Shown piece after piece: positions 1 to 54,688 of a DNA stretch of 54,688 nt. Source of the stretch: a virus. Within the stretch, counting starts at the first letter, position 1; the number at the start of each line of letters is the position of its first letter. The DNA is taken from the IMG/VR virus record IMGVR_UViG_3300050132_000403, positions 1 through 54,688 of that record, one strand, 5' to 3'. A program made the position numbers and the translations under genes. The notes below the pieces were generated by a model. That model had not been told where the DNA came from. It searched no databases and saw only the letters and a program-made list of their open reading frames with translations.

Positions 1-173
1 CACCAAAGCTGTGTTGCATCTACACCGTCTTCATTGATTGGAATTCCTGCAGATTTTGCAAGACGAGTTGGACCGTCAATGAAAGTGTAATCTTTAAAGA
101 ATTCGTCTTGTTTGAGTGCAGATATTAATGTTGACTTCCCACTAGAATGTGTTCCTGATATACTTATTCTCAT
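1..173 (-). CDS. P-loop kinase/NTPase, N-terminal part (runs off the window)
   Basis: Read on the minus strand from ATG at 173, the 57 visible residues begin MRISISGTHSSGKSTLISAL. This is a textbook Walker A loop (GTHSSGKST) right at the N-terminus, followed by FIDGPTRLAK. The layout fits small AAA/NadR-like kinases or thymidylate-kinase-like NTPases of phages, which phosphorylate nucleosides or cofactors. The start overlaps the stop of the upstream ParB-like gene as ATGA, so it is translationally coupled to the deazaguanine operon. The remainder lies beyond position 1, so substrate and family cannot be fixed. Confidence 0.8.
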   Translation of the reverse strand, partial: MRISISGTHSSGKSTLISALKQDEFFKDYTFIDGPTRLAKSAGIPINEDGVDATQLW

Positions 174-520
174 ACTATTCTACAAGGTATTGTTAAGTCC
201 TCTGATAAGTAATAAATTGCACAAACTCGGTGGTATCCATCTGCAATTATTAATTTATCATCCCTTACTAGTAATACTGGTGATAGTTTTTCACCTCTTT
301 TTACTTTCTTCAAATTTTGTGCAACATGAAGATTAGTTTTAGGTAATAACTGTAAACCACTTGCACGTAATATATCTTTTGCTTTTTTGAATACTGTTTT
401 TTGTTTTTCTAAACCTTGTACTAGTTCATCTGCATCTTTTTCAGACATAAGTAGTTCAAGGTAATCTACTGCTGCTGGGTAGTCGTGTGGTACTGGATCT
501 TTTTTCCAAATATTTTTCAT
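170..520 (-). CDS. ParB/sulfiredoxin-fold protein
   Basis: 116 residues. The C-terminal half (about 70-116) reads GEKLSPVLLVRDDKLIIADG followed by YHRVCAIYYL. The signature DGYHR after a hydrophobic strand is the ParB/sulfiredoxin nucleotide-binding loop (DGxHR/GEHR class). The gene overlaps the DpdA-like gene by four bases (ATGA) and so is its translational partner. In bacterial dpd clusters, DpdA works with DpdB, which as I recall has a ParB/Srx-type fold and ATPase activity. By position and fold this small protein could play a DpdB-like role here; that is inference. A free-standing ParB-like nuclease domain of unrelated role is the alternative. Confidence 0.7.
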   Translation of the reverse strand: MKNIWKKDPVPHDYPAAVDYLELLMSEKDADELVQGLEKQKTVFKKAKDILRASGLQLLPKTNLHVAQNLKKVKRGEKLSPVLLVRDDKLIIADGYHRVCAIYYLSEDLTIPCRIV

Positions 521-1305
521 ACTGAGAATTCTCTAAATTTTTTAATGTTGTAATTGATTATTTCAAGTTGACTTTCTGTTGGTTTACGGTCAATCATGTT
601 ACAAAGTTTCATTGATACTTTGTCATCTAACCCGTAGTCGTAGTATTTTTTAAGGAAGAGACCATGTACAACTGGGTTACTGGTATCCAAACTTTTGATG
701 AAACTATAATCTTTAGATTTGTAGTCTGAGACCCCTTGAGGAAGTGAAATTCCGAGGAGGTGGTGAGGTAGTGATTTTTGTATAATACCATCATTTAGCA
801 TCATATCTATTAATCTTTTACGACCCTTCATCCATGCTACTAATTTATTTTCTTGAGGGAAAAGTGTTTGAAACCAGGAGTAATCAAAGGATATTGCAAT
901 TTTTGAACAACCAAGTTCTACTAATGCCTTATAACAATCAGTTATTTCCTGATAGTTTTTTCCTTGTACTACCCCTATAAATTTTGTTGGAAGGTTTTTA
1001 TACTCTCTCAAAAAGTCTTCATAATTCCAAACTGTTTCCTGATAATTTTCAAGTACGTCTGGAACTATGGAGTATTCAGGTTGCAATTTTTCTACCCATT
1101 TTGCAAATTTTGAAGCTGAAAAACTACGATTTAATTCAAAACAGCTATTATCAAGTATTACAGTTCTACCCATTAAAACACTACGCCTGTAGTGGTTATA
1201 GTATTCAGGGTGAGTCTCGAACAAATGTACAAGTGCATAGCAGTAATCATTAAACTTTAAACTTTCTTCCAGTAAACTTATTGGGCACTCATGAGAGATT
1301 TGCAT
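517..1305 (-). CDS. dpdA: DpdA-like DNA guanine transglycosylase
   Basis: 262 residues with a TGT-like (beta/alpha)8 layout. Visible signposts are VILDNSCFELN near residue 50, YSIVPDVLENY near 80, FIGVVQGKNYQEI near 110, and HHLLGISLPQGV with IKSLDTSNPVVHG near 180-215. These match the pattern of phage DpdA enzymes: an Asp in the DNxxFE strand, PDV, QG, and a late SLDTS Asp. The family swaps guanine in DNA for a 7-deazaguanine base by base exchange. Residence beside folE, queD and queE in one minus-strand operon supports DNA rather than tRNA modification. It lacks the long zinc-binding C-terminus of bacterial tRNA TGT. The DpdA subfamily is not assigned. Confidence 0.85.
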   Translation of the reverse strand: MQISHECPISLLEESLKFNDYCYALVHLFETHPEYYNHYRRSVLMGRTVILDNSCFELNRSFSASKFAKWVEKLQPEYSIVPDVLENYQETVWNYEDFLREYKNLPTKFIGVVQGKNYQEITDCYKALVELGCSKIAISFDYSWFQTLFPQENKLVAWMKGRKRLIDMMLNDGIIQKSLPHHLLGISLPQGVSDYKSKDYSFIKSLDTSNPVVHGLFLKKYYDYGLDDKVSMKLCNMIDRKPTESQLEIINYNIKKFREFSV

Positions 1306-1604
1306 TAATAATTAATTTTTAAATAAGTGATAAGTGACTCTACAACTGCTTTAAATGTTGTAACTGTTTTTGGAATTTCAAGTTCAAAGTTTTCAGTTTC
1401 GTTGGTAAAAATTGTTACAGAATATTTATTTTCCCAAGTTGGGTTTATTTCCAAAATTATCTTGAGGTCCGAGATATACACGGTTAATTTTAATTCAGAA
1501 TCATAATCTAGTGAATTTGCAAAACTTACGAGGTCCTCAGTGTTTACTTCACCTTCCTCTTCAATCTTGTAGACTATTTTGTCTATGTCTTTGAATATAT
1601 CCAC
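1305..1604 (-). CDS. hypothetical protein (acidic, 99 aa)
   Basis: 99 residues, rich in Asp, Glu and Val, with predicted alternation of strands (LTVYISDLKIILEI, KYSVTIFTN) and a final helix. No motif that I recognise, no signal peptide and no membrane segment. It overlaps the MazG-like gene by one base upstream and abuts dpdA downstream, so it is co-translated with the deazaguanine operon. Function unknown. Confidence 0.7.
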   Translation of the reverse strand: MDIFKDIDKIVYKIEEEGEVNTEDLVSFANSLDYDSELKLTVYISDLKIILEINPTWENKYSVTIFTNETENFELEIPKTVTTFKAVVESLITYLKINY

Positions 1605-1945
1605 TACCTGTTATCTCCACTTCCTGAAATTACGTTTCTTTGAACTCTATCTCTAACTTTTATAACATTTTCAATTAAAATATCTTTCATCCTTAATTTT
1701 AAATCAGTTGTTAATTTATTAATATACCACTGTAAATCTCCAATTTCTTTTGAAATATTTTTTACATCCTCTTCTGATAAGATACCTTGTTTATCTCTTG
1801 TTGCTTTTTTAACAACAGAAGCTATCTCACCTAATTCTTCAAGACAACCGGTTATGGTATAATGTATTTCTGCAATACCAGTAAGTTTAGTTATTGCTCC
1901 TGCCTCGACTTCATCTTGGTAAGAATCTATTGTAATATCTATCAT
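1604..1945 (-). CDS. MazG-like NTP pyrophosphohydrolase
   Basis: 113 residues, all-alpha. The metal-binding pattern of the MazG/dUTPase-2 superfamily is visible: CLEELGEIASVVKKATRD (ExxE helix) followed by KEIGDLQWYINKL (ExxD helix). Single-domain phage MazG proteins hydrolyse nucleoside triphosphates to monophosphates and pyrophosphate; they are thought to clean the nucleotide pool or lower host (p)ppGpp. Its start forms an ATGA overlap with the stop of the downstream-coordinate HNH gene. The neighbours make nucleotide-pool housekeeping for modified DNA plausible. Confidence 0.8.
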   Translation of the reverse strand: MIDITIDSYQDEVEAGAITKLTGIAEIHYTITGCLEELGEIASVVKKATRDKQGILSEEDVKNISKEIGDLQWYINKLTTDLKLRMKDILIENVIKVRDRVQRNVISGSGDNR

Positions 1946-3003
1946 TTATTTTCTTCTTTATATTCCCATTTAAAACCTGCTGAGGTTTTTCTTTTACCTA
2001 CACAGCATAACCTTATATCTTCTTCTGTAAAACCTAAAGTTTCATTTACTTCTCTACAGGAATAAAATTCTTTAATAAATTCATTACTTAAAGTAAATTG
2101 TAAAACTGCCTTTGCTTTACCTGTTCTACCAGATTTTATACCCTTCTTTTTAGAAGGTATACCAACTCTACTTTTATGAAGATGTTTTCTTTCTTTACGT
2201 GTTTTTAAACCTTTTTCTATACTTTCTGCAGTAGGTTTATATGGGTTTAAAAGTTTAGTTAACTTCATCTTATCTATAGTCTCTTGAGAAATTGGTTTTC
2301 TAACTTTTGTAGATACTTTTGCAGCTTCAGACCTCTTTTTTATTATTACTTGTCTTTCTTCTTCTGTTTTACTCTCCCAATTTTCTTTAAATTTTCTTTT
2401 AGTTTCTGCAATTTGTTCAGGAGTTCTCTTTTCTCTTGCTTCTTTTATTTTTCTTTTAGTTTCTTGAGAGTGAGGAACTCCTGGTATACCTCTCCTTTTT
2501 AATCCTCTTTCTTTACTTTTTATTTTATTTTCAGGATTATTTTTATAAGACTCAAAAATTCTATCTACTATTTCTTGTAATTCCTCTTTACTTTTTTTAC
2601 TTCTTGTTTCTTTTTGTTTCCTAATTTTCTCCTCAGTAATAATTTTTCCAGTATGTAACTTAGTAGTTATAATTGAAACTTTTTTTCTTATATCCTCATA
2701 AACTCTTGAGGAAATTTTATATTCTCTTTTTTGATGTTCATTTTTAGCATTACACATAGTCCAGAAAGCATAATTTATACCATTATTCTCTGGATAAATC
2801 TCAACAAGTAGCCTATGGATTAGAAAATGTTCTCTTGCGGTTAAGAAAACAAGATTTTCTTTCTTATTAGAACCTCCAAGACATTTAGGTATTATATGGT
2901 GAAGTTCAAAATATTGGTAATTTGGTTCAGAAGTTTTATAACGTCTACGACCTGAATTTTGTGCTTTTAAAATTATCTGGTCATGAATTTTTTGGTAGTT
3001 CAA
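1942..3003 (-). CDS. HNH homing endonuclease (NUMOD-type DNA-binding tail)
   Basis: 353 residues. The N-terminal 75 carry the HNH core: FELHHIIPKCLGGSNKKENL, then REHFLIHRLL. The middle is a Lys/Glu-rich, repeated basic region (QETKRKIKEAREKR, TIDKMKLTKLLNPY) of the NUMOD3 kind. The C-terminus (AVLQFTLSNEFIKEFYSC, then GFKWEYKE) is a NUMOD1-like helix-turn-helix. It is inserted between folE and mazG without breaking either. It is a clear paralogue of the HNH gene at 27252-28568, sharing YQKIHDQII and the HHII/GGSNKKENL core. Free-standing phage HNH proteins cleave intron-less or gene-less alleles to spread. Confidence 0.92.
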   Translation of the reverse strand: MNYQKIHDQIILKAQNSGRRRYKTSEPNYQYFELHHIIPKCLGGSNKKENLVFLTAREHFLIHRLLVEIYPENNGINYAFWTMCNAKNEHQKREYKISSRVYEDIRKKVSIITTKLHTGKIITEEKIRKQKETRSKKSKEELQEIVDRIFESYKNNPENKIKSKERGLKRRGIPGVPHSQETKRKIKEAREKRTPEQIAETKRKFKENWESKTEEERQVIIKKRSEAAKVSTKVRKPISQETIDKMKLTKLLNPYKPTAESIEKGLKTRKERKHLHKSRVGIPSKKKGIKSGRTGKAKAVLQFTLSNEFIKEFYSCREVNETLGFTEEDIRLCCVGKRKTSAGFKWEYKEENK

Positions 3004-3021
3004 ATTTTAGATTCATAAAAT

Positions 3022-3654
3022 TTACGATTTTAAATCTCTTATATAATTATAGAATTCATCTCTTGACCTATCATCATTTTCTAAAAATACTCCTGATAGT
3101 TGAGTTGTTTTCATAACTGAGTTTTGTTTTACTCCTCTATTTACACAACAACCATGAGAACCCTCAATCATAACTGCTATACCAATATTATCAATTAACT
3201 CATTTAGTTCATCATGAATTTGAGTTGTAAGTGATTCTTGAAGCTGCGGGCGTCTACTATACCATTCTACAATCCTACCAATCTTTGACAAACCAATTAC
3301 CTGACCATCCTTTTTAGGGATATATGCAACATGACATTTAGAAGTAATTGTCTGATTATGGTGTGAGCATAAACTGATACTTTGGATATTTCCGCTAAAT
3401 ACTATACCTCGATAACCTTCATTTGGAAATTGTGTTATTTTTGGTTTTTCAGTTAATGTACCACTTACTAAATCTTCTACCCATGCTTTTGCAACCCTAT
3501 AAGGTGTGTTATCAGAATTTGCATCTTTAGTCCAGTCAAAACCAAGTGAAATTAAAAAATTACCATAATGCTTTGCAGCATTTTTTATCATTTTTACTTT
3601 TTCCTTCTCAGTACGAGGAAGATTACCATTTACCTTTTGTAATAATTCTATCAT
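3022..3654 (-). CDS. folE: GTP cyclohydrolase I
   Basis: 210 residues, the usual length for a type I enzyme. It converts GTP to 7,8-dihydroneopterin triphosphate, the first step toward 7-deazaguanines as well as folate. Zinc ligands are visible at ISLCSHHNQTI (Cys and His) and GSHGCCVNRGVKQ (second Cys). The substrate-binding stretch YIPKKDGQVIGLSKIGRIVE is intact, as is the C-terminal SVMKTTQLSGVF. The gene lies with queD and queE, so the product most likely feeds deazaguanine synthesis. It is followed downstream by the HNH gene after an 18-base gap. Confidence 0.97.
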   Translation of the reverse strand: MIELLQKVNGNLPRTEKEKVKMIKNAAKHYGNFLISLGFDWTKDANSDNTPYRVAKAWVEDLVSGTLTEKPKITQFPNEGYRGIVFSGNIQSISLCSHHNQTITSKCHVAYIPKKDGQVIGLSKIGRIVEWYSRRPQLQESLTTQIHDELNELIDNIGIAVMIEGSHGCCVNRGVKQNSVMKTTQLSGVFLENDDRSRDEFYNYIRDLKS

Positions 3655-4089
3655 TTATTTTGTATCCTCTAAGTATCTTTCTAAAATTTCACCCTGCTGT
3701 TTCGCCACATCACCTTCCCAATCTATTTCTCTAAATGCAGCCGAATGAGGATGTGGTACCACCTTTGACCAATACAAAGAAATGTTTCCAGTTTTCTTTT
3801 TTGGATCTTTCATCAATAATTCGGCTGGAGGACAAGCTGTGGCCAGTAATAAACCTGATTGGCATAATCTCACCAATTTTTCAAAGAAAACTTTCCTACT
3901 TTTATCACTTAATAAATAATGATATGTCTTCTTTACCACCCCGTCCATTTCAATTGAGTTCTCATAATTAGGTAAATGAGAATTAATGACCATTTGTGTA
4001 AGTGCATCTTCTGATAACATCTGCTCCTCTGAGAATGTTAGTTCAAGATAATTTGTTGGAAGTTTTACTACTTCTTCAGCTTCAGGCAT
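3655..4089 (-). CDS. hypothetical protein in the deazaguanine operon (144 aa)
   Basis: 144 residues, soluble and acidic at both ends. The central part contains SGLLLATACPPAELLMKD and then SLYWSKVVPHPHSAAFREID, with a cluster of His and Cys but no signature I can name. It is sandwiched between folE (adjacent, no gap) and the queE-side genes. A role in making or finishing the modified base (for example acting on carboxy-deazaguanine) is possible from position alone. Such a role is not shown by sequence. Confidence 0.7.
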   Translation of the reverse strand: MPEAEEVVKLPTNYLELTFSEEQMLSEDALTQMVINSHLPNYENSIEMDGVVKKTYHYLLSDKSRKVFFEKLVRLCQSGLLLATACPPAELLMKDPKKKTGNISLYWSKVVPHPHSAAFREIDWEGDVAKQQGEILERYLEDTK

Positions 4090-4271
4090 ATAACTATTTG
4101 TTTAGAAAGACAATTACAAAGTTTTGTAATTTCAATTGAGTATTCTGTTGTTGTGTTTGAGTTGTGAAAGTATAGTTCTGATAATTGAGAGTCAATATCA
4201 TATACAAATTTAAAATCTATACCTATTATTTTTATAAGTCCGTTTTCTATTTTTATTTCAAATTTTTTCAT
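4068..4271 (-). CDS. small hypothetical protein (67 aa)
   Basis: 67 residues starting MKKFEIKIENGLIKIIGIDF and ending in a basic tail. The pattern is of two or three beta strands followed by a helix with LCNCLSKQIVICLKLKK. It overlaps the 144-residue gene by 22 bases and sits 21 bases after queE's upstream-coordinate neighbour, so it fits the operon packing. No family recognised. Confidence 0.5.
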   Translation of the reverse strand: MKKFEIKIENGLIKIIGIDFKFVYDIDSQLSELYFHNSNTTTEYSIEITKLCNCLSKQIVICLKLKK

Positions 4272-4292
4272 AACTTATTGATTATTAAGTAA

Positions 4293-5051
4293 CTAAACAC
4301 CTCGTCTGTCACCATAGACGATTATCTGAAGACGGTCCGAGTAGTTGTATCCTTCAGTTATACATTTATTAAATAACCACTCTCGTTTTTTATTTAGTTG
4401 TTCATCAAATACCCCTTCTGGCATTAAGAAGACTTTATTATTTGGTATTTCAAGAAATTCTTGTAACTGTTTAAGTTCTTCAAATTCCTCATCAGTTGAT
4501 ATAACTGGTTTTACTGCCCATTCTTTACCTTTATTTATCTGGTTATTAATTAGTAAATTCATTGCAGTATAGTTAGTCCTATACTTCTCATGCTGGTCAA
4601 TTAATTTCTGAGTAACAGTTTGACCAGTATATGTATTAACATCATTCAGTTTTGGAACTGAATTTTTAAGTTTTGGTGAAAGTGATAAAAAGTCACATTC
4701 TGTTTCTACATATTCTGACCCTTCAGTTTCAATAGTAACCCAGTGGTTGTATTTATGTGCAAGGTCTACTAACTCAGGGAGAAGGCTTTTGTGCATTGTT
4801 GGTCCTCCCCCTGTTATCATTGTGAAACTAATCTGAGGGTTAAGTATATAAAAATTTTCTATATCCTTTAACGTAAATTTCCCTTTTTCTGGTGCCCATG
4901 AATTAAATGAAGTATCACAAAATGACTCTCCAAACTGGCACCTTAATCTACAACCTACAAGACGTATTAATATGTGAGGTCTTCCTGTATAAATTCCCTC
5001 CCCTTGCAAACAGCTGTAGAGTTCGTTAACTGGTATTATTTTTTCAATCAT
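4293..5051 (-). CDS. queE: 7-carboxy-7-deazaguanine synthase (radical SAM)
   Basis: 252 residues from ATG at 5051, which makes an ATGA overlap with the upstream gene; a slightly longer frame starts at 5060. The N-terminal YSCLQGEGIYTGRPHILIRL carries the QGEG hallmark. The cluster-binding cysteines follow as GCRLRCQFGESFCDTS, an expanded CX14C-type variant typical of QueE rather than the plain CX3CX2C. The SAM-binding TGGGPTMHK and the later LLINNQINKGKEW and VFLMPEGV follow in family order. It contracts 6-carboxytetrahydropterin to 7-carboxy-7-deazaguanine, the third step after FolE and QueD. Confidence 0.95.
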   Translation of the reverse strand: MIEKIIPVNELYSCLQGEGIYTGRPHILIRLVGCRLRCQFGESFCDTSFNSWAPEKGKFTLKDIENFYILNPQISFTMITGGGPTMHKSLLPELVDLAHKYNHWVTIETEGSEYVETECDFLSLSPKLKNSVPKLNDVNTYTGQTVTQKLIDQHEKYRTNYTAMNLLINNQINKGKEWAVKPVISTDEEFEELKQLQEFLEIPNNKVFLMPEGVFDEQLNKKREWLFNKCITEGYNYSDRLQIIVYGDRRGV

Positions 5052-5329
5052 TTGAAACAATTTTTAAAAACCCCCTTATTAAAATCACCTATTAACTTTA
5101 CCACTGTTTCAAATTCGTATTTAAAACCTGTATCTTTTACTTTAAATAAAAATTGAAGTTGGTCATTTACACAAAAATTTCCTAAATCCATTCCGTCTTC
5201 AAGTATTACTGAAACGGAATCAAGTCCTTTATAATCGGGATCTGGTAGTATTTCATAAACTATTCCTAATAAATTATCAGGGTTAAATTTATGGTCAACT
5301 TCGCAGATAGTACCGATGTTCAGATTCAT
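5048..5329 (-). CDS. hypothetical protein (93 aa) between queD and queE
   Basis: 93 residues. It begins MNLNIGTICEVDHKFNPDNL and has beta-rich alternation (LGIVYEILPDPDYKG, VSVILEDGMDLGNF) suggestive of a small barrel or SH3-like domain. It ends in a positively charged tail. Both ends overlap neighbours by four bases (ATGA with queE and with queD), so it is translated as part of the same unit. No recognised family. Confidence 0.7.
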   Translation of the reverse strand: MNLNIGTICEVDHKFNPDNLLGIVYEILPDPDYKGLDSVSVILEDGMDLGNFCVNDQLQFLFKVKDTGFKYEFETVVKLIGDFNKGVFKNCFK

Positions 5330-5889
5330 GCTGAGTATATTGATTGGCTTTTTGGTGTTTCAAAAAATACTACTTGTGATACCTTTATATTAATTTTCTC
5401 CATTTTTTCCTGAACTATGTCAAGTAGCCATTTTGAAAGGTTTTCTGATGTTGGTATAAAATCTACAAGTACCATCCCTTCATATTTTTCTTGAAGACAA
5501 GTTGGTAAATCACTATATACAGATTCTTCAATTGTGTAAAATTTTGTAGAAGATTTGTAATTATACTTTAATCTGTAATAATCTACTATCCATTCATTAT
5601 GGATATGGGGTATCTCAAATGGTAATAACGGATCATTTATATCCATTATCATTTTGTGGTCTAACACATCATCTACCCACTTTTTAAACCAATTTAGGTG
5701 TTTAAAGTCAGTAACCATTCCATCTTTTAAGTTACTACTTTCAAGAAAAACAATCAGTTTACCCTGGTGCCCGTGAATATGGCGACATTTAAGTTTATCA
5801 TCAAGTGAGAACTCTGTATTAAGTTCCTGAGACCAAACTCTATGACCGTAGCAGAAATCGAATTGTTTTCCTATGTTCCACTTACTCAT
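5326..5889 (-). CDS. queD: 6-carboxy-5,6,7,8-tetrahydropterin synthase
   Basis: 187 residues, longer than a minimal QueD (about 120). Zinc-binding His residues of the 6-pyruvoyltetrahydropterin synthase fold are visible at FCYGHRVW and CRHIHGHQGKLIVFL. Then come GMVTDFKHL (the usual MV.DF motif), LDHKMIMDINDPLLP and PTSENLSKWLLD, all in family order. The extra residues lie between LPFEIPHIHN and VDFIPTSEN. It converts dihydroneopterin triphosphate to carboxytetrahydropterin. It is coupled to its neighbours by ATGA overlaps on both sides. Confidence 0.95.
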   Translation of the reverse strand: MSKWNIGKQFDFCYGHRVWSQELNTEFSLDDKLKCRHIHGHQGKLIVFLESSNLKDGMVTDFKHLNWFKKWVDDVLDHKMIMDINDPLLPFEIPHIHNEWIVDYYRLKYNYKSSTKFYTIEESVYSDLPTCLQEKYEGMVLVDFIPTSENLSKWLLDIVQEKMEKINIKVSQVVFFETPKSQSIYSA

Positions 5890-6356
5890 AATACAATTTG
5901 GGGTTTACAACAATCAGAATTTAACTTTTCGTTTACTTTATCAATTGAATCTTGATTAGTAACTTTTATTAGGTGTAATTTTCTATAACTAATAAGTTCA
6001 CCGTATTCCTTATATACAGAATCCTGATAATGTTTTACATCATTATAATTTTTAAATCTTTTTGCAAAATTAATAGCATCAAGTTTATCATTTTTTCCTT
6101 CTCCAAAAATTTTTTCTTGATAACAAACATTTGGTGAACTTATCTCACTTGAAATATCAAAAGTTTCATTTAGATTATCCCAGTTATAACCATCAGTAAT
6201 TGTATATTGAACATAGTAAGTATTATATTCTGGTAAAAAACAATTAATTCTAACATGAAAAATAGGTTTAATTATACCTATTTTTTCTAAGGGTTTTTCA
6301 AAATATTGACAAGAGAAACAACTACAGATAAGTAGTAGTATTACGATTTTTTTCAT
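5886..6356 (-). CDS. predicted lipoprotein
   Basis: 156 residues. The start MKKIVILLLICSCFSCQYFE is a short positively charged segment, a hydrophobic core and a cysteine lipobox, so the product is probably exported and lipid-anchored by signal peptidase II. The mature part is soluble with several Cys (CFLPEY, NVCYQEK, SDCCKPQ). It overlaps queD by ATGA. Phage lipoproteins are often superinfection-exclusion factors that block receptors; that role is a guess. A TAAATTTAC box lies directly before its start codon. Confidence 0.75.
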   Translation of the reverse strand: MKKIVILLLICSCFSCQYFEKPLEKIGIIKPIFHVRINCFLPEYNTYYVQYTITDGYNWDNLNETFDISSEISSPNVCYQEKIFGEGKNDKLDAINFAKRFKNYNDVKHYQDSVYKEYGELISYRKLHLIKVTNQDSIDKVNEKLNSDCCKPQIVL

Positions 6357-6359
6357 ACT

Positions 6360-6368
6360 GTAAATTTA
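6360..6368 (-). promoter_or_regulatory. candidate promoter -7 box (TAAATTTAC)
   Basis: TAAATTTAC on the minus strand, a TAnnTTT-type box, lies only a few bases before the ATG of the lipoprotein gene. It resembles the boxes at 10370, 31045 and 43483. The closeness to the start would give an almost leaderless transcript, which weakens the case. Confidence 0.25.
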
Positions 6369-6393
6369 GTATAACTATTCCTGGATAAAGAAT

Positions 6394-6573
6394 TTATTTT
6401 TGATTAAGTGAGATCTCATCACTTTCTGTAGTTGTAAAAGTCTCTTGGCACTTTTTACAAACATAAAACCACCATTTTAAAATTTTTCCTCTACTTTTTA
6501 AATCTCTCTCTTCAAGTTCTACTGACTTTGAGGAACAAAAAGGACACTGTACTATTTCAACTGGGTTTATCAT
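6394..6573 (-). CDS. NrdR-like zinc-ribbon protein without ATP-cone
   Basis: 59 residues read from ATG at 6573 to TAA at 6394. The sequence starts MINPVEIVQCPFCSSKSVEL, then has a basic stretch, then YVCKKCQETFTTTES. Four cysteines in CPFC and CKKC and the FTTTE after the second pair closely follow the zinc ribbon of NrdR (CPxC ... CxxC ... FTTxE), the repressor of ribonucleotide reductase genes. NrdR's ATP-cone domain is absent. The start overlaps the stop of the RNR C-terminal gene as ATGA, so it is translated right after RNR. A MqsA/YgiT-type zinc ribbon is an alternative. Confidence 0.75.
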   Translation of the reverse strand: MINPVEIVQCPFCSSKSVELEERDLKSRGKILKWWFYVCKKCQETFTTTESDEISLNQK

Positions 6574-8210
6574 GATTTAAATCTTTCTAAATATTCTGCA
6601 GGCATTTCACAAGATGAACCTGTACACGAAGCAGACCCCATTGTGTCCACGTCTGTATAGGTAGGTTTTAAGTTTGCTTTTGAGAAGTCAATCGGTTTTA
6701 GTTCCCTATTTATTTCCACCCATTTATGGTATAAATAAACGTCTTTCAAGCAATATGACATTTGAAGTACATCATTTTTAAAGTATCTCTTTGCAAATTG
6801 TTTTGCTCGCCTTAACCAATCTTTCTTTAATAGTACTTCACGTTTGGTTCCTTCAAGTTTTGTGGTTCTGTTTACAACGTAATTGGTTGCTATCCATAAA
6901 TCATCAAAGTCATAAAGTGCATCTGTTATTAACCCTGCTGCAAAAATTGAGGCATCACCATACTTTGTAAGTATTTTTTCAGGAGTTAATACTGAGGTGA
7001 ATGGTGCCTGTTTATAATCTTTATCACCAAATTTTCCTAAAAATGATACCCCTGTATAGAATTGTTTATTTTCATATACATAATCTCGTACCTCATCCCA
7101 ATTTTCAACCTCTACAGTATTTGAAACAGAATGTCTAAGAAATGGTTTTACACATGCTTCAACTCGAGTTCCATACTCTACCCAATTTTGTTGAATTTTT
7201 TTAACTATCTCAAGTTGTTTTATCCCTACTAAATCTTTTTTAAATATTGACCCTTTTTTAGAAGTAACAGGTATATAAACTACATAATCAGATTTTGTAG
7301 ACGACCATACAGATTCTTCAATTAGAAACGGATACTGTTCATTTAGTATTTTACCAATTTCTGACTCTTTATTAATTTGCATTAATCTAAAATAATCCTC
7401 ATCATGTTCACCATGACAACCAGATGCAGTTTCAAGTAGTACACTGGTATTACCCTCGGGTTTGACGGTTGTACCTCTTGCTGTTGGGTTTATACCAATT
7501 ATTTTTGCTACTTCCTCATTTATTTTTAAAACAAGTTTTGCACCATCCTGCATATTTTTTTCATCAAGCAATATTTCTGGATTATTCATCCACCCGGTTA
7601 TTGAACAACCCAATAATGCTTCCCTATCAAATATTTCTTTTGTAGTACTAGATACATATTTAAAATCTGTATAAGCTGCCTGAAGTGTACCAAGTACAGC
7701 CATTCCTGTACAGGCTTGTAATAATTTTTCTCTACTTGTTAATTTACTACCATTTGCTGATGAAAGGTTACATCCTTCCCATCCACTCAGACCATCTTTT
7801 GTCTGTGGATACAGATTTATTTCACAACAAGGGTTAGTCCCCTGGTCTAAATCATTAACAAAGTAGAAACCTGGTTCACCAAAATCTTTTATACAACTAA
7901 ATATTTTATCAAATTCTTCTTTAGTTGTCTCTTCTCTTATTAATACTACTGAATTATTAGATCTTGCACGTTGTTTATTAACTCCTCCTTGTGGGTTATA
8001 ATTTGGATAAGTTTTTGCACTCATCATTTTATTATCTTCTTTAGAAAAAAGACAAATAGAAGCTGAGTTATGAGAAACCGACTCAAGTCCTGACTCACTT
8101 TTTGCATTAAAACAATGTATATCTTTTACTTCAATATCATAAGTATCTTCTTCAACTAAATATTCTACACCTTTTAATGGTATAAGTTCAAAATCTTCTA
8201 ATTTAAACAT
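6570..8210 (-). CDS. Ribonucleotide reductase (class II type), C-terminal half preceded by split-intein C part
   Basis: 546 residues. The first 48 are a C-terminal intein fragment ending VSHN, and the extein begins SASICLFSKED. The extein has the radical-site motif TNPCCEINLYP (usual NPCGE) with the following GCNLSSANG. It also has TARGTTVKPEGNTSVLL, where PEG..S marks substrate binding, and a C-terminal Cys pair SASCTGSSCEM that would be re-reduced by thioredoxin. Together with the N half at 9294-10337 it gives about 748 residues after splicing, the size of the monomeric adenosylcobalamin-dependent enzyme of the Lactobacillus type. No ATP-cone and no small subunit are seen. Confidence 0.93.
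   Translation of the reverse strand: MFKLEDFELIPLKGVEYLVEEDTYDIEVKDIHCFNAKSESGLESVSHNSASICLFSKEDNKMMSAKTYPNYNPQGGVNKQRARSNNSVVLIREETTKEEFDKIFSCIKDFGEPGFYFVNDLDQGTNPCCEINLYPQTKDGLSGWEGCNLSSANGSKLTSREKLLQACTGMAVLGTLQAAYTDFKYVSSTTKEIFDREALLGCSITGWMNNPEILLDEKNMQDGAKLVLKINEEVAKIIGINPTARGTTVKPEGNTSVLLETASGCHGEHDEDYFRLMQINKESEIGKILNEQYPFLIEESVWSSTKSDYVVYIPVTSKKGSIFKKDLVGIKQLEIVKKIQQNWVEYGTRVEACVKPFLRHSVSNTVEVENWDEVRDYVYENKQFYTGVSFLGKFGDKDYKQAPFTSVLTPEKILTKYGDASIFAAGLITDALYDFDDLWIATNYVVNRTTKLEGTKREVLLKKDWLRRAKQFAKRYFKNDVLQMSYCLKDVYLYHKWVEINRELKPIDFSKANLKPTYTDVDTMGSASCTGSSCEMPAEYLERFKS
8067..8210 (-). other. C-terminal split intein fragment in RNR
   Basis: Residues 1-48 of the C-half gene. The conserved C-terminal blocks are EEDTYDIEVKDIHCFNAK (block F) and the terminal VSHN followed by Ser as the +1 nucleophile (block G). 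The junction Asn is encoded at 8067-8069 and the +1 Ser at 8064-8066. It should assemble with the N fragment at 9297-9587 and splice in trans to restore GGVRR-SASI. Confidence 0.9.
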
Positions 8211-9297
8211 TAAATGTCTCCTTAATTTTATTTTCCAATTGTTTAATATCTTTAAGTTCAGTACACCAAACTACTAATACTTTATACCCTTGTTCTATAG
8301 CTACATTTAGTTTAATTTGGTCCTTTTCCCATAAATCTTTAACCATAAAACTTGTTCCTCCAGGAAAGTCTATAACTTCAATAGGGTTTTTATACTGTTC
8401 AGGATTTGCATGCCAAAAACTACCATTAAATTCAACTAAAATCTTACCAACTTTGCAATCATAGAAATAATGAGTTTTATTTTTCTTTAATGGAAACTCA
8501 TATTCATCTATGACAACCCCTAACTTTTCCATTAAAGAAAATAATTGTATTGATTGTTTAGACTTACTACCAGTTAGCATACCTTTTATTCTTAACTTTT
8601 TTGAAGCCAAGTATTTATTTAAACCTTCTTCTTCACCATGTAGTCTAATACTATTTTCTAAAGTAGGAGATGATTTTAAATTCTTTTCTTTAAATTTTTT
8701 CTCACCTAATTCTTCACCAAATTTTTTAATATAATTTTCTAAAGTATTCCCTTTAGCTTTATTATTAGTAAGGTATTTTTCTCTTCCTATTTCTTCACCA
8801 TACCTTTCTGTATAATATTCTAGATTAAATTTAGTATCTTTAAAATATGTAGATTGTTTCTCTTTTGGGCACCATCCTACTAACCCATCTTCACCATATT
8901 TTTCTTTTCTGGTTTCATTAGTTTTTTTATTAATTTCTTTATTTTGTTGAGGGTTTTCAACACCATATCTTTCTAAATTAATTTTCTTTATTTGTTCTTG
9001 TACTATTTCAGAAGAAAAAGAATTTTCAACACCATATTTTTCTAACATTTTTTGTTTATACCCTTCTTTAAACTTCTCTGTTTTAAAAATACAACTTACT
9101 CTATTTCTTTCAAGAAAGAGGTCTTTATATTCTTTAGTATCTCTATATACTTTACGACAAGTCATTGAACAAGTAAAAGCTACTGTTTCTAAATTAGAAT
9201 CTATTTCTGACCTATATATTTTTAAAGTGTTAGTACAACTTATACATTTAACTATAAAACAAACATCATTCTTTCTCTCTATTATAATATTTTTCAT
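8203..9297 (-). CDS. Vsr-like homing endonuclease between the split-intein halves
   Basis: 364 residues. The C-terminal about 110 have the very-short-patch-repair-like nuclease signature: KILVEFNGSFWHANPEQY, then DLWEKDQIKLNVA and GYKVLVVWCTEL. The N-terminal part has a Cys pair (CISC) and tandem short repeats of the type LERYGVENPQQ and YGEEIGREKYL that are usual DNA-binding modules of phage nucleases. It overlaps the RNR N half by four bases (ATGA) and the C half by eight. The order is that of the published fractured genes, where a free-standing Vsr-like endonuclease sits between the two halves of a split-intein gene. Confidence 0.9.
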   Translation of the reverse strand: MKNIIIERKNDVCFIVKCISCTNTLKIYRSEIDSNLETVAFTCSMTCRKVYRDTKEYKDLFLERNRVSCIFKTEKFKEGYKQKMLEKYGVENSFSSEIVQEQIKKINLERYGVENPQQNKEINKKTNETRKEKYGEDGLVGWCPKEKQSTYFKDTKFNLEYYTERYGEEIGREKYLTNNKAKGNTLENYIKKFGEELGEKKFKEKNLKSSPTLENSIRLHGEEEGLNKYLASKKLRIKGMLTGSKSKQSIQLFSLMEKLGVVIDEYEFPLKKNKTHYFYDCKVGKILVEFNGSFWHANPEQYKNPIEVIDFPGGTSFMVKDLWEKDQIKLNVAIEQGYKVLVVWCTELKDIKQLENKIKETFNV

Positions 9298-10337
9298 TTT
9301 TTCTCTTTTAAAAATGAAAAATTTTGTAAATCTTTAGAAATTTCTAAAGCTGTCTCCCATATAACTTCTTTATTTTTTAAACTATAAACTAACCATTTAT
9401 GATTTTCAGTTGAGGTATGATAACCAGTTTCAGTTATAAGTTTTATTAACTTCTGCTTACCTTGTATAAAAAGATTTTCTATTAAGTGTTCTTCACCTTT
9501 AAATAAAACTTTATCTTCACCACTTTTAATATCTTTTATATTCTTCCACCCAGTAGTAGTTTCAACTTCGTAAGAACCTGGTAAACACCTCCTAACCCCA
9601 CCGCTGAGTACAGCATCTGCCATGTGGCAAACTATATCATAACAATCTTCAGTTTCAAGTCTATTTCTGTTATCTTTTAGTGCTTTATTTAATAATTCCT
9701 CAGCTCTTTCAATTGATTGTTTAAGTCCATCTGGTCCTGGTGCTTTAAACCCTCCACTTATCATTGCACCTTTTGGACGAATTAATGAGTAGTCAAAATA
9801 AACTGTAAAATTTTGGAATTCAGGAAATGGTACTTCTCCTTGAAAAAATGAAGACATTAATACTCCAAACGCATCTGCCCAACCCTCAATTGAGTCTTGT
9901 ACTACAAATGTTTTAGTACCATCATTTCTATTTGTTATATTAGGTAGTTTATTTACGTGCCTATATTGTACAGAATATCCAACTCCACATCCACTCATTA
10001 AAAAATACATTGCTTCTTGGAAGAATTCTGTTCTATCACAATAAGAAAAAATGCAATTAAACATTTTTGCATTGTGCTTCATAATCGGTTCACCACCGAA
10101 CTGTAAAGCCCTTTGAGAGCCTATAATTACTTTGTCAAGATAAAGTTGTTCAGTTAAGTTAAATAACTCATTAAATCTTTCGTTTTTAAATGCTTCTTGA
10201 AACTTTGGGTGGTTTCTGTGCATGTTCATTACACGCTTAACGCTGTCTTCCCAGGTTTCTACAGCTTGTTTTTCTTCGTTATATTTTGCATAATCTAAAT
10301 AGTACTTAATATCACTGGCTAATTTTGTGCCTTTCAT
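9294..10337 (-). CDS. Ribonucleotide reductase (class II type), N-terminal half with split-intein N part
   Basis: 347 residues: 250 of RNR and a 97-residue N-intein. RNR signposts are MFNCIFSYCDR (the redox-active Cys region), AMYFLMSGCGVGYSVQYRH and HMADAVLSGGVRR, as in monomeric B12-dependent reductases. The intein begins with Cys after GGVRR, inside a highly conserved motif, and the frame stops after SFLKEKK without completing it. Reduces ribonucleotides to deoxyribonucleotides for phage DNA synthesis. It starts a new unit, with an 86-base leader separating it from dnaE. Confidence 0.93.
   Translation of the reverse strand: MKGTKLASDIKYYLDYAKYNEEKQAVETWEDSVKRVMNMHRNHPKFQEAFKNERFNELFNLTEQLYLDKVIIGSQRALQFGGEPIMKHNAKMFNCIFSYCDRTEFFQEAMYFLMSGCGVGYSVQYRHVNKLPNITNRNDGTKTFVVQDSIEGWADAFGVLMSSFFQGEVPFPEFQNFTVYFDYSLIRPKGAMISGGFKAPGPDGLKQSIERAEELLNKALKDNRNRLETEDCYDIVCHMADAVLSGGVRRCLPGSYEVETTTGWKNIKDIKSGEDKVLFKGEEHLIENLFIQGKQKLIKLITETGYHTSTENHKWLVYSLKNKEVIWETALEISKDLQNFSFLKEKK
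9297..9587 (-). other. N-terminal split intein fragment in RNR
   Basis: Residues 251-347 of the N-half gene. It starts CLPGSYEVETTTGWKNIKDI (block A with nucleophile Cys1). It continues to KLIKLITETGYHTSTENHKW (block B with the TxxH histidine) and ends after ALEISKDLQ. Cys1 is encoded at 9585-9587. With the 48-residue C fragment it forms a mini-intein of about 145 residues, with no endonuclease inside. Confidence 0.9.
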
Positions 10338-10369
10338 ATATATTTGTTAGTTAACAACTTTTTTGGATT

Positions 10370-10378
10370 GTAAATATA
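10370..10378 (-). promoter_or_regulatory. candidate promoter -7 box (TATATTTAC)
   Basis: TATATTTAC on the minus strand, in the only sizeable gap (10338-10423) between dnaE and the RNR N half, about 33 bases before the RNR ATG. It fits the Bacteroidetes TAnnTTT -7 pattern, and the same nine bases occur at 31045 and 43483. No clear -33 TTG is visible. Confidence 0.35.
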
Positions 10379-10423
10379 AGGTTTTTATTCCTGATCTGAA
10401 AACGGAGTTGTAGTTCTCAATTA

Positions 10424-12367
10424 TTATAATATAGTTAGAATTGTATCGTTTGTGGTATGGATAACCTGCTTGTGCTTGTAATTATCTGTTACCACTTTTC
10501 CTTTTATAAAGCATATTGAGCCTATGTTTTCTTTGAGTTCTTTATAAAACTGTTCATAACTTTCGTTCCACATTGTTATATAAGTAGTTACAAAGTTTTC
10601 TTCAAGTGCAATTTGACAGAATGGTCCCCTTTTAGATTTTCTTTCTATTATTTCTTTAATACACCCCCCAACTATTACTTCTTTATCTTGAAGTTTTGTA
10701 TTTTCTTGAAGAGTATCCCCTGAGATATATTGAGTAACAAACTTCTTAAATTCTGATGTTTTTAGTACAGAAAAAAAGTTTATGAACCCGAAGCCTGTAA
10801 GTTCACGCTGCCTTATTATCCACTTATATTCAGGCCACCTTCTATATTCTTCAAGTTCTGGTAACAGTTTTTTATTATTACTCTGCTCATAGTATTGAAC
10901 TAATAATTTATATCTATCTCGTATATCAACTATTTTTTCAATTTCATCAAAGGCGCCTGCAAAAATTAAGTTTTCTACAGAACGTTTATTTACTTTACGC
11001 TTTTCTACTCTCTCTACAAATTCTTCCAATGAGAAATATTCTCCATCTTCAGATCTCCATAATACCACTTCCTCTACTGCAATTTTCCCTACCCATTTTA
11101 TTGAGTTTAATGACCAATATATTTTTTGTGTATTAACATCTGGGTAAAAAGAATCTTTTGACTTGTTTATATCAACTGGTGCAACTGTTACTATTCCTAG
11201 TTTTTCAATCTCTGCAATTTTTTGAATTAACTCATCTGATTCTGAAAATTCAAGTGCAGTTGTCCAAAATTCAAGTGGATAATTATATTTGTACCATTGA
11301 GAGAAGTAACCAAGTAGTGAGTAACAGACAGAATGCGATTTATTATAAGTATAGCAGCCAAATCCACATAACTTCTCCCAAATTGTATTTGCCTCATCTT
11401 CAGGACAATTATTCTTCAAACAACCACTTATAAATTGATCTTCATATTTTTTAAGTGCTGCAGGAGATTGCAAAACCATTGCCTTCCTTATACTATCTGC
11501 TTCGGTTAATGTAAAACCACCTAATATTGTAGTAATAGACATAATCTGCTCCTGATAAATAGGAAACCCATAAGTTTCTTTGGTAAGGTCCTCAAGCATA
11601 TAGTCATACTTAATTTCTTTCTCACCTTTCTTTACCTTAATCAGGTCAATATGAGCATTCATAGAAATTGGACCTGGACGATAAACCGCTGCAATTAATG
11701 AAAGTTCTGAGACATTTGAAGGCTGAAAATCTTTACAGTACTGTATTAATCCTGAGGAAGTGAATTGGAATACATCTTGATTTAACCCTTCCTTAAACAG
11801 GTCGAAAACACCTTCATTCTCAAGGTCAATATCATCATAAGTCAATTTTTTACCTGTATGAAGTTCTATTAACTCGTTCATACGTTGGAATTTGTCAAGT
11901 TGCTGCAGACCTAATATATCGAATTTTAAGAACCCCATCTTTGAAATTCCATATACATTCCATTCACTTACTATTTGTCCATCAACTTTTTTAACAGGCA
12001 TCCAGGTGGAGATATCTTTATAATATCCTTCTTTAGTTTCTTTTGGTGTTATTATTGTCCCTGAGGCGTGAATTGAAGCAGTTGAAGGACCGTTTAAGAT
12101 TAATGGTAGTTTTTCAATGATGTGAGGATAATTTTGTATGAACTCTCTCAACATTGGTACATCCTTTGCATTTTTAAAGAGTTCTGTATAATCTCCTTTT
12201 GCATCAATTACAGAAGTTATGATATTAGATTTTTTTGTTTCTATACCATATCCTCTATTAAGTGCTTTTACCGCTGCCTTTATTTTAAAAGCGTTATATG
12301 AACCCATTCCAGTAACAAAGTCAAGACCATACTTGTCTCTCATGTACTGTTCTGCAATTGGTTTCAT
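10424..12367 (-). CDS. dnaE: DNA polymerase III alpha subunit (DnaE type), C-terminal part
   Basis: 647 residues from the first ATG. It begins MKPIAEQYMRDKYGLDFVTG, i.e. just after the PDxDxDF catalytic motif of the family. It keeps the third catalytic Asp in FLKFDILGLQQLDK, and the fingers motifs VAAVYRPGP-like (LIAAVYRPGPISMNAH), YGFPIYQEQIM and YNKSHSVCYSLLGY. A helix-hairpin-helix region and an OB-fold near the end (KEVIVGGCIKEIIERKSKRG) follow. The open frame actually continues upstream through DTDFGTK to a TGA at 12413, so this start omits a catalytic Asp. See the junction entry for how it could be joined. Confidence 0.92.
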   Translation of the reverse strand: MKPIAEQYMRDKYGLDFVTGMGSYNAFKIKAAVKALNRGYGIETKKSNIITSVIDAKGDYTELFKNAKDVPMLREFIQNYPHIIEKLPLILNGPSTASIHASGTIITPKETKEGYYKDISTWMPVKKVDGQIVSEWNVYGISKMGFLKFDILGLQQLDKFQRMNELIELHTGKKLTYDDIDLENEGVFDLFKEGLNQDVFQFTSSGLIQYCKDFQPSNVSELSLIAAVYRPGPISMNAHIDLIKVKKGEKEIKYDYMLEDLTKETYGFPIYQEQIMSITTILGGFTLTEADSIRKAMVLQSPAALKKYEDQFISGCLKNNCPEDEANTIWEKLCGFGCYTYNKSHSVCYSLLGYFSQWYKYNYPLEFWTTALEFSESDELIQKIAEIEKLGIVTVAPVDINKSKDSFYPDVNTQKIYWSLNSIKWVGKIAVEEVVLWRSEDGEYFSLEEFVERVEKRKVNKRSVENLIFAGAFDEIEKIVDIRDRYKLLVQYYEQSNNKKLLPELEEYRRWPEYKWIIRQRELTGFGFINFFSVLKTSEFKKFVTQYISGDTLQENTKLQDKEVIVGGCIKEIIERKSKRGPFCQIALEENFVTTYITMWNESYEQFYKELKENIGSICFIKGKVVTDNYKHKQVIHTTNDTILTIL

Positions 12368-12398
12368 TTTAGTCCCGAAATCTGTATCGACTCTTTTT

Positions 12399-12410
12399 GG
12401 CCCGAAGGCC
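12399..12410 (-). other. UUCG-capped hairpin just after the TGA in dnaE
   Basis: GGCC TTCG GGCC on the minus strand: a four-base-pair GC stem closed by a C(UUCG)G tetraloop, among the most stable RNA loops. It begins two bases after the TGA that follows SLPDI. A stop codon followed at once by a UUCG hairpin is also the arrangement in the T4 gene 60 coding gap. Confidence 0.6.
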
Positions 12411-12411
12411 G

Positions 12412-12461
12412 TTCAAATATCCGGGAGCGATGATGCAACCACCTTCTCCCGGATATTTGAA
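12412..12461. repeat. perfect 16-bp inverted repeat in the dnaE junction
   Basis: Arms 12446-12461 (minus-strand TTCAAATATCCGGGAG) and 12412-12427 (CTCCCGGATATTTGAA) are perfect reverse complements around an 18-base loop. The second arm encodes LPDI and the TGA. No T-run follows on the minus strand; on the plus strand TTTTTTT follows within a few bases. Confidence 0.9.
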
Positions 12462-12481
12462 GTTATTTTTTTAATAATCAT
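12413..12481 (-). CDS. possible true N-terminus of the DnaE C-part (22 codons to TGA)
   Basis: ATG at 12481 opens a 22-residue frame beginning MIIKKITSNIREK and ending VVASSLPDI. The last residues match the DnaE segment that directly precedes DTDF. If ribosomes pass the 27-nt interruption, the C-terminal polymerase subunit would start here and carry all three catalytic aspartates. MIIKKI also resembles the first residues of split C-inteins (MxxKKI), which could be a remnant. Speculative. Confidence 0.35.
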   Translation of the reverse strand: MIIKKITSNIREKVVASSLPDI

Positions 12482-12532
12482 TTAATTTAATTTATATCCT
12501 AAAATTAATATTTATCTATTCTACTATCTTAT

Positions 12533-14167
12533 TTAGTTCAAAATAAGTTCATCACCCTCAGCCAAATCTTTTGCAAGAATATCAACAAATTTACCTTCTC
12601 GTTTTACTTCAACCATAGAATCTTCGTCAAATTCCTTTACCGTATCATCTTCCATTGTAAGAAAATAATGTTGGTACTTAACATCTTTGAAACGACCATC
12701 ATTTAAGAAACGCTCAAATAGTAACCCATACTTAACGGGATCTACGCCAGTGAGGTTGGTGACGTATGAGAGTAATGCCCCTGCGGCTGAGCCTCTGCCT
12801 AATCCTATCAATGCCCCCTGTTCCCTACAATGTCTTAATACATCCGCCAATATCAAAAAGTAATCCTGAAAACCCCCTTTATTTATTGTTTCAAGTTCAG
12901 TTTCAAGACGCTCATAATAAATAGACTCATCAGGTACTTTTCCTATTATATATTTTTCAAAACCTTTTTCTATCAAGTCATAGAACAAATCCTCAGTTGT
13001 TGCATATTTAGCTTCCTCCTCCTCTGTCATTATATATTTTGGAAGAAAAAGGTTACCTGTACGGATTTTAAACGTACATAATTCACCTACAGACTTTGCG
13101 TTATCAAGCGCTTCATAAAATATCTCATACTGCCTATCATCTTCGGATTTGAAGAGGCTACTCATTTGTGTATATATTTCCTCACCTGATTTAAACCATT
13201 GATCAGATGATTGTGGTTTAAATCCTACCCCTACAATTTTATTTAGAATTTTTTTGACTTCGTGGTCTGAGGCATCAAGGTAGTAGGCATCTTGAATGAG
13301 TATAGGACGTATTTTTGATTTATAATTTTCAAAGTAGTCCTTAATATTTTCTAACCATTTTGTATCTCTGTCATTTGAGGACCATTCTGTAAAATCAAGT
13401 TGGTAGTATAAATGTTCAAACGCTGAATATTTTTTAAGAAGAACATCTGTTAAAACTGTTTCTGGTGTAAGTACACATACAAGTCCCCTTACGTATTTTT
13501 TTAGTTCTTCAAACGGTATTACTTTGTCTATAATTGTATCGCCGTTACAATTGATATAATTAGATATTTTGAGTAAATTATCCCACCCCCTGTCATTTAT
13601 AACATAAAGTTTTATAGAATATCTAGTCTCATTTTCAAGTACTGTAACTGTTTCTCCAATTATTGGTTTAATATCGTTCTCTTCACAAGTTCCTTGAAAT
13701 GATAGTGTTCCTCCAAGTGTGTTTTCTTCACAAATTGCTAATGTTTTATATCCTAAAAATTTTGCTTTTTTACACCATTCAGGATAATCTTTTGACCCGT
13801 TACCTAATTCATAGCCTCCATGTATTCCTAAAAATGGAAAATCAAAGGTAAGTTCATCTGAACATTTACCTATATGTTTAAAAAGATCAAATTTTGGTTC
13901 AAAAGGATCACAATAATAGTAATGAGACCCAAATTGAAAGACAACTTTTTGTATATTATTATCTCTTATGAATTCTATTTCTTCAGATGTATAATAAAAT
14001 TCAAAGTTTCTATCAACTAATAGTTCACGTTCAGTTCCATCTATTTCTACAGTTTTTGGATAAATTACTTTGTATAAAATTTTGTCAAGATAAAATAAAT
14101 CATAATCTATAAAATCTACATCAAGACGGTTTTCTTTAATCCAATCTTCAAGTGATACTAATTCCAT
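12533..14167 (-). CDS. dnaE: DNA polymerase III alpha subunit (DnaE type), N-terminal part with intein-like tail
   Basis: 544 residues. A PHP domain occupies roughly 105-185 (FPFLGIHGGYELGNG, KFLGYKTLAICEENTLGG, IKPIIGETV). The usual metal ligands, such as those of HSxYS and TDHG, are replaced, so proofreading or phosphatase activity is unlikely. The palm motif ALIGLGRGSAAGALLSYVTN then LTGVDPVKYGLLFERFLN is intact. After FLNDGR the sequence leaves the DnaE family: the last 52 residues look like the second half of an N-intein. The gene overlaps the dNMP kinase gene by ten bases. Confidence 0.92.
   Translation of the reverse strand: MELVSLEDWIKENRLDVDFIDYDLFYLDKILYKVIYPKTVEIDGTERELLVDRNFEFYYTSEEIEFIRDNNIQKVVFQFGSHYYYCDPFEPKFDLFKHIGKCSDELTFDFPFLGIHGGYELGNGSKDYPEWCKKAKFLGYKTLAICEENTLGGTLSFQGTCEENDIKPIIGETVTVLENETRYSIKLYVINDRGWDNLLKISNYINCNGDTIIDKVIPFEELKKYVRGLVCVLTPETVLTDVLLKKYSAFEHLYYQLDFTEWSSNDRDTKWLENIKDYFENYKSKIRPILIQDAYYLDASDHEVKKILNKIVGVGFKPQSSDQWFKSGEEIYTQMSSLFKSEDDRQYEIFYEALDNAKSVGELCTFKIRTGNLFLPKYIMTEEEEAKYATTEDLFYDLIEKGFEKYIIGKVPDESIYYERLETELETINKGGFQDYFLILADVLRHCREQGALIGLGRGSAAGALLSYVTNLTGVDPVKYGLLFERFLNDGRFKDVKYQHYFLTMEDDTVKEFDEDSMVEVKREGKFVDILAKDLAEGDELILN
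12536..12691 (-). other. decayed N-intein-like segment at the end of the DnaE N part
   Basis: Residues 493-544, beginning FKDVKYQHYFLTMEDD and ending AKDLAEGDELILN. They align by eye with the block-B to split-site portion of gp41/nrdJ-type N-inteins (x-LxLEDGxxxxxxEDHxxxV, then AKDLxxGDELI). The expected block A with Cys1 is missing, and the block-B His is Ser (DEDSMVEV). Splicing by the normal mechanism therefore looks impossible. Confidence 0.6.
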
Positions 14168-14823
14168 AAACCTATCACATTTCCTATTTCATCAACCATT
14201 TCTGTTAATTCCTCTATTGTCCCTGAGTTATCAATTGTAAAGTCAAAGCCTTCATAATCATCAAGTTCAGTTTCAGATTCATGGTCAATTATATTTGCCC
14301 GATCTGAATTTATTCGTATTAATATTCCACCTTCGGCCTTACCTCTTTCTGCCTCATTTAAATACCTTAAATCACTAACAATTATATTAGATGAATTTGT
14401 TGCAAAAGTTGGTAATACTTCTTGTAAAAATCCTTTTGATTTGTTCTTACTTTTTTTAGGTTTAAAAAATGGTTTTTCTTGTATATCTACAAAAAGTGCA
14501 TTTACCCAAACGTCTTTATGCAGGTTTTCTCGCATTCCATGACCCATACGTATTAATCCTTCTCGTACTGTCATTCTTTTTGTTTTACCATTTTCATCAG
14601 TATAGTTCCAGTCTTCTGGTAAATAACCTGCTTTTACAGATTGCTTTTCAAGATCTTCAACTGAAATTCCGGTAAGTGTTGAGAAAGATAGTTTTAATTT
14701 GTAGGCAAATTTTTTGTTTTCCCATGTAATTGTTGATTTCTCAAATGACATTCTTTGGAAAATTTTGGCGAATGTATCTTTACCGACAAAGCTTTTCCCA
14801 CTCAAAAGTATTAGATTACTCAT
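14158..14823 (-). CDS. deoxynucleoside monophosphate kinase
   Basis: 221 residues. A P-loop starts the protein (LILLSGKSFVGKDTFAKIF, GKxxxGKDT). This is followed by REGLIRMGHGMRENLHKDVW and by NIIVSDLRYLNEAERGKA, the VSDxRxxNEA motif of the T4 gp1-like dNMP kinase family. It phosphorylates dNMPs, including non-standard ones, to dNDPs for phage DNA synthesis. It overlaps both neighbours by several bases (dnaE N part and the HAD gene). The Lys-rich insert FKPKKSKNKSKG is a local peculiarity. Confidence 0.85.
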   Translation of the reverse strand: MSNLILLSGKSFVGKDTFAKIFQRMSFEKSTITWENKKFAYKLKLSFSTLTGISVEDLEKQSVKAGYLPEDWNYTDENGKTKRMTVREGLIRMGHGMRENLHKDVWVNALFVDIQEKPFFKPKKSKNKSKGFLQEVLPTFATNSSNIIVSDLRYLNEAERGKAEGGILIRINSDRANIIDHESETELDDYEGFDFTIDNSGTIEELTEMVDEIGNVIGLWN

Positions 14824-15214
14824 ATGTTAATACTGACTTTATATTTTTAGTTCTTTGTTTTACTCTTTTATAAATTTCTTCCCAAGGAGGCAATTCAAAT
14901 AAACACTTATCATCTATATAAAGGTCTGCGAGTATTTTACGAGTATTGCCTTTAAAAAGTTTTAAGAAATAAGGGTGATGTTTATTTATACAATGAAATT
15001 TAACTCCTTCTTTTCTCAAAAAATTAGCTGCATTTTGTTTCTCATCTTTTGACCTACAAGTCCATATTATTATATAATAACCTTCATCATAAAGACGGTT
15101 TATATATTCTTTAGCATTTTCCTTTAAACTATGAATTACAGGATAGTTAGAGTTTACTATTGTTTCATCAAAATCTATAGACAGTACAGAACAATAATTT
15201 CTATGAAAATTCAT
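14816..15214 (-). CDS. HAD-superfamily phosphatase
   Basis: 132 residues. The HAD motifs are in order: SVLSIDFDETIVNSN (nucleophile DxDxT), YIIIWTCRSKDE (motif II region, T in WTCR), then the acidic motif ADLYIDDKCLF. It is a short, cap-less HAD of the phage kind. Possible substrates are nucleoside monophosphates, or 5'/3' phosphates as in polynucleotide kinase-phosphatase, but nothing fixes this. The ATG lies two bases after the T-run of a terminator-like hairpin. It overlaps the dNMP kinase gene by eight bases. Confidence 0.85.
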   Translation of the reverse strand: MNFHRNYCSVLSIDFDETIVNSNYPVIHSLKENAKEYINRLYDEGYYIIIWTCRSKDEKQNAANFLRKEGVKFHCINKHHPYFLKLFKGNTRKILADLYIDDKCLFELPPWEEIYKRVKQRTKNIKSVLTYE

Positions 15215-15215
15215 T

Positions 15216-15253
15216 AAAAAAAATTAGGATAACATTTTTATTTGTTATCCTAA
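15216..15253 (-). terminator. rho-independent terminator abutting the HAD start codon
   Basis: An 11-bp perfect stem (arms 15224-15234 and 15243-15253, AGGATAAC core) with an eight-base loop is followed on the minus strand by eight T residues. It lies downstream of the 15289-15783 gene. Because the HAD ATG comes immediately after the T-run, the site may act as an attenuator rather than a full stop. Confidence 0.8.
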
Positions 15254-15288
15254 AAATAGGTAGAAAGAAACTATAAAAAGAAAAAGAT

Positions 15289-15783
15289 TTATATTATCCG
15301 TGTCACCACCTCAATAGGTAACTTTAGAAACTCTCCAGATGTATCACATTTAAGTTCAATTGTCTTTGGTTCAAGGGTTAAATTGAGTGGTTTTGTAATA
15401 ACTCCTATTAATGACTGACCATAATATTCATAGCGTACTGTTGTACCCTTGTAGTAATAGTAAAAAAGATCCCAATCCTGCATAGAAAGACGCTGAGTTT
15501 CATCTTTATACATAAAGTTAGGATATGAGGTATCTTTGTAAATTCTTGATTTTAAAACAAGGAAAAGATCTTCATCATCAAAAATTGTTGGGAGTTTATT
15601 CCGTTCTGCTATATTCTCTATAGTTTTACGTTTACCTTCAAGTACCCGTTTCCAGTAATTCTTATCACCCTCTTTTTTATATATTTTTGTACGTAGTTCA
15701 CAGCAAATCCATTCTAGTTGTAGAATTTCAAAGTACTGATATATTCCTATTTGGCGAGACTTTTCTTTTTTAGATGATTCCAA
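15289..15783 (-). CDS. hypothetical protein (164 aa)
   Basis: 164 residues. The N-terminal half is basic and helical (QLEWICCELRTKIYKKEGDK, GKRKTIENIAERNKL). The second half is beta-rich (YYGQSLIGVITKPLNLTLEP) with a Tyr-rich stretch (WDLFYYYYKG). No recognised domain. It sits between primase and the terminator, so it closes the transcription unit of helicase and primase. A small replication accessory role is possible but unproven. Confidence 0.65.
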   Translation of the reverse strand: MESSKKEKSRQIGIYQYFEILQLEWICCELRTKIYKKEGDKNYWKRVLEGKRKTIENIAERNKLPTIFDDEDLFLVLKSRIYKDTSYPNFMYKDETQRLSMQDWDLFYYYYKGTTVRYEYYGQSLIGVITKPLNLTLEPKTIELKCDTSGEFLKLPIEVVTRII

Positions 15784-15835
15784 TTCTGTTCTATTAATTT
15801 TATAAAAATATTGATAAGTTTTCTTAGAAAAGAAA

Positions 15836-16846
15836 CTACTCTAACTGCAAGACTGGTAATTTTGAAGACAGGAAAGAAGAACATGATTGTAAGTTTAATA
15901 TCACATCTTCTATATCTTCAAGTTCAAAGTCACCTGGGTCCTTAGATTCATGAAAACCTATATTTATAGACTTAAAGTCATAACGTATATCATTTATATT
16001 ACTAATAATTTGTTTGACTACATCATAATCATAAAGCAATATCAGATCTTCTATTTTCTTTTTCTTCAACAGACTTTTTTGGTCAGTTGATAAATGACAT
16101 TTAAAAGACGCTACACATTTAATTTCTTCAGACTCGTGCAAGTCAAGTAACTTATCTACCCTAAATTTGTCAAACATCCCTTCAACCAGTATTACAGTTT
16201 TAGTACCTTTCGTTATTTCATCGTATCCAAAAAGTAATGAGGAGAAGTCTGTACCTGGTGAGTTACTATATCGTTTTATAAATTTTCCTACTCCTGTTTC
16301 CTTAAAGATATTATTATTTGTATCAATTTTTTCCTTGTTCCATATATGTCTTGCAATGTACCCTTTTGTCTCATTATGTTGTTTTACTAAAAATATTATA
16401 TAATTATTCTTTAGTTTTGGATCAAGTTTTGTAGTTCCAACAATATACTTATCATAGTAATCAAATTGGCGTTCTTGTAAGTATGGATGAGATTCAATTC
16501 TTTTAAAACCTATTGGTGGAGATACGTTGGGGATTAAGTTCTCTTCAGTTTTTTCTACTGTTTTCTCAATTAAATTTTCTAACCTAACACGTTGTACAAT
16601 CTTTGAGTAATCTTTCTCAGAACTCAGTAAATCGGTTCTACCGAGTTCCTTTAGTAAACTATATATATTACCTTCCCAGCCACATGCTCTTTTTCTATAA
16701 CAATTACAAGGATGGTTTTCTATATCAATAGCAATACCAAATTCTGATTGACCACATTTTGGACAAGGACAAATTAGGTTTATACCTTTTTTATCTATTC
16801 TTGAGGTGGTAAAAAGTGAGGCGAGGATTTGGAGTGAGAGTTTCAA
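15836..16846 (-). CDS. dnaG: DnaG-type DNA primase
   Basis: 336 residues. An N-terminal zinc-binding domain has CPCPKCGQSEFGIAID and CNCYRKRACGWEG (CxxC ... C...C pairs, GWEG as in CHC2 domains). The Toprim core follows around residue 215 (KTVILVEGMFDKFRVDKLLD, with the invariant Glu) and LILLYDYDVVKQ (the DxD). It makes RNA primers together with the DnaB-like helicase encoded just upstream. Shorter than bacterial DnaG (about 600), as is usual for phage primases. The two genes are separated only by an inserted GIY-YIG gene. Confidence 0.88.
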   Translation of the reverse strand: MKLSLQILASLFTTSRIDKKGINLICPCPKCGQSEFGIAIDIENHPCNCYRKRACGWEGNIYSLLKELGRTDLLSSEKDYSKIVQRVRLENLIEKTVEKTEENLIPNVSPPIGFKRIESHPYLQERQFDYYDKYIVGTTKLDPKLKNNYIIFLVKQHNETKGYIARHIWNKEKIDTNNNIFKETGVGKFIKRYSNSPGTDFSSLLFGYDEITKGTKTVILVEGMFDKFRVDKLLDLHESEEIKCVASFKCHLSTDQKSLLKKKKIEDLILLYDYDVVKQIISNINDIRYDFKSINIGFHESKDPGDFELEDIEDVILNLQSCSSFLSSKLPVLQLE

Positions 16847-16867
16847 TGTTTGGTTGATAATTACTAA

Positions 16868-17901
16868 TTATTTACTATATGGTTGATAATCTGGATTAGA
16901 CCTACATAGTTTCTGATGCCTATCAAAATTACTACAACTAAAAATACCATTACAGAATTCACAAACCTTTGTCTTAGTTTTATATATTCTTACTTCTTTA
17001 CTTTTTCTTAAACAATATTCTGTATGTCTATCAAAAGTACCTTTTTTCTTAATATTTTTACCACATATTTCACAAGTAAAAACTGGAAATAAAAGTGCAG
17101 CTTCCTTATACTTTTGTATTCTTAATTCTAAAAGTTCAGGGTTATTTTTGTAAAACTCATTTAATTTTTTCTTTGCTTTTTTTAGAATTTCAGGGTTTTC
17201 TAGAAAAAGTTTTTTTCTATGTTCACCTTGTTTTTTACCTTCTTCGGGGTTATCTACAAAAAATTTCTTTTTTTGTTTACTTCTGGGTTATTTTCCCAAA
17301 AATCATTAATTGCCTTTTTATGTTTTTCTTTAAATTCAGGATCTTCAAATTTTTTCTTAGCTGAGTCACTTTTCTTCTTAATATGGTCAGGATACTTACA
17401 TTTTTCTTTTGATTTTTCCCCTACTTTTACCCTTCCTTCTGGATTATCAATATAATACTGTGAAATTTTTATACCATTTTCTTTTGAAAACTCAGGGTTA
17501 TCTTTTAAAAATTGTTTTCTTTGGTCACTTTTCTCTTTTAAAAATTCAGGATTATTTTCATAAAATTGGATATGACTTAAACTAAGTTTTTCAAGTGTCT
17601 CTTCAACAACATTATAATCTCTACAACCCCCAGATGTTTTATTATAACCAATTAAGGGGTTATTTGCATCAAAAACTTTTACCCAATATTTTTCTTGTTT
17701 ACTTAAATCTTCTCTATTACAAAATTCTAAAGTTTCACAATAGAAGTTGTGTTTACCGAACTCTTTTATTGCCTCACGTAATGCGTTACCTGAGCCTATA
17801 TATTTATCATTTAAGTTATCTGTACGGTGTTGACCAATATAAATTTTACTATCTACTTTATTAGTAGTTTTATAAATAAGATTATGTTTATGTATTTTCA
17901 T
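16868..17901 (-). pseudogene. GIY-YIG homing endonuclease, frameshifted in an A7 run
   Basis: The first frame (17254-17901) encodes a GIY-YIG domain (HNLIYKTTNKVDSKIYIGQH, KYIGSGNALREAIKEFGKHN) and NUMOD3-like repeats of the type ENNPEFLKEKSDQRKQ. It stops at TAG shortly after seven A residues (17268-17274). The -1 frame continues the same repeats (VDNPEEGKKQGEHRKK, FYKNNPELLE) to TAA at 16868. It ends in two zinc-finger-like modules, CEICGKN...FDRHTEYC and CEFCNGI...FDRHQKLC. One extra A, or a -1 slip on AAA AAA, restores one protein of about 344 residues. It sits between the helicase and primase genes. Confidence 0.85.
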
Positions 17902-19242
17902 TTATCCGAATAATTCTTTTGTTCTCGCTGCGTCAAAAAATCTGCTGTTACGAAGTGAGGAACAGATAGTCCAAGGTTCACTTGGTGCAAAATGTTTCCT
18001 AAACTTATCTGCATATATTCTTACTACCCCCTCTTCTCGCTCGTCGTCCGAAGAATTTAAAGTCAAAAATGCTGAAAATCCGTTAAGAATTGCCTTAAAT
18101 TCCGCAATATGGTGCCTTGTTAATACTTTTGCAGGATTATTATAAAAGTCAGGAGCTATGTCATTTGCCTGGACCGCCGTAGCTACACCGCAGTGAAATT
18201 CGGTTGAAATATTTACTATCTTGTTTCCTAAATCCGCCCTCCGTCTTCTCTCTGACCCATCATCTTTACCATAACTTCCTTTAACTGTAAATATTTCTAA
18301 ATAATCAAATATAACAAGGTCAATTTTACCATAAATAGACTCAATATCAACCAAGACATCCCGACATTCCTGCATTGTCATCTGGTCAAATTGCTCTTTT
18401 GCATATGTAAATATTTCTCCACCTCCAACTAATACATCTCGTTGGAATTTTTCTATACCCTTTCTTTTTGACTCAGGTAATACCCCAAGTTCTATATCTT
18501 CAAGATCAATAGATGTCCAGGCAGAATCATATAATTCTTTTACTTCTTTTTTGGTTCCTTCTGCCTGAAAATGAACTACTTTTTTACCAAGTCTTGCATT
18601 TGCAAGTCCTATCCATTTTAAATAAGTTGATTTACCACCCCCTGACCTTGCTAAGATACAAATTGCAGTCCCATATTCAAAACCACCTCTTGTGGCATCG
18701 TCTATCCCAGGTATCCCGTAAGTACATTTTTCTGTTAAAACACTGTGATCTGCATTTTTTGACCTTTCTTGGTGGCGAGTTTCAAAATCATGGAAGATAC
18801 GGTCATAATATGTTTCTTTGAGTGAGAACTCATTTATTGAAGTGGATTCTTGTGCTAATAGTTGGTAGGCTTCATCATGTTTACCTAAATTGAATAATTC
18901 TCCTAATGATGAGTAAAGTATTCGGAATTTTTTTTCTTTTATAAAATCTTGAAGTGAAGTAAGAAGATGTTCATGGTTGGTTTCTCTTACTTTTTTAATT
19001 TGGGAGAGGAGGGAAATGAATTTTTCATCTTTGGCAAAGGTTTGAGAAAGTATACCAAAAGTTGGTAAAACAGAACTATCCAGATCATTGAGTTCAAAAA
19101 CATATCGAAAAAACTTTTTCTGAGTTTCATTTTCAAGATATTGGTATTTTAGATGGGATTTACAAATCTCCAGTATTTTTTGAGATTGTAAACAGGACTT
19201 GGAAAGTTCAAGAACGAAGTCTTGTGTTAGAGTATTAGCCAA
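17902..19242 (-). CDS. DnaB-like replicative DNA helicase
   Basis: 446 residues. The RecA-type core starts near residue 170: YGIPGIDDATRGGFEYGTAI, Walker A ILARSGGGKSTYLKW, then VVHFQAEGTKKEV, Walker B KIDLVIFDYLEIF and GVATAVQAND (sensor/Q-loop). The N-terminal helical region resembles the DnaB N-domain in length. It unwinds phage DNA 5'-3' at the fork and should partner the adjacent primase. The basic tail FAPSEPWTICSSLRNSRFFD is family-like. It lies 12 bases downstream of the nuclease-like gene at 19255. Confidence 0.9.
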   Translation of the reverse strand: MANTLTQDFVLELSKSCLQSQKILEICKSHLKYQYLENETQKKFFRYVFELNDLDSSVLPTFGILSQTFAKDEKFISLLSQIKKVRETNHEHLLTSLQDFIKEKKFRILYSSLGELFNLGKHDEAYQLLAQESTSINEFSLKETYYDRIFHDFETRHQERSKNADHSVLTEKCTYGIPGIDDATRGGFEYGTAICILARSGGGKSTYLKWIGLANARLGKKVVHFQAEGTKKEVKELYDSAWTSIDLEDIELGVLPESKRKGIEKFQRDVLVGGGEIFTYAKEQFDQMTMQECRDVLVDIESIYGKIDLVIFDYLEIFTVKGSYGKDDGSERRRRADLGNKIVNISTEFHCGVATAVQANDIAPDFYNNPAKVLTRHHIAEFKAILNGFSAFLTLNSSDDEREEGVVRIYADKFRKHFAPSEPWTICSSLRNSRFFDAARTKELFG

Positions 19243-19254
19243 TTTTTACGATTT

Positions 19255-19719
19255 TTATTTTAATAAGTTTTCTAGTACCTTGTACATCATAGACCTTAGT
19301 GCCTTTAATAAATTAAAGTCACTGAGTTTGTTATTATGTAGTTTCGGTGCAATCTTTATAGTATTTACAGAATAATTTTCTTTCTTTTTATATATATACT
19401 TTTCAATATATATAAGTCCTGCATATTTTGGTACCTCTTCTTTTTTTATTAGATCACGTTCACATACGAAGTAAAAGTAATTAGGTATTAATTTACCCTT
19501 TTCAATTAAATCATGCTTTTGCTTCTTATGTACAAATTCAGACAGATAATCAGTTTTTGAGCGTTTTATCTCATATTCAGATACATAATTTGCCTTTGTA
19601 ATTCCTAAAAAGTCGGCCTCGAATCTAAAGCAGTAACTATTTAGAATAAAGTATTTTACACCTTTAACTCTTAAATCATGATATAGTGCGTGTTGTAATT
19701 CTTTAACAGATAGTGACAA
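19255..19719 (-). CDS. MmcB-like PD-(D/E)xK nuclease-fold protein
   Basis: 154 residues. The stretch FRFEADFLGITKANYVSEYE followed by IKRSKTDYLSEF gives the E...D...ExK pattern of the restriction-endonuclease-like fold (EAD, EYEIK). It resembles the MmcB family and many small phage proteins of similar size. A role in DNA repair or recombination of phage DNA is the family-level guess. It overlaps the upstream 82-residue gene by 17 bases. Confidence 0.7.
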   Translation of the reverse strand: MSLSVKELQHALYHDLRVKGVKYFILNSYCFRFEADFLGITKANYVSEYEIKRSKTDYLSEFVHKKQKHDLIEKGKLIPNYFYFVCERDLIKKEEVPKYAGLIYIEKYIYKKKENYSVNTIKIAPKLHNNKLSDFNLLKALRSMMYKVLENLLK

Positions 19720-19951
19720 GTTTGTTATCTTTAAATACTTTCAAAATCTCAAATTTTTTCTCATACCATTCAAGTGCAGTTCTAACCGCAAGGTCATACA
19801 TTTCACTTTCAAATGGTGAAACTGAAAATGATGATATATCTACATTTTTACGTTCTTTAATATACTTGATTATCAAATTCCCACCATCCTGCATTGAGAA
19901 CTGACCTGTAATTAACTTATTAAGTAGACTAATTATTTCTTCTCTCTTCAT
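19703..19951 (-). CDS. hypothetical protein (82 aa)
   Basis: 82 residues: MKREEIISLLNKLITGQFSM, a Gly-Gly turn and a C-terminal helix (EMYDLAVRTALEWYEKKFEI). All alpha by appearance, with no signature recognised. Overlaps both neighbours (17 bases downstream, ATGA-like four bases upstream), so it belongs to the early replication operon. Confidence 0.65.
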   Translation of the reverse strand: MKREEIISLLNKLITGQFSMQDGGNLIIKYIKERKNVDISSFSVSPFESEMYDLAVRTALEWYEKKFEILKVFKDNKLVTIC

Positions 19952-20523
19952 TTATATCCTCTTTCTGTATAAATTTTTGGATAACTTGCCTTTAAAATAC
20001 TCTTACAATCGACTTTATATTTACACTTCATGCAAATCAAGTTATGGTGGTTATAAAGTGTTGTAAAGTTAAGGCAATCATTAAAACCTCTATCTGTTCC
20101 GTAGTGTAGTAATTTAATAGGGGTTTCATCAATTTCTTTTTTAGGACCTTCAAAAAGTTTTTTATAACCAACTTTTGAAATTCCATACTTTTCAAATATT
20201 TCAGATCTTTCAATTGCCCAATCAAAATCTTGATTTCTATCTCTATACCTTTTATATGCTTTAGGTCCTATAATATAACTTAACCCAATTCTTGATGAGA
20301 AAGTTGTCTTTATTTCAAGTTCACATTTGTCCCAGTAACTAAATTGGAATACAAAGTAATTAAATACCCAGTTATTACCTATGACTGTATTTTTGTTATC
20401 TTTCTTTACAGTACTTATAAACTTTTCTATTTGTTTAGTTGCACTCAGTGATGGTTTGAATATATACTTCTCATTTTTATAATACTGCTTGTAAAAGTAC
20501 TGGTAAGTAGGTATTATTTTCAT
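19948..20523 (-). CDS. hypothetical protein with C-terminal cysteine cluster (191 aa)
   Basis: 191 residues, Tyr- and Lys-rich (PTYQYFYKQYYKNEKYIFKP). The centre has a beta-rich FNYFVFQFSYWDKCELEIKT. Near the C-terminus LICMKCKYKVDCKSIL has four Cys in 9 residues, a possible metal site. It is the first gene of the replication segment; the preceding 42 bases have no terminator that I see. No family recognised. Confidence 0.65.
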   Translation of the reverse strand: MKIIPTYQYFYKQYYKNEKYIFKPSLSATKQIEKFISTVKKDNKNTVIGNNWVFNYFVFQFSYWDKCELEIKTTFSSRIGLSYIIGPKAYKRYRDRNQDFDWAIERSEIFEKYGISKVGYKKLFEGPKKEIDETPIKLLHYGTDRGFNDCLNFTTLYNHHNLICMKCKYKVDCKSILKASYPKIYTERGYK

Positions 20524-20565
20524 CTCTTAAAATTAATGAGAAGATAGTAATATAAAGAAAATATT

Positions 20566-21144
20566 TTACCAGTTTACAGAAAGCGTAAATTGTGCAGCTT
20601 TATCACTTGCATTGTAGGCATTAATTATATCTGCAACTGGTTGGCAACAAGAGTTATCATTGCAGTTAGAGTTATTTGTAGCGAAGTTTGGAACATTACT
20701 CTGATTTATTTTTCTAAGTATAAAAAGACCAAGAGATGCACCTGCTGCAAGTGGGGTCGAATAAACTAATGGGCTACTTGAGGTATAATCTGCAAAATCT
20801 GCATAGTAAGGTAATGAGGTATCAGAAGAAAGTCGTTCAAAATTTAAATTTCCACAACTATCTACAAAAGGTAGAACAACTGCAAGTTGAATATCAATAT
20901 ATGGATTTGTAGGTAAAATTGGATAAATTGTTATACCTGTTATTGTTGAACTTGTTATATTTGTTAATGCAAGTATTCGGATTACACTATAGTCATTATC
21001 TATATCACTTTTTGTAAGTGTACTATATAAATTATTTAGTTGACTATTAGGTACAATTGAAGAAGATATAAATCCTCCTAATGATTTTTCTGGTAATTTT
21101 TGAATTCCGAGTGGTTGGTCAGAACCTGTATAGAATAGTAGCAT
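20566..21144 (-). CDS. virion/tail-fibre-associated protein (192 aa)
   Basis: 192 residues, rich in Ser, Thr, Asn and Pro with little charge, typical of phage structural proteins. It has SLGGFISSSIVPNSQLNNLY at the start, beta-rich repeats, and a Cys-rich insertion NCNDNSCCQPVADI. It lies two bases downstream of the collar/fibre gene at 21147, which makes an adhesin accessory or fibre tip role likely. No direct homologue recognised. Confidence 0.55.
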   Translation of the reverse strand: MLLFYTGSDQPLGIQKLPEKSLGGFISSSIVPNSQLNNLYSTLTKSDIDNDYSVIRILALTNITSSTITGITIYPILPTNPYIDIQLAVVLPFVDSCGNLNFERLSSDTSLPYYADFADYTSSSPLVYSTPLAAGASLGLFILRKINQSNVPNFATNNSNCNDNSCCQPVADIINAYNASDKAAQFTLSVNW

Positions 21145-21146
21145 AA

Positions 21147-23534
21147 TTAGTAAAGTTTTTGTATATAGAGAGCTGTATAGTATGGAGGTCTATTTTCATG
21201 ACCATTAGATGGTGAAGTTGAATTAACTCCTATACCCATTTTCCCACTAGCGGAACTTGCTATTTCTATATATGCTTGAGCAGTTGTACCAGGACCTGAG
21301 GCAAATTCTGCAACTGTTAATAAGGGGGGTATTTCATCAGCTGTTAATACAACCTTTTTAGAACCACCCTGATTACCAACCATTGCATATTCTGGGTCAG
21401 TTGAGTCATAGTTAACAATAAATAAGTGCCTTAAATCATCTGTACCATTTCTACCATCAGAAATAGAATAACCATATAAGCCTTTAACATTTCCTAACCC
21501 CGAAGAATTAAAGGATGTAAGTGAATTAATTTTAGTTAAAAATTTAGTTTCAAATGGAACCCCAAGATCATAATTTTGATAACAATTCCAAAGTGAACCA
21601 TCATAAACACAATCAAATTCTATCCCTCCATCTATATTTTTCATCATATAGAGGTCACCTTGAGTAATAGTTTTTACAACTGAGGTCCCAAGTCCTGTTC
21701 CACCTACAATTTGAAGTGTATAACCACCTAAATTAAAAGATGTACAATTAAACTGGATACGGAATTCATTACCATTAATTGCCCCTGTTGAGTTTAACCT
21801 GATAACAGTATCAGCAGTTAAAGTTATATTACCAACAAGTTCAAGATAGTTTAAGTTTGTTCCTACAATTAAATCATAAAGATTTGTAGTAGGGTCAAAA
21901 GAATTAATTTTAGTTACCCCTATTAAGTCTCCTTTAAAAACTTTTTTTACAAAAGTTGAATAAGCATTAGGAGAAAGATTAACAGGAATAAAACCAGTAG
22001 TATCGCTTGCTGTATAAAGACTTACAACAGGGGAGGATATTAAATTATTAGAACCATCAAACTGATTTTCTGGATAATAACCATTAACCTGAGGAGTAGC
22101 TGTAACATTATTAGAAGGTATAGTATTGTACCCCGTATAGTCTTTTAAATTTTTATAAGCATATTTAATATTATACAAACAAGTTGAAAGGTACGCTAAT
22201 ACCTCACATTTTCCAAATGGTGTATTAATTGGGAAATTATAAACCTTTGTTTCACTTAATATATTATCTACCGCATTAGGAGTTAGTTTTATAGAAATTT
22301 CTTCAGAATCTGGTACAACTAATAATTGTTGGTTAATAATATTTACCGAATTTGCAGTACCTCCTGTGTAATAATTATCTATATTTAAAATATCTAGAAC
22401 TAAATTAATTGCGGAACCAGAAGTAGATGAACTAACTATACGGCTATATAAACCATTTGATGTATAGACTCTCCACCCATTAAATATACCACTTGGAACT
22501 GTTGTTATATCTCTATATTTACCTCCAACTATTGGGCCTGATATGGTTAACGTATTTGTATTAGTATTTATAGACCAATTTGAAGACCTTAATCCCCAAG
22601 ATATTTCAATCGTATTTTTATCTCCAGGTGAAAGTGCATTTGAATATTTTACTGCCTCAACTCCAATTAATGGATTAGCTGTTCTGTCAATATTGGTACA
22701 TAACTGTGAGCCTTTTGTATCCCAATGGTTAAGACGTTTATCTTGAATAGATAAGGTTGTCCCATCTGATTTTACTCTTGCAATATAAAAAGTTATATCT
22801 TGTGAGTAACCTGAGGTTGGTGGAGTATTTAGTGTTACTTCTGGTGAAAGATATGTTAGGCAACCATCATATTGAAAGATAAGTTTATTACCACTTGGTA
22901 CCGAAACTCCTGGTGTAAAGGTACCTATAATACCTAATTTTAACCCTGTTTCAACTTGAAAGGAAGTACCTGTTAATATACAGTTGTTATCATCAGTTAC
23001 TGATAATATTTCATATTCAGCCGTGTTTAGTGTACTATTAAGTAGAACTATTTTAGAACTGAAATTATTTTGTCCCCCCCTTAAAATTTTTGTAAATTCT
23101 CCACCTGTACCTGTTAAATTACCGGAAGCATCAATTGAGAAAGTACCTTTTTCTTGTCCTGAATATTGGTGAGAAACCCTTACCCAGTACCAACTATTAT
23201 CAGAAGGTATGGACAATTGTTGAGTTAAATTTTGATAAATAAATTGTCCCTGAGAATCAACTGCATAAAGCTGGTTAATATTAACAGTTTTAAGTGTTAC
23301 TGAACCTGAGACAAGATCTGATCCTTGGGAAACTAACCCATTTTGGAAAGTTATATCTCTATTATTTTTTATTAATCCAAATGATACTGAATTCTCAAGT
23401 ATATTTTTACGGAATCCTCCTGAATGTGCAAAACCAGTAGCGCTGTCTACACTTTCAAGATCTAAAAATTCTTTAAACCTTGTTAGTTCAATAGTTTCTA
23501 AAAATAAGTTTGGATTGAATTTAATTGCAGACAT
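21147..23534 (-). CDS. tail fibre / tail-collar-type protein
   Basis: 795 residues, beta-rich and low in charge. The C-terminus is diagnostic: GKMGIGVNSTSPSNGHENRP then PYYTALYIQKLY. This is the phage tail-collar ending (ENRPPYxAlxyIik) of short tail fibres and microcystin-dependent proteins. Just before it DEIPPLLTVAEF matches the usual PxHxH-type collar loop region. The N-terminus (NPNLFLETIELTRFKEFLDL) is a likely baseplate anchor. Probably a trimeric receptor-binding fibre. Confidence 0.75.
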   Translation of the reverse strand: MSAIKFNPNLFLETIELTRFKEFLDLESVDSATGFAHSGGFRKNILENSVSFGLIKNNRDITFQNGLVSQGSDLVSGSVTLKTVNINQLYAVDSQGQFIYQNLTQQLSIPSDNSWYWVRVSHQYSGQEKGTFSIDASGNLTGTGGEFTKILRGGQNNFSSKIVLLNSTLNTAEYEILSVTDDNNCILTGTSFQVETGLKLGIIGTFTPGVSVPSGNKLIFQYDGCLTYLSPEVTLNTPPTSGYSQDITFYIARVKSDGTTLSIQDKRLNHWDTKGSQLCTNIDRTANPLIGVEAVKYSNALSPGDKNTIEISWGLRSSNWSINTNTNTLTISGPIVGGKYRDITTVPSGIFNGWRVYTSNGLYSRIVSSSTSGSAINLVLDILNIDNYYTGGTANSVNIINQQLLVVPDSEEISIKLTPNAVDNILSETKVYNFPINTPFGKCEVLAYLSTCLYNIKYAYKNLKDYTGYNTIPSNNVTATPQVNGYYPENQFDGSNNLISSPVVSLYTASDTTGFIPVNLSPNAYSTFVKKVFKGDLIGVTKINSFDPTTNLYDLIVGTNLNYLELVGNITLTADTVIRLNSTGAINGNEFRIQFNCTSFNLGGYTLQIVGGTGLGTSVVKTITQGDLYMMKNIDGGIEFDCVYDGSLWNCYQNYDLGVPFETKFLTKINSLTSFNSSGLGNVKGLYGYSISDGRNGTDDLRHLFIVNYDSTDPEYAMVGNQGGSKKVVLTADEIPPLLTVAEFASGPGTTAQAYIEIASSASGKMGIGVNSTSPSNGHENRPPYYTALYIQKLY

Positions 23535-23567
23535 ATTTGTAAAAATAATTATTATTTAGTTTAGTTT

Positions 23568-24482
23568 TTAAACTACCTCTTTTATCTGTTGTGTGTAAAA
23601 ATATGAAGCATAATTTTGGTCTACATAACCATGGTTTTCATTGAAAGGTGACTTCTTTTTATACCTTAATTTATCAAAAAGAAAATCCTGACCTGTAACT
23701 CCTGCATTATGAAGAATACTGACTTCTTTTAATCTACTCATAGTATCAGTTGACATACAGAAATTCATTTTCTCACTAATTTTTACCTCATAATTAAAAT
23801 ACCAAGAATTATACAAAAATGACCACATTCCCGCTGTCCATTTTTGAATAGCATAATCATTCTCAAATTTTGGTACATAATTCTTTTCTTCAGTACAAAA
23901 ATATTTATAAAGACTTATACTATCAATTTCTACCTTTTCCCAAAAACCTGGAACTATATTTTTAACTATGTATTGGGCACCACCGGAATTTTGTTTGTTC
24001 TTAATAGGAATGGTTCTATCTATACCTACTATTCCACACATAGAGTTATATATATTTTCTCCTTTTGAAATTACATAATCATAATTTATATAACTATTTG
24101 TATCAGAAAAGTACCAAATATTATTCTCAAGTTCTGAAAAATCGGGAGGAGAGGTAAAAACTATATCACAATCATGGCAAAAAACTGTCTTATTATGTAA
24201 CTCAGGAAAAGAACTATAATGCTGTTTAATAATATTAAAATAAACAGAAGGAATATAACACTTATCAATCCTTGTATCTTTATAATAAAAGAACTTTAAA
24301 GAATATTTCTCTTCCAATTTTTTAAAAATCTCAATATTTTCAACTGAGGTAGTTTCATCAGAAAAATTATAGGCGACTAATATATCCATATCAGTAATAC
24401 CTACAGATAAAAAGTTTTTAATCATTACCTCAAGTTGCCAAGAGAAATAAACTGTCCTGGGTTGTACACAAATATACTTCAC
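23568..24482 (-). CDS. GT-A-type glycosyltransferase in the tail module
   Basis: 304 residues. The key motif is KTVFCHDCDIVFTSPPDFSE near residue 100, with a DxD-like DCD for metal and sugar nucleotide. NSGGAQYIVKNIVPGFW and LKEVSILHNAGVTGQDF follow, with a catalytic-type Asp and His. The N-terminus VYFSWQLEVMIKNFLSVG resembles a Rossmann-like start. Placed between two tail-fibre genes and overlapping the first by one base, it may glycosylate virion or host surface components. The exact family is not assigned. Confidence 0.65.
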   Translation of the reverse strand: MKYICVQPRTVYFSWQLEVMIKNFLSVGITDMDILVAYNFSDETTSVENIEIFKKLEEKYSLKFFYYKDTRIDKCYIPSVYFNIIKQHYSSFPELHNKTVFCHDCDIVFTSPPDFSELENNIWYFSDTNSYINYDYVISKGENIYNSMCGIVGIDRTIPIKNKQNSGGAQYIVKNIVPGFWEKVEIDSISLYKYFCTEEKNYVPKFENDYAIQKWTAGMWSFLYNSWYFNYEVKISEKMNFCMSTDTMSRLKEVSILHNAGVTGQDFLFDKLRYKKKSPFNENHGYVDQNYASYFYTQQIKEVV

Positions 24483-26932
24483 TATGTATTAATCTGTATT
24501 TGTATGTTATGACCTACAGCCACATTACTAGGTAATACTAAATTATAAGTACCTGCTGTTGTAATACCTGTATGACTGTCAACAACAAGTCCATCAACTA
24601 CTAAATCTAATTTGATAGTAATAGGTGGAGTATCTATTGTTACTCCAATTGTCTGAGCAATTATTGTTGAGTAGAATGATTGAGTATAATTACCATTACC
24701 TGGTGTTGGTAATGAGAATGTAGGTAACCCAGTACCGGATAATCCTGTTATGTCTGTGTTATAACTTACACTTAAAACAAAATTACCAGAAGGGGCTGCT
24801 GTAGTTGTACTTGTAGTTGTTGAAGTTGTAGTCGTGGTTGTAGTAGTTGTAGTTGTAGGTAATGGACAATCTGTTAAATCTGAAACTGGTGAAATATAAT
24901 CAGGATCTGATGAAGAGTTTGTCTTTGTACTACCGGTTGAGAGACCATTATCATTTCTTATCTCAACTAATGTACTATAAATTTTATATCCAGTATTTGA
25001 ACCACTCACTACTTCACAGGTTGCAGAACTTTCTTGACCAATCCAATGAGTTGAATATGACATACAAGCAGTTGGGTTTAAAGCAGGAGCAATGTAATCT
25101 GGATCTAGTGAAGAATTAGGTTTATTAACACCTGTTGGAATTTTTGTAACGCTGTTTATTTGTAACAACGTTGTAAAAGTTGAAGTACCTATATAATGGT
25201 TATGAGTATCTGAGGTAAAGGAACAACTGATACCCGACCCAATCCAAGAAAAAGTTGGAGAAACTGGAACAAAGGGTATAAGTGAACCTGTTAACAGGTT
25301 ATCTCCAATATTAGTTAGCTTAATATGTGAATTATAAGGTATTAAAAAATTCTTAATATAGTTCTCAAGATCTAATAATGGTTGTACTAAAAATTGGTAT
25401 TGTTGTTGAGATGAATAGGTAGGAAATAATTCTCCTGATACAAATCCATATTGGCGCCTGTTGTCCTTATAAATACAAGATATAAAATTATGTGTCTGTA
25501 CAAACCCTCTTGAATAATTTGTCTTTAGTGGGAGAAGCGTAATTGAATTTATATAACAATTTCCACTTCCTGAATAAATTATCTTTGGTACAACTGTAAC
25601 TGTCCCTACTCCAAATATAAGATTATTACCTGTGTTAATATTTGGAACAGAATTTGTATCAGAAGTTTTAGAAGAGTTGTAGACTATACATTTAATATGA
25701 AGATAAACATCTGATCTGAAATTTATATTTTGAAAAAAGAAGGAGGTAACAGAAGAAGTATTTTTAGCCGAAACAGAACTAACTACATTCCCTGAATAAT
25801 CATAACAATCTATACCAACCGAAAAATCGCTCCCTGTTGGTTTCTTTACATAAAAATCAAGTTCATAATCAAGATTCTCATTTATCTTAATACGGTTTGA
25901 AGTAGGTAAATTACCAATAGATCCCGCCCCTGCAATTTGAAATGTATCTATAGTTCCATCCACAATTTTTGTTACGGTTCCAACGGTTGGCCAATATGAT
26001 AGGTTAGTTATCTGTTCATTGGGTTCATAAATTTTATTTACATTTTCGTTTAGCGTGAGCCCTTGGTAAAGTGGTGAGGAGTTTCTGAGGTTCCATCCAA
26101 AGTGTTCTGTACGGAAAAGGTTGAAGAGGAACTCATCTGAAGATTCGTAGTCAAAGGTACGGAGTAACTCGCCGTTTACTGGTTTTGCAGTTTTAAAATT
26201 TAGGTCGGGAACTTTTTTATCAATTATTTTTATGGTACCTCTATTGTGAATTTGGTATAAATATTGGTTCATCAAAAGTAAGACATCCGAGTAGTTTGAA
26301 TTTTTTCCAACTGTTATACCTCTCCCCTCTAAGAATTCAGAAACTGCGGACAATGATGTGGAAAATTGGGAGATTTTACGGGCTAAAATTACGTAGTAGG
26401 CGAAGAATTTAGCTATTGATTTAAAAAATAAAATAAAATCATCGGGCGAATTTGCCTGGTTATATCTGTCAATGAAGCGAGCAACTATATCTTCATGGAA
26501 TAACTTTTCTACGACTGCGCAGTACCAATTAATTAGCTCCGTATCAAAACAATTGAAATAAGTAGAAAATACGCTATTTTTGAAATAAGGAGGGATTGGT
26601 AAAGATGTTGTTGTGTCTTGTATATCCACTTCAGATACTGAAAGTCCTGAAGGGTTAGGCCCGACTGCGGTATAATAAAACTCGGCAATGAATTCCGAAT
26701 ATTTCGTAATAGGAATTGCCTGAATATTTTGAAGGGTAAGAGGGATAACATCGCTAAAAATTACCCCACCGTTAAGACTATATTTGAAGGTACGCTCAAA
26801 ATAATTAGTTCCAGTTTCGCCCGCAGATGTGTCTGTATAACCAACAAGAGTTAACACTCCAATACTTGGGTTTTCAGTTTTTATAATTATTGTATCGCCT
26901 TCGGTTGAGACTACGTTACCTACTATCGCCAT
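24482..26932 (-). CDS. large baseplate/tail protein with poly-Thr linker
   Basis: 816 residues. The N-terminal 250 resemble baseplate wedge components (FNCFDTELINWYCAVVEKLF, SPDDFILFFKSIAKFFAYYV, AVSEFLEGRGITVGKN). The middle is a carbohydrate-binding-like beta domain (IKINENLDYELDFYVKKPTG). Two copies of an about 70-residue repeat follow, recognisable by SSLDPDYIAPALNPTAC and SSSDPDYISPVSDLTDC. A run of Thr with some Ser (about 20 residues) then links to a final beta domain. The Thr tract and DPDYI repeats are common in Bacteroidetes phage tail proteins. Overlaps glycosyltransferase and the 106-residue gene. Confidence 0.65.
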   Translation of the reverse strand: MAIVGNVVSTEGDTIIIKTENPSIGVLTLVGYTDTSAGETGTNYFERTFKYSLNGGVIFSDVIPLTLQNIQAIPITKYSEFIAEFYYTAVGPNPSGLSVSEVDIQDTTTSLPIPPYFKNSVFSTYFNCFDTELINWYCAVVEKLFHEDIVARFIDRYNQANSPDDFILFFKSIAKFFAYYVILARKISQFSTSLSAVSEFLEGRGITVGKNSNYSDVLLLMNQYLYQIHNRGTIKIIDKKVPDLNFKTAKPVNGELLRTFDYESSDEFLFNLFRTEHFGWNLRNSSPLYQGLTLNENVNKIYEPNEQITNLSYWPTVGTVTKIVDGTIDTFQIAGAGSIGNLPTSNRIKINENLDYELDFYVKKPTGSDFSVGIDCYDYSGNVVSSVSAKNTSSVTSFFFQNINFRSDVYLHIKCIVYNSSKTSDTNSVPNINTGNNLIFGVGTVTVVPKIIYSGSGNCYINSITLLPLKTNYSRGFVQTHNFISCIYKDNRRQYGFVSGELFPTYSSQQQYQFLVQPLLDLENYIKNFLIPYNSHIKLTNIGDNLLTGSLIPFVPVSPTFSWIGSGISCSFTSDTHNHYIGTSTFTTLLQINSVTKIPTGVNKPNSSLDPDYIAPALNPTACMSYSTHWIGQESSATCEVVSGSNTGYKIYSTLVEIRNDNGLSTGSTKTNSSSDPDYISPVSDLTDCPLPTTTTTTTTTTTSTTTSTTTAAPSGNFVLSVSYNTDITGLSGTGLPTFSLPTPGNGNYTQSFYSTIIAQTIGVTIDTPPITIKLDLVVDGLVVDSHTGITTAGTYNLVLPSNVAVGHNIQIQINT

Positions 26933-27252
26933 TAATCTGTGTATAAGTTATATAATAAATCTCCTGCAGAATTTATGGTGTAGAATGAACCATCGCCTGA
27001 AGTTAATGTTTGAAATAATTGTCCTTCCTCGTCCAAAAACCAGTTTACGTTTCTGTTGTACTTTTTTAGTCCAAATACCAGGTCTGCTTGGTTTACAACT
27101 AGTTTGTCAAGTACAAAGTTTATGTCTGATAGGGTTGCAAAAAAGGTGTCTGGTAAACAGTTTTCATTTAAGAAATAGATATGTTGTAATTCTGCAGTTG
27201 AATTTTGGAAGTATGAATTCTTACTGTAGGTGGTTATTAATTTTTGTTGCAT
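26932..27252 (-). CDS. small baseplate-associated protein (106 aa)
   Basis: 106 residues, MQQKLITTYSKNSYFQNSTA, then NCLPDTFFATLSDINFVLDK. Aromatic and Asn-rich like neighbouring virion proteins. It joins the 816-residue tail gene with a one-base overlap (TAATG type) and lies just downstream of the inserted HNH gene. No family recognised; structural role inferred from position. Confidence 0.6.
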   Translation of the reverse strand: MQQKLITTYSKNSYFQNSTAELQHIYFLNENCLPDTFFATLSDINFVLDKLVVNQADLVFGLKKYNRNVNWFLDEEGQLFQTLTSGDGSFYTINSAGDLLYNLYTD

Positions 27253-28568
27253 TAGGCGGCGATTTGGGGGTTAAGTAGTTTGGCTTCACGGTTTTTACGT
27301 GTAGTTTCAAGCATTTTATTAATATGTTCAGTTTTTTCTTCAGGAGATTTTAAAGTCCAAGTTAATTTTTGTTTATCACTTGTCTTTTTCTTGTCTTCTT
27401 CTGTTCTAATTTTTACAGGGTAAAGTTCAGGATTCTGTTCTCTTAATAACTTATTTCTCTCTTTAGTTTCTTTTCTCTTTTTTAAAGTTTCTTCTTTTTG
27501 CTCAGGAGTTTTTGAAGTTTTAGTTAATGATATTTTCTTATACATTAACTCTTGTTCCCTCTTCCAAATTTCCATTAACTCAGGGTTACTTTCTCGTTCT
27601 AATTTTTTCTGTTCTGTCTTTTCTCTTTTAGCTTCAATTGCATTATTTTTTAGTACTTCTTTTTCTTGTTCAGTTAAAGAATTATAGTATTTTTTGTAGT
27701 TATTACTACACATTAACTTTATCTTATCTTTTTCTTCTGTAGTTCTATTACTTATTGTTTTCTTCCTAGATATTTGGATTTTTTTATATTGCTCAATTTT
27801 TTCTTCAATTGGTTTTAATTTACATGCTAATTTCATAGCTTCAGATTTTTGTTTTTTTGTTTTCTCCTTTACTTCAGGATCTTTATTTTTCCAAGTTTCC
27901 TTTCTCTTACTTTTAGTTTTTTCTTGTTCTTCTTTAGTACGTTTAGATTTAGTTAATTTTTCTTTTTCTAATCTTTTTTGTTCAGTTTCTGTAGTTTTAT
28001 TTTTTTGTATTTCTTTACATTTATTGGAAAATTCTAGTTTTTCTTCTTCAGTTTTACTTTTCCAACGAGAACTTATTTTTTCAGATATTTCTCTTTTCTC
28101 TTCTTCAGTCCTTAATGATTGAGAAAGTTTTATCTTATCTTTTCTCGCTTGTTTTTCTTCTTCACTTTTTAAAGAATTTGTTAATTTTATCTTTTTGTAT
28201 CTTTCCTCCTTAAATCCTGGTTTATTTAAAAATATAACTAAGTTTTCTCTTGATTCTTGAAAAGCTCTTGAAGATACTATATGAGTTCTATTAAATTTTT
28301 TATTTTTTAAACAACTACACATTATCCAAAATGCACAATTTATTTTATAATTTTCAGGATTAGCTCTAGTTAATAGCCAATGAACTAGAAAATGTTCTCT
28401 TCCAGTAAGATTTACTAAATTCTCTTTTTTATTTGAACCACCTAAACTTTTTAAAATTATATGGTGCCGTTCTAAGTAAATATAATCTGGATGGTTATAA
28501 GATAATTTTTTTCTATCAAGTTTTTTTGCTCGTTCAATTATTTGGTCATGTATTTTTTGATAATCCAT
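27252..28568 (-). CDS. HNH homing endonuclease with long Lys/Glu repeat tail
   Basis: 438 residues. Its N-terminal 80 parallel those of the HNH gene at 1942-3003: YQKIHDQIIERAK, YLERHHIILKSLGGSNKKEN and LVHWLLTRANPENYKINCAF. The remaining 330 residues are an extremely Lys/Glu/Thr-rich series of short repeats (EEKREISEKISSRWKSKTEE) of the NUMOD3 type, predicted helical. It is wedged between baseplate J and its downstream partner with a TAATG overlap. The flanking genes stay intact, as expected of a free-standing homing endonuclease. Confidence 0.88.
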   Translation of the reverse strand: MDYQKIHDQIIERAKKLDRKKLSYNHPDYIYLERHHIILKSLGGSNKKENLVNLTGREHFLVHWLLTRANPENYKINCAFWIMCSCLKNKKFNRTHIVSSRAFQESRENLVIFLNKPGFKEERYKKIKLTNSLKSEEEKQARKDKIKLSQSLRTEEEKREISEKISSRWKSKTEEEKLEFSNKCKEIQKNKTTETEQKRLEKEKLTKSKRTKEEQEKTKSKRKETWKNKDPEVKEKTKKQKSEAMKLACKLKPIEEKIEQYKKIQISRKKTISNRTTEEKDKIKLMCSNNYKKYYNSLTEQEKEVLKNNAIEAKREKTEQKKLERESNPELMEIWKREQELMYKKISLTKTSKTPEQKEETLKKRKETKERNKLLREQNPELYPVKIRTEEDKKKTSDKQKLTWTLKSPEEKTEHINKMLETTRKNREAKLLNPQIAA

Positions 28569-28570
28569 TT

Positions 28571-29782
28571 TTATACTGTTAAACCTAAAACTGTTGCAGC
28601 AGTTGGGACTAAAATTTGGTTATTATAATACACTGGGTTCAAACTTCCACTAAAATTTGATATAATATTTCCTGTAAGATCCAACATAAGGAAACCCTGT
28701 AATATTGGAAGAGATTGGTTACTTATGGTCAAATCAGTTTTTGGAAACCAGTAGGCATTAGGCAAATATAGGCAACCCGGTGTATTTTGCACAATTTCAA
28801 AAAGTGTAGTCCATTGAACTAAAGTTGTAGAACTATTAAAAGTTCTAAAGTCTAGTAATTTTGACCATGCAGTTTGGACATTTATTCTAAAAGTATCAGA
28901 ATTAACTGAAGGGTCAATTGATACACGGAATGAAGATGAGAATGGTTGTAAGATTGCATTTACAAGTGTTACTCCTGTAAATTTTGTACCAAATGGTGAA
29001 ATATCTGTAAGTGAAAAATAATCCTGTGCTGCGGTTAATAACTGACTTAATTCTGTTGAATTTAATTGAGAAGCATCTTGTGTAATTATCGCAAGAATTG
29101 TCTGTCCTGTATTTGACAAACCGTTGGAAAAAACTTTTAAGACTTTAGGGTTTTGGTTTATGAAAACCTGAGTTAAACACTCAAGTGTAGAAGTTGCAAG
29201 TTGGTTTGGTCCTAGTTTTATACGAGTTCTAAATGTATTATCATCTTCTGCATCTCGACCACCTTGTGCCTGAACTTCATTTACTACAAAATTTACGCCT
29301 GAAACATTTGGACTAAGGGAAGTTGCTGTTAAAGGAGGTATATTAGTTACAGAACCTTGTGTCTGACTTGAGCATGATTGGTAACAATAACCCCAACTTG
29401 GTATAGTAAAGTCGGCTGAAAACTGGAAAATTATTCCTGAATTTGACTGAACAAGATTTGTAAGTGCAATTACTGTAGTTCCGGGCGTTCCTTGGACACG
29501 AACATAAGTTGAAGAACCAGAAGCTCCGAGGCGGGGCGAAATTCCATATATAATTGCTGCTTGGTCAAGTTGTGAGCCGCTTGCTGAATCTATGTAGAGA
29601 GCTGATAAACTTAAAACTATATCTTTTTCTGCCTTCCCTGCTATTTTTGAAACTCCACCCGCTAAGCCTGAAAATACGCTATTAGGTGAAACTTTACTTA
29701 TTAAATCGCTTTGATTTAAAAGTGTCTCTATAAATAAATTTTTTCTGTCAAGCGAGGTTGATGGTACTAAGTTAAGGGGCAT
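28571..29782 (-). CDS. baseplate J-like protein
   Basis: 403 residues. The baseplate J signature is GGRDAEDDNTFRTRIKLGP, preceded by an N-terminal SGLAGGVSKIAGKAEKDIVL, then SGSQLDQAAIIYGISPRLGA (usual LD..A...G..R..G). The C-terminal ATVLGLTV and beta-sandwich segments (VRVQGTPGTTVIAL) fit. It builds the wedge ring of contractile-tail baseplates and is one of the clearest proofs that this is a myovirus. It starts right after a hairpin at 29782-29803. Confidence 0.87.
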   Translation of the reverse strand: MPLNLVPSTSLDRKNLFIETLLNQSDLISKVSPNSVFSGLAGGVSKIAGKAEKDIVLSLSALYIDSASGSQLDQAAIIYGISPRLGASGSSTYVRVQGTPGTTVIALTNLVQSNSGIIFQFSADFTIPSWGYCYQSCSSQTQGSVTNIPPLTATSLSPNVSGVNFVVNEVQAQGGRDAEDDNTFRTRIKLGPNQLATSTLECLTQVFINQNPKVLKVFSNGLSNTGQTILAIITQDASQLNSTELSQLLTAAQDYFSLTDISPFGTKFTGVTLVNAILQPFSSSFRVSIDPSVNSDTFRINVQTAWSKLLDFRTFNSSTTLVQWTTLFEIVQNTPGCLYLPNAYWFPKTDLTISNQSLPILQGFLMLDLTGNIISNFSGSLNPVYYNNQILVPTAATVLGLTV

Positions 29783-29803
29783 TAAGTCTTCTTTTAGACT
29801 TAA
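29782..29803 (-). promoter_or_regulatory. hairpin directly before the baseplate J start
   Basis: TTAAGTCT and AGACTTAA arms (8 bp) around a six-base loop end at the ATG of the J gene. On the minus strand a T-rich stretch precedes the stem, so it is not a terminator for this strand. It could mask the translation start or be an RNA-processing site. Confidence 0.4.
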
Positions 29804-29830
29804 AAATAAGAAATAAAATGTTGAGAAAAC

Positions 29831-29860
29831 AAAAAACCCTCAAATTTAATTTTAAGGTTT
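29831..29860 (-). terminator. probable rho-independent terminator
   Basis: On the minus strand AACCTT... pairs with ...GAGGGTT (six pairs including one G-U, then a mismatch and three more) and is followed by six T residues. It lies downstream of the 29881-30495 gene and ahead of baseplate J. Confidence 0.65.
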
Positions 29861-29880
29861 TTAAAGAGTTAAAAGGTGTT

Positions 29881-30495
29881 TTAATCATCATCCTGTACTT
29901 CAACTCCATGTTTAGCTAGATCTTTTTCAAATCTGCCTTGATGTGGTCCTAATTCAGGGTTATGTTTATATTCTTGGTAATAACCTATACTATTAGTAAG
30001 ATGTACTTTTCTATCTTTAGGGTTGTAATAACCAAAAGAATCATTACCATAATCAATTCTATGAGTACCATTTTTATCAGGCCTATGATTTACAGATACG
30101 TGTTTATCAAGTGTAGATAAAACTTTGTGAGTATGGTCACTTACATTTTCTTTTTCTTTATCTTTTTGGTCAAGTTCAATATATTTCTTCTGATGTTGTT
30201 TCCTATTTTCCATATTTTTTGGAATACGTTGGCTTTCATCTCTATAATCCCCTTTACCTACTACAAAATTTATAGTAGCTGCGTCACCATGGTCTTCTTT
30301 AGTGAAATCTTTGTGACTTGGATGGTCAAAAGAATCGTAAATAGGTTTACCACTCTTTGTGTGACCTATAATTTTACCTCCACGGGAACCTTCACCACCT
30401 TTCACTAACTCATCACTCTCACCCTTCAAAATCTCATCCGCATTACTATATAAACCTAGTATTCTTTTTGAATTTATTTCTTTATCGTAATTCAT
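29881..30495 (-). CDS. member of a tagged virion-protein family (N-terminal KRILxLYSNADEIL module)
   Basis: 204 residues. The N-terminal tag is SKRILGLYSNADEILKGE, followed by a Gly-rich GEGSRGG and then IGHTKSGKPIYD. After this comes SHKDFTKEDHGDAATI, a hydrophilic linker rich in Lys and Asp, and a C-terminal globular part (VSVNHRPDKNGTHRIDYGND). The tag recurs in genes at 30499, 31985 and 35974. It is highly charged with no membrane segments. Function unknown; internal virion cargo or an injected protein would fit. Confidence 0.65.
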   Translation of the reverse strand: MNYDKEINSKRILGLYSNADEILKGESDELVKGGEGSRGGKIIGHTKSGKPIYDSFDHPSHKDFTKEDHGDAATINFVVGKGDYRDESQRIPKNMENRKQHQKKYIELDQKDKEKENVSDHTHKVLSTLDKHVSVNHRPDKNGTHRIDYGNDSFGYYNPKDRKVHLTNSIGYYQEYKHNPELGPHQGRFEKDLAKHGVEVQDDD

Positions 30496-30498
30496 TAT

Positions 30499-31038
30499 TT
30501 ATTTTTTGTTAAGTCTATCATAAGTAGTTTTTGCTATTGTTTTAAGATCTTTTTGAGAAGGATATTCATTATTACGGGCACAAAGGTCAAATGCAAAGAG
30601 TTTTAAATCATCAACTGCATTCTCAGGTGTCATATTTTTTAGTTTTTCTTTTTGTTCATTACCATAATGAGATAAAATTTCATCTGCTTTTTTATTATAA
30701 TATTTTTCTGATCCCCCTTTATTAGATTCATTAAGGTCTTTACTTCCTGTTCTTACTAATATATTTTTAGCACTTTTATGATTAATAGATTGAGCTAAAT
30801 TATATTCTTTACCTTCTTTTTCATGAATATCGGCTGCATCCTGATGATCCTCAGCTGTAAAGGATCTGTAAGATTTGGAATCATTTCCATTATCATAAAT
30901 AGGTTTTCCACTCTTTGTATGTCCTATAACTTTTCCTCCTCTTGAACCTTCTCCACCTTTTTCTAATATATCTTCAGTATTTGAATACATTGACAAAATA
31001 CGTTCAGACTTTGCTTTATTTAGATTGTTTATCTCCAT
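30499..31038 (-). CDS. member of the tagged virion-protein family
   Basis: 179 residues from ATG at 31038, which starts MEINNLNKAKSERILSMYSN as in its paralogues. A longer frame from 31056 would overlap the promoter-like box. The tag is followed by EDILEKGGEGSRGG and IGHTKSGKPIYDN, then FTAEDHQDAADIHEKEGKEY. The C-terminus (TPENAVDDLKLFAFDLCARN) is helical. It is separated by three bases from the next tagged gene, so the two form a pair. No catalytic motif recognised. Confidence 0.65.
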   Translation of the reverse strand: MEINNLNKAKSERILSMYSNTEDILEKGGEGSRGGKVIGHTKSGKPIYDNGNDSKSYRSFTAEDHQDAADIHEKEGKEYNLAQSINHKSAKNILVRTGSKDLNESNKGGSEKYYNKKADEILSHYGNEQKEKLKNMTPENAVDDLKLFAFDLCARNNEYPSQKDLKTIAKTTYDRLNKK

Positions 31039-31044
31039 AATTAT

Positions 31045-31053
31045 GTAAATATA
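31045..31053 (-). promoter_or_regulatory. candidate promoter -7 box (TATATTTAC)
   Basis: Minus strand TATATTTACATAA lies seven bases before ATG 31038, with TTTTG just upstream. The run ATTTACATAA recurs exactly before the 68-residue gene (43483) and before the sheath gene (46258). A shared phage promoter or regulator site is the simplest reading. Confidence 0.4.
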
Positions 31054-31058
31054 CAAAA

Positions 31059-31988
31059 TTATATTGTAGTTTCCAACTGTAAAACCTCCTGTAACCTTGT
31101 TTGTACCGAATACGCCATATTTAACACATTTCCGGTAACTCCAATTGAAGTAATTGTAAAGTCTTTTATTGTATCATCGGTTGCAAAAGTATCCGCAAAT
31201 TGGCGCTGAATAACGGGGAAGTTAAGTGTTGCTTTTGTTCCCCCTACTACCAAACTTTTTTGTAAACCACTGTCTCTAAAATCTGGGTTACTATTCTTTT
31301 TTAGACTCCCAAGTATTTGGCATGCTTGGTTTATCGTATCATCATAACCGAGTACTACAACGTCCTGAGTTACGGGGTCAATTGTCAGCTCTTTTTGTAT
31401 GTCTTTACCATAAACACTCTTCCCATTTATTACATCGACTACTGAGTTTAATGGGAAGGCATAAACTGATTGTTTATTCCCAGTAACTTGGATATTTGTT
31501 CCACCTTCGGAAGTGTATTGTTCCTCCTCCAAATTATTTCTAACCGCAATACTATACCAGTCATCTTCCGGATTTTGGGATCCTTGTACATTTTGTGCAA
31601 CTTTTTCTAAAGATTCATATTCCGAAAGTGTATAGTTAAGTTCTTGAACGGGTGCATAAGCGACTGAGGTTGCAGAAGATCTTGCCCATCGGTTTATATT
31701 TTGAGCTGTTTGTACACGGGAATCTATTTGTTCTATTAAGTCGAGTAATTCGTAGTATTTATATTCTCCTAGCGAATTTTTAAAGTTTTGAAAGGTTGAG
31801 AAAATGGAACTTAATTGGTTTTGGAGACTCTGCAGATTTTGGTAAGGTACTGAACTTATGGTACTGATTTGTCCTGTGTAGTATTGAACTAAGGTTTGGT
31901 AGTCAGATGAAAAAAATGAAGTAACGGATGAGAAGAATGAGGTTAAGTCTACTCCAGTTTTTTGTTTAAAGTCGTCTATTACCATCAT
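31059..31988 (-). CDS. baseplate protein, possibly with a gp25/W-like C-terminal domain
   Basis: 309 residues. The first 150 are helical and Gln/Ser-rich (NLQSLQNQLSSIFSTFQNFK). The last 110 have TIDPVTQDVVVLGYDDTINQ and CQILGSLKKNSNPDF, then TIKDFTITSIGVTGN. This resembles the enveloping order of gp25/baseplate-W or DUF2634-like wedge proteins (conserved Asp, Q..., L.T..G). Position between baseplate genes agrees. The start overlaps the next tagged gene by ATGA. Confidence 0.55.
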   Translation of the reverse strand: MMVIDDFKQKTGVDLTSFFSSVTSFFSSDYQTLVQYYTGQISTISSVPYQNLQSLQNQLSSIFSTFQNFKNSLGEYKYYELLDLIEQIDSRVQTAQNINRWARSSATSVAYAPVQELNYTLSEYESLEKVAQNVQGSQNPEDDWYSIAVRNNLEEEQYTSEGGTNIQVTGNKQSVYAFPLNSVVDVINGKSVYGKDIQKELTIDPVTQDVVVLGYDDTINQACQILGSLKKNSNPDFRDSGLQKSLVVGGTKATLNFPVIQRQFADTFATDDTIKDFTITSIGVTGNVLNMAYSVQTRLQEVLQLETTI

Positions 31989-32866
31989 TTCAGTTTCTTA
32001 TAAAAATTGTTGTGGTCGGTTGGTTGTATTTTAAATTTTTTGTATTTAAAATCAGTATCTGTATAGTCATCAAAATTTTCTATAACTATACTTTCAATTT
32101 TTATAGACGGACGACTGTACATATTCACACTACTATAACTATTGAAGGTTTTTACAAGATCATCAAGTTGCCTTTTAACAGTTATAGATTTACCCTCAGA
32201 ATTTTTTGTAGTTATTATTAGTGTTGGATCAATATTATCTGATAGATTATTTTGAACCTGATTTAAGAGCGTATTTATTTCACTTGTTTTAGTTGTTTCT
32301 GTGATTTTTTGCAGATAGTTATCTACTTCTTGCCTTTTTATTTCTTCTGTTTGAGTTTCGCTATGTAGTAATTCCTTTCGCTCGAAATGTTCAGAATATT
32401 TTTTATCTTTCTCTTCAATTTTTTCAATAATACTATTCTTTAACTGTTTTGCAGACTTATCTATTTGTCTTTGTCTTGCAGTTTCTGTAAGTTTATTAGT
32501 TTTTTCATCAAGTGTTGGTAATAATGCTGAAATTCCATCCCTTGTTCCAAATTGTTCTTTAGCATGTTGAAGTTCTGTAGGGGTTAAATAAATTCTTTCT
32601 CCTTCAGAATTATAAAACTGTCCCCTATAAGGTATTGAGTAGAAAAGTTTATCTTTTAAATCTGCAGATTCTTTACCATCACCTTTTAACCTACTATGTT
32701 CAGGTTTTTCTACTTCTTTTATTTTTACTTTGTGCCTACGCTGGAAATCTTTAGTTTTACCATGTACAAGTCCCCATTCAGATGTCAATGCTTTACACAG
32801 TTCATCTGCATTTGAGTACATAGAAAGAATTCGGTTCGCATTGGCCTTAAATAATTCGTTTATCAT
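31985..32866 (-). CDS. tagged virion protein with divergent C-terminal domain (293 aa)
   Basis: 293 residues. It starts MINELFKANANRILSMYSNA followed by DELCKAL, the same N-terminal module as in the 29881, 30499 and 35974 proteins. It then diverges: LTSEWGLVHGKTKDFQRRHK replaces the Gly-rich linker. A long helical, Glu/Lys-rich middle (EKIEEKDKKYSEHFERKELL) looks like a coiled coil. The C-terminus is beta-rich. It overlaps both neighbours, being embedded in baseplate genes. Confidence 0.65.
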   Translation of the reverse strand: MINELFKANANRILSMYSNADELCKALTSEWGLVHGKTKDFQRRHKVKIKEVEKPEHSRLKGDGKESADLKDKLFYSIPYRGQFYNSEGERIYLTPTELQHAKEQFGTRDGISALLPTLDEKTNKLTETARQRQIDKSAKQLKNSIIEKIEEKDKKYSEHFERKELLHSETQTEEIKRQEVDNYLQKITETTKTSEINTLLNQVQNNLSDNIDPTLIITTKNSEGKSITVKRQLDDLVKTFNSYSSVNMYSRPSIKIESIVIENFDDYTDTDFKYKKFKIQPTDHNNFYKKLK

Positions 32867-33612
32867 CAGATTGGTAACTTTATTTTATCAATTGCGGTTA
32901 AAAGACTCTGTACTTGTTTTTGTGCATAACTATCAAGAACTAATTGTTTATCACTTTTTAGTTTTTGTCCTCCTACCAAATTTTTTGCATCTGCAACTGC
33001 TTTTAGTTGAAGTGTGTAATTCCATATCATATTAGATTCCTGTGATTGGGAAAATGATAATGACATGGGTACTACAAAGTAAGTAGTTCCTCTTGATAGG
33101 TTATAAAAAATTAGTTTTCTTGGACTATTTTGGTCAGTTATTTTTAAAGATGAGACTATGTTTTCAAGTATTTTTGTTAATCCGTACCCTGTTTTTACAT
33201 CATTATCAAATACATTTTGAACTAATTTTAAATAGTCAACTGTTGCATTTGCAGGGTCAGTAAAATTATGATATAAGTTTTGAGATGTATCACCTATTAA
33301 TACTTTAAATGCTTTTCCTCCAAAATTTCCAGACATTGTTATATCAATAGGTACAAAATTTGGGTTTGTTAATACTGTTATACCACCACTCGTTTTTTTA
33401 ACATTGGTTATTTCTGGTTTTGACTCTGAAAAATTTGAGGGGTTGATTGGAAAGATAAAATACTGTAACGTTTTAAAATTCTTATCAACTACTTCAAGTG
33501 CAAATACATATAATTCAAACTCATCAGGATATTGAAGGTTAAGTAATACCGACCCACCTTGACCGAGTAGTGCATTTCTTCTTGTTATTGCATCAGTTAT
33601 TCCGACTCCCAA
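32866..33612 (-). CDS. baseplate/tail-hub-associated structural protein
   Basis: 248 residues using a TTG start at 33612 (MGVGITDAITRRNALLGQGG). The stretch LQYFIFPINPSNFSESKPEI, then TSGGITVLTNPNFVPIDITM, is the pattern of phage hub/tube-initiation proteins that carry a FPxxPxx...GG motif. A LysM-type or gp53-like wedge role is possible. A TnpB gene stops 12 bases before its start, so the original start codon may have been lost by the insertion. Confidence 0.5.
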   Translation of the reverse strand: MGVGITDAITRRNALLGQGGSVLLNLQYPDEFELYVFALEVVDKNFKTLQYFIFPINPSNFSESKPEITNVKKTSGGITVLTNPNFVPIDITMSGNFGGKAFKVLIGDTSQNLYHNFTDPANATVDYLKLVQNVFDNDVKTGYGLTKILENIVSSLKITDQNSPRKLIFYNLSRGTTYFVVPMSLSFSQSQESNMIWNYTLQLKAVADAKNLVGGQKLKSDKQLVLDSYAQKQVQSLLTAIDKIKLPI

Positions 33613-33624
33613 AATTGTAGTTAT

Positions 33625-34812
33625 TTAATTTTTAATAATTAGACGGTTACTTTCTACTTCTCTGAACCCACAATTGGTATTCTCCATAGACACAACGGGT
33701 ATTTTTATCCCTGAATTTTTTAGTTTAAAAAGCCTAAGGCCTTCTTTTTTAATATTGATTGCTGCGTTTAAATCTCTATTTAAGGTAAATCCGCAGTTAA
33801 AACAGTTGTAAGTTCTGGTAGATAGTAAAAGTGTATCTTTTTTGTTACCACAATTACTACAGAGTTTGGATGAGGGGTAAAAGGTTGAAACTTTGATGAG
33901 TTCTCTACCGTACCAATTACTTTTGTATTCTAACATATTAGTGAATAAACTCCAACTAACATCGTTTATAGATTTTGCTAATTTATGGTTTTTAACCAGA
34001 TTTTTTACTACTAGATTTTCAATTATAATCGTTTGGTTATCACTGATTAATTTATTTGAGATTTGATGGTAGTAATGGTTACGTTGATTAATTATTTTTT
34101 CATGTGTTTTTGCAATTTTAATTCTGAGTTTTTCACGGTTTTTACCACCCTTTTGGGTTTTAGAAAATTTTCTTTTTAAATGTAATAGTTTATATTTTTG
34201 TTTTTGTAATAATTTAAGATTTTCAAATTCTTGACCATCTGAGGTAGTAACAAAAGTTTTGATACCTAAGTCAATTCCAATGAGTTTATTGGTTTTAGGT
34301 AAGATTTTAACTTCTTTATCTTCAATTAAAAAAGTTGCAAAATATTTACCAGTTTTTTCTTTAATGAAGGTACATTTTTTAATTTTGGTATTTTTAAGTT
34401 TTTCAAGATATTTATCTGAGGTTTTAAAATTATATAAAGATTTTAAAAATTGTAGTTTATTATTTTTTATAATAATAGCTTGTTCATAACTAAAAGTTTG
34501 TTTATAGTCTTTCTTTTTAAATTTTGGGTAATTACCATCTTTAAAAAATTTTTGATATGTATTATCAACTTCTATACTTGCCTGCCTAATACATTCAGAT
34601 TTACAGATTTTTAAAAATGGTGCCTCATGTCTAAGTTTAAGAAGTTCTTTTTCAATACTATTACCACTTAAAGGTATTTTATACCAATTCCACATCTTAG
34701 TTTTATAATCTAAACACAGATTATAGGCAAAACGGTATCCATCAAAATGATTTTGAAGAATTATTTCTTGTTTTTTGGTTGGATAGATTTGTACTTTGAG
34801 TCGTTTAAACAT
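33625..34812 (-). CDS. tnpB: TnpB-type RNA-guided nuclease (IS200/IS605-like orfB)
   Basis: 395 residues. All catalytic pieces are present: RuvC-I Asp in LIGIDLGIKTFVTTSDGQEF, RuvC-II Glu in TIIIENLVVKNLV, a zinc ribbon (KLCSNCGNKKD...YNCFNCG) and RuvC-III Asp in TLNRDLNAAINI. The N-terminus MFKRLKVQIYPTKKQEIILQ is the standard TnpB opening. No TnpA is adjacent. It sits flush between two tail genes (one-base overlap upstream, 12 bases downstream), behaving like a homing nuclease. A guide RNA would be expected at its 3' end but I cannot delimit it. Confidence 0.93.
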   Translation of the reverse strand: MFKRLKVQIYPTKKQEIILQNHFDGYRFAYNLCLDYKTKMWNWYKIPLSGNSIEKELLKLRHEAPFLKICKSECIRQASIEVDNTYQKFFKDGNYPKFKKKDYKQTFSYEQAIIIKNNKLQFLKSLYNFKTSDKYLEKLKNTKIKKCTFIKEKTGKYFATFLIEDKEVKILPKTNKLIGIDLGIKTFVTTSDGQEFENLKLLQKQKYKLLHLKRKFSKTQKGGKNREKLRIKIAKTHEKIINQRNHYYHQISNKLISDNQTIIIENLVVKNLVKNHKLAKSINDVSWSLFTNMLEYKSNWYGRELIKVSTFYPSSKLCSNCGNKKDTLLLSTRTYNCFNCGFTLNRDLNAAINIKKEGLRLFKLKNSGIKIPVVSMENTNCGFREVESNRLIIKN

Positions 34813-35054
34813 TATTCTATATTCCCTTCTAAAATTATTGGAATTACGTTTGTTTGTGTTGTTGGTGAACCAACGGTTATTATTTCTCCTGGTATAATTC
34901 TAATTGTTGCAGACTTTATAGCGTTATAAACAAGGGATTCAACCATATCACAATAATTTGTAATTGCTATAGCCTGATCTTTTATAGGTTTTGCATTTAC
35001 ATTTGTGATAAATGTATTAAGTTGTTTAGAGAATTGTCCCTCTATAAGTGGCAT
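34812..35054 (-). CDS. small tail/baseplate protein (80 aa)
   Basis: 80 residues, MPLIEGQFSKQLNTFITNVN, then a helix and a beta hairpin (TIRIIPGEIITVGSPTTQTN). Low charge, as in neighbouring virion proteins. Between the spike-like gene and TnpB; its stop codon overlaps the TnpB start. Structural role from position only. Confidence 0.6.
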   Translation of the reverse strand: MPLIEGQFSKQLNTFITNVNAKPIKDQAIAITNYCDMVESLVYNAIKSATIRIIPGEIITVGSPTTQTNVIPIILEGNIE

Positions 35055-35065
35055 ATATAATTTTC

Positions 35066-35893
35066 TTAATCTGTGAATGCTATTTGACTCAATATTTTAT
35101 CAGTAGAATTTTTTAAATCTACTATTTGTTGTGCCGTTAATATAGGCATTTGCCCAAGTGCAGTTGTTGTTGTGGTTTGTCCTAATATATCAAAAAGATT
35201 GTTAAATATTTCCCTTGTCTGATTCCCAAGCGTTATGGGTTCAGTTCCTTTATTTACTGTAAACTTATTATTCTCAAAATGGTTTTCATCGGTTGTTTGT
35301 ATAAATGAAGAACTATCACCACTATCATCATCTGTAGTTTTTATTGAGGTAGATACTGATTGGTTGAAACTTATATTTTGAGAATCAAGTTCTACATTTC
35401 CCTGAATATTTAGTTTTAGTAAACCATTATTATCACTGTTGATAATATTTATATCAATTTCTCCACCTGATGTTCCACTTACTGTTATTCCTAATATTGA
35501 GTTTTTAGGGTCCCCTGAAAATTCTACAAAGTTTTCTCCAAATAGTCTATTTATTTTAAATTTATGTTCTCCAAGTCCTGATAAGTGGTCATTTTTTGGA
35601 ATTCTTCCAACAATTACCGGGACATTATTTGGAGGTAAATTAATCCAAATAACTTGACTACCTAATGTTGTATTATCGACTGGAAATTCAATAAAGTTAA
35701 GGACCATAGGGTCAATCATAACTCTATTGAAAAACCCCCCGTCTTCAGTTTTTATTGTAACCCTATTTTGTAAATAGCAAAGTTTTATATACTTATCCCG
35801 TGTTATATCATTTGGGATACAAATATATCCAAGTCCCCCAGAAAAATTTGAAGTGGCGAGTTGAGTTGTACCTACAGGATTAGTCACATCCAA
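35066..35893 (-). CDS. baseplate central spike-like protein (gp5/gpV class)
   Basis: 275 residues. The first 110 appear OB-fold-like (ITRDKYIKLCYLQNRVTIKT, QVIWINLPPNNVPVIVGRIP). A repetitive beta stretch follows (GEIDINIINSDNNGLLKLNI, NVELDSQNISFNQSVST) that suits the trimeric beta-helix of spikes. The C-terminus is helical. It lies next to the giant hub gene, the normal place for the membrane-piercing spike. No PAAR-type tip is visible. Assignment is structural inference. Confidence 0.55.
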   Translation of the reverse strand: MDVTNPVGTTQLATSNFSGGLGYICIPNDITRDKYIKLCYLQNRVTIKTEDGGFFNRVMIDPMVLNFIEFPVDNTTLGSQVIWINLPPNNVPVIVGRIPKNDHLSGLGEHKFKINRLFGENFVEFSGDPKNSILGITVSGTSGGEIDINIINSDNNGLLKLNIQGNVELDSQNISFNQSVSTSIKTTDDDSGDSSSFIQTTDENHFENNKFTVNKGTEPITLGNQTREIFNNLFDILGQTTTTTALGQMPILTAQQIVDLKNSTDKILSQIAFTD

Positions 35894-35919
35894 ATTTAAA
35901 AATAAGAATGTTTGGAAAT

Positions 35920-35950
35920 AAAAAAACCCCTTAAGAATATTAAGAGGTTT
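35920..35950 (-). terminator. rho-independent terminator
   Basis: AACCTCTTAA and TTAAGGGGTT (10 pairs with one G-U on the minus strand) flank a five-base loop and are followed by seven T residues. It terminates the hub and 35974 tagged-gene transcript before the spike gene. Confidence 0.85.
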
Positions 35951-35973
35951 AAAAAAAAGAAAAAAAAATGTTT

Positions 35974-36600
35974 TTAATTTCCTGGATAACTTACATGATG
36001 GTCTTTCCCATAAGTTACATTTGTAGATTCTGGTTCATCCCATTTATCAGAAGATTTATATCCATTTTGTTTAAGATTTCTTTCATGTTCTTCTTTTGAG
36101 GTTGAACTTGCATTTTGAAAGAAAGTAGCTTTACCATGTTTTTCTTCCATTTCTTTATGGTGTTTATCAAAATCACTATAAGTTTTTGGATTATGTTCTT
36201 CTACTTTTCCCTTATCAGCTGCCTCATGAAACGAATTCTCTCGTTTACTAGTTAGAGAATGACCAGTTCCATTTCCACTACCCTTATTTTTGTTTGAGTC
36301 TCCAAAAAAGTATGATCCATTATTACCAGGAGTCCCGTTACCACTATTTTTATTCTTATCTGGTGATGAGAAAAACCGTGAACTTGTATCACCTTCTTCT
36401 CTTAATTTAAAATCTTTATCTACAGAACTATTAGCATATATAGGTTTCCCTGATTTGGTGTGACCTATAATTTTTCCACCACGACTTCCTTCACCACCTT
36501 TTTCTAAATCATTTTTATCTTCTGACTTTAAAATTGCATCCACATTTGAATAACAAGATAATATTGTTGCAGCTCTGCCTTTATTTAGATTATTAATCAT
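35974..36600 (-). CDS. member of the tagged virion-protein family (208 aa)
   Basis: 208 residues. It begins MINNLNKGRAATILSCYSNV and continues DAILKSEDKNDLEKGGEG, then IGHTKSGKPIYANS, as in the other tagged proteins. The middle is low complexity, with two near-repeats of GSGNGT in Asn/Gly/Lys-rich sequence. The C-terminus has SFHEAADKGKVEEHNPKTYS. Preceded by a TATATTTAT box at 36615 and followed by a terminator, so it may be expressed as its own short unit. Function unknown. Confidence 0.65.
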   Translation of the reverse strand: MINNLNKGRAATILSCYSNVDAILKSEDKNDLEKGGEGSRGGKIIGHTKSGKPIYANSSVDKDFKLREEGDTSSRFFSSPDKNKNSGNGTPGNNGSYFFGDSNKNKGSGNGTGHSLTSKRENSFHEAADKGKVEEHNPKTYSDFDKHHKEMEEKHGKATFFQNASSTSKEEHERNLKQNGYKSSDKWDEPESTNVTYGKDHHVSYPGN

Positions 36601-36614
36601 TTTTATAATTATTT

Positions 36615-36623
36615 ATAAATATA
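36615..36623 (-). promoter_or_regulatory. candidate promoter -7 box (TATATTTAT)
   Basis: Minus-strand TTGTATATATTTATAAAT lies 15 bases before ATG 36600. It is a weaker version of the recurrent TATATTTAC box. The terminator after this gene supports a separate transcript. Confidence 0.3.
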
Positions 36624-36647
36624 TACAATTTTTATTTAAAAACAAAA

Positions 36648-39600
36648 TTATCTATTTATAAACTCAGTATTTGCATACTGTATCTGTTGTTTACGTAAAA
36701 AGAATCCAAATATATCTCTATCAACCTTAAAGTTTTGTAAAAGTTTTGTTTCATCAGGTACATTCTGAGTAGAGTATGTATTTTGAGTAATTTGTTGAGG
36801 TTGTCCATTTTGATCTGATGACCCTTGATTTGTACCTTTATAATCAAAGTGATTATTATCAGTTCCCCCAGAAAATGTCCCACCCCACCTTAAACCTAAT
36901 GAGGTTGCTATATTTATAATACCACTTATCTCCCAGTCAGATTTTGGTGATAACTGGTGTAAAGTTATATTTGTAAGAATATTTTTAAAATTTACATCAA
37001 GGGCCATTCCTATAACATGAGGTGCATTTGTAGATGGAACTTTAAAATTATAAAGTGACTTATTTTTATTATAAGCAACCAATTGAGCTTTATAACTTCT
37101 TAGACCATCTTGAATATCAGGAGTATAACCAGCTTGTTGTGCTTGTAGTAAAAATGAGGTAAAAATAGGTTGAACAGAAACAGCTAAGTTTTTTATATAC
37201 CCTAAACTACGACCTGATAAAATTTTTGAATTAAGTATTTTTTGTGACCCTAAATTGGTACCTAATACTATTGGGTTAAAAATTTGTTGTAGAGTATCTC
37301 CTGTTCCACTATCTTCAGTTTGTGGGGGAACGTAATTTGGATTATCAATTGTTTTTGGTGTAGTTACAACAATTGGTTTTGTTAAATTAAAATTAAGATC
37401 TGTATTGATAATATTAAAATAACTTACTTTTTTTGTAATAGTTGGAGAGAACTGTATATCTATCCCATATATCAGTTGTTCAATCATTCCCCTACTTACT
37501 TGTACTGTTGTGGTTCTATCAATTTTTCCTTCATTTATCATATAGGACTGTGAAACTGCATCAACTAAAAATATTTCACCAGTTGCCTCATATCTTATCA
37601 AATTTCCCCTTTTTATTCGTCTGTCCCCATTCAGTACTAATGTTCCTTTTCTTGTAAAAGGTAAATGTGCATGAGATTCTACCAAATATGCAAGATCTAT
37701 ATAGAGTTGTTTTATCTCAGTACTTATCTTCTGATTATTATTATCAAGTGGTAAGTATGGTATATAATTTGAAACTGCCTCATAAGGTCTTGACCCCCAA
37801 ATTTCTGCATACTCAGGTAAATAAATTGCAGGTAAATAAGCTGTTGCTGTTTGTGTAGCTCCAGCACTTAATGCAGCTTGTGGTAAAAGGTGGTACCATG
37901 AGTAAACTTCTGTATCATCAAAAGATAGTGATTCTTGAAGTACATTATGCTCATTAATAGTTATTGTTGCACCCGTTACTGAACTTACTGATTGTGTTTT
38001 TATTTTACCATTAAGAAGTGTTTTCACTCCTTCTGCATTATAAGGTGGCCTCCTGATTGTTAGTATAAATTTATCAGAATAAGTATCTGAAAAATATTCT
38101 ACAAAAGGGTCTTGACAAGCTTTCTTGAAAAAATTTAAAAGGCTTCCTTGAGAAGAACTTATTGAACTATCAACTAATCGTCTAGAAGAAACTGAACTAT
38201 CAATTACTAGATCAATTATTTGCCATATTCCTGTTGATAGTTTTTCTACAGGAATTTCATTAAAATCAGAAGACTTTTGAGAGTCTATAACGTTATCAAT
38301 ATAACTGATTAGTTGAGAAACAGAACTTGAAAAATATGTAGATCCGTTAATTGGTCGTGTAAACTGATTAGGAAATACGTTAAAATCTGTTGGGAATTGA
38401 TTAGTTTGTAAGTTTGTAGAATTATAAAAAACTGATTTCCAACCAACTGTTGTATTACCTGTTACCTGTCTTGAAATATTTTTTTGATTATCAGGTACTC
38501 TTAAAAATGAAAGAAAATCATAGAGAAGATTATAGATTGTATTTATTTCAGCACCTTCACCATCTTGATTAACAACATTTTGTCCTGTATCCATATACTG
38601 GTATCCATATAGTTTTCTTAGTCTACCAAGTTCACTTTTTGCCTTTGTTATATAACCATCAATTATTGACTGTTTTTGTTGTTTTTCTGATTGAGATTGA
38701 GTAGGAGGTTGATATTGGTAGTTCCGCCTGTCATTATCATGTTTCTTGTGTAAAGTTGAGAGTCCTGGTCCACCTCCAAATCCTGTACCTACTTGACTAA
38801 ATGTAAGTTCACTATTAGTATCAACATAAGATGTAAATAAATCATCAGGTACTACACCAATAGTGGAAATTTGTTGGATAACAAATTTAAAAACGTTCTC
38901 AATTGAGTTACAATAAAACAGATTTTGAAACATCTGTACATTATCAAAAAAGAGGCGCTGTGTTAGTACATTTTTTGCCTGTGAACCTCCTGCAAAATTT
39001 GCTTTTCCTTGTGATAATTCAAGTGCATAAAAATATGATCCATCATCTATAAAAAGTTTTGAAAGATCTCTTCCTGATACTTGTATTCCTACATCATTTG
39101 TTTCTGGATTATATGAGAATGAATTGGAGTCAATAAGACCTATCATATCATATATACGACCTCCAAGATTATTTTTGTTCAAAAAGAAATTAGTTGCATC
39201 ACTATACCTTTGTTGTGACTCCATATTAAGTGTCTCAAACCGTATGAAGACCAGGTCATTAGTTGAAAGTATGTTATGGAATAAAAATTGGTTACGCTCA
39301 AGATTATGAGTAGAAGTATTAATTTTTGAGAAAGATTCTTGAGATAAATATTCATTATTACCAGTTACCTTGGAAATAGCACTTTTTATTGAATTTTTTT
39401 TAACTACCCAACTACCTTTTTCAAATTCACAAACAAGTGGTGGTAATGTTATATCAAAATTCCCTCCATTTTTCCCAACCGATGTTTGAGACCTAATAAT
39501 GAAGGGGCTGAGGTCAAATATTTGCCCCTTTAAATTATTTATAAAAGACCCGTCTGTTTGAGGTATCGGATTATTTTCTGAAAGTGCCCGACACCAAACC

Positions 39601-40067
39601 CATATTGTTATGTTTGGGTAATACTGTTTTGTAACTCCATTTGAAACAGAACTTGGTATTGGTCCATCTGCATGGTTATACCCTCTATCACTTTCAAGTT
39701 TTGCAAGTTCAAATGCTTTAAAAGTTGCCTCATCAGTTGAGGTAATCTGAAGTCCTTGGTTTACTATTCCATATCTGTTTACTTTGTCTTGAGGTATGAC
39801 AAATTTCACTCCAGGTTTAAGTTTTAAAATAAGTGGAGAAGTAACTGAAGTAATAGAACTTAATTCTGAAGCAGTATAAGATGAAAGTATCCTATCTTTA
39901 TTAGTAATTTTATCATCTGTCCAACTTAAAAAATCATTTGCAAAAGAATAAAGAACAGTAGGATTATAATTATCACTAGGTAACTGAATAGGACAAAGAT
40001 CTGAAGTTAAGTAATCACTTACAGTTTTTAATTCAGAAGAAGAGAAAGTAACAATATAAAAATCCAT
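36648..40067 (-). CDS. giant baseplate hub protein with C-terminal M15 peptidase
   Basis: 1139 residues. The N-terminal third has hub-like beta domains (NDVGIQVSGRDLSKLFIDDG is gpD/gp27-like: VSGRDLxxLFIDD). The middle continues with DPFVEYFSDTYSDKFILTIR and RGNLIRYEATGEIFLVDAVS. About residues 960-1077 form a VanY/M15 metallopeptidase: IQDGLRSYKAQ, APHVIGMALDVNF (SxHxxGxAxD-type) and LGLRWGGTFSGGTDNNHFDY. The zinc ligands are the His and Asp of the first pair and the last His. The enzyme would cut peptidoglycan stem peptides as the tail penetrates. It abuts the tape-measure gene. Confidence 0.85.
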   Translation of the reverse strand: MDFYIVTFSSSELKTVSDYLTSDLCPIQLPSDNYNPTVLYSFANDFLSWTDDKITNKDRILSSYTASELSSITSVTSPLILKLKPGVKFVIPQDKVNRYGIVNQGLQITSTDEATFKAFELAKLESDRGYNHADGPIPSSVSNGVTKQYYPNITIWVWCRALSENNPIPQTDGSFINNLKGQIFDLSPFIIRSQTSVGKNGGNFDITLPPLVCEFEKGSWVVKKNSIKSAISKVTGNNEYLSQESFSKINTSTHNLERNQFLFHNILSTNDLVFIRFETLNMESQQRYSDATNFFLNKNNLGGRIYDMIGLIDSNSFSYNPETNDVGIQVSGRDLSKLFIDDGSYFYALELSQGKANFAGGSQAKNVLTQRLFFDNVQMFQNLFYCNSIENVFKFVIQQISTIGVVPDDLFTSYVDTNSELTFSQVGTGFGGGPGLSTLHKKHDNDRRNYQYQPPTQSQSEKQQKQSIIDGYITKAKSELGRLRKLYGYQYMDTGQNVVNQDGEGAEINTIYNLLYDFLSFLRVPDNQKNISRQVTGNTTVGWKSVFYNSTNLQTNQFPTDFNVFPNQFTRPINGSTYFSSSVSQLISYIDNVIDSQKSSDFNEIPVEKLSTGIWQIIDLVIDSSVSSRRLVDSSISSSQGSLLNFFKKACQDPFVEYFSDTYSDKFILTIRRPPYNAEGVKTLLNGKIKTQSVSSVTGATITINEHNVLQESLSFDDTEVYSWYHLLPQAALSAGATQTATAYLPAIYLPEYAEIWGSRPYEAVSNYIPYLPLDNNNQKISTEIKQLYIDLAYLVESHAHLPFTRKGTLVLNGDRRIKRGNLIRYEATGEIFLVDAVSQSYMINEGKIDRTTTVQVSRGMIEQLIYGIDIQFSPTITKKVSYFNIINTDLNFNLTKPIVVTTPKTIDNPNYVPPQTEDSGTGDTLQQIFNPIVLGTNLGSQKILNSKILSGRSLGYIKNLAVSVQPIFTSFLLQAQQAGYTPDIQDGLRSYKAQLVAYNKNKSLYNFKVPSTNAPHVIGMALDVNFKNILTNITLHQLSPKSDWEISGIINIATSLGLRWGGTFSGGTDNNHFDYKGTNQGSSDQNGQPQQITQNTYSTQNVPDETKLLQNFKVDRDIFGFFLRKQQIQYANTEFINR

Positions 40068-42122
40068 TTAATTACCTCCTTGACTTACTTGTCTCCTCCA
40101 CTCTCTTTCTGTTGGTCTACCATCAGAAGTATGAGTTATATTTTCTTTAATACCAACCATAGCTTTACCATTTACAACTGTAACATTAATACTACCTAAT
40201 GCTTCTTCAATCACTTTCCCGGCTACTTTAGAACCTTTTATAAAACCTTGTAGTACACCTTCTGTTACTTGTGCAGTTGCTTTATCTATTTCATTGGTAA
40301 AGTTTTCTGCATTTTTTTCAAGATATCCATCAGTCATTCCTGATTTTAGATCTTTCTGTGAAAGATTCTTAAAATTTACACCACCTTCTAATAGCCTTCT
40401 TGCTTCAAACGCTTTTACATTTAACCTACCTGACAAGTTTAATATTTGGTAAGCTTTATCACCACCTATATTTTTAACATCATCTATAACACCCTGAAAA
40501 TATCCTGAAGACCCAAAACCTTTGTCTTGTTCTTCTTTTAGTTGTTCTATATTAAAATTAGGATGTAGTCTTCTTAAAACTTGAAAATTACGGGCTTTTG
40601 AAACATCATCTCCAGGGTTAGTTAATGAGTTATCTATCTGACTAATTAAACCCATTGACCTAAAATCTTTTGCTGCAAAAGGTCCTCCAAGTGAATTAAA
40701 TTTTAAAAGTGTGTCTAATGTTGTACCAGATGAAACTGAGGTTTGACCTTTCAATAATTCACGTTGTAACGTTGTATAGTTTTTCTGTAGAAATTCGTTA
40801 AAGAAGGTCCTATCACCATTTTTAAATAAGTTTCCTTGTCCTTCTTTTAAAATTCCCCCTAAAATGTTTCCTATATCCTTATCACCTTCTTTTGATGAAC
40901 GTAATAACTCCTCAAGTGTCTGTGCAGTTGATTGTTGTACTCCAAACCCCTTTTCATAAAAAACTGAAAGATCTGTTTGACGTTCTACATTTTGAGACGT
41001 ACCCATTGACCTAGCCATCCCCATTTGTAAATCAAGAGTTTGACCGAAATCATATCCTAAATTAGACCTTGACCCTACAGAATAATTTTGTCCTGTTAAT
41101 GCTTTTCTCCTATAATATTTATCCTCTAATTCTTGTGTCCCTATACTACCTTTTTGTTCTAAATCTCCTGCAGCACCAAATAAAGTTCCAACTATTGAAG
41201 AACCAGCATTTGCACCAATACCAGCAGCAGTTACTGCCCCTACTCCACCTGTTGCATACCCCCCTACTACTGCCCCTAAAACCGCCCCTACTACACCACC
41301 TATAATTTCACCTTCTGTTTTTCTTACATTTGCAATCTGGTCAAAACCATTTTTAGTATTACTAAACTGTGCAGCTGTCCCTACAAATTTTTCTGCCATT
41401 TGAAGAGCCATCATTCCAGAAACAAGTTCCCCTATTCCTCCACTTTTACTTTCAGGCCCTTCACGCTTCTTTTTATCTTCTATCTCACTTTGTGCAAGTT
41501 GTTCAGTTAATGTTCTTGATGGTGCTGATTCTCGTATCTCATCTGCAACATCTTTATCTCCTATTACAATTGCTTTTGCAAGGTCTTTGCCTGAGGTTCT
41601 TGTGAGGTCAATATTTTCACGGAAAGAAGTAGAAGTAAGTTTTGATGATTTTTCAATTTCTTTTAACGTTTTATACTCATCTGTGTCTTTAAAAGTTGAA
41701 GTTACTACATTACCTCTTTCTCTTGATAGTGAGGTACTTTCAAGATTTAACTCTGCAAGGTTTTTTTGAAAAGTAGGAAGATTTATTTCCTTATCATGAA
41801 GTGCTTTACCAAGTGCTTGGCGACTTTCCCTTATTTCCTCCTGTTCTGCATCAATCGCCGATAACCTTTTCTTTTTATTTTCATTAAAAATAGGGTTATT
41901 AGTAGAAGTAAAATCAGTTACATTTTGAGAAGCACCACGAGAAGCCTTATCAAGTAATTTTGCTTTTTCCTCAAGTAATTTAAGTTGTTCTTTTAGATTT
42001 TTAGAGTACTTTTGTGCCTGTTCAACTTCGTTGTCAAACATAGCTTTTGACTTCTGTTGAATTTTTTCTAGCGCTGTGTAAACTCCATCCGCTTTAACTG
42101 TAAAGTCAATAGTTTTTGACAT
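40068..42122 (-). CDS. tail tape-measure protein
   Basis: 684 residues. The N-terminal 200 are coiled-coil (KYSKNLKEQLKLLEEKAKLL, EEIRESRQALGKALHDKEIN). A Gly/Ala-rich hydrophobic segment near 280-320 (GGVVGAVLGAVVGGYATGGV) is typical of tape measures and may insert in the membrane on DNA injection. Its position downstream of the two chaperone-like genes and upstream of the hub is canonical. The protein is rather short, so the tail is probably short to medium. It shares a one-base overlap with the 107-residue gene. Confidence 0.8.
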   Translation of the reverse strand: MSKTIDFTVKADGVYTALEKIQQKSKAMFDNEVEQAQKYSKNLKEQLKLLEEKAKLLDKASRGASQNVTDFTSTNNPIFNENKKKRLSAIDAEQEEIRESRQALGKALHDKEINLPTFQKNLAELNLESTSLSRERGNVVTSTFKDTDEYKTLKEIEKSSKLTSTSFRENIDLTRTSGKDLAKAIVIGDKDVADEIRESAPSRTLTEQLAQSEIEDKKKREGPESKSGGIGELVSGMMALQMAEKFVGTAAQFSNTKNGFDQIANVRKTEGEIIGGVVGAVLGAVVGGYATGGVGAVTAAGIGANAGSSIVGTLFGAAGDLEQKGSIGTQELEDKYYRRKALTGQNYSVGSRSNLGYDFGQTLDLQMGMARSMGTSQNVERQTDLSVFYEKGFGVQQSTAQTLEELLRSSKEGDKDIGNILGGILKEGQGNLFKNGDRTFFNEFLQKNYTTLQRELLKGQTSVSSGTTLDTLLKFNSLGGPFAAKDFRSMGLISQIDNSLTNPGDDVSKARNFQVLRRLHPNFNIEQLKEEQDKGFGSSGYFQGVIDDVKNIGGDKAYQILNLSGRLNVKAFEARRLLEGGVNFKNLSQKDLKSGMTDGYLEKNAENFTNEIDKATAQVTEGVLQGFIKGSKVAGKVIEEALGSINVTVVNGKAMVGIKENITHTSDGRPTEREWRRQVSQGGN

Positions 42123-42445
42123 TATTCTATATTAATACCACTGTTTACAAATGAAAAATCCGCTTTCTTAAACAATTCTTCTATATTACTATCATCAACT
42201 ATTTGTTCTTTCATAATATTTCCCTTTTTAAATTCAGCTTCTTCAAGTTTTTTAATTTTTTGGTCCTCATAATACGCCTCAAATGTTATGAATTCTATAT
42301 ACTCAAAATAAATATCTACTTGAGAAGTACCTCTATGTTCAGGACTGTTAAAAGCAATATTATGTTTTTCTCTCCACCATTTATCAGCTGGGAAAGTATT
42401 ATTCCACCAAATTACAAGGCTCTTAAAATTTTTATGGTAGAGCAC
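42122..42445 (-). CDS. second tail-assembly-chaperone candidate (GTG start)
   Basis: 107 residues starting LYHKNFKSLVIWWNNTFPAD with Met encoded as GTG. It is in the same frame as the preceding gene, separated only by TAA and one codon. A strong purine run (GGGGGAG) before the GTG could serve as ribosome-binding site. Aromatic start (VIWWNN, KWWREKHN) and acidic C-terminus. Its place between tube and tape measure matches the second (frameshift or readthrough) tail chaperone of other phages. Confidence 0.6.
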   Translation of the reverse strand: MLYHKNFKSLVIWWNNTFPADKWWREKHNIAFNSPEHRGTSQVDIYFEYIEFITFEAYYEDQKIKKLEEAEFKKGNIMKEQIVDDSNIEELFKKADFSFVNSGINIE

Positions 42446-42448
42446 ACT

Positions 42449-42826
42449 TTACTCCCCCTCACCTAATCCTGTCAATAAAGTAAGCCATTCGTTATACCAA
42501 GGTAAAAATTTATCCTTAAATTCCTTAACAAGTGGTATAGAATCAGTCATTGATAGATTAAGTATAGAATCTGTATTCAGATCCTCAATTATCTTAGGCA
42601 CAAGGACATTAAAAGTTGCAACTGTATCAATGTAGTATCTTGCCCACTGTGCGGAGATTGTTGAGCCAAATAGGTTTTTATAGGATCCTCCTGATAAATT
42701 ACTTTTCAATAATTCGATGTCTATAAATTGTCCACTGTTTGGAAATTTTATAGTGTACTTGTGATCTTTAAATACAATTTCAAGTTCTGATTGAGGCAAC
42801 TGTTTTTCAGTTTCTTTTTTTGACAT
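42449..42826 (-). CDS. tail-assembly-chaperone candidate
   Basis: 125 residues from ATG 42826 (MSKKETEKQLPQSELEIVFK). The frame is open to 42889, but that stretch would include terminator-flanking sequence and encode an implausible hydrophobic leader, so the internal Met is preferred. It has IDIELLKSNLSGGSYKNLFG, a helix-rich middle, and a C-terminus of acid residues with Gly (TGLGEGE). Small, acidic, and encoded directly before the tape measure: fits a gpG-type chaperone. No sequence signature is diagnostic. Confidence 0.55.
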   Translation of the reverse strand: MSKKETEKQLPQSELEIVFKDHKYTIKFPNSGQFIDIELLKSNLSGGSYKNLFGSTISAQWARYYIDTVATFNVLVPKIIEDLNTDSILNLSMTDSIPLVKEFKDKFLPWYNEWLTLLTGLGEGE

Positions 42827-42876
42827 TTTATCGGTTTTTTGTGAAATGTAAAAATAAGAAAAGAAAAGTTTAGAAA

Positions 42877-42914
42877 ACAAAAAACCCAACTACCTGGTTA
42901 AAGGTAATTGAGTT
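42877..42914 (-). terminator. rho-independent terminator
   Basis: A 13-pair stem (arms 42883-42895 and 42902-42914, two G-U pairs on the minus strand) with a six-base loop is followed by a T-run. It ends the small-gene transcript before the chaperone and tape-measure genes. Confidence 0.85.
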
Positions 42915-42934
42915 AACAAAAAAGAAAAAAGATT

Positions 42935-43239
42935 TTATCGAGTTAGTAGTTCAAGTCCTATTAATAATGCGTCTTCAAGTGCTTCCTCGTAAGTATGGAA
43001 ATAAGTTGAATCTTCTGTACATTCTTCATCTGTAAATAAACCACTGAAAATATCGGATTTATAAGAATTTATTTGGTTTTCATCTTTATCAAAATCTGGT
43101 TCATAGATAATGTTTATTTGAGTATTATTATCTCTTAAAAATTTTTGAACAGACGATTGAGTAGGAAAAATTGAGGTACTTATATTTGATACTTTTACTA
43201 ATAAATAGTAGGCTTTTTCTGAGATTTCTTGATCTTCAT
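42935..43239 (-). pseudogene. small acidic protein, needs a -1 shift to use its ATG
   Basis: A coherent frame of about 100 codons ends at TAA 42935 with FHTYEEALEDALLIGLELLT, preceded by SIFPTQSSVQKFLRDNN. It contains no ATG, GTG or TTG. The only ATG (43239) lies in the neighbouring frame and would stop after 13 codons. A -1 shift at the run G AAA AAG (before GCCTACTAT) joins them as MKIKKSQKKAYYLLVKV. It could be a small frameshifted gene, a sequencing error, or programmed -1 frameshifting. Function unknown. Confidence 0.55.
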
Positions 43240-43256
43240 TTTTAAATTAATAATTT

Positions 43257-43463
43257 TTAATAAAAACGTCCATCATTATCAGAACCATCTGAATACTCAT
43301 CATAGATATCAGGGTAACCAATTTTTTCTCCTTCAATATCAAAATAAGAATCCATTTCATGGTCATAAAATGCAACTATAAACAGATTTGGGTATTCGTT
43401 ATCCTGTACCCTAACACCCTTTTTAACTCTTTCCAAGTGTGTTTGTTTTAATAAATTTTCCAT
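43257..43463 (-). CDS. small acidic hypothetical protein (68 aa)
   Basis: 68 residues: MENLLKQTHLERVKKGVRVQ, then a strongly acidic C-terminus (YPDIYDEYSDGSDNDGRFY). Overall like small phage regulatory or inhibitor proteins, but no match recognised. It follows a candidate promoter (43483) and precedes the frameshifted 43239 frame. The pair form a short unit inside the tail operon, bounded by terminators on both sides. Confidence 0.6.
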   Translation of the reverse strand: MENLLKQTHLERVKKGVRVQDNEYPNLFIVAFYDHEMDSYFDIEGEKIGYPDIYDEYSDGSDNDGRFY

Positions 43464-43482
43464 TTTCTTTTTCTTTTGTTAT

Positions 43483-43491
43483 GTAAATATA
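43483..43491 (-). promoter_or_regulatory. candidate promoter -7 box (TATATTTAC)
   Basis: ATTGTTATATTTACATAAC on the minus strand, 20 bases before ATG 43463, inside the 165-base spacer after a strong terminator. A new promoter is therefore needed here. GTTAT and ATAAC also form a small palindrome. Confidence 0.45.
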
Positions 43492-43556
43492 ACAATTAGT
43501 TTTGAGCTTTTAAAATTTATTTGAAAATAGTTTAAAAAATTTTGAGAAAATTATAT

Positions 43557-43588
43557 AAAAAAATCGGATACTTTTTTAAGGTATCCGA
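43557..43588 (-). terminator. rho-independent terminator after the tail tube gene
   Basis: TCGGATAC and GTATCCGA (8 perfect pairs) with a nine-base loop, followed on the minus strand by seven T residues. It should cap the abundant sheath/tube transcript. Confidence 0.88.
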
Positions 43589-43628
43589 CCAAACAAACCA
43601 TGAAAACAAAAGAAAAAGATTTTTAAAA

Positions 43629-44138
43629 TTATTTTGAGTAAGTTATAGGTGTTAGGTATCTAAATGACTGTGAACGGCCTGAAATTGAGCCTTCTGATAT
43701 ATCTAAACTATCACTTTCTATAAAACAATTGCGTGCGGTGCAAATTGGTGCAACTTTTGGGGTAATAACTCCAGTTACGGGGTCGATGAGGTCTTGTACC
43801 CTTTTATAGACTGAAAAATCAAATCCCAGAGTGGATAATGTAAGCTGGTCCTCAAAAGAAGTTCCACCTGTTAATGCCTGTGATGCAACATTATTAAAAT
43901 TCCTATCTATTGACTCTGGGAATGCATCATTCTGGAAGTCTATTAAGTAATAATCACAAGATAAAGTTCCAGAAAATGAAGTTACTGCAAGTTCAGAAAG
44001 TAGGATTGTACCTAACCCTTGAACTGGCTGGCGAGAGTACTGCTCACTTATGCGGACATTTTTCGCTAACCCGACCGCACGTCCAGAAACTTTTATGAGG
44101 GCGATGGCGCCAGTAGTTACACTATTTGGTGTTGACAT
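43629..44138 (-). CDS. tail tube protein
   Basis: 169 residues. The family look is clear: TGAIALIKVSGRAVGLAKNV (the GxAxIxVNGxxVGxxxxV opening of tube subunits), then QYSRQPVQGLGTILLSELAV and SFSGTLSCDYYLID. Hexamers stack to form the inner tube of the contractile tail. It directly follows the sheath gene, the typical order, and is followed by a strong terminator. Confidence 0.87.
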   Translation of the reverse strand: MSTPNSVTTGAIALIKVSGRAVGLAKNVRISEQYSRQPVQGLGTILLSELAVTSFSGTLSCDYYLIDFQNDAFPESIDRNFNNVASQALTGGTSFEDQLTLSTLGFDFSVYKRVQDLIDPVTGVITPKVAPICTARNCFIESDSLDISEGSISGRSQSFRYLTPITYSK

Positions 44139-44176
44139 TTTTTATATTTTGAAGTTGTTTTATTTTCGGTTTATTA

Positions 44177-46129
44177 TTATTCTACTAAAGTCCCTGTAGA
44201 AATTATATAGTCGACCTCAAAATCGGGAGTAAAGTCATAAGACAAATAATATGCAGTCCCTTGTAAGGATGCTTGAATATTTGCATACGACTGTATCAAA
44301 CCTGGTTTTAATATTGAACTAACATTACTTGCTAAAAAGGAGGTTGCTGCATCAATTAGATCAACTGAACTTACTGTTGCTCTGTTTGGTCCTTGTGACT
44401 GGTCACTAAAGAATTTTTTCTTTAGATTGAGTACTAATGATTTATTTAAGTATGAACAAATTCTACGAATCTGAATCAAATATGAGGTCCCATTATCATT
44501 TACAGGATAACTATTTTCTTGTAACGTATTACAACCTAATACTACTGATATATAGCCTAAATCATAGTCAAACGCAGAAACCAGGACGCCTGCTGATAAT
44601 GCTTGTTCAACCTCTGAACCTACACCAAAGTCTGAAAGGTTATGAATTTCTGCGTTATAACCTAATTGTTTAAAGGTCACGGGATTTTGAGGCAAGAGTC
44701 CACATATTCTCCCTACCACATTTGCAGCCTTATATAACTGTGAGTATGTATAGTACCCAGAAGAAGTCTTTTTAGTTACTTTTACACCACCATGTACGAC
44801 TATAACATCCTGAGAATTAAAGGTTTGTGCTGCAAGTATTGAACTATTAGTACCTGTAAAGGTTGTTTTGTTATAACCACCTGCAACCACTAATTGTCTT
44901 TCTAATTTTGTAAAGTTAGTATTTATAAAATCAAGAATTGCAAAATTGTTTGCACTTGTTGCTGCTGATCCTGACTCAAGACTTAGAAAAAATTGGTTAT
45001 TTAGATTTGAGCAAGCATTCAGTGCATCTGTAAGGTCTTGAGAGTCGTAAGTTTCAGTACCTCCTGCAAATAAATTGTAACCGGCTACAGTTGTAAGGTC
45101 TGCGGTTGAAAAAGATCCTCCAACTGCTGTATTAACTACTGGAACAGTTGCAGATACTCCACCTGTGACTGTTGTTAGTGTAAAACTATTAGTAAGCGTA
45201 TTAAAATATTTATTTTCACCTGCAGCACTTGTACCGTAATATACATTATAAGAAACGGCACCAGGAATTACTGGGAAGGCAACTGCAATAGAACTTGTTG
45301 AACCAGATGCTACATAACTTGTTTCTGTACTTCCAGTAGTTTCTCCATTTTCATTTAATGCTGTTACTTTTATGTAATAAGTTGCAGCTCCAAGTGAACC
45401 ATTACTTCTACTTCCTGTTAATGTTACGCTTGGTACAGTTAATGAAGTAGTAGTTGAGGTAAGTGTGAAAAGGTCTAAGAATGAACTTGTTATATTTGCC
45501 CAAGAATTAAAATCTGCAATTGTCGCAAATTCTGGTGAGGTAACTATAACCTGTGGTACTGAATTTGCAGGAGAAGAAGAATAATCTACACCATTTGTAG
45601 AATCAAAACCACGGTAAGTACCTAAATACGCTGTTACTATAAATTTTGTTGGATCAACAACTCCCGCTGTTAATTTTACAGCATAACCATTAGTTAAATT
45701 TCCTGCATTTAATACTCCGTTTCCTACTGTTCCTTCATCAAGTACGGTAAAGACAAGTGTACCATTAGAAAGAGTAAGTGTTTTTGTTGCAGGTACTGTA
45801 GTGGCAGCCTTAATAAAATATATTAAGTTTACTCCTGGTTGGTTTTGGAATGGAGTCCAAAGTGGTTTTGTAAAGTTCCATAATTCTCCACCCTTTACAA
45901 AAGCAGCGTAATCAGAAGAAGTTTGTAGTTTATAGATTGAGTTTAATCCTTGAGATAATTGACCGTTAATACCTGATCCACCACCCCACCCTGTACCAAA
46001 ACCTGTATCAATTATACATAAGTTACCGTAAGGTAAGGCAGTTGAGGGATTTTTTACTCCTGATTTTATTAAACTGTAAACTCCTGGTTTTGAGATCAGG
46101 GTTCCATTTATATTAATTTTTTGTGCCAA
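44177..46129 (-). CDS. tail sheath protein with Fn3-like inserted domain
   Basis: 650 residues. The N-terminus INGTLISKPGVYSLIKSG and the C-terminal half (SALSAGVLVSAFDYDLGY-type region, LIQIRRICSYLNKSLVLNLK, then VSSVDLIDAATSFLASN) fit contractile sheath subunits. Residues about 230-335 (SNGSLGAATYYIKVTALNEN then VSYNVYYGTSAAGENKYFNT) form an inserted fibronectin-III/Ig-like domain. Such domains on virion surfaces are thought to bind carbohydrates or mucus. A tnpB gene on the other strand interrupts the spacer upstream. Confidence 0.87.
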   Translation of the reverse strand: MAQKININGTLISKPGVYSLIKSGVKNPSTALPYGNLCIIDTGFGTGWGGGSGINGQLSQGLNSIYKLQTSSDYAAFVKGGELWNFTKPLWTPFQNQPGVNLIYFIKAATTVPATKTLTLSNGTLVFTVLDEGTVGNGVLNAGNLTNGYAVKLTAGVVDPTKFIVTAYLGTYRGFDSTNGVDYSSSPANSVPQVIVTSPEFATIADFNSWANITSSFLDLFTLTSTTTSLTVPSVTLTGSRSNGSLGAATYYIKVTALNENGETTGSTETSYVASGSTSSIAVAFPVIPGAVSYNVYYGTSAAGENKYFNTLTNSFTLTTVTGGVSATVPVVNTAVGGSFSTADLTTVAGYNLFAGGTETYDSQDLTDALNACSNLNNQFFLSLESGSAATSANNFAILDFINTNFTKLERQLVVAGGYNKTTFTGTNSSILAAQTFNSQDVIVVHGGVKVTKKTSSGYYTYSQLYKAANVVGRICGLLPQNPVTFKQLGYNAEIHNLSDFGVGSEVEQALSAGVLVSAFDYDLGYISVVLGCNTLQENSYPVNDNGTSYLIQIRRICSYLNKSLVLNLKKKFFSDQSQGPNRATVSSVDLIDAATSFLASNVSSILKPGLIQSYANIQASLQGTAYYLSYDFTPDFEVDYIISTGTLVE

Positions 46130-46256
46130 CTTTTCTTAGATTTTAATAATGATAAAATTATGAAAAGTTGATCTGGAAACCAAAACTACCCAAGTTAATT
46201 GAATTATTAAAGAAGTAAAGTTTTACGGTTAAATTTATAATTTGTTTCTTGTTAGT

Positions 46257-46286
46257 AGTTATGTAAATTTTGTTTTCTACATAACT
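46257..46286 (+). other. hairpin upstream of the plus-strand tnpB (possible IS left end / promoter site)
   Basis: AGTTATGTA and TACATAACT form a nine-pair stem with a 12-base loop, followed by TTTTT. It lies 22 bases before the tnpB ATG, where IS200/IS605 elements have a subterminal hairpin. On the minus strand it contains TTTACATAAC, shared with promoter candidates at 43483 and 31045, so it may also belong to the sheath promoter. The rest of the spacer 46130-46307 shows nothing further. Confidence 0.5.
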
Positions 46287-46307
46287 TTTTGTAATTTTAA
46301 ATCTTAA

Positions 46308-47483
46308 ATGAAAAAACAGATACTTAAAACCTTTAAAGTCCAGCTTTTACCAACTGACCCTCAGAAAATACTTCTTGAGAAACATTTTGGATGTACAAGA
46401 TTTGTTTATAATTATTTTTTGAATGAAAGAAATCAGAATTATCTAAAAAATAAAGAACAATCAGATTATTATGGTGATTGTTTAAAACTTACACAATTAA
46501 AAAAACAAGAAGAATTTAAATGGTTAAAGGAAACTAATGCACAATCTTTACAGTGTTCCTTAACTAACTTAGATCTTTCTTTTAATAGGTTTTTTAAAAA
46601 GAAAAGTAATTTCCCAAACTTTAAATCAAAATTTAATAGAAAATCATTTGAAATACCCCAAGATATTAAACTTGAAAATAATAAACTTTCTATCCCTAAA
46701 TTTAGAGAAGGAATAAAAATAAATTTACATAGAGAAATTGAAGGTACGATAAAACACTGTACAATTTCTAAAACTCCAACTAGTAAATATTTTGTTTCTA
46801 TACTTTGTGAAACTGAACATGAAATACTATCTCAAAGCCAAAAATCAATTGGACTTGATCTTGGTATCAAAACTTTTGTTGTTACCTCAGACGGTCAAGA
46901 ATTTGAGAATATTAGAACAACTAAAAAATATTCAGTTAAGTTAAAAAAATCACAACAACATTTATCTAAAAAAATTAAAGGAAGTAATCGTTATAATAAA
47001 CAAAAACTAAAAGTTGCAAGAATATATGAAAAAATAGTAAACACAAGATTAGATAACATTCACAAAGTTACAACTCAACTCATTAAAGAAAACCAATTTA
47101 TTTCAGTTGAAGATCTAAATGTTAAAAGTATGATTAAAAATAAAAATTTGTCAAAACACATTTCTGATGTAAGTTGGTCAAAATTTTTAGAAATACTTAC
47201 TTATAAAGCCGATTGGAATAACCGTATTCTTGTTAAAGTTGATAGGTTTTATCCATCTTCTAAAACTTGTAATGAATGTGGATATATCCACAAAAATTTA
47301 TCTCTATCTGAAAGAACTTGGACTTGTAAAAACGGTCATGTTTTAAACAGAGATATAAATGCTGCAAAAAATATACTCAGTGAAGGAGTAAGACAATATT
47401 CGGAAGGTACATCCGAAAACACTAATGGAGAAACGAAACGTTGTAAAACAAAGGTAGTTTCTGCGAAGTTAGTAGAGGTTTAA
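46308..47483 (+). CDS. tnpB: TnpB-type RNA-guided nuclease on the plus strand
   Basis: 391 residues, the only convincing plus-strand gene. RuvC-I (SIGLDLGIKTFVVTSDGQEF), RuvC-II (FISVEDLNVKSMI), the zinc ribbon (KTCNECGYIHK...TWTCKNGH, with the last Cys replaced by the common NGH form) and RuvC-III (VLNRDINAAKNI) are intact. It resembles the 33625 TnpB in the core (DLGIKTFV.TSDGQEFEN) but differs elsewhere. No TnpA. It is inserted between the sheath gene and an 88-residue gene, whose stop lies 16 bases from its own stop, so the guide RNA must be very compact or overlap coding sequence. Confidence 0.93.
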   Translation: MKKQILKTFKVQLLPTDPQKILLEKHFGCTRFVYNYFLNERNQNYLKNKEQSDYYGDCLKLTQLKKQEEFKWLKETNAQSLQCSLTNLDLSFNRFFKKKSNFPNFKSKFNRKSFEIPQDIKLENNKLSIPKFREGIKINLHREIEGTIKHCTISKTPTSKYFVSILCETEHEILSQSQKSIGLDLGIKTFVVTSDGQEFENIRTTKKYSVKLKKSQQHLSKKIKGSNRYNKQKLKVARIYEKIVNTRLDNIHKVTTQLIKENQFISVEDLNVKSMIKNKNLSKHISDVSWSKFLEILTYKADWNNRILVKVDRFYPSSKTCNECGYIHKNLSLSERTWTCKNGHVLNRDINAAKNILSEGVRQYSEGTSENTNGETKRCKTKVVSAKLVEV

Positions 47484-47499
47484 AACTTATGTACAAAAT

Positions 47500-47766
47500 T
47501 TAGGATGTAATCTGGTCCCAGTCACCAATAGTATTCAGAGAACTTTTTTGCCCAAATTTTTTGAAATAATATAATCTTGAGTTTTTTGGGACTTGTTTAA
47601 GATCTAAATATGTTAGTAAATCATAAACAGGTTGAGGTCTTACTGGTATAATTGTCTCTTCCTGTTTAATTATTTCTTCTACTTTTTTTATTTCTTTAAT
47701 TGGTAACTTTTTTACCTCTTCGACTACATCAGACTTAATCTGTTCATCTGTTTTTATCTCTTCCAT
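47500..47766 (-). CDS. hypothetical protein (88 aa, Glu/Lys-rich N-terminus)
   Basis: 88 residues. The first half is a charged helix (DVVEEVKKLPIKEIKKVEEI); the second is VRPQPVYDLLTYLDLKQVPK and SRLYYFKKFGQKSSLNTIGD. Between the acidic head/tail-joining gene and the inserted tnpB. No family recognised; a virion accessory or scaffolding-like role would suit the charged coil. Confidence 0.6.
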   Translation of the reverse strand: MEEIKTDEQIKSDVVEEVKKLPIKEIKKVEEIIKQEETIIPVRPQPVYDLLTYLDLKQVPKNSRLYYFKKFGQKSSLNTIGDWDQITS

Positions 47767-47781
47767 CTTTTTATATAATTT

Positions 47782-48486
47782 TTACCCTACTAATCTCATT
47801 GGAGATATGTAATGATTGATATTTCCTGTGTTTATAGTAAGTATACCGTTATCTGCAATATCTTCAATCCTACCCTCCTTACGCCGACCATCTGTCAAAA
47901 ATTGTACTAATGAACCAACTGTATAACCAGTTACCCGTCCCATTGTATCAGTTTGGAGATTTAATTTATAAGGACTTATTGCTTCATCTTCTAATTCGTC
48001 TTCATCAGGGTCATCTACAATTATTTCGGGTAGATCATCATCAAGAATCTCCTCATCAATAACTTCATCTAAATCATCATCATTTGTAAAGGTCCTTATA
48101 TTTTCTGGAACTTCTTCTTCCTCTTCAATTGGTTCAATTGGTACTTCATTTTGTGTATTACTAAAATAAGTTTGGACATGAGAGTCTGAACCAATAGTTG
48201 GATGGTTAATTAGAACAGGTGTATAGTTTTCTCTAAAATCTTCATGTTTTAATTTTCCGTTTGCAACTTTATTTCCTTCTTTATCATGTACATGGAAATA
48301 AACTTTTTCAGGAGTTACGGTATGTACGTGTGCTTCGTGTCCATCAGATTTTGCTCTGTGTACATCTTTCAACAAAGTCCAGCCATTAGAACCTGGTGCT
48401 GTTTTTTTGTATTTCCCGTTTGCGTGAATACGTATTTCACCTATTTCTGCACGGTGTCCTCTGCCTTTTTTAAGAATATTCTCCAT
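47782..48486 (-). CDS. acidic virion-associated protein with His-rich and KOW-like parts (234 aa)
   Basis: 234 residues. The N-terminus has GRGHRAEIGEIRIHANGKYK and KTAPGSNGWTLLKDVHRAKS, then a His-rich beta stretch (GHEAHVHTVTPEKVYFHVHD). A highly acidic linker follows (EEEEEVPENI, DDDLDEVIDEEILDDDLPEI). The C-terminus (TVGSLVQFLTDGRRKEGRIE) looks like a small SH3/KOW barrel. Preambles of the type GxGHRxxIGEIRxxxxGKYxK recur in phage virion proteins. Precise function unknown. Confidence 0.6.
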   Translation of the reverse strand: MENILKKGRGHRAEIGEIRIHANGKYKKTAPGSNGWTLLKDVHRAKSDGHEAHVHTVTPEKVYFHVHDKEGNKVANGKLKHEDFRENYTPVLINHPTIGSDSHVQTYFSNTQNEVPIEPIEEEEEVPENIRTFTNDDDLDEVIDEEILDDDLPEIIVDDPDEDELEDEAISPYKLNLQTDTMGRVTGYTVGSLVQFLTDGRRKEGRIEDIADNGILTINTGNINHYISPMRLVG

Positions 48487-48506
48487 ATTTAATTTTTTAT
48501 ATAATT

Positions 48507-49211
48507 TTATAAGTGATATAAGCCTAATGCCTCTCCATACCCTGAAACTATTGGTGGATCAGCTTTTGGTGTTCCGATTGCAATTATATCCGTAATTATA
48601 GGATATTTATAAAGAGCCATTGAAGAGGTATCATAAAAGAATGATAAATTTATTCCTCTAAAATAACTATTTGGAGACAATTGCCCATTTTGGCCTATAT
48701 CATTCCCACTTAACTGCAAATTTTGTAGTCCAAGGAATTCAAGTTGTGCAGTTAATGATATTAAAAATGCCCTCAATACGTGGTAAATTATTACTACTTC
48801 ATTTGAATTATCAGAAGTAATTACAATTTGGTAGTTAGGTTGGTAACGGCGAGTATAAACAGATTGGTAAGTACCTTCATTAAGTATATTTGGATGAAAC
48901 CCTTCTGCATTTCCTATTGAATTTTGACCAGAAGATTCTGAGGGTAGTGAAATATAAATAGATGGAACAGAATTTAATTCCATATTATAAATAAGATTTG
49001 TATTTATTTCCCTTGGACCTGTTTGTGCAGTTATAAAAATTGCAACTGCCTGGTCAAAAGATACATATTTATCAACTTGAAGCCCACCGATTAATTGGTA
49101 AAGTACTGACTGAGTTTTATCAGAAACTCCGTTATAATCTGACGCTATAAATTTAAGTATTATCCGTACTGTAGATAGTAATATATATTCCGGTATCTTA
49201 ACTAAACTCAT
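48507..49211 (-). CDS. neck/tail-terminator-like structural protein (234 aa)
   Basis: 234 residues, uncharged and beta-rich, starting MSLVKIPEYILLSTVRIILK. VYTRRYQPNYQIVITSDNSN then LRAFLISLTAQLEFLGLQNL suggests the alpha/beta arrangement of tail-terminator or neck proteins. Overlaps the 49208 gene by four bases (ATGA). Location upstream of the sheath gene supports head-tail joining. No diagnostic motif. Confidence 0.5.
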   Translation of the reverse strand: MSLVKIPEYILLSTVRIILKFIASDYNGVSDKTQSVLYQLIGGLQVDKYVSFDQAVAIFITAQTGPREINTNLIYNMELNSVPSIYISLPSESSGQNSIGNAEGFHPNILNEGTYQSVYTRRYQPNYQIVITSDNSNEVVIIYHVLRAFLISLTAQLEFLGLQNLQLSGNDIGQNGQLSPNSYFRGINLSFFYDTSSMALYKYPIITDIIAIGTPKADPPIVSGYGEALGLYHL

Positions 49212-49978
49212 AATCCTAACTGGTCAAGTTGTTCATCAATAAGATTTCCTGCAATTTTATCAATCTGGAAATTCTGTAACGTTTTGCCCATAAAATCATG
49301 TGCCTGAAAACCTGGATGAATAAAAGCATTTGGATTTGATTTTTCTGATATTCTTCTAAATGTATGGTAACTATTTTGATTGGTCACAGTATCAGTTGTT
49401 TTAGTTAAACCTTGGTAAATTGGTGATTTGTGTACATATTTTTCAAATAAAGTATCACCGCTTTCTATTTTTTCTCTTGATTTTAACTGCTGGTAATCTT
49501 TTGGTAAATCATTAAATGATAAAGATTGTTTTGACTGCATTTTTTTTGCAACTGCATAAACATCTTCAGGCATAGTTCCAGAAAATGCAGTACTATCACC
49601 AATTGTACCAGGAACTCCTTGACGGAATGGAACTGTTATATAACGTGTACCATTCTTTGATACTTTTGCTTTTGGCGAAGAAAGTAAGGAAGATTTCATA
49701 TCAAAAGGCGCACTACCCTCCTCCAATTTTTCAACCAATTTATTAGAATAATCAATCATCACTTGCCCCATTAGTCTTCCTGTATCTATAACTTTTATTG
49801 AGTTACAAAAAATTTGACGAGTAGAATGTAAAGAATTTTGTACCGTTACTTCAAGTGTCTGTGCATAACGAGCAGTTATACCTTTCACTACATTATCAAG
49901 CATAGTATCAACTTGGTCCCTTGAAAGAGAGTATTGTTGGACTAATGGTGATACATTAATAGTAAAGGGTACAAGCAT
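49208..49978 (-). CDS. tail-completion / HK97 gp10-like protein (256 aa)
   Basis: 256 residues. It has FDMKSSLLSSPKAKVSKNGT then RYITVPFRQGVPGTIG, and later YHTFRRISEKSNPNAFIHPG. The last, FRRISxxSxPxxFxHPG, is a pattern of phage virion-morphogenesis/HK97 gp10-like and Mu gpG-type proteins. Expected role: finishing tail or neck. The 113 bases after its start codon side (49979-50091) hold no convincing gene. Confidence 0.6.
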   Translation of the reverse strand: MLVPFTINVSPLVQQYSLSRDQVDTMLDNVVKGITARYAQTLEVTVQNSLHSTRQIFCNSIKVIDTGRLMGQVMIDYSNKLVEKLEEGSAPFDMKSSLLSSPKAKVSKNGTRYITVPFRQGVPGTIGDSTAFSGTMPEDVYAVAKKMQSKQSLSFNDLPKDYQQLKSREKIESGDTLFEKYVHKSPIYQGLTKTTDTVTNQNSYHTFRRISEKSNPNAFIHPGFQAHDFMGKTLQNFQIDKIAGNLIDEQLDQLGL

Positions 49979-50091
49979 GGTATAAATGTAATAAGTTATT
50001 TTAAATTAAAAAGTATTTATATTTATATTTATAGTTTGTTATTCTACTTTTATTCTGGAATCCAAATCCTTTATTTTTTCGGAAACTTCCA

Positions 50092-50205
50092 TCACCTTAC
50101 TATTTTAATCAACTTTTTACCGCTAACCACAAACAAGTGCTTTCCCGACATGGCCACATTGCAACCTGAACAAATAAGTAGGATATGGATTAATTTATTT
50201 TTCAT
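50092..50205 (-). CDS. very small protein downstream of the fibre (37 aa)
   Basis: 37 residues, MKNKLIHILLICSGCNVAMS, then GKHLFVVSGKKLIKIVR. It starts one base after the fibre stop. The CSGC pair and MSGKHLFVV hint at a zinc-ribbon fragment; a lipobox reading (LLICSGC) is also possible. The base composition resembles the GC-richer fibre gene. A 17-codon frame (50039-50092) overlaps its stop as TGATG. Both may be passengers of the imported block. Confidence 0.4.
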   Translation of the reverse strand: MKNKLIHILLICSGCNVAMSGKHLFVVSGKKLIKIVR

Positions 50206-50206
50206 T

Positions 50207-53200
50207 TTAATTAGTTACAAAAACATTCAATGTGCTATTATCGGCTGTGTTTATCGTACCTGCTGCTACATCTGCTGTAATCGTTACTGTTCCGCTTGTA
50301 CATACAGCGTTATATTCTACTGTTAATGATGATCCCGATGGCGTTACTCTTGTTACATAAGCTTTACTTGTTGCTGTCATACCGGCTACTGCCCATGCAA
50401 TGGTTCCAGATCCTAACGTTACCTGGTCACTTGCTAAAATATTTATAGATCTGTTACTACTAATAACTATCGTACCAGTTATGTCCGGTGCTGATAGAGT
50501 ACGATTAGCCGTTAAAGTTCCTGCTGCAAGTGTTGATCCATACGTATTTGCAGAATTATTAAAAACAATCCCATTTCCAGATGCTACGGTTTGCGACAAA
50601 CCCCACGTATTAGCCCCCGCTAAATAAGCTAATGTACCTGCCCCTGCCGGATAGGTAGGAGTACTATTTGCCGTTAAGGTGTTATTTAGCGTAAATGCGC
50701 CTGTTTGTTGAAGTGTTGCTCCATTCGCTATCGTTAAAGTAGCCGATGTTGCAGGGGCGGTTATAGCAACCTTATTAATACTTGTTGCTGTAGCCACTCC
50801 AATAGTCGGAGTTGTTAAAGAAATGGAACTTGCTATATCGGCTGTTTGTATTAAGGAACTTGAAATTAATCCTGTAGTAACTGCATTGTGCAATATTCCG
50901 GCGGTAGCATACCCATTAAGCGATACCGTCTGATTGTTAAAAATAGTTAGTGCGCTTGTGGTAGTACTTGCTCCGTTTACCTTCGTAAAGAAGTCAAGCT
51001 GACCACCTAAGTTAGTTGAGGTTGTGCCAACTGCTGATATTGCCATGCCTGCCATATAGGTATAAGCCGGTGTTGAACCTGTATATGCCCATCCGCTGAA
51101 ACCACCTGCATAGTCACCCGTATTGTTTATAAGTGGACTTGTGCCTGTGCCCCTTGATGTAGAAGACGTAAACCCCGGGAATACAGTAGCATTTGTTACT
51201 GCACCTATTGCCGATTGTGGCTCGTACATATCAACCTCCCCGTATCCGCTTATAGTATTTGTCCCGGTCATATCCCCCCCTGTATTCATGTGTAAGATAT
51301 GTGCTGTGGCGTCATAATAAAAGTTGCTGTTATCCTGTGAAAGTAAACCTGCTGTACCCGCATATAATACCGAATGTGCCGTCATACCCGTTGCAGTAAT
51401 ACTGGCTGCTGAAAATGCACCTGATGAACTTAAAGAGGCTAAGGAAGTATTGGCTATACCCCCATTATACCACGCAAAACCATCTGATGTACCTACACTA
51501 AACCTACCTAATCCAGACGTGTAATCTATCAATATTCCATCGGTATAGCTTCCTGTATATGTTCCTGTACTCATTAACCCGGCAGATACAACAAGCGATG
51601 TACCTGTTGCTGCTGCTATAGCGGGTGTCCCTGTAAAAGTTGGTGAGGCTGTGAGTGCATAATAAGTAGCTGAAATACTGCCAATAACTCCACTGTGATT
51701 AACAAGTATAGCATCCGTTCCTGCCGTGCCCGTGGCGAAAGAACCAATAGCTACACTGCCTCCCAAATTGGTATTCCCTGTCCTAACGTGTAATGCCCAC
51801 GGGTTAGTAATAGTAACATTTGTTGATGCGTTTGGTGGGCCGTCAATAGAAACAGTACTCGAATTAGTGTAAGTAGTCGCATTCGAGGCTACTAAAACTG
51901 GTATGGCAAAACTGTTAAATGAGGCACTCGCAACAGTACCTGAACTTGAATTATCGGTTACGTTTGAGTTACCTACGTTAAATAGGGTGCCTGTTGTTCC
52001 CCATGCAGCCACGCTTTTTGTAACTGCTTTAATAGATGTTCCACCAAAAGCGGAAGATGTAAACCAATCTACCCCGCCGTCTAATCCATTTATATTAAAA
52101 CGAACATACGCGGAGGTACTATTTGATGTACCTAATACCACATCTCCCGGATGTGTTGCATTTGCAGCAGCATATAAATTAATAGCTGCACCATTAGCGG
52201 CGCTTCCATTTCCTGCCTGTATTATTACTTTACCTGTCCCTGTATTTGTTTCGGTTGTATTTATATATTGCGTTGCACCAGTTGCACCAAGCGTTAACCT
52301 GTCTGACGTTAAAAAACCCGTTGTCGTTAAGTTATAAGAACCGAGCGATACGTTTGCATTGGCTATTATTGGCAGATATGTTGATGCTGCTGTGATTGTT
52401 GGCAGATAAGTGTTTGCATCGTATGATATAACCCCACTTGCCGATTTCACAAAGCCTGTCCCGGTTATAGCCGCCTGATAATCCGTACCGACAACCGCTG
52501 CCGTTAATGTCCCCGAAACAGCCTTTAATAGCCCACTCGCTACAGATTGCGTAATGCTTCCGTTCATGTTCAGATTTCCGCTTCTATCTATATATCCTAC
52601 CGAGTTTGAATTATTTATACCGTCGTTACCGAACCAGATATTACTGCCAGCAGTGTTGCTTGTTGCTAACCAAAGATCGCCGGGATGTGTTGCATTAGAT
52701 GCAGCGTATAGGTTAACCGATGCTCCTGCAGTTGAACTCCCGATACCAGCCGATATAGCTATGCGCCCAACACCACCCGATCCTTGGGGTGTTAGAATAT
52801 TGTAACTTATTTGCGTGCTACCCGTAAATGTGAACGATGATCCGGATATTGCCCTCCCTGTAAAATCTCCACTATTTAGCGTTCCGCTTATGACTGTATT
52901 TCCAGTCCTGCCAACCGAAAAAATAGAGCCTGTATCATCTGTACCGAAACCGCCGATATTAAATTTAGCTCCTGTATAATTACTTATATTCACCCAAAAA
53001 TCGCCGGGATGCGTTGCATTGCTATTTGGATAAAGCGATATACTGGCACCCCCGGTACTTGTATTAATGCCCGGTTGTATTTTATACGGGTAAGTTCCTG
53101 GGTTGGTGGTATAAATAAGACCTGCTGAATATGTATTATCAAGTTGTATGTTATTATTCGCAAAAATATCTCCTGATGAACTGATTCCGGCAAAGTTCCC

Positions 53201-54559
53201 AGTTGGTTGCGGGGCTAATGAAATGGGTTCTGTCAAATACCTGAATCCTACATCTGCCTGTGATGTAGTAACCTGATAGCAATAAACCATAGCAATAGCG
53301 TTGTTACCAATATTAACCAGTCCTGTATAAACCTCTACTATGCCCGATTGTGTTTGCGTTAATGCGGGTAATGGGGAAATTGTAGCACCATAATCATTTG
53401 AGTAACTTGTTAATGTTTGGCTACTGAATAACCCGGACGTACTTGCGCCCCGGTATGAGAAGATAACCTTCGTCCTGTTAAGTGCCATCTTCGCCCTACT
53501 ACGGGATGCGAATTTATCCACTGTAGAAGTCCAAGTACTACCATTGTCTGTACTTGTTTCAATAGCTGTTTGAGAATTAGTCATATCTCTTATTGTCGCC
53601 AAAATATTACCATTAGGCAGCACGAGTAAATTAGGCTCTGCGTATGCGGATGATGGCGATGGCGTAGTCAAGTTACTTAATAACGTCCATCCGGAATATC
53701 CATTTGAAGACGTCCAAACATCCGTCGACATATTTGACCCGCTTTGTCCATATGTCGGGAACAACCAGGAGCCGTTTGGTGCGTGTACTACCTTACCTGA
53801 ACAGGCTCCCCATGAAGAATAGCCCGCACTTGATGGGGATGTTAATACATTACCCAAACTATCTATTTTAACCGTATTGGCGACATCGGTTGTGCTTACT
53901 CCACCGGTTGATGTGAAATACGATAGTATAAAATACCCGCCTCCTAATTTAGTTATAGATGGATCGCGATAATCTACAGCACCGGTGGAAAATATAGTTA
54001 TTTCGCTTCCAAATGTTCTACCGGTGTCTAAAGAAACGCGCATAATTATTTTACCATCGACCGATGCGTGTTGTGTTCCTTTTCTATAAACAATGTAGAT
54101 CTTACCATTGCTAAACTCATTATCGGGGAATGCGTTGTAATATCCATCGCTGGTGACAACTACATTTGGAGTTTCTCCTAATGTTAGATATATCCCCGAC
54201 CTCGAAATCAAACTATCTTTTAAAGCGGTATGGGATACGAAGCCTGATGCAAGTGTACTGTCGGATTTTAGTTTGTACAATCCACTTGCTGTACCAGTAT
54301 GCAGGTAGGTTGACAGGAGTGAAGAGGTATCAGTATACTTAACTTTACTGTTTAATTTTTGTTGAATTTGAGTCCCACTATAAAACCATTGGTAACCATA
54401 AGTTCCAAAATTAAACCAAAGTTGTCTATTCGCTGTGTCTGTAGGGTACAGTAGTCTAAAAGTTGGAGTGGTTGAAATAGTACCATTAGGAAGGATTATA
54501 GTATTTTGTGCTTTTAATAAAAAGGGTATAAAAAGTAATAGCGTAAATAGTCTTTTCAT
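50207..54559 (-). CDS. long tail fibre with sialidase-like beta-propeller and N-terminal signal peptide
   Basis: 1450 residues. MKRLFTLLLFIPFLLKAQNT is a plausible Sec signal peptide, unusual for a tail fibre. Residues about 130-440 read as a BNR/sialidase-type propeller: RVSLDTGRTFGSEITI and ETSTDNGSTWTSTV are Asp-boxes, with VDYRDPSI and YAEPNLLVLPNGNILATIRD. The rest is repetitive beta fibre. Three copies of ASNATHPGD-like motif recur (SNATHPGDFWVN, SNATHPGDLWLA, ANATHPGDVVLG). DNA from about codon 70 onward is visibly richer in G and C than the rest of the window, implying acquisition. It probably binds or trims host surface glycans. Confidence 0.75.
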   Translation of the reverse strand: MKRLFTLLLFIPFLLKAQNTIILPNGTISTTPTFRLLYPTDTANRQLWFNFGTYGYQWFYSGTQIQQKLNSKVKYTDTSSLLSTYLHTGTASGLYKLKSDSTLASGFVSHTALKDSLISRSGIYLTLGETPNVVVTSDGYYNAFPDNEFSNGKIYIVYRKGTQHASVDGKIIMRVSLDTGRTFGSEITIFSTGAVDYRDPSITKLGGGYFILSYFTSTGGVSTTDVANTVKIDSLGNVLTSPSSAGYSSWGACSGKVVHAPNGSWLFPTYGQSGSNMSTDVWTSSNGYSGWTLLSNLTTPSPSSAYAEPNLLVLPNGNILATIRDMTNSQTAIETSTDNGSTWTSTVDKFASRSRAKMALNRTKVIFSYRGASTSGLFSSQTLTSYSNDYGATISPLPALTQTQSGIVEVYTGLVNIGNNAIAMVYCYQVTTSQADVGFRYLTEPISLAPQPTGNFAGISSSGDIFANNNIQLDNTYSAGLIYTTNPGTYPYKIQPGINTSTGGASISLYPNSNATHPGDFWVNISNYTGAKFNIGGFGTDDTGSIFSVGRTGNTVISGTLNSGDFTGRAISGSSFTFTGSTQISYNILTPQGSGGVGRIAISAGIGSSTAGASVNLYAASNATHPGDLWLATSNTAGSNIWFGNDGINNSNSVGYIDRSGNLNMNGSITQSVASGLLKAVSGTLTAAVVGTDYQAAITGTGFVKSASGVISYDANTYLPTITAASTYLPIIANANVSLGSYNLTTTGFLTSDRLTLGATGATQYINTTETNTGTGKVIIQAGNGSAANGAAINLYAAANATHPGDVVLGTSNSTSAYVRFNINGLDGGVDWFTSSAFGGTSIKAVTKSVAAWGTTGTLFNVGNSNVTDNSSSGTVASASFNSFAIPVLVASNATTYTNSSTVSIDGPPNASTNVTITNPWALHVRTGNTNLGGSVAIGSFATGTAGTDAILVNHSGVIGSISATYYALTASPTFTGTPAIAAATGTSLVVSAGLMSTGTYTGSYTDGILIDYTSGLGRFSVGTSDGFAWYNGGIANTSLASLSSSGAFSAASITATGMTAHSVLYAGTAGLLSQDNSNFYYDATAHILHMNTGGDMTGTNTISGYGEVDMYEPQSAIGAVTNATVFPGFTSSTSRGTGTSPLINNTGDYAGGFSGWAYTGSTPAYTYMAGMAISAVGTTSTNLGGQLDFFTKVNGASTTTSALTIFNNQTVSLNGYATAGILHNAVTTGLISSSLIQTADIASSISLTTPTIGVATATSINKVAITAPATSATLTIANGATLQQTGAFTLNNTLTANSTPTYPAGAGTLAYLAGANTWGLSQTVASGNGIVFNNSANTYGSTLAAGTLTANRTLSAPDITGTIVISSNRSINILASDQVTLGSGTIAWAVAGMTATSKAYVTRVTPSGSSLTVEYNAVCTSGTVTITADVAAGTINTADNSTLNVFVTN

Positions 54560-54574
54560 TTGTTTATAATTTTT

Positions 54575-54688
54575 TTAGTTTTTTATTAATATTATTCTTA
54601 TGTTATCTAATAGATTTCCTGAACCATCAAGATCTACATTTACAATTATTGTATTAAGAAGTGTATCCCCTACTCCTGAGTAAATTTT
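54575..54688 (-). CDS. C-terminal end of an upstream gene (partial)
   Basis: 37 codons to TAA at 54575 are open to the window edge on the minus strand: KIYSGVGDTLLNTIIVNVDL, then DGSGNLLDNIRIILIKN. Beta-rich, as in a structural protein. It lies 15 bases before the fibre start. Too short to identify. Confidence 0.5.
   Translation of the reverse strand, partial: KIYSGVGDTLLNTIIVNVDLDGSGNLLDNIRIILIKN

Follow-up and report, generated by a model that had tools for sequence, protein, structure and literature searches.

The 54,688-nucleotide window, which is the whole stretch of viral DNA that was analysed (IMG/VR virus record IMGVR_UViG_3300050132_000403), is likely to carry a programmed translational bypass site in the gene for the C-terminal half of a fractured phage DnaE. 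Here, the catalytic motif is interrupted by 27 bases that begin with a stop codon, and ribosomes probably jump over this interruption, because eight other phages are interrupted at the same spot, always beside a strong RNA hairpin.

The window dnaE consists of two genes on the minus strand and is in this sense fractured. The initial annotation had recognized an interrupted DnaE motif and placed SLPDI, TGA, GGCC-TTCG-GGCC and DTDF in the right order and at the right coordinates; all of these lie on the minus strand. Its gene structure required revision, as the interrupted gene is the second of two and opens with a 22-codon leader. The locus comprises the following features:

12533..14167, minus strand: dnaE N-terminal half (PHP and start of the polymerase domain; Pfam PHP, DNA_pol3_alpha)
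12481 to 10424, minus strand: dnaE C-terminal half overall, from ATG 12481
12416..12481, minus strand: leader open reading frame of the C-terminal half, MIIKKITSNIREKVVASSLPDI, 22 codons, starting at ATG 12481
12446..12461, minus strand: 5' arm of the long stem-loop, TTCAAATATCCGGGAG, within leader codons
12428..12445, minus strand: apical part of the stem-loop, with the inner 6-bp helix GGUGGU-UGC-AUCAUC
12412..12427, minus strand: 3' arm of the long stem-loop, CTCCCGGATATTTGAA, covering the LPDI codons, the stop codon and the first insert bases
12416..12418, minus strand: proposed take-off codon ATT (Ile), from restoration of the motif
12413..12415, minus strand: TGA stop directly after the take-off codon
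12389..12415, minus strand: 27-nt interruption, TGAACGGCCTTCGGGCCAAAAAGAGTC, absent from L001 and all unfractured relatives
12399..12410, minus strand: GGCC-UUCG-GGCC hairpin within the gap, 2 nt after TGA
12389..12391, minus strand: proposed landing triplet GTC (putative pairs with tRNA-Ile GAU: G-U, U-A, C-G)
10424..12388, minus strand: remainder of the C-terminal half, DTDFGTKMKPIAEQ..., with a Pfam finger domain and HHH_6 and no further break

A conserved tail, FKDVKYQHYFLTMEDDTVKEFDEDSMVEVKREGKFVDILAKDLAEGDELILN, closes the N-terminal half and is shared with other fractured dnaE genes; a phrog_13169 match runs to the end of this half. The leader equals MKVIKIKEEERQKVVASSLPDI in L001, and the leaders of the L030 group, in both length and position. 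Just before the interruption, S-L-P-D-I is encoded on the minus strand as TCG CTC CCG GAT ATT, and after the 27-base gap DTDFGTKMKPIAEQ resumes in the frame of the leader, with GAT ACA GAT TTC (DTDF) beginning at 12388 on the same strand, right after GTC. Between the GGCC-TTCG-GGCC hairpin and GTC lies AAAAAGA (minus strand), which had been proposed as a helper resembling a Shine-Dalgarno sequence; it is at best a weak match to one, and this role is not supported.

Comparison with IMG/VR record G001 (L001, L090-L091), which is collinear with the window, defines the interruption. DNA identity over the dnaE region is ~84%, and the C-terminal halves share 95% protein identity; G001 reads MKVIKIKEEERQKVVASSLPDIDCDFGTKMKPIAEQ without interruption and so encodes an unbroken SLPDIDCDFGTK. 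Within the stretches aligned to this record, no window insertion besides these 27 nt is longer than 11 nt, and by this alignment they are an insertion in the window relative to G001/L001. An alignment to solved DnaE structures places SLPD at E. coli residues 398-401; thus, the gap separates the two residues that align with D401 and D403, which are known to be catalytic in DnaE. This position, together with the absence of the bases from L001, bears out the earlier claim that they fall exactly between the two catalytic aspartates.

As a separate observation, the tail of the N-terminal half (12533-12712, minus strand) and the leader of the C-terminal half together look like an additional domain placed immediately ahead of the catalytic motif, and the fracture falls within this region, for which L002, L003, L030, L040 and L004 were compared. 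The insert at this pre-motif position is unsplit in L040 and L004, and it is absent from MA9V-3 (L005). Its pattern (AkDLxEGDeI) recalls Hint folds; the N-half tail alone has no PHROG match.

The GGCC-UUCG-GGCC hairpin had been noticed at the outset, whereas a larger one had been overlooked: nucleotides 12461-12412 are predicted to form a long stem-loop with a perfectly paired 16-bp stem and an inner 6-bp helix (-29.8 kcal/mol, z -6.6), whose 3' arm contains both the take-off codon and the stop. The 80-nt stretch with both hairpins folds at -37.3, the lowest value in the window on either strand (the next is -29.6), and the expected count of GGCCTTCGGGCC in shuffled versions of the window is 0.01. 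No structure is predicted for the L001 counterpart of the long stem-loop (z +0.25). The window leader stem uses CGG, TCG, CTC and CCG, codons that are rare by the phage's own usage, and none of 10,000 synonymous recodings of the leader, drawn according to that usage, was as stable (z -8.4). Moreover, the eight consecutive leader codons before the stop differ from those of L001 only synonymously. Hairpin stability and synonymous-only changes, taken together, suggest selection for both the hairpin and the encoded residues. Searches against Rfam returned no match at gathering score in the window and none relevant at E<=5 in the locus, yielding no intron, SECIS or riboswitch. A reading of the hairpins as a terminator or transposon end was dropped, since no T-run follows them and no further copy of the element turned up in the window, which does have two TnpB genes.

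To place the window site in its family, dnaE relatives were gathered from IMG/VR, GenBank phages and bacterial genomes and sorted into three classes by the frame of the motif: continuous upstream with the polymerase N-terminal domain, continuous upstream with a separate leader, or broken. Loci whose upstream sequence was too short were excluded. The motif is broken in 9 of 53 fractured dnaE loci, as compared with 0 of 205 unfractured ones (Fisher p=3.7e-7). All nine gaps, counted including the landing codon, lie at the same motif, and their lengths are 1, 5, 7, 7, 8, 9, 27, 40 and 43 nt; skipping each of them restores LPDIDxD exactly. Each pair of take-off and landing codons was chosen so that joining it restores the motif; the tests allow two joins per site and no other choices:

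Window: take-off ATT, gap 27, landing GTC
L127: take-off ATT, gap 5, landing ATT
L095: take-off GAC, gap 9, landing GAT
L099 (GenBank MT835601): take-off GAT, gap 40, landing GAT
L018: take-off CCT, gap 43, landing CCA
L107: take-off CCC, gap 1, landing CCT
L200: take-off CCG, gap 7, landing TCG
L208: take-off CCG, gap 8, landing TCG
L007 (GenBank MT835494): take-off CCG, gap 7, landing GCG

For L018, a CAA-to-CAA join (34 nt) was considered first and given up for CCT-to-CCA, because the latter restores SLPDIDVDF. A GAT-to-GAT join had likewise been offered as a second option for the window; every relative has the two motif residues that this join would remove.

At seven of the nine sites, the triplet right after the take-off codon is a stop (P=1.1e-6), CAA occupying this place in L018 and L099, and the same tRNA can re-pair at the landing codon, one G-U being allowed, at eight of nine (P=1.8e-6 against shuffled gaps); these shuffling tests treat the nine sites as independent, and dropping two of L007, L200 and L208, whose elements may share a transferred endonuclease cassette, would weaken the numbers. 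The landing match is full at five sites, involves one G-U at codon position 1 at three, the window's ATT-to-GTC join among them, and contains a mismatch at one (L007). The 60 nt ending at the take-off codon have a mean z of -3.6 in the nine broken loci (range -6.4 to -1.5) and of -0.1 in the 44 intact fractured loci (Mann-Whitney p=2.6e-6). In all nine, the 3' foot of the stem lies from 2 nt before to 4 nt after the take-off codon, and leader lengths equal those of intact kin. The L099 gap also holds a 10-bp UUCG hairpin. In a quick protein tree, the interruptions appear as nine separate changes at the tips, several with close intact sisters, the program counting changes without separating gain from loss.

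The search among related phages thus uncovered eight others broken at the same motif, with the window's own insert in none of them; nor did exact-element searches of viral and genome collections find a second copy, the single 18-mer match of the window element sitting in unrelated GC-rich DNA. The ATT-to-GTC bypass put forward in the initial annotation gains support from the recurrence of interruptions at one motif, the stop-adjacent take-off codons, the re-pairing landing codons, the hairpin at every take-off codon and the unchanged leader lengths, and it is the simplest reading that restores the motif.

Two further observations concern individual members of this set. The two longest gaps, those of L018 (~2928-2970) and L099 (~1003-1042), have CAATT..CCC..GGGAGCG in common despite the distance between the two phages, a hint of possible mobility of the gap itself. 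L127 has an apparent in-frame intein inside the dnaE C-terminal half (L127:143-3661; CLSGESNI...HNC), and its N-terminal half carries an intein C-part ahead of SAGGSL; with its 5-nt gap, three kinds of interruption occur in one polymerase.

The proposed bypass would proceed in four steps. The 22-codon leader would be translated as far as ATT, with TGA, as seen in the sequence, in the A site. The ribosome would then stall without terminating, and peptidyl-tRNA-Ile would release ATT. Next, the long stem-loop predicted here may zip up behind the ribosome and pull the mRNA through, an action modelled on the T4 5' stem-loop; in the window geometry, the apical helix would only be starting to emerge at the moment of take-off, and full zipping would account for ~21 of the 27 nt. 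Finally, the tRNA would re-pair with GTC, 27 nt on, and translation would resume at GAT, giving SLPDI-DTDF with both catalytic aspartates present.

T4 gene 60 long stood isolated as an apparently unique bypass among phages (PMC3014915), whereas the dnaE sites recur across many phages. Gene 60, folded in the same way, served as a control, and both the 5' stem-loop and the UUCG take-off stem-loop known from it were recovered. The top helix ends 15 nt before GGA in this fold, in agreement with the published model, in which the stem top has already formed outside the exit channel with GGA in the P site (PMC5009743), and the gap directly follows DADHDG. Both systems involve the second gene of a fractured replication enzyme, a gap near its 5' end at a metal-binding Asp motif, a take-off codon with an immediate stop, a UUCG hairpin, an upstream stem-loop and a link to homing endonucleases (PMC5009743, PMC11194080, PMC3014915, PMC2988022). 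The T4 tetraloop hairpin at take-off is matched by GGCC-UUCG-GGCC in the window, and UUCG recurs in L099. A stem-loop of the T4 5' type is strong at all nine dnaE sites and absent in intact kin, but its position differs, as it touches or contains the take-off codon, whereas that of gene 60 ends 9 nt before. Gaps of 1-43 nt compare with 50 in gene 60, and the landing match, unlike that of gene 60, is imperfect in 4 of 9 sites. The best-studied nascent-peptide signal, KKYK, lies ~30 residues upstream in gene 60; the window leader, at 22 residues, lacks KKYK, though a different peptide signal may act there. Gene 60 encodes a topoisomerase unrelated to DnaE in gene and sequence, and common descent was not found.

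Other systems share particular traits. The byp elements of Magnusiomyces capitatus mitochondria, with 81 sites in one genome that seem independent of mRNA context, are also short non-coding inserts in conserved genes, skipped by ribosomes and with some imperfect take-off/landing matches (PMC5009743). They involve yeast mitochondrial ribosomes, whereas for dnaE one site per genome was observed, accompanied by a strong hairpin. At the short end, L107 (CCC TGA, 1-nt offset) resembles +1 frameshifting at CCC_UGA, and L095, with two Asp codons flanking a stop and a 9-nt gap, resembles a stop-hop (PMC5009743); these two look like the short end of one continuum with the longer hops, because they share the same location and the same abutting hairpin. 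Zeta-group crAss-like phages provide another parallel, in which the catalytic Asp motif of a core phage gene is broken in a different enzyme: their RNA polymerase genes carry unexplained frameshifts and stops in the DxDxD motif, for which the authors suggest yet unknown expression mechanisms (PMC7886860).

Homing endonucleases are the likely reason for the gaps, as judged from the genes around them, since an insert in a highly conserved site would block cutting while the hop would leave the essential enzyme functional in full. HNH or GIY-YIG genes lie between the halves or directly upstream of the C-terminal half in five of the nine broken loci (L007, L018, L099, L200 and L208), those of L018 and L099 being of GIY-YIG type and directly before the C-terminal half; some members thus combine a host gene split in two with an endonuclease at the fracture. 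L007 and L262 have upstream genes that are 97-99% identical and are nearly identical over the 200 nt after the motif. L007, unlike L262, carries one more HNH endonuclease gene, together with a leader that has diverged and a 7-nt gap, and the divergence stops at the motif. L200 and L203 repeat this pattern at lower identity, with an endonuclease assigned to the same PHROG. These two closely related pairs show almost directly that endonuclease, new leader and gap arrived together. Codons around the motif have also changed locally in L107 relative to L106 (94% identical overall). Endonuclease-like genes also occur upstream of intact leaders, so they are not sufficient for gaps, and no significant difference between broken and intact loci is claimed; because intact leaders have such neighbours and no endonuclease gene lies between the window's two halves, the link is suggestive and unproven. 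The dnaE pattern fits a proposal made for T4, in which the topoisomerase gene was split by mobA and protection from cutting is a possible role of the gap (PMC5009743, PMC2988022).

A DNA methyltransferase-like gene was also observed between the dnaE halves in three loci (L007:6625-7392, L200:555-1319 and L202:1585-2367), adjoining HNH genes in L007 and L200. The window genome itself is rich in homing elements. Its ribonucleotide reductase (6570-10337, minus strand) is split by an apparent split intein, whose N-part begins with C after SGGVRR and whose C-part ends in HNS; a homing-endonuclease gene (8203-9297) separates the two intein parts, whereas the G001 enzyme is intact (747 aa, L090:5812-8055). 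Further homing-endonuclease-like genes (PHROG match) lie on the minus strand at 1942-3003, 27252-28568 and 17254-17901. TnpB-like genes (OrfB_IS605, Cas12f1-like_TNB) were found at 33625-34812 (minus strand) and 46308-47483 (plus strand), with no TnpA noticed nearby.

The main rival to bypass holds that the gaps are mutational scars, indels left at the conserved motif by error-prone repair after homing-endonuclease cutting, and that the dnaE copies are dead or dying. Such scars would explain the location: every interruption lies at one conserved motif and at a branch tip, as recent damage also would, and endonuclease genes are adjacent in 5 of 9 loci. This reading is nonetheless unlikely, as it predicts neither a strong hairpin at every take-off codon, nor rare codons in the stem, nor stop-adjacent take-off codons, nor landing codons that re-pair. 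Furthermore, the C-terminal half bodies (~650 codons) show no other stops within 600 codons unless the contig ends, and dN/dS against L001, measured from MKPIAEQ onward, is 0.056, a value that mostly reflects time before a recent event. Sequencing or assembly error is extremely improbable: the sequences are metagenome contigs, but the same architecture recurs in nine separate records, among them GenBank MT835494 and MT835601, there is a sharp contrast between fractured and unfractured loci drawn from common sources, and a structured 27-nt insert would be atypical as an error.

The remaining rivals concern how the two frames might otherwise be expressed. Stop readthrough or selenocysteine insertion, for which the window's in-frame gap with one stop only would be suited, would place nine residues, X-TAFGPKRV, between the two catalytic residues, splitting a motif that is unbroken in unfractured relatives. 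TGA ends 12 of 53 window genes as an ordinary stop, so it is not generally reassigned in this phage, and a recoded-TGA reading was dropped on this ground; there is also no SECIS or other relevant RNA family match. Because TGA is a stop elsewhere and 7 of the other 8 gaps shift the frame, readthrough fails as an explanation for the family and is very unlikely. Related phages have introns and inteins in core genes (PMC7886860), so the insert might be removed from the RNA, or the frames joined by transcriptional slippage; however, gaps of 1, 5, 7, 8 and 9 nt are too short for splicing, Rfam gave no group I/II or other intron family match, and the junctions have no homopolymer run, making either route exceedingly unlikely. 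It is scarcely credible, finally, that leader and main part are made as two polypeptides, with the second initiated at MKPIAEQ (ATG 12367) or a non-standard codon. One split already exists in these dnaE genes, but no in-frame ATG, GTG or TTG lies between TGA and DTDF, initiation at MKPIAEQ would leave out both motif aspartates, and leader lengths are kept exactly.

Programmed bypass thus stays the preferred reading, and its best explanation would be that it rescues gaps left by homing endonucleases or protects against their cutting. Nine natural sites that share a hairpin design and span gaps of 1 to 43 nt would make ribosome hopping a comparative subject, in which what hairpin position, stop codon and landing match each contribute could be read from natural sites and tested side by side. 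The sites would also offer direct tests of the purpose of the gap, namely immunity to homing endonucleases. Gene callers drop the 5' end of such polymerases, catalytic residues included, and the finding may shed light on the broken catalytic motifs reported for RNA polymerases of crAss-like phages (PMC7886860). More broadly, the evidence leans toward hopping as a recurrent strategy against homing endonucleases, combining gaps in catalytic motifs with a stem-loop drive; if so, the gap would make the target uncuttable while the hop keeps the enzyme whole.
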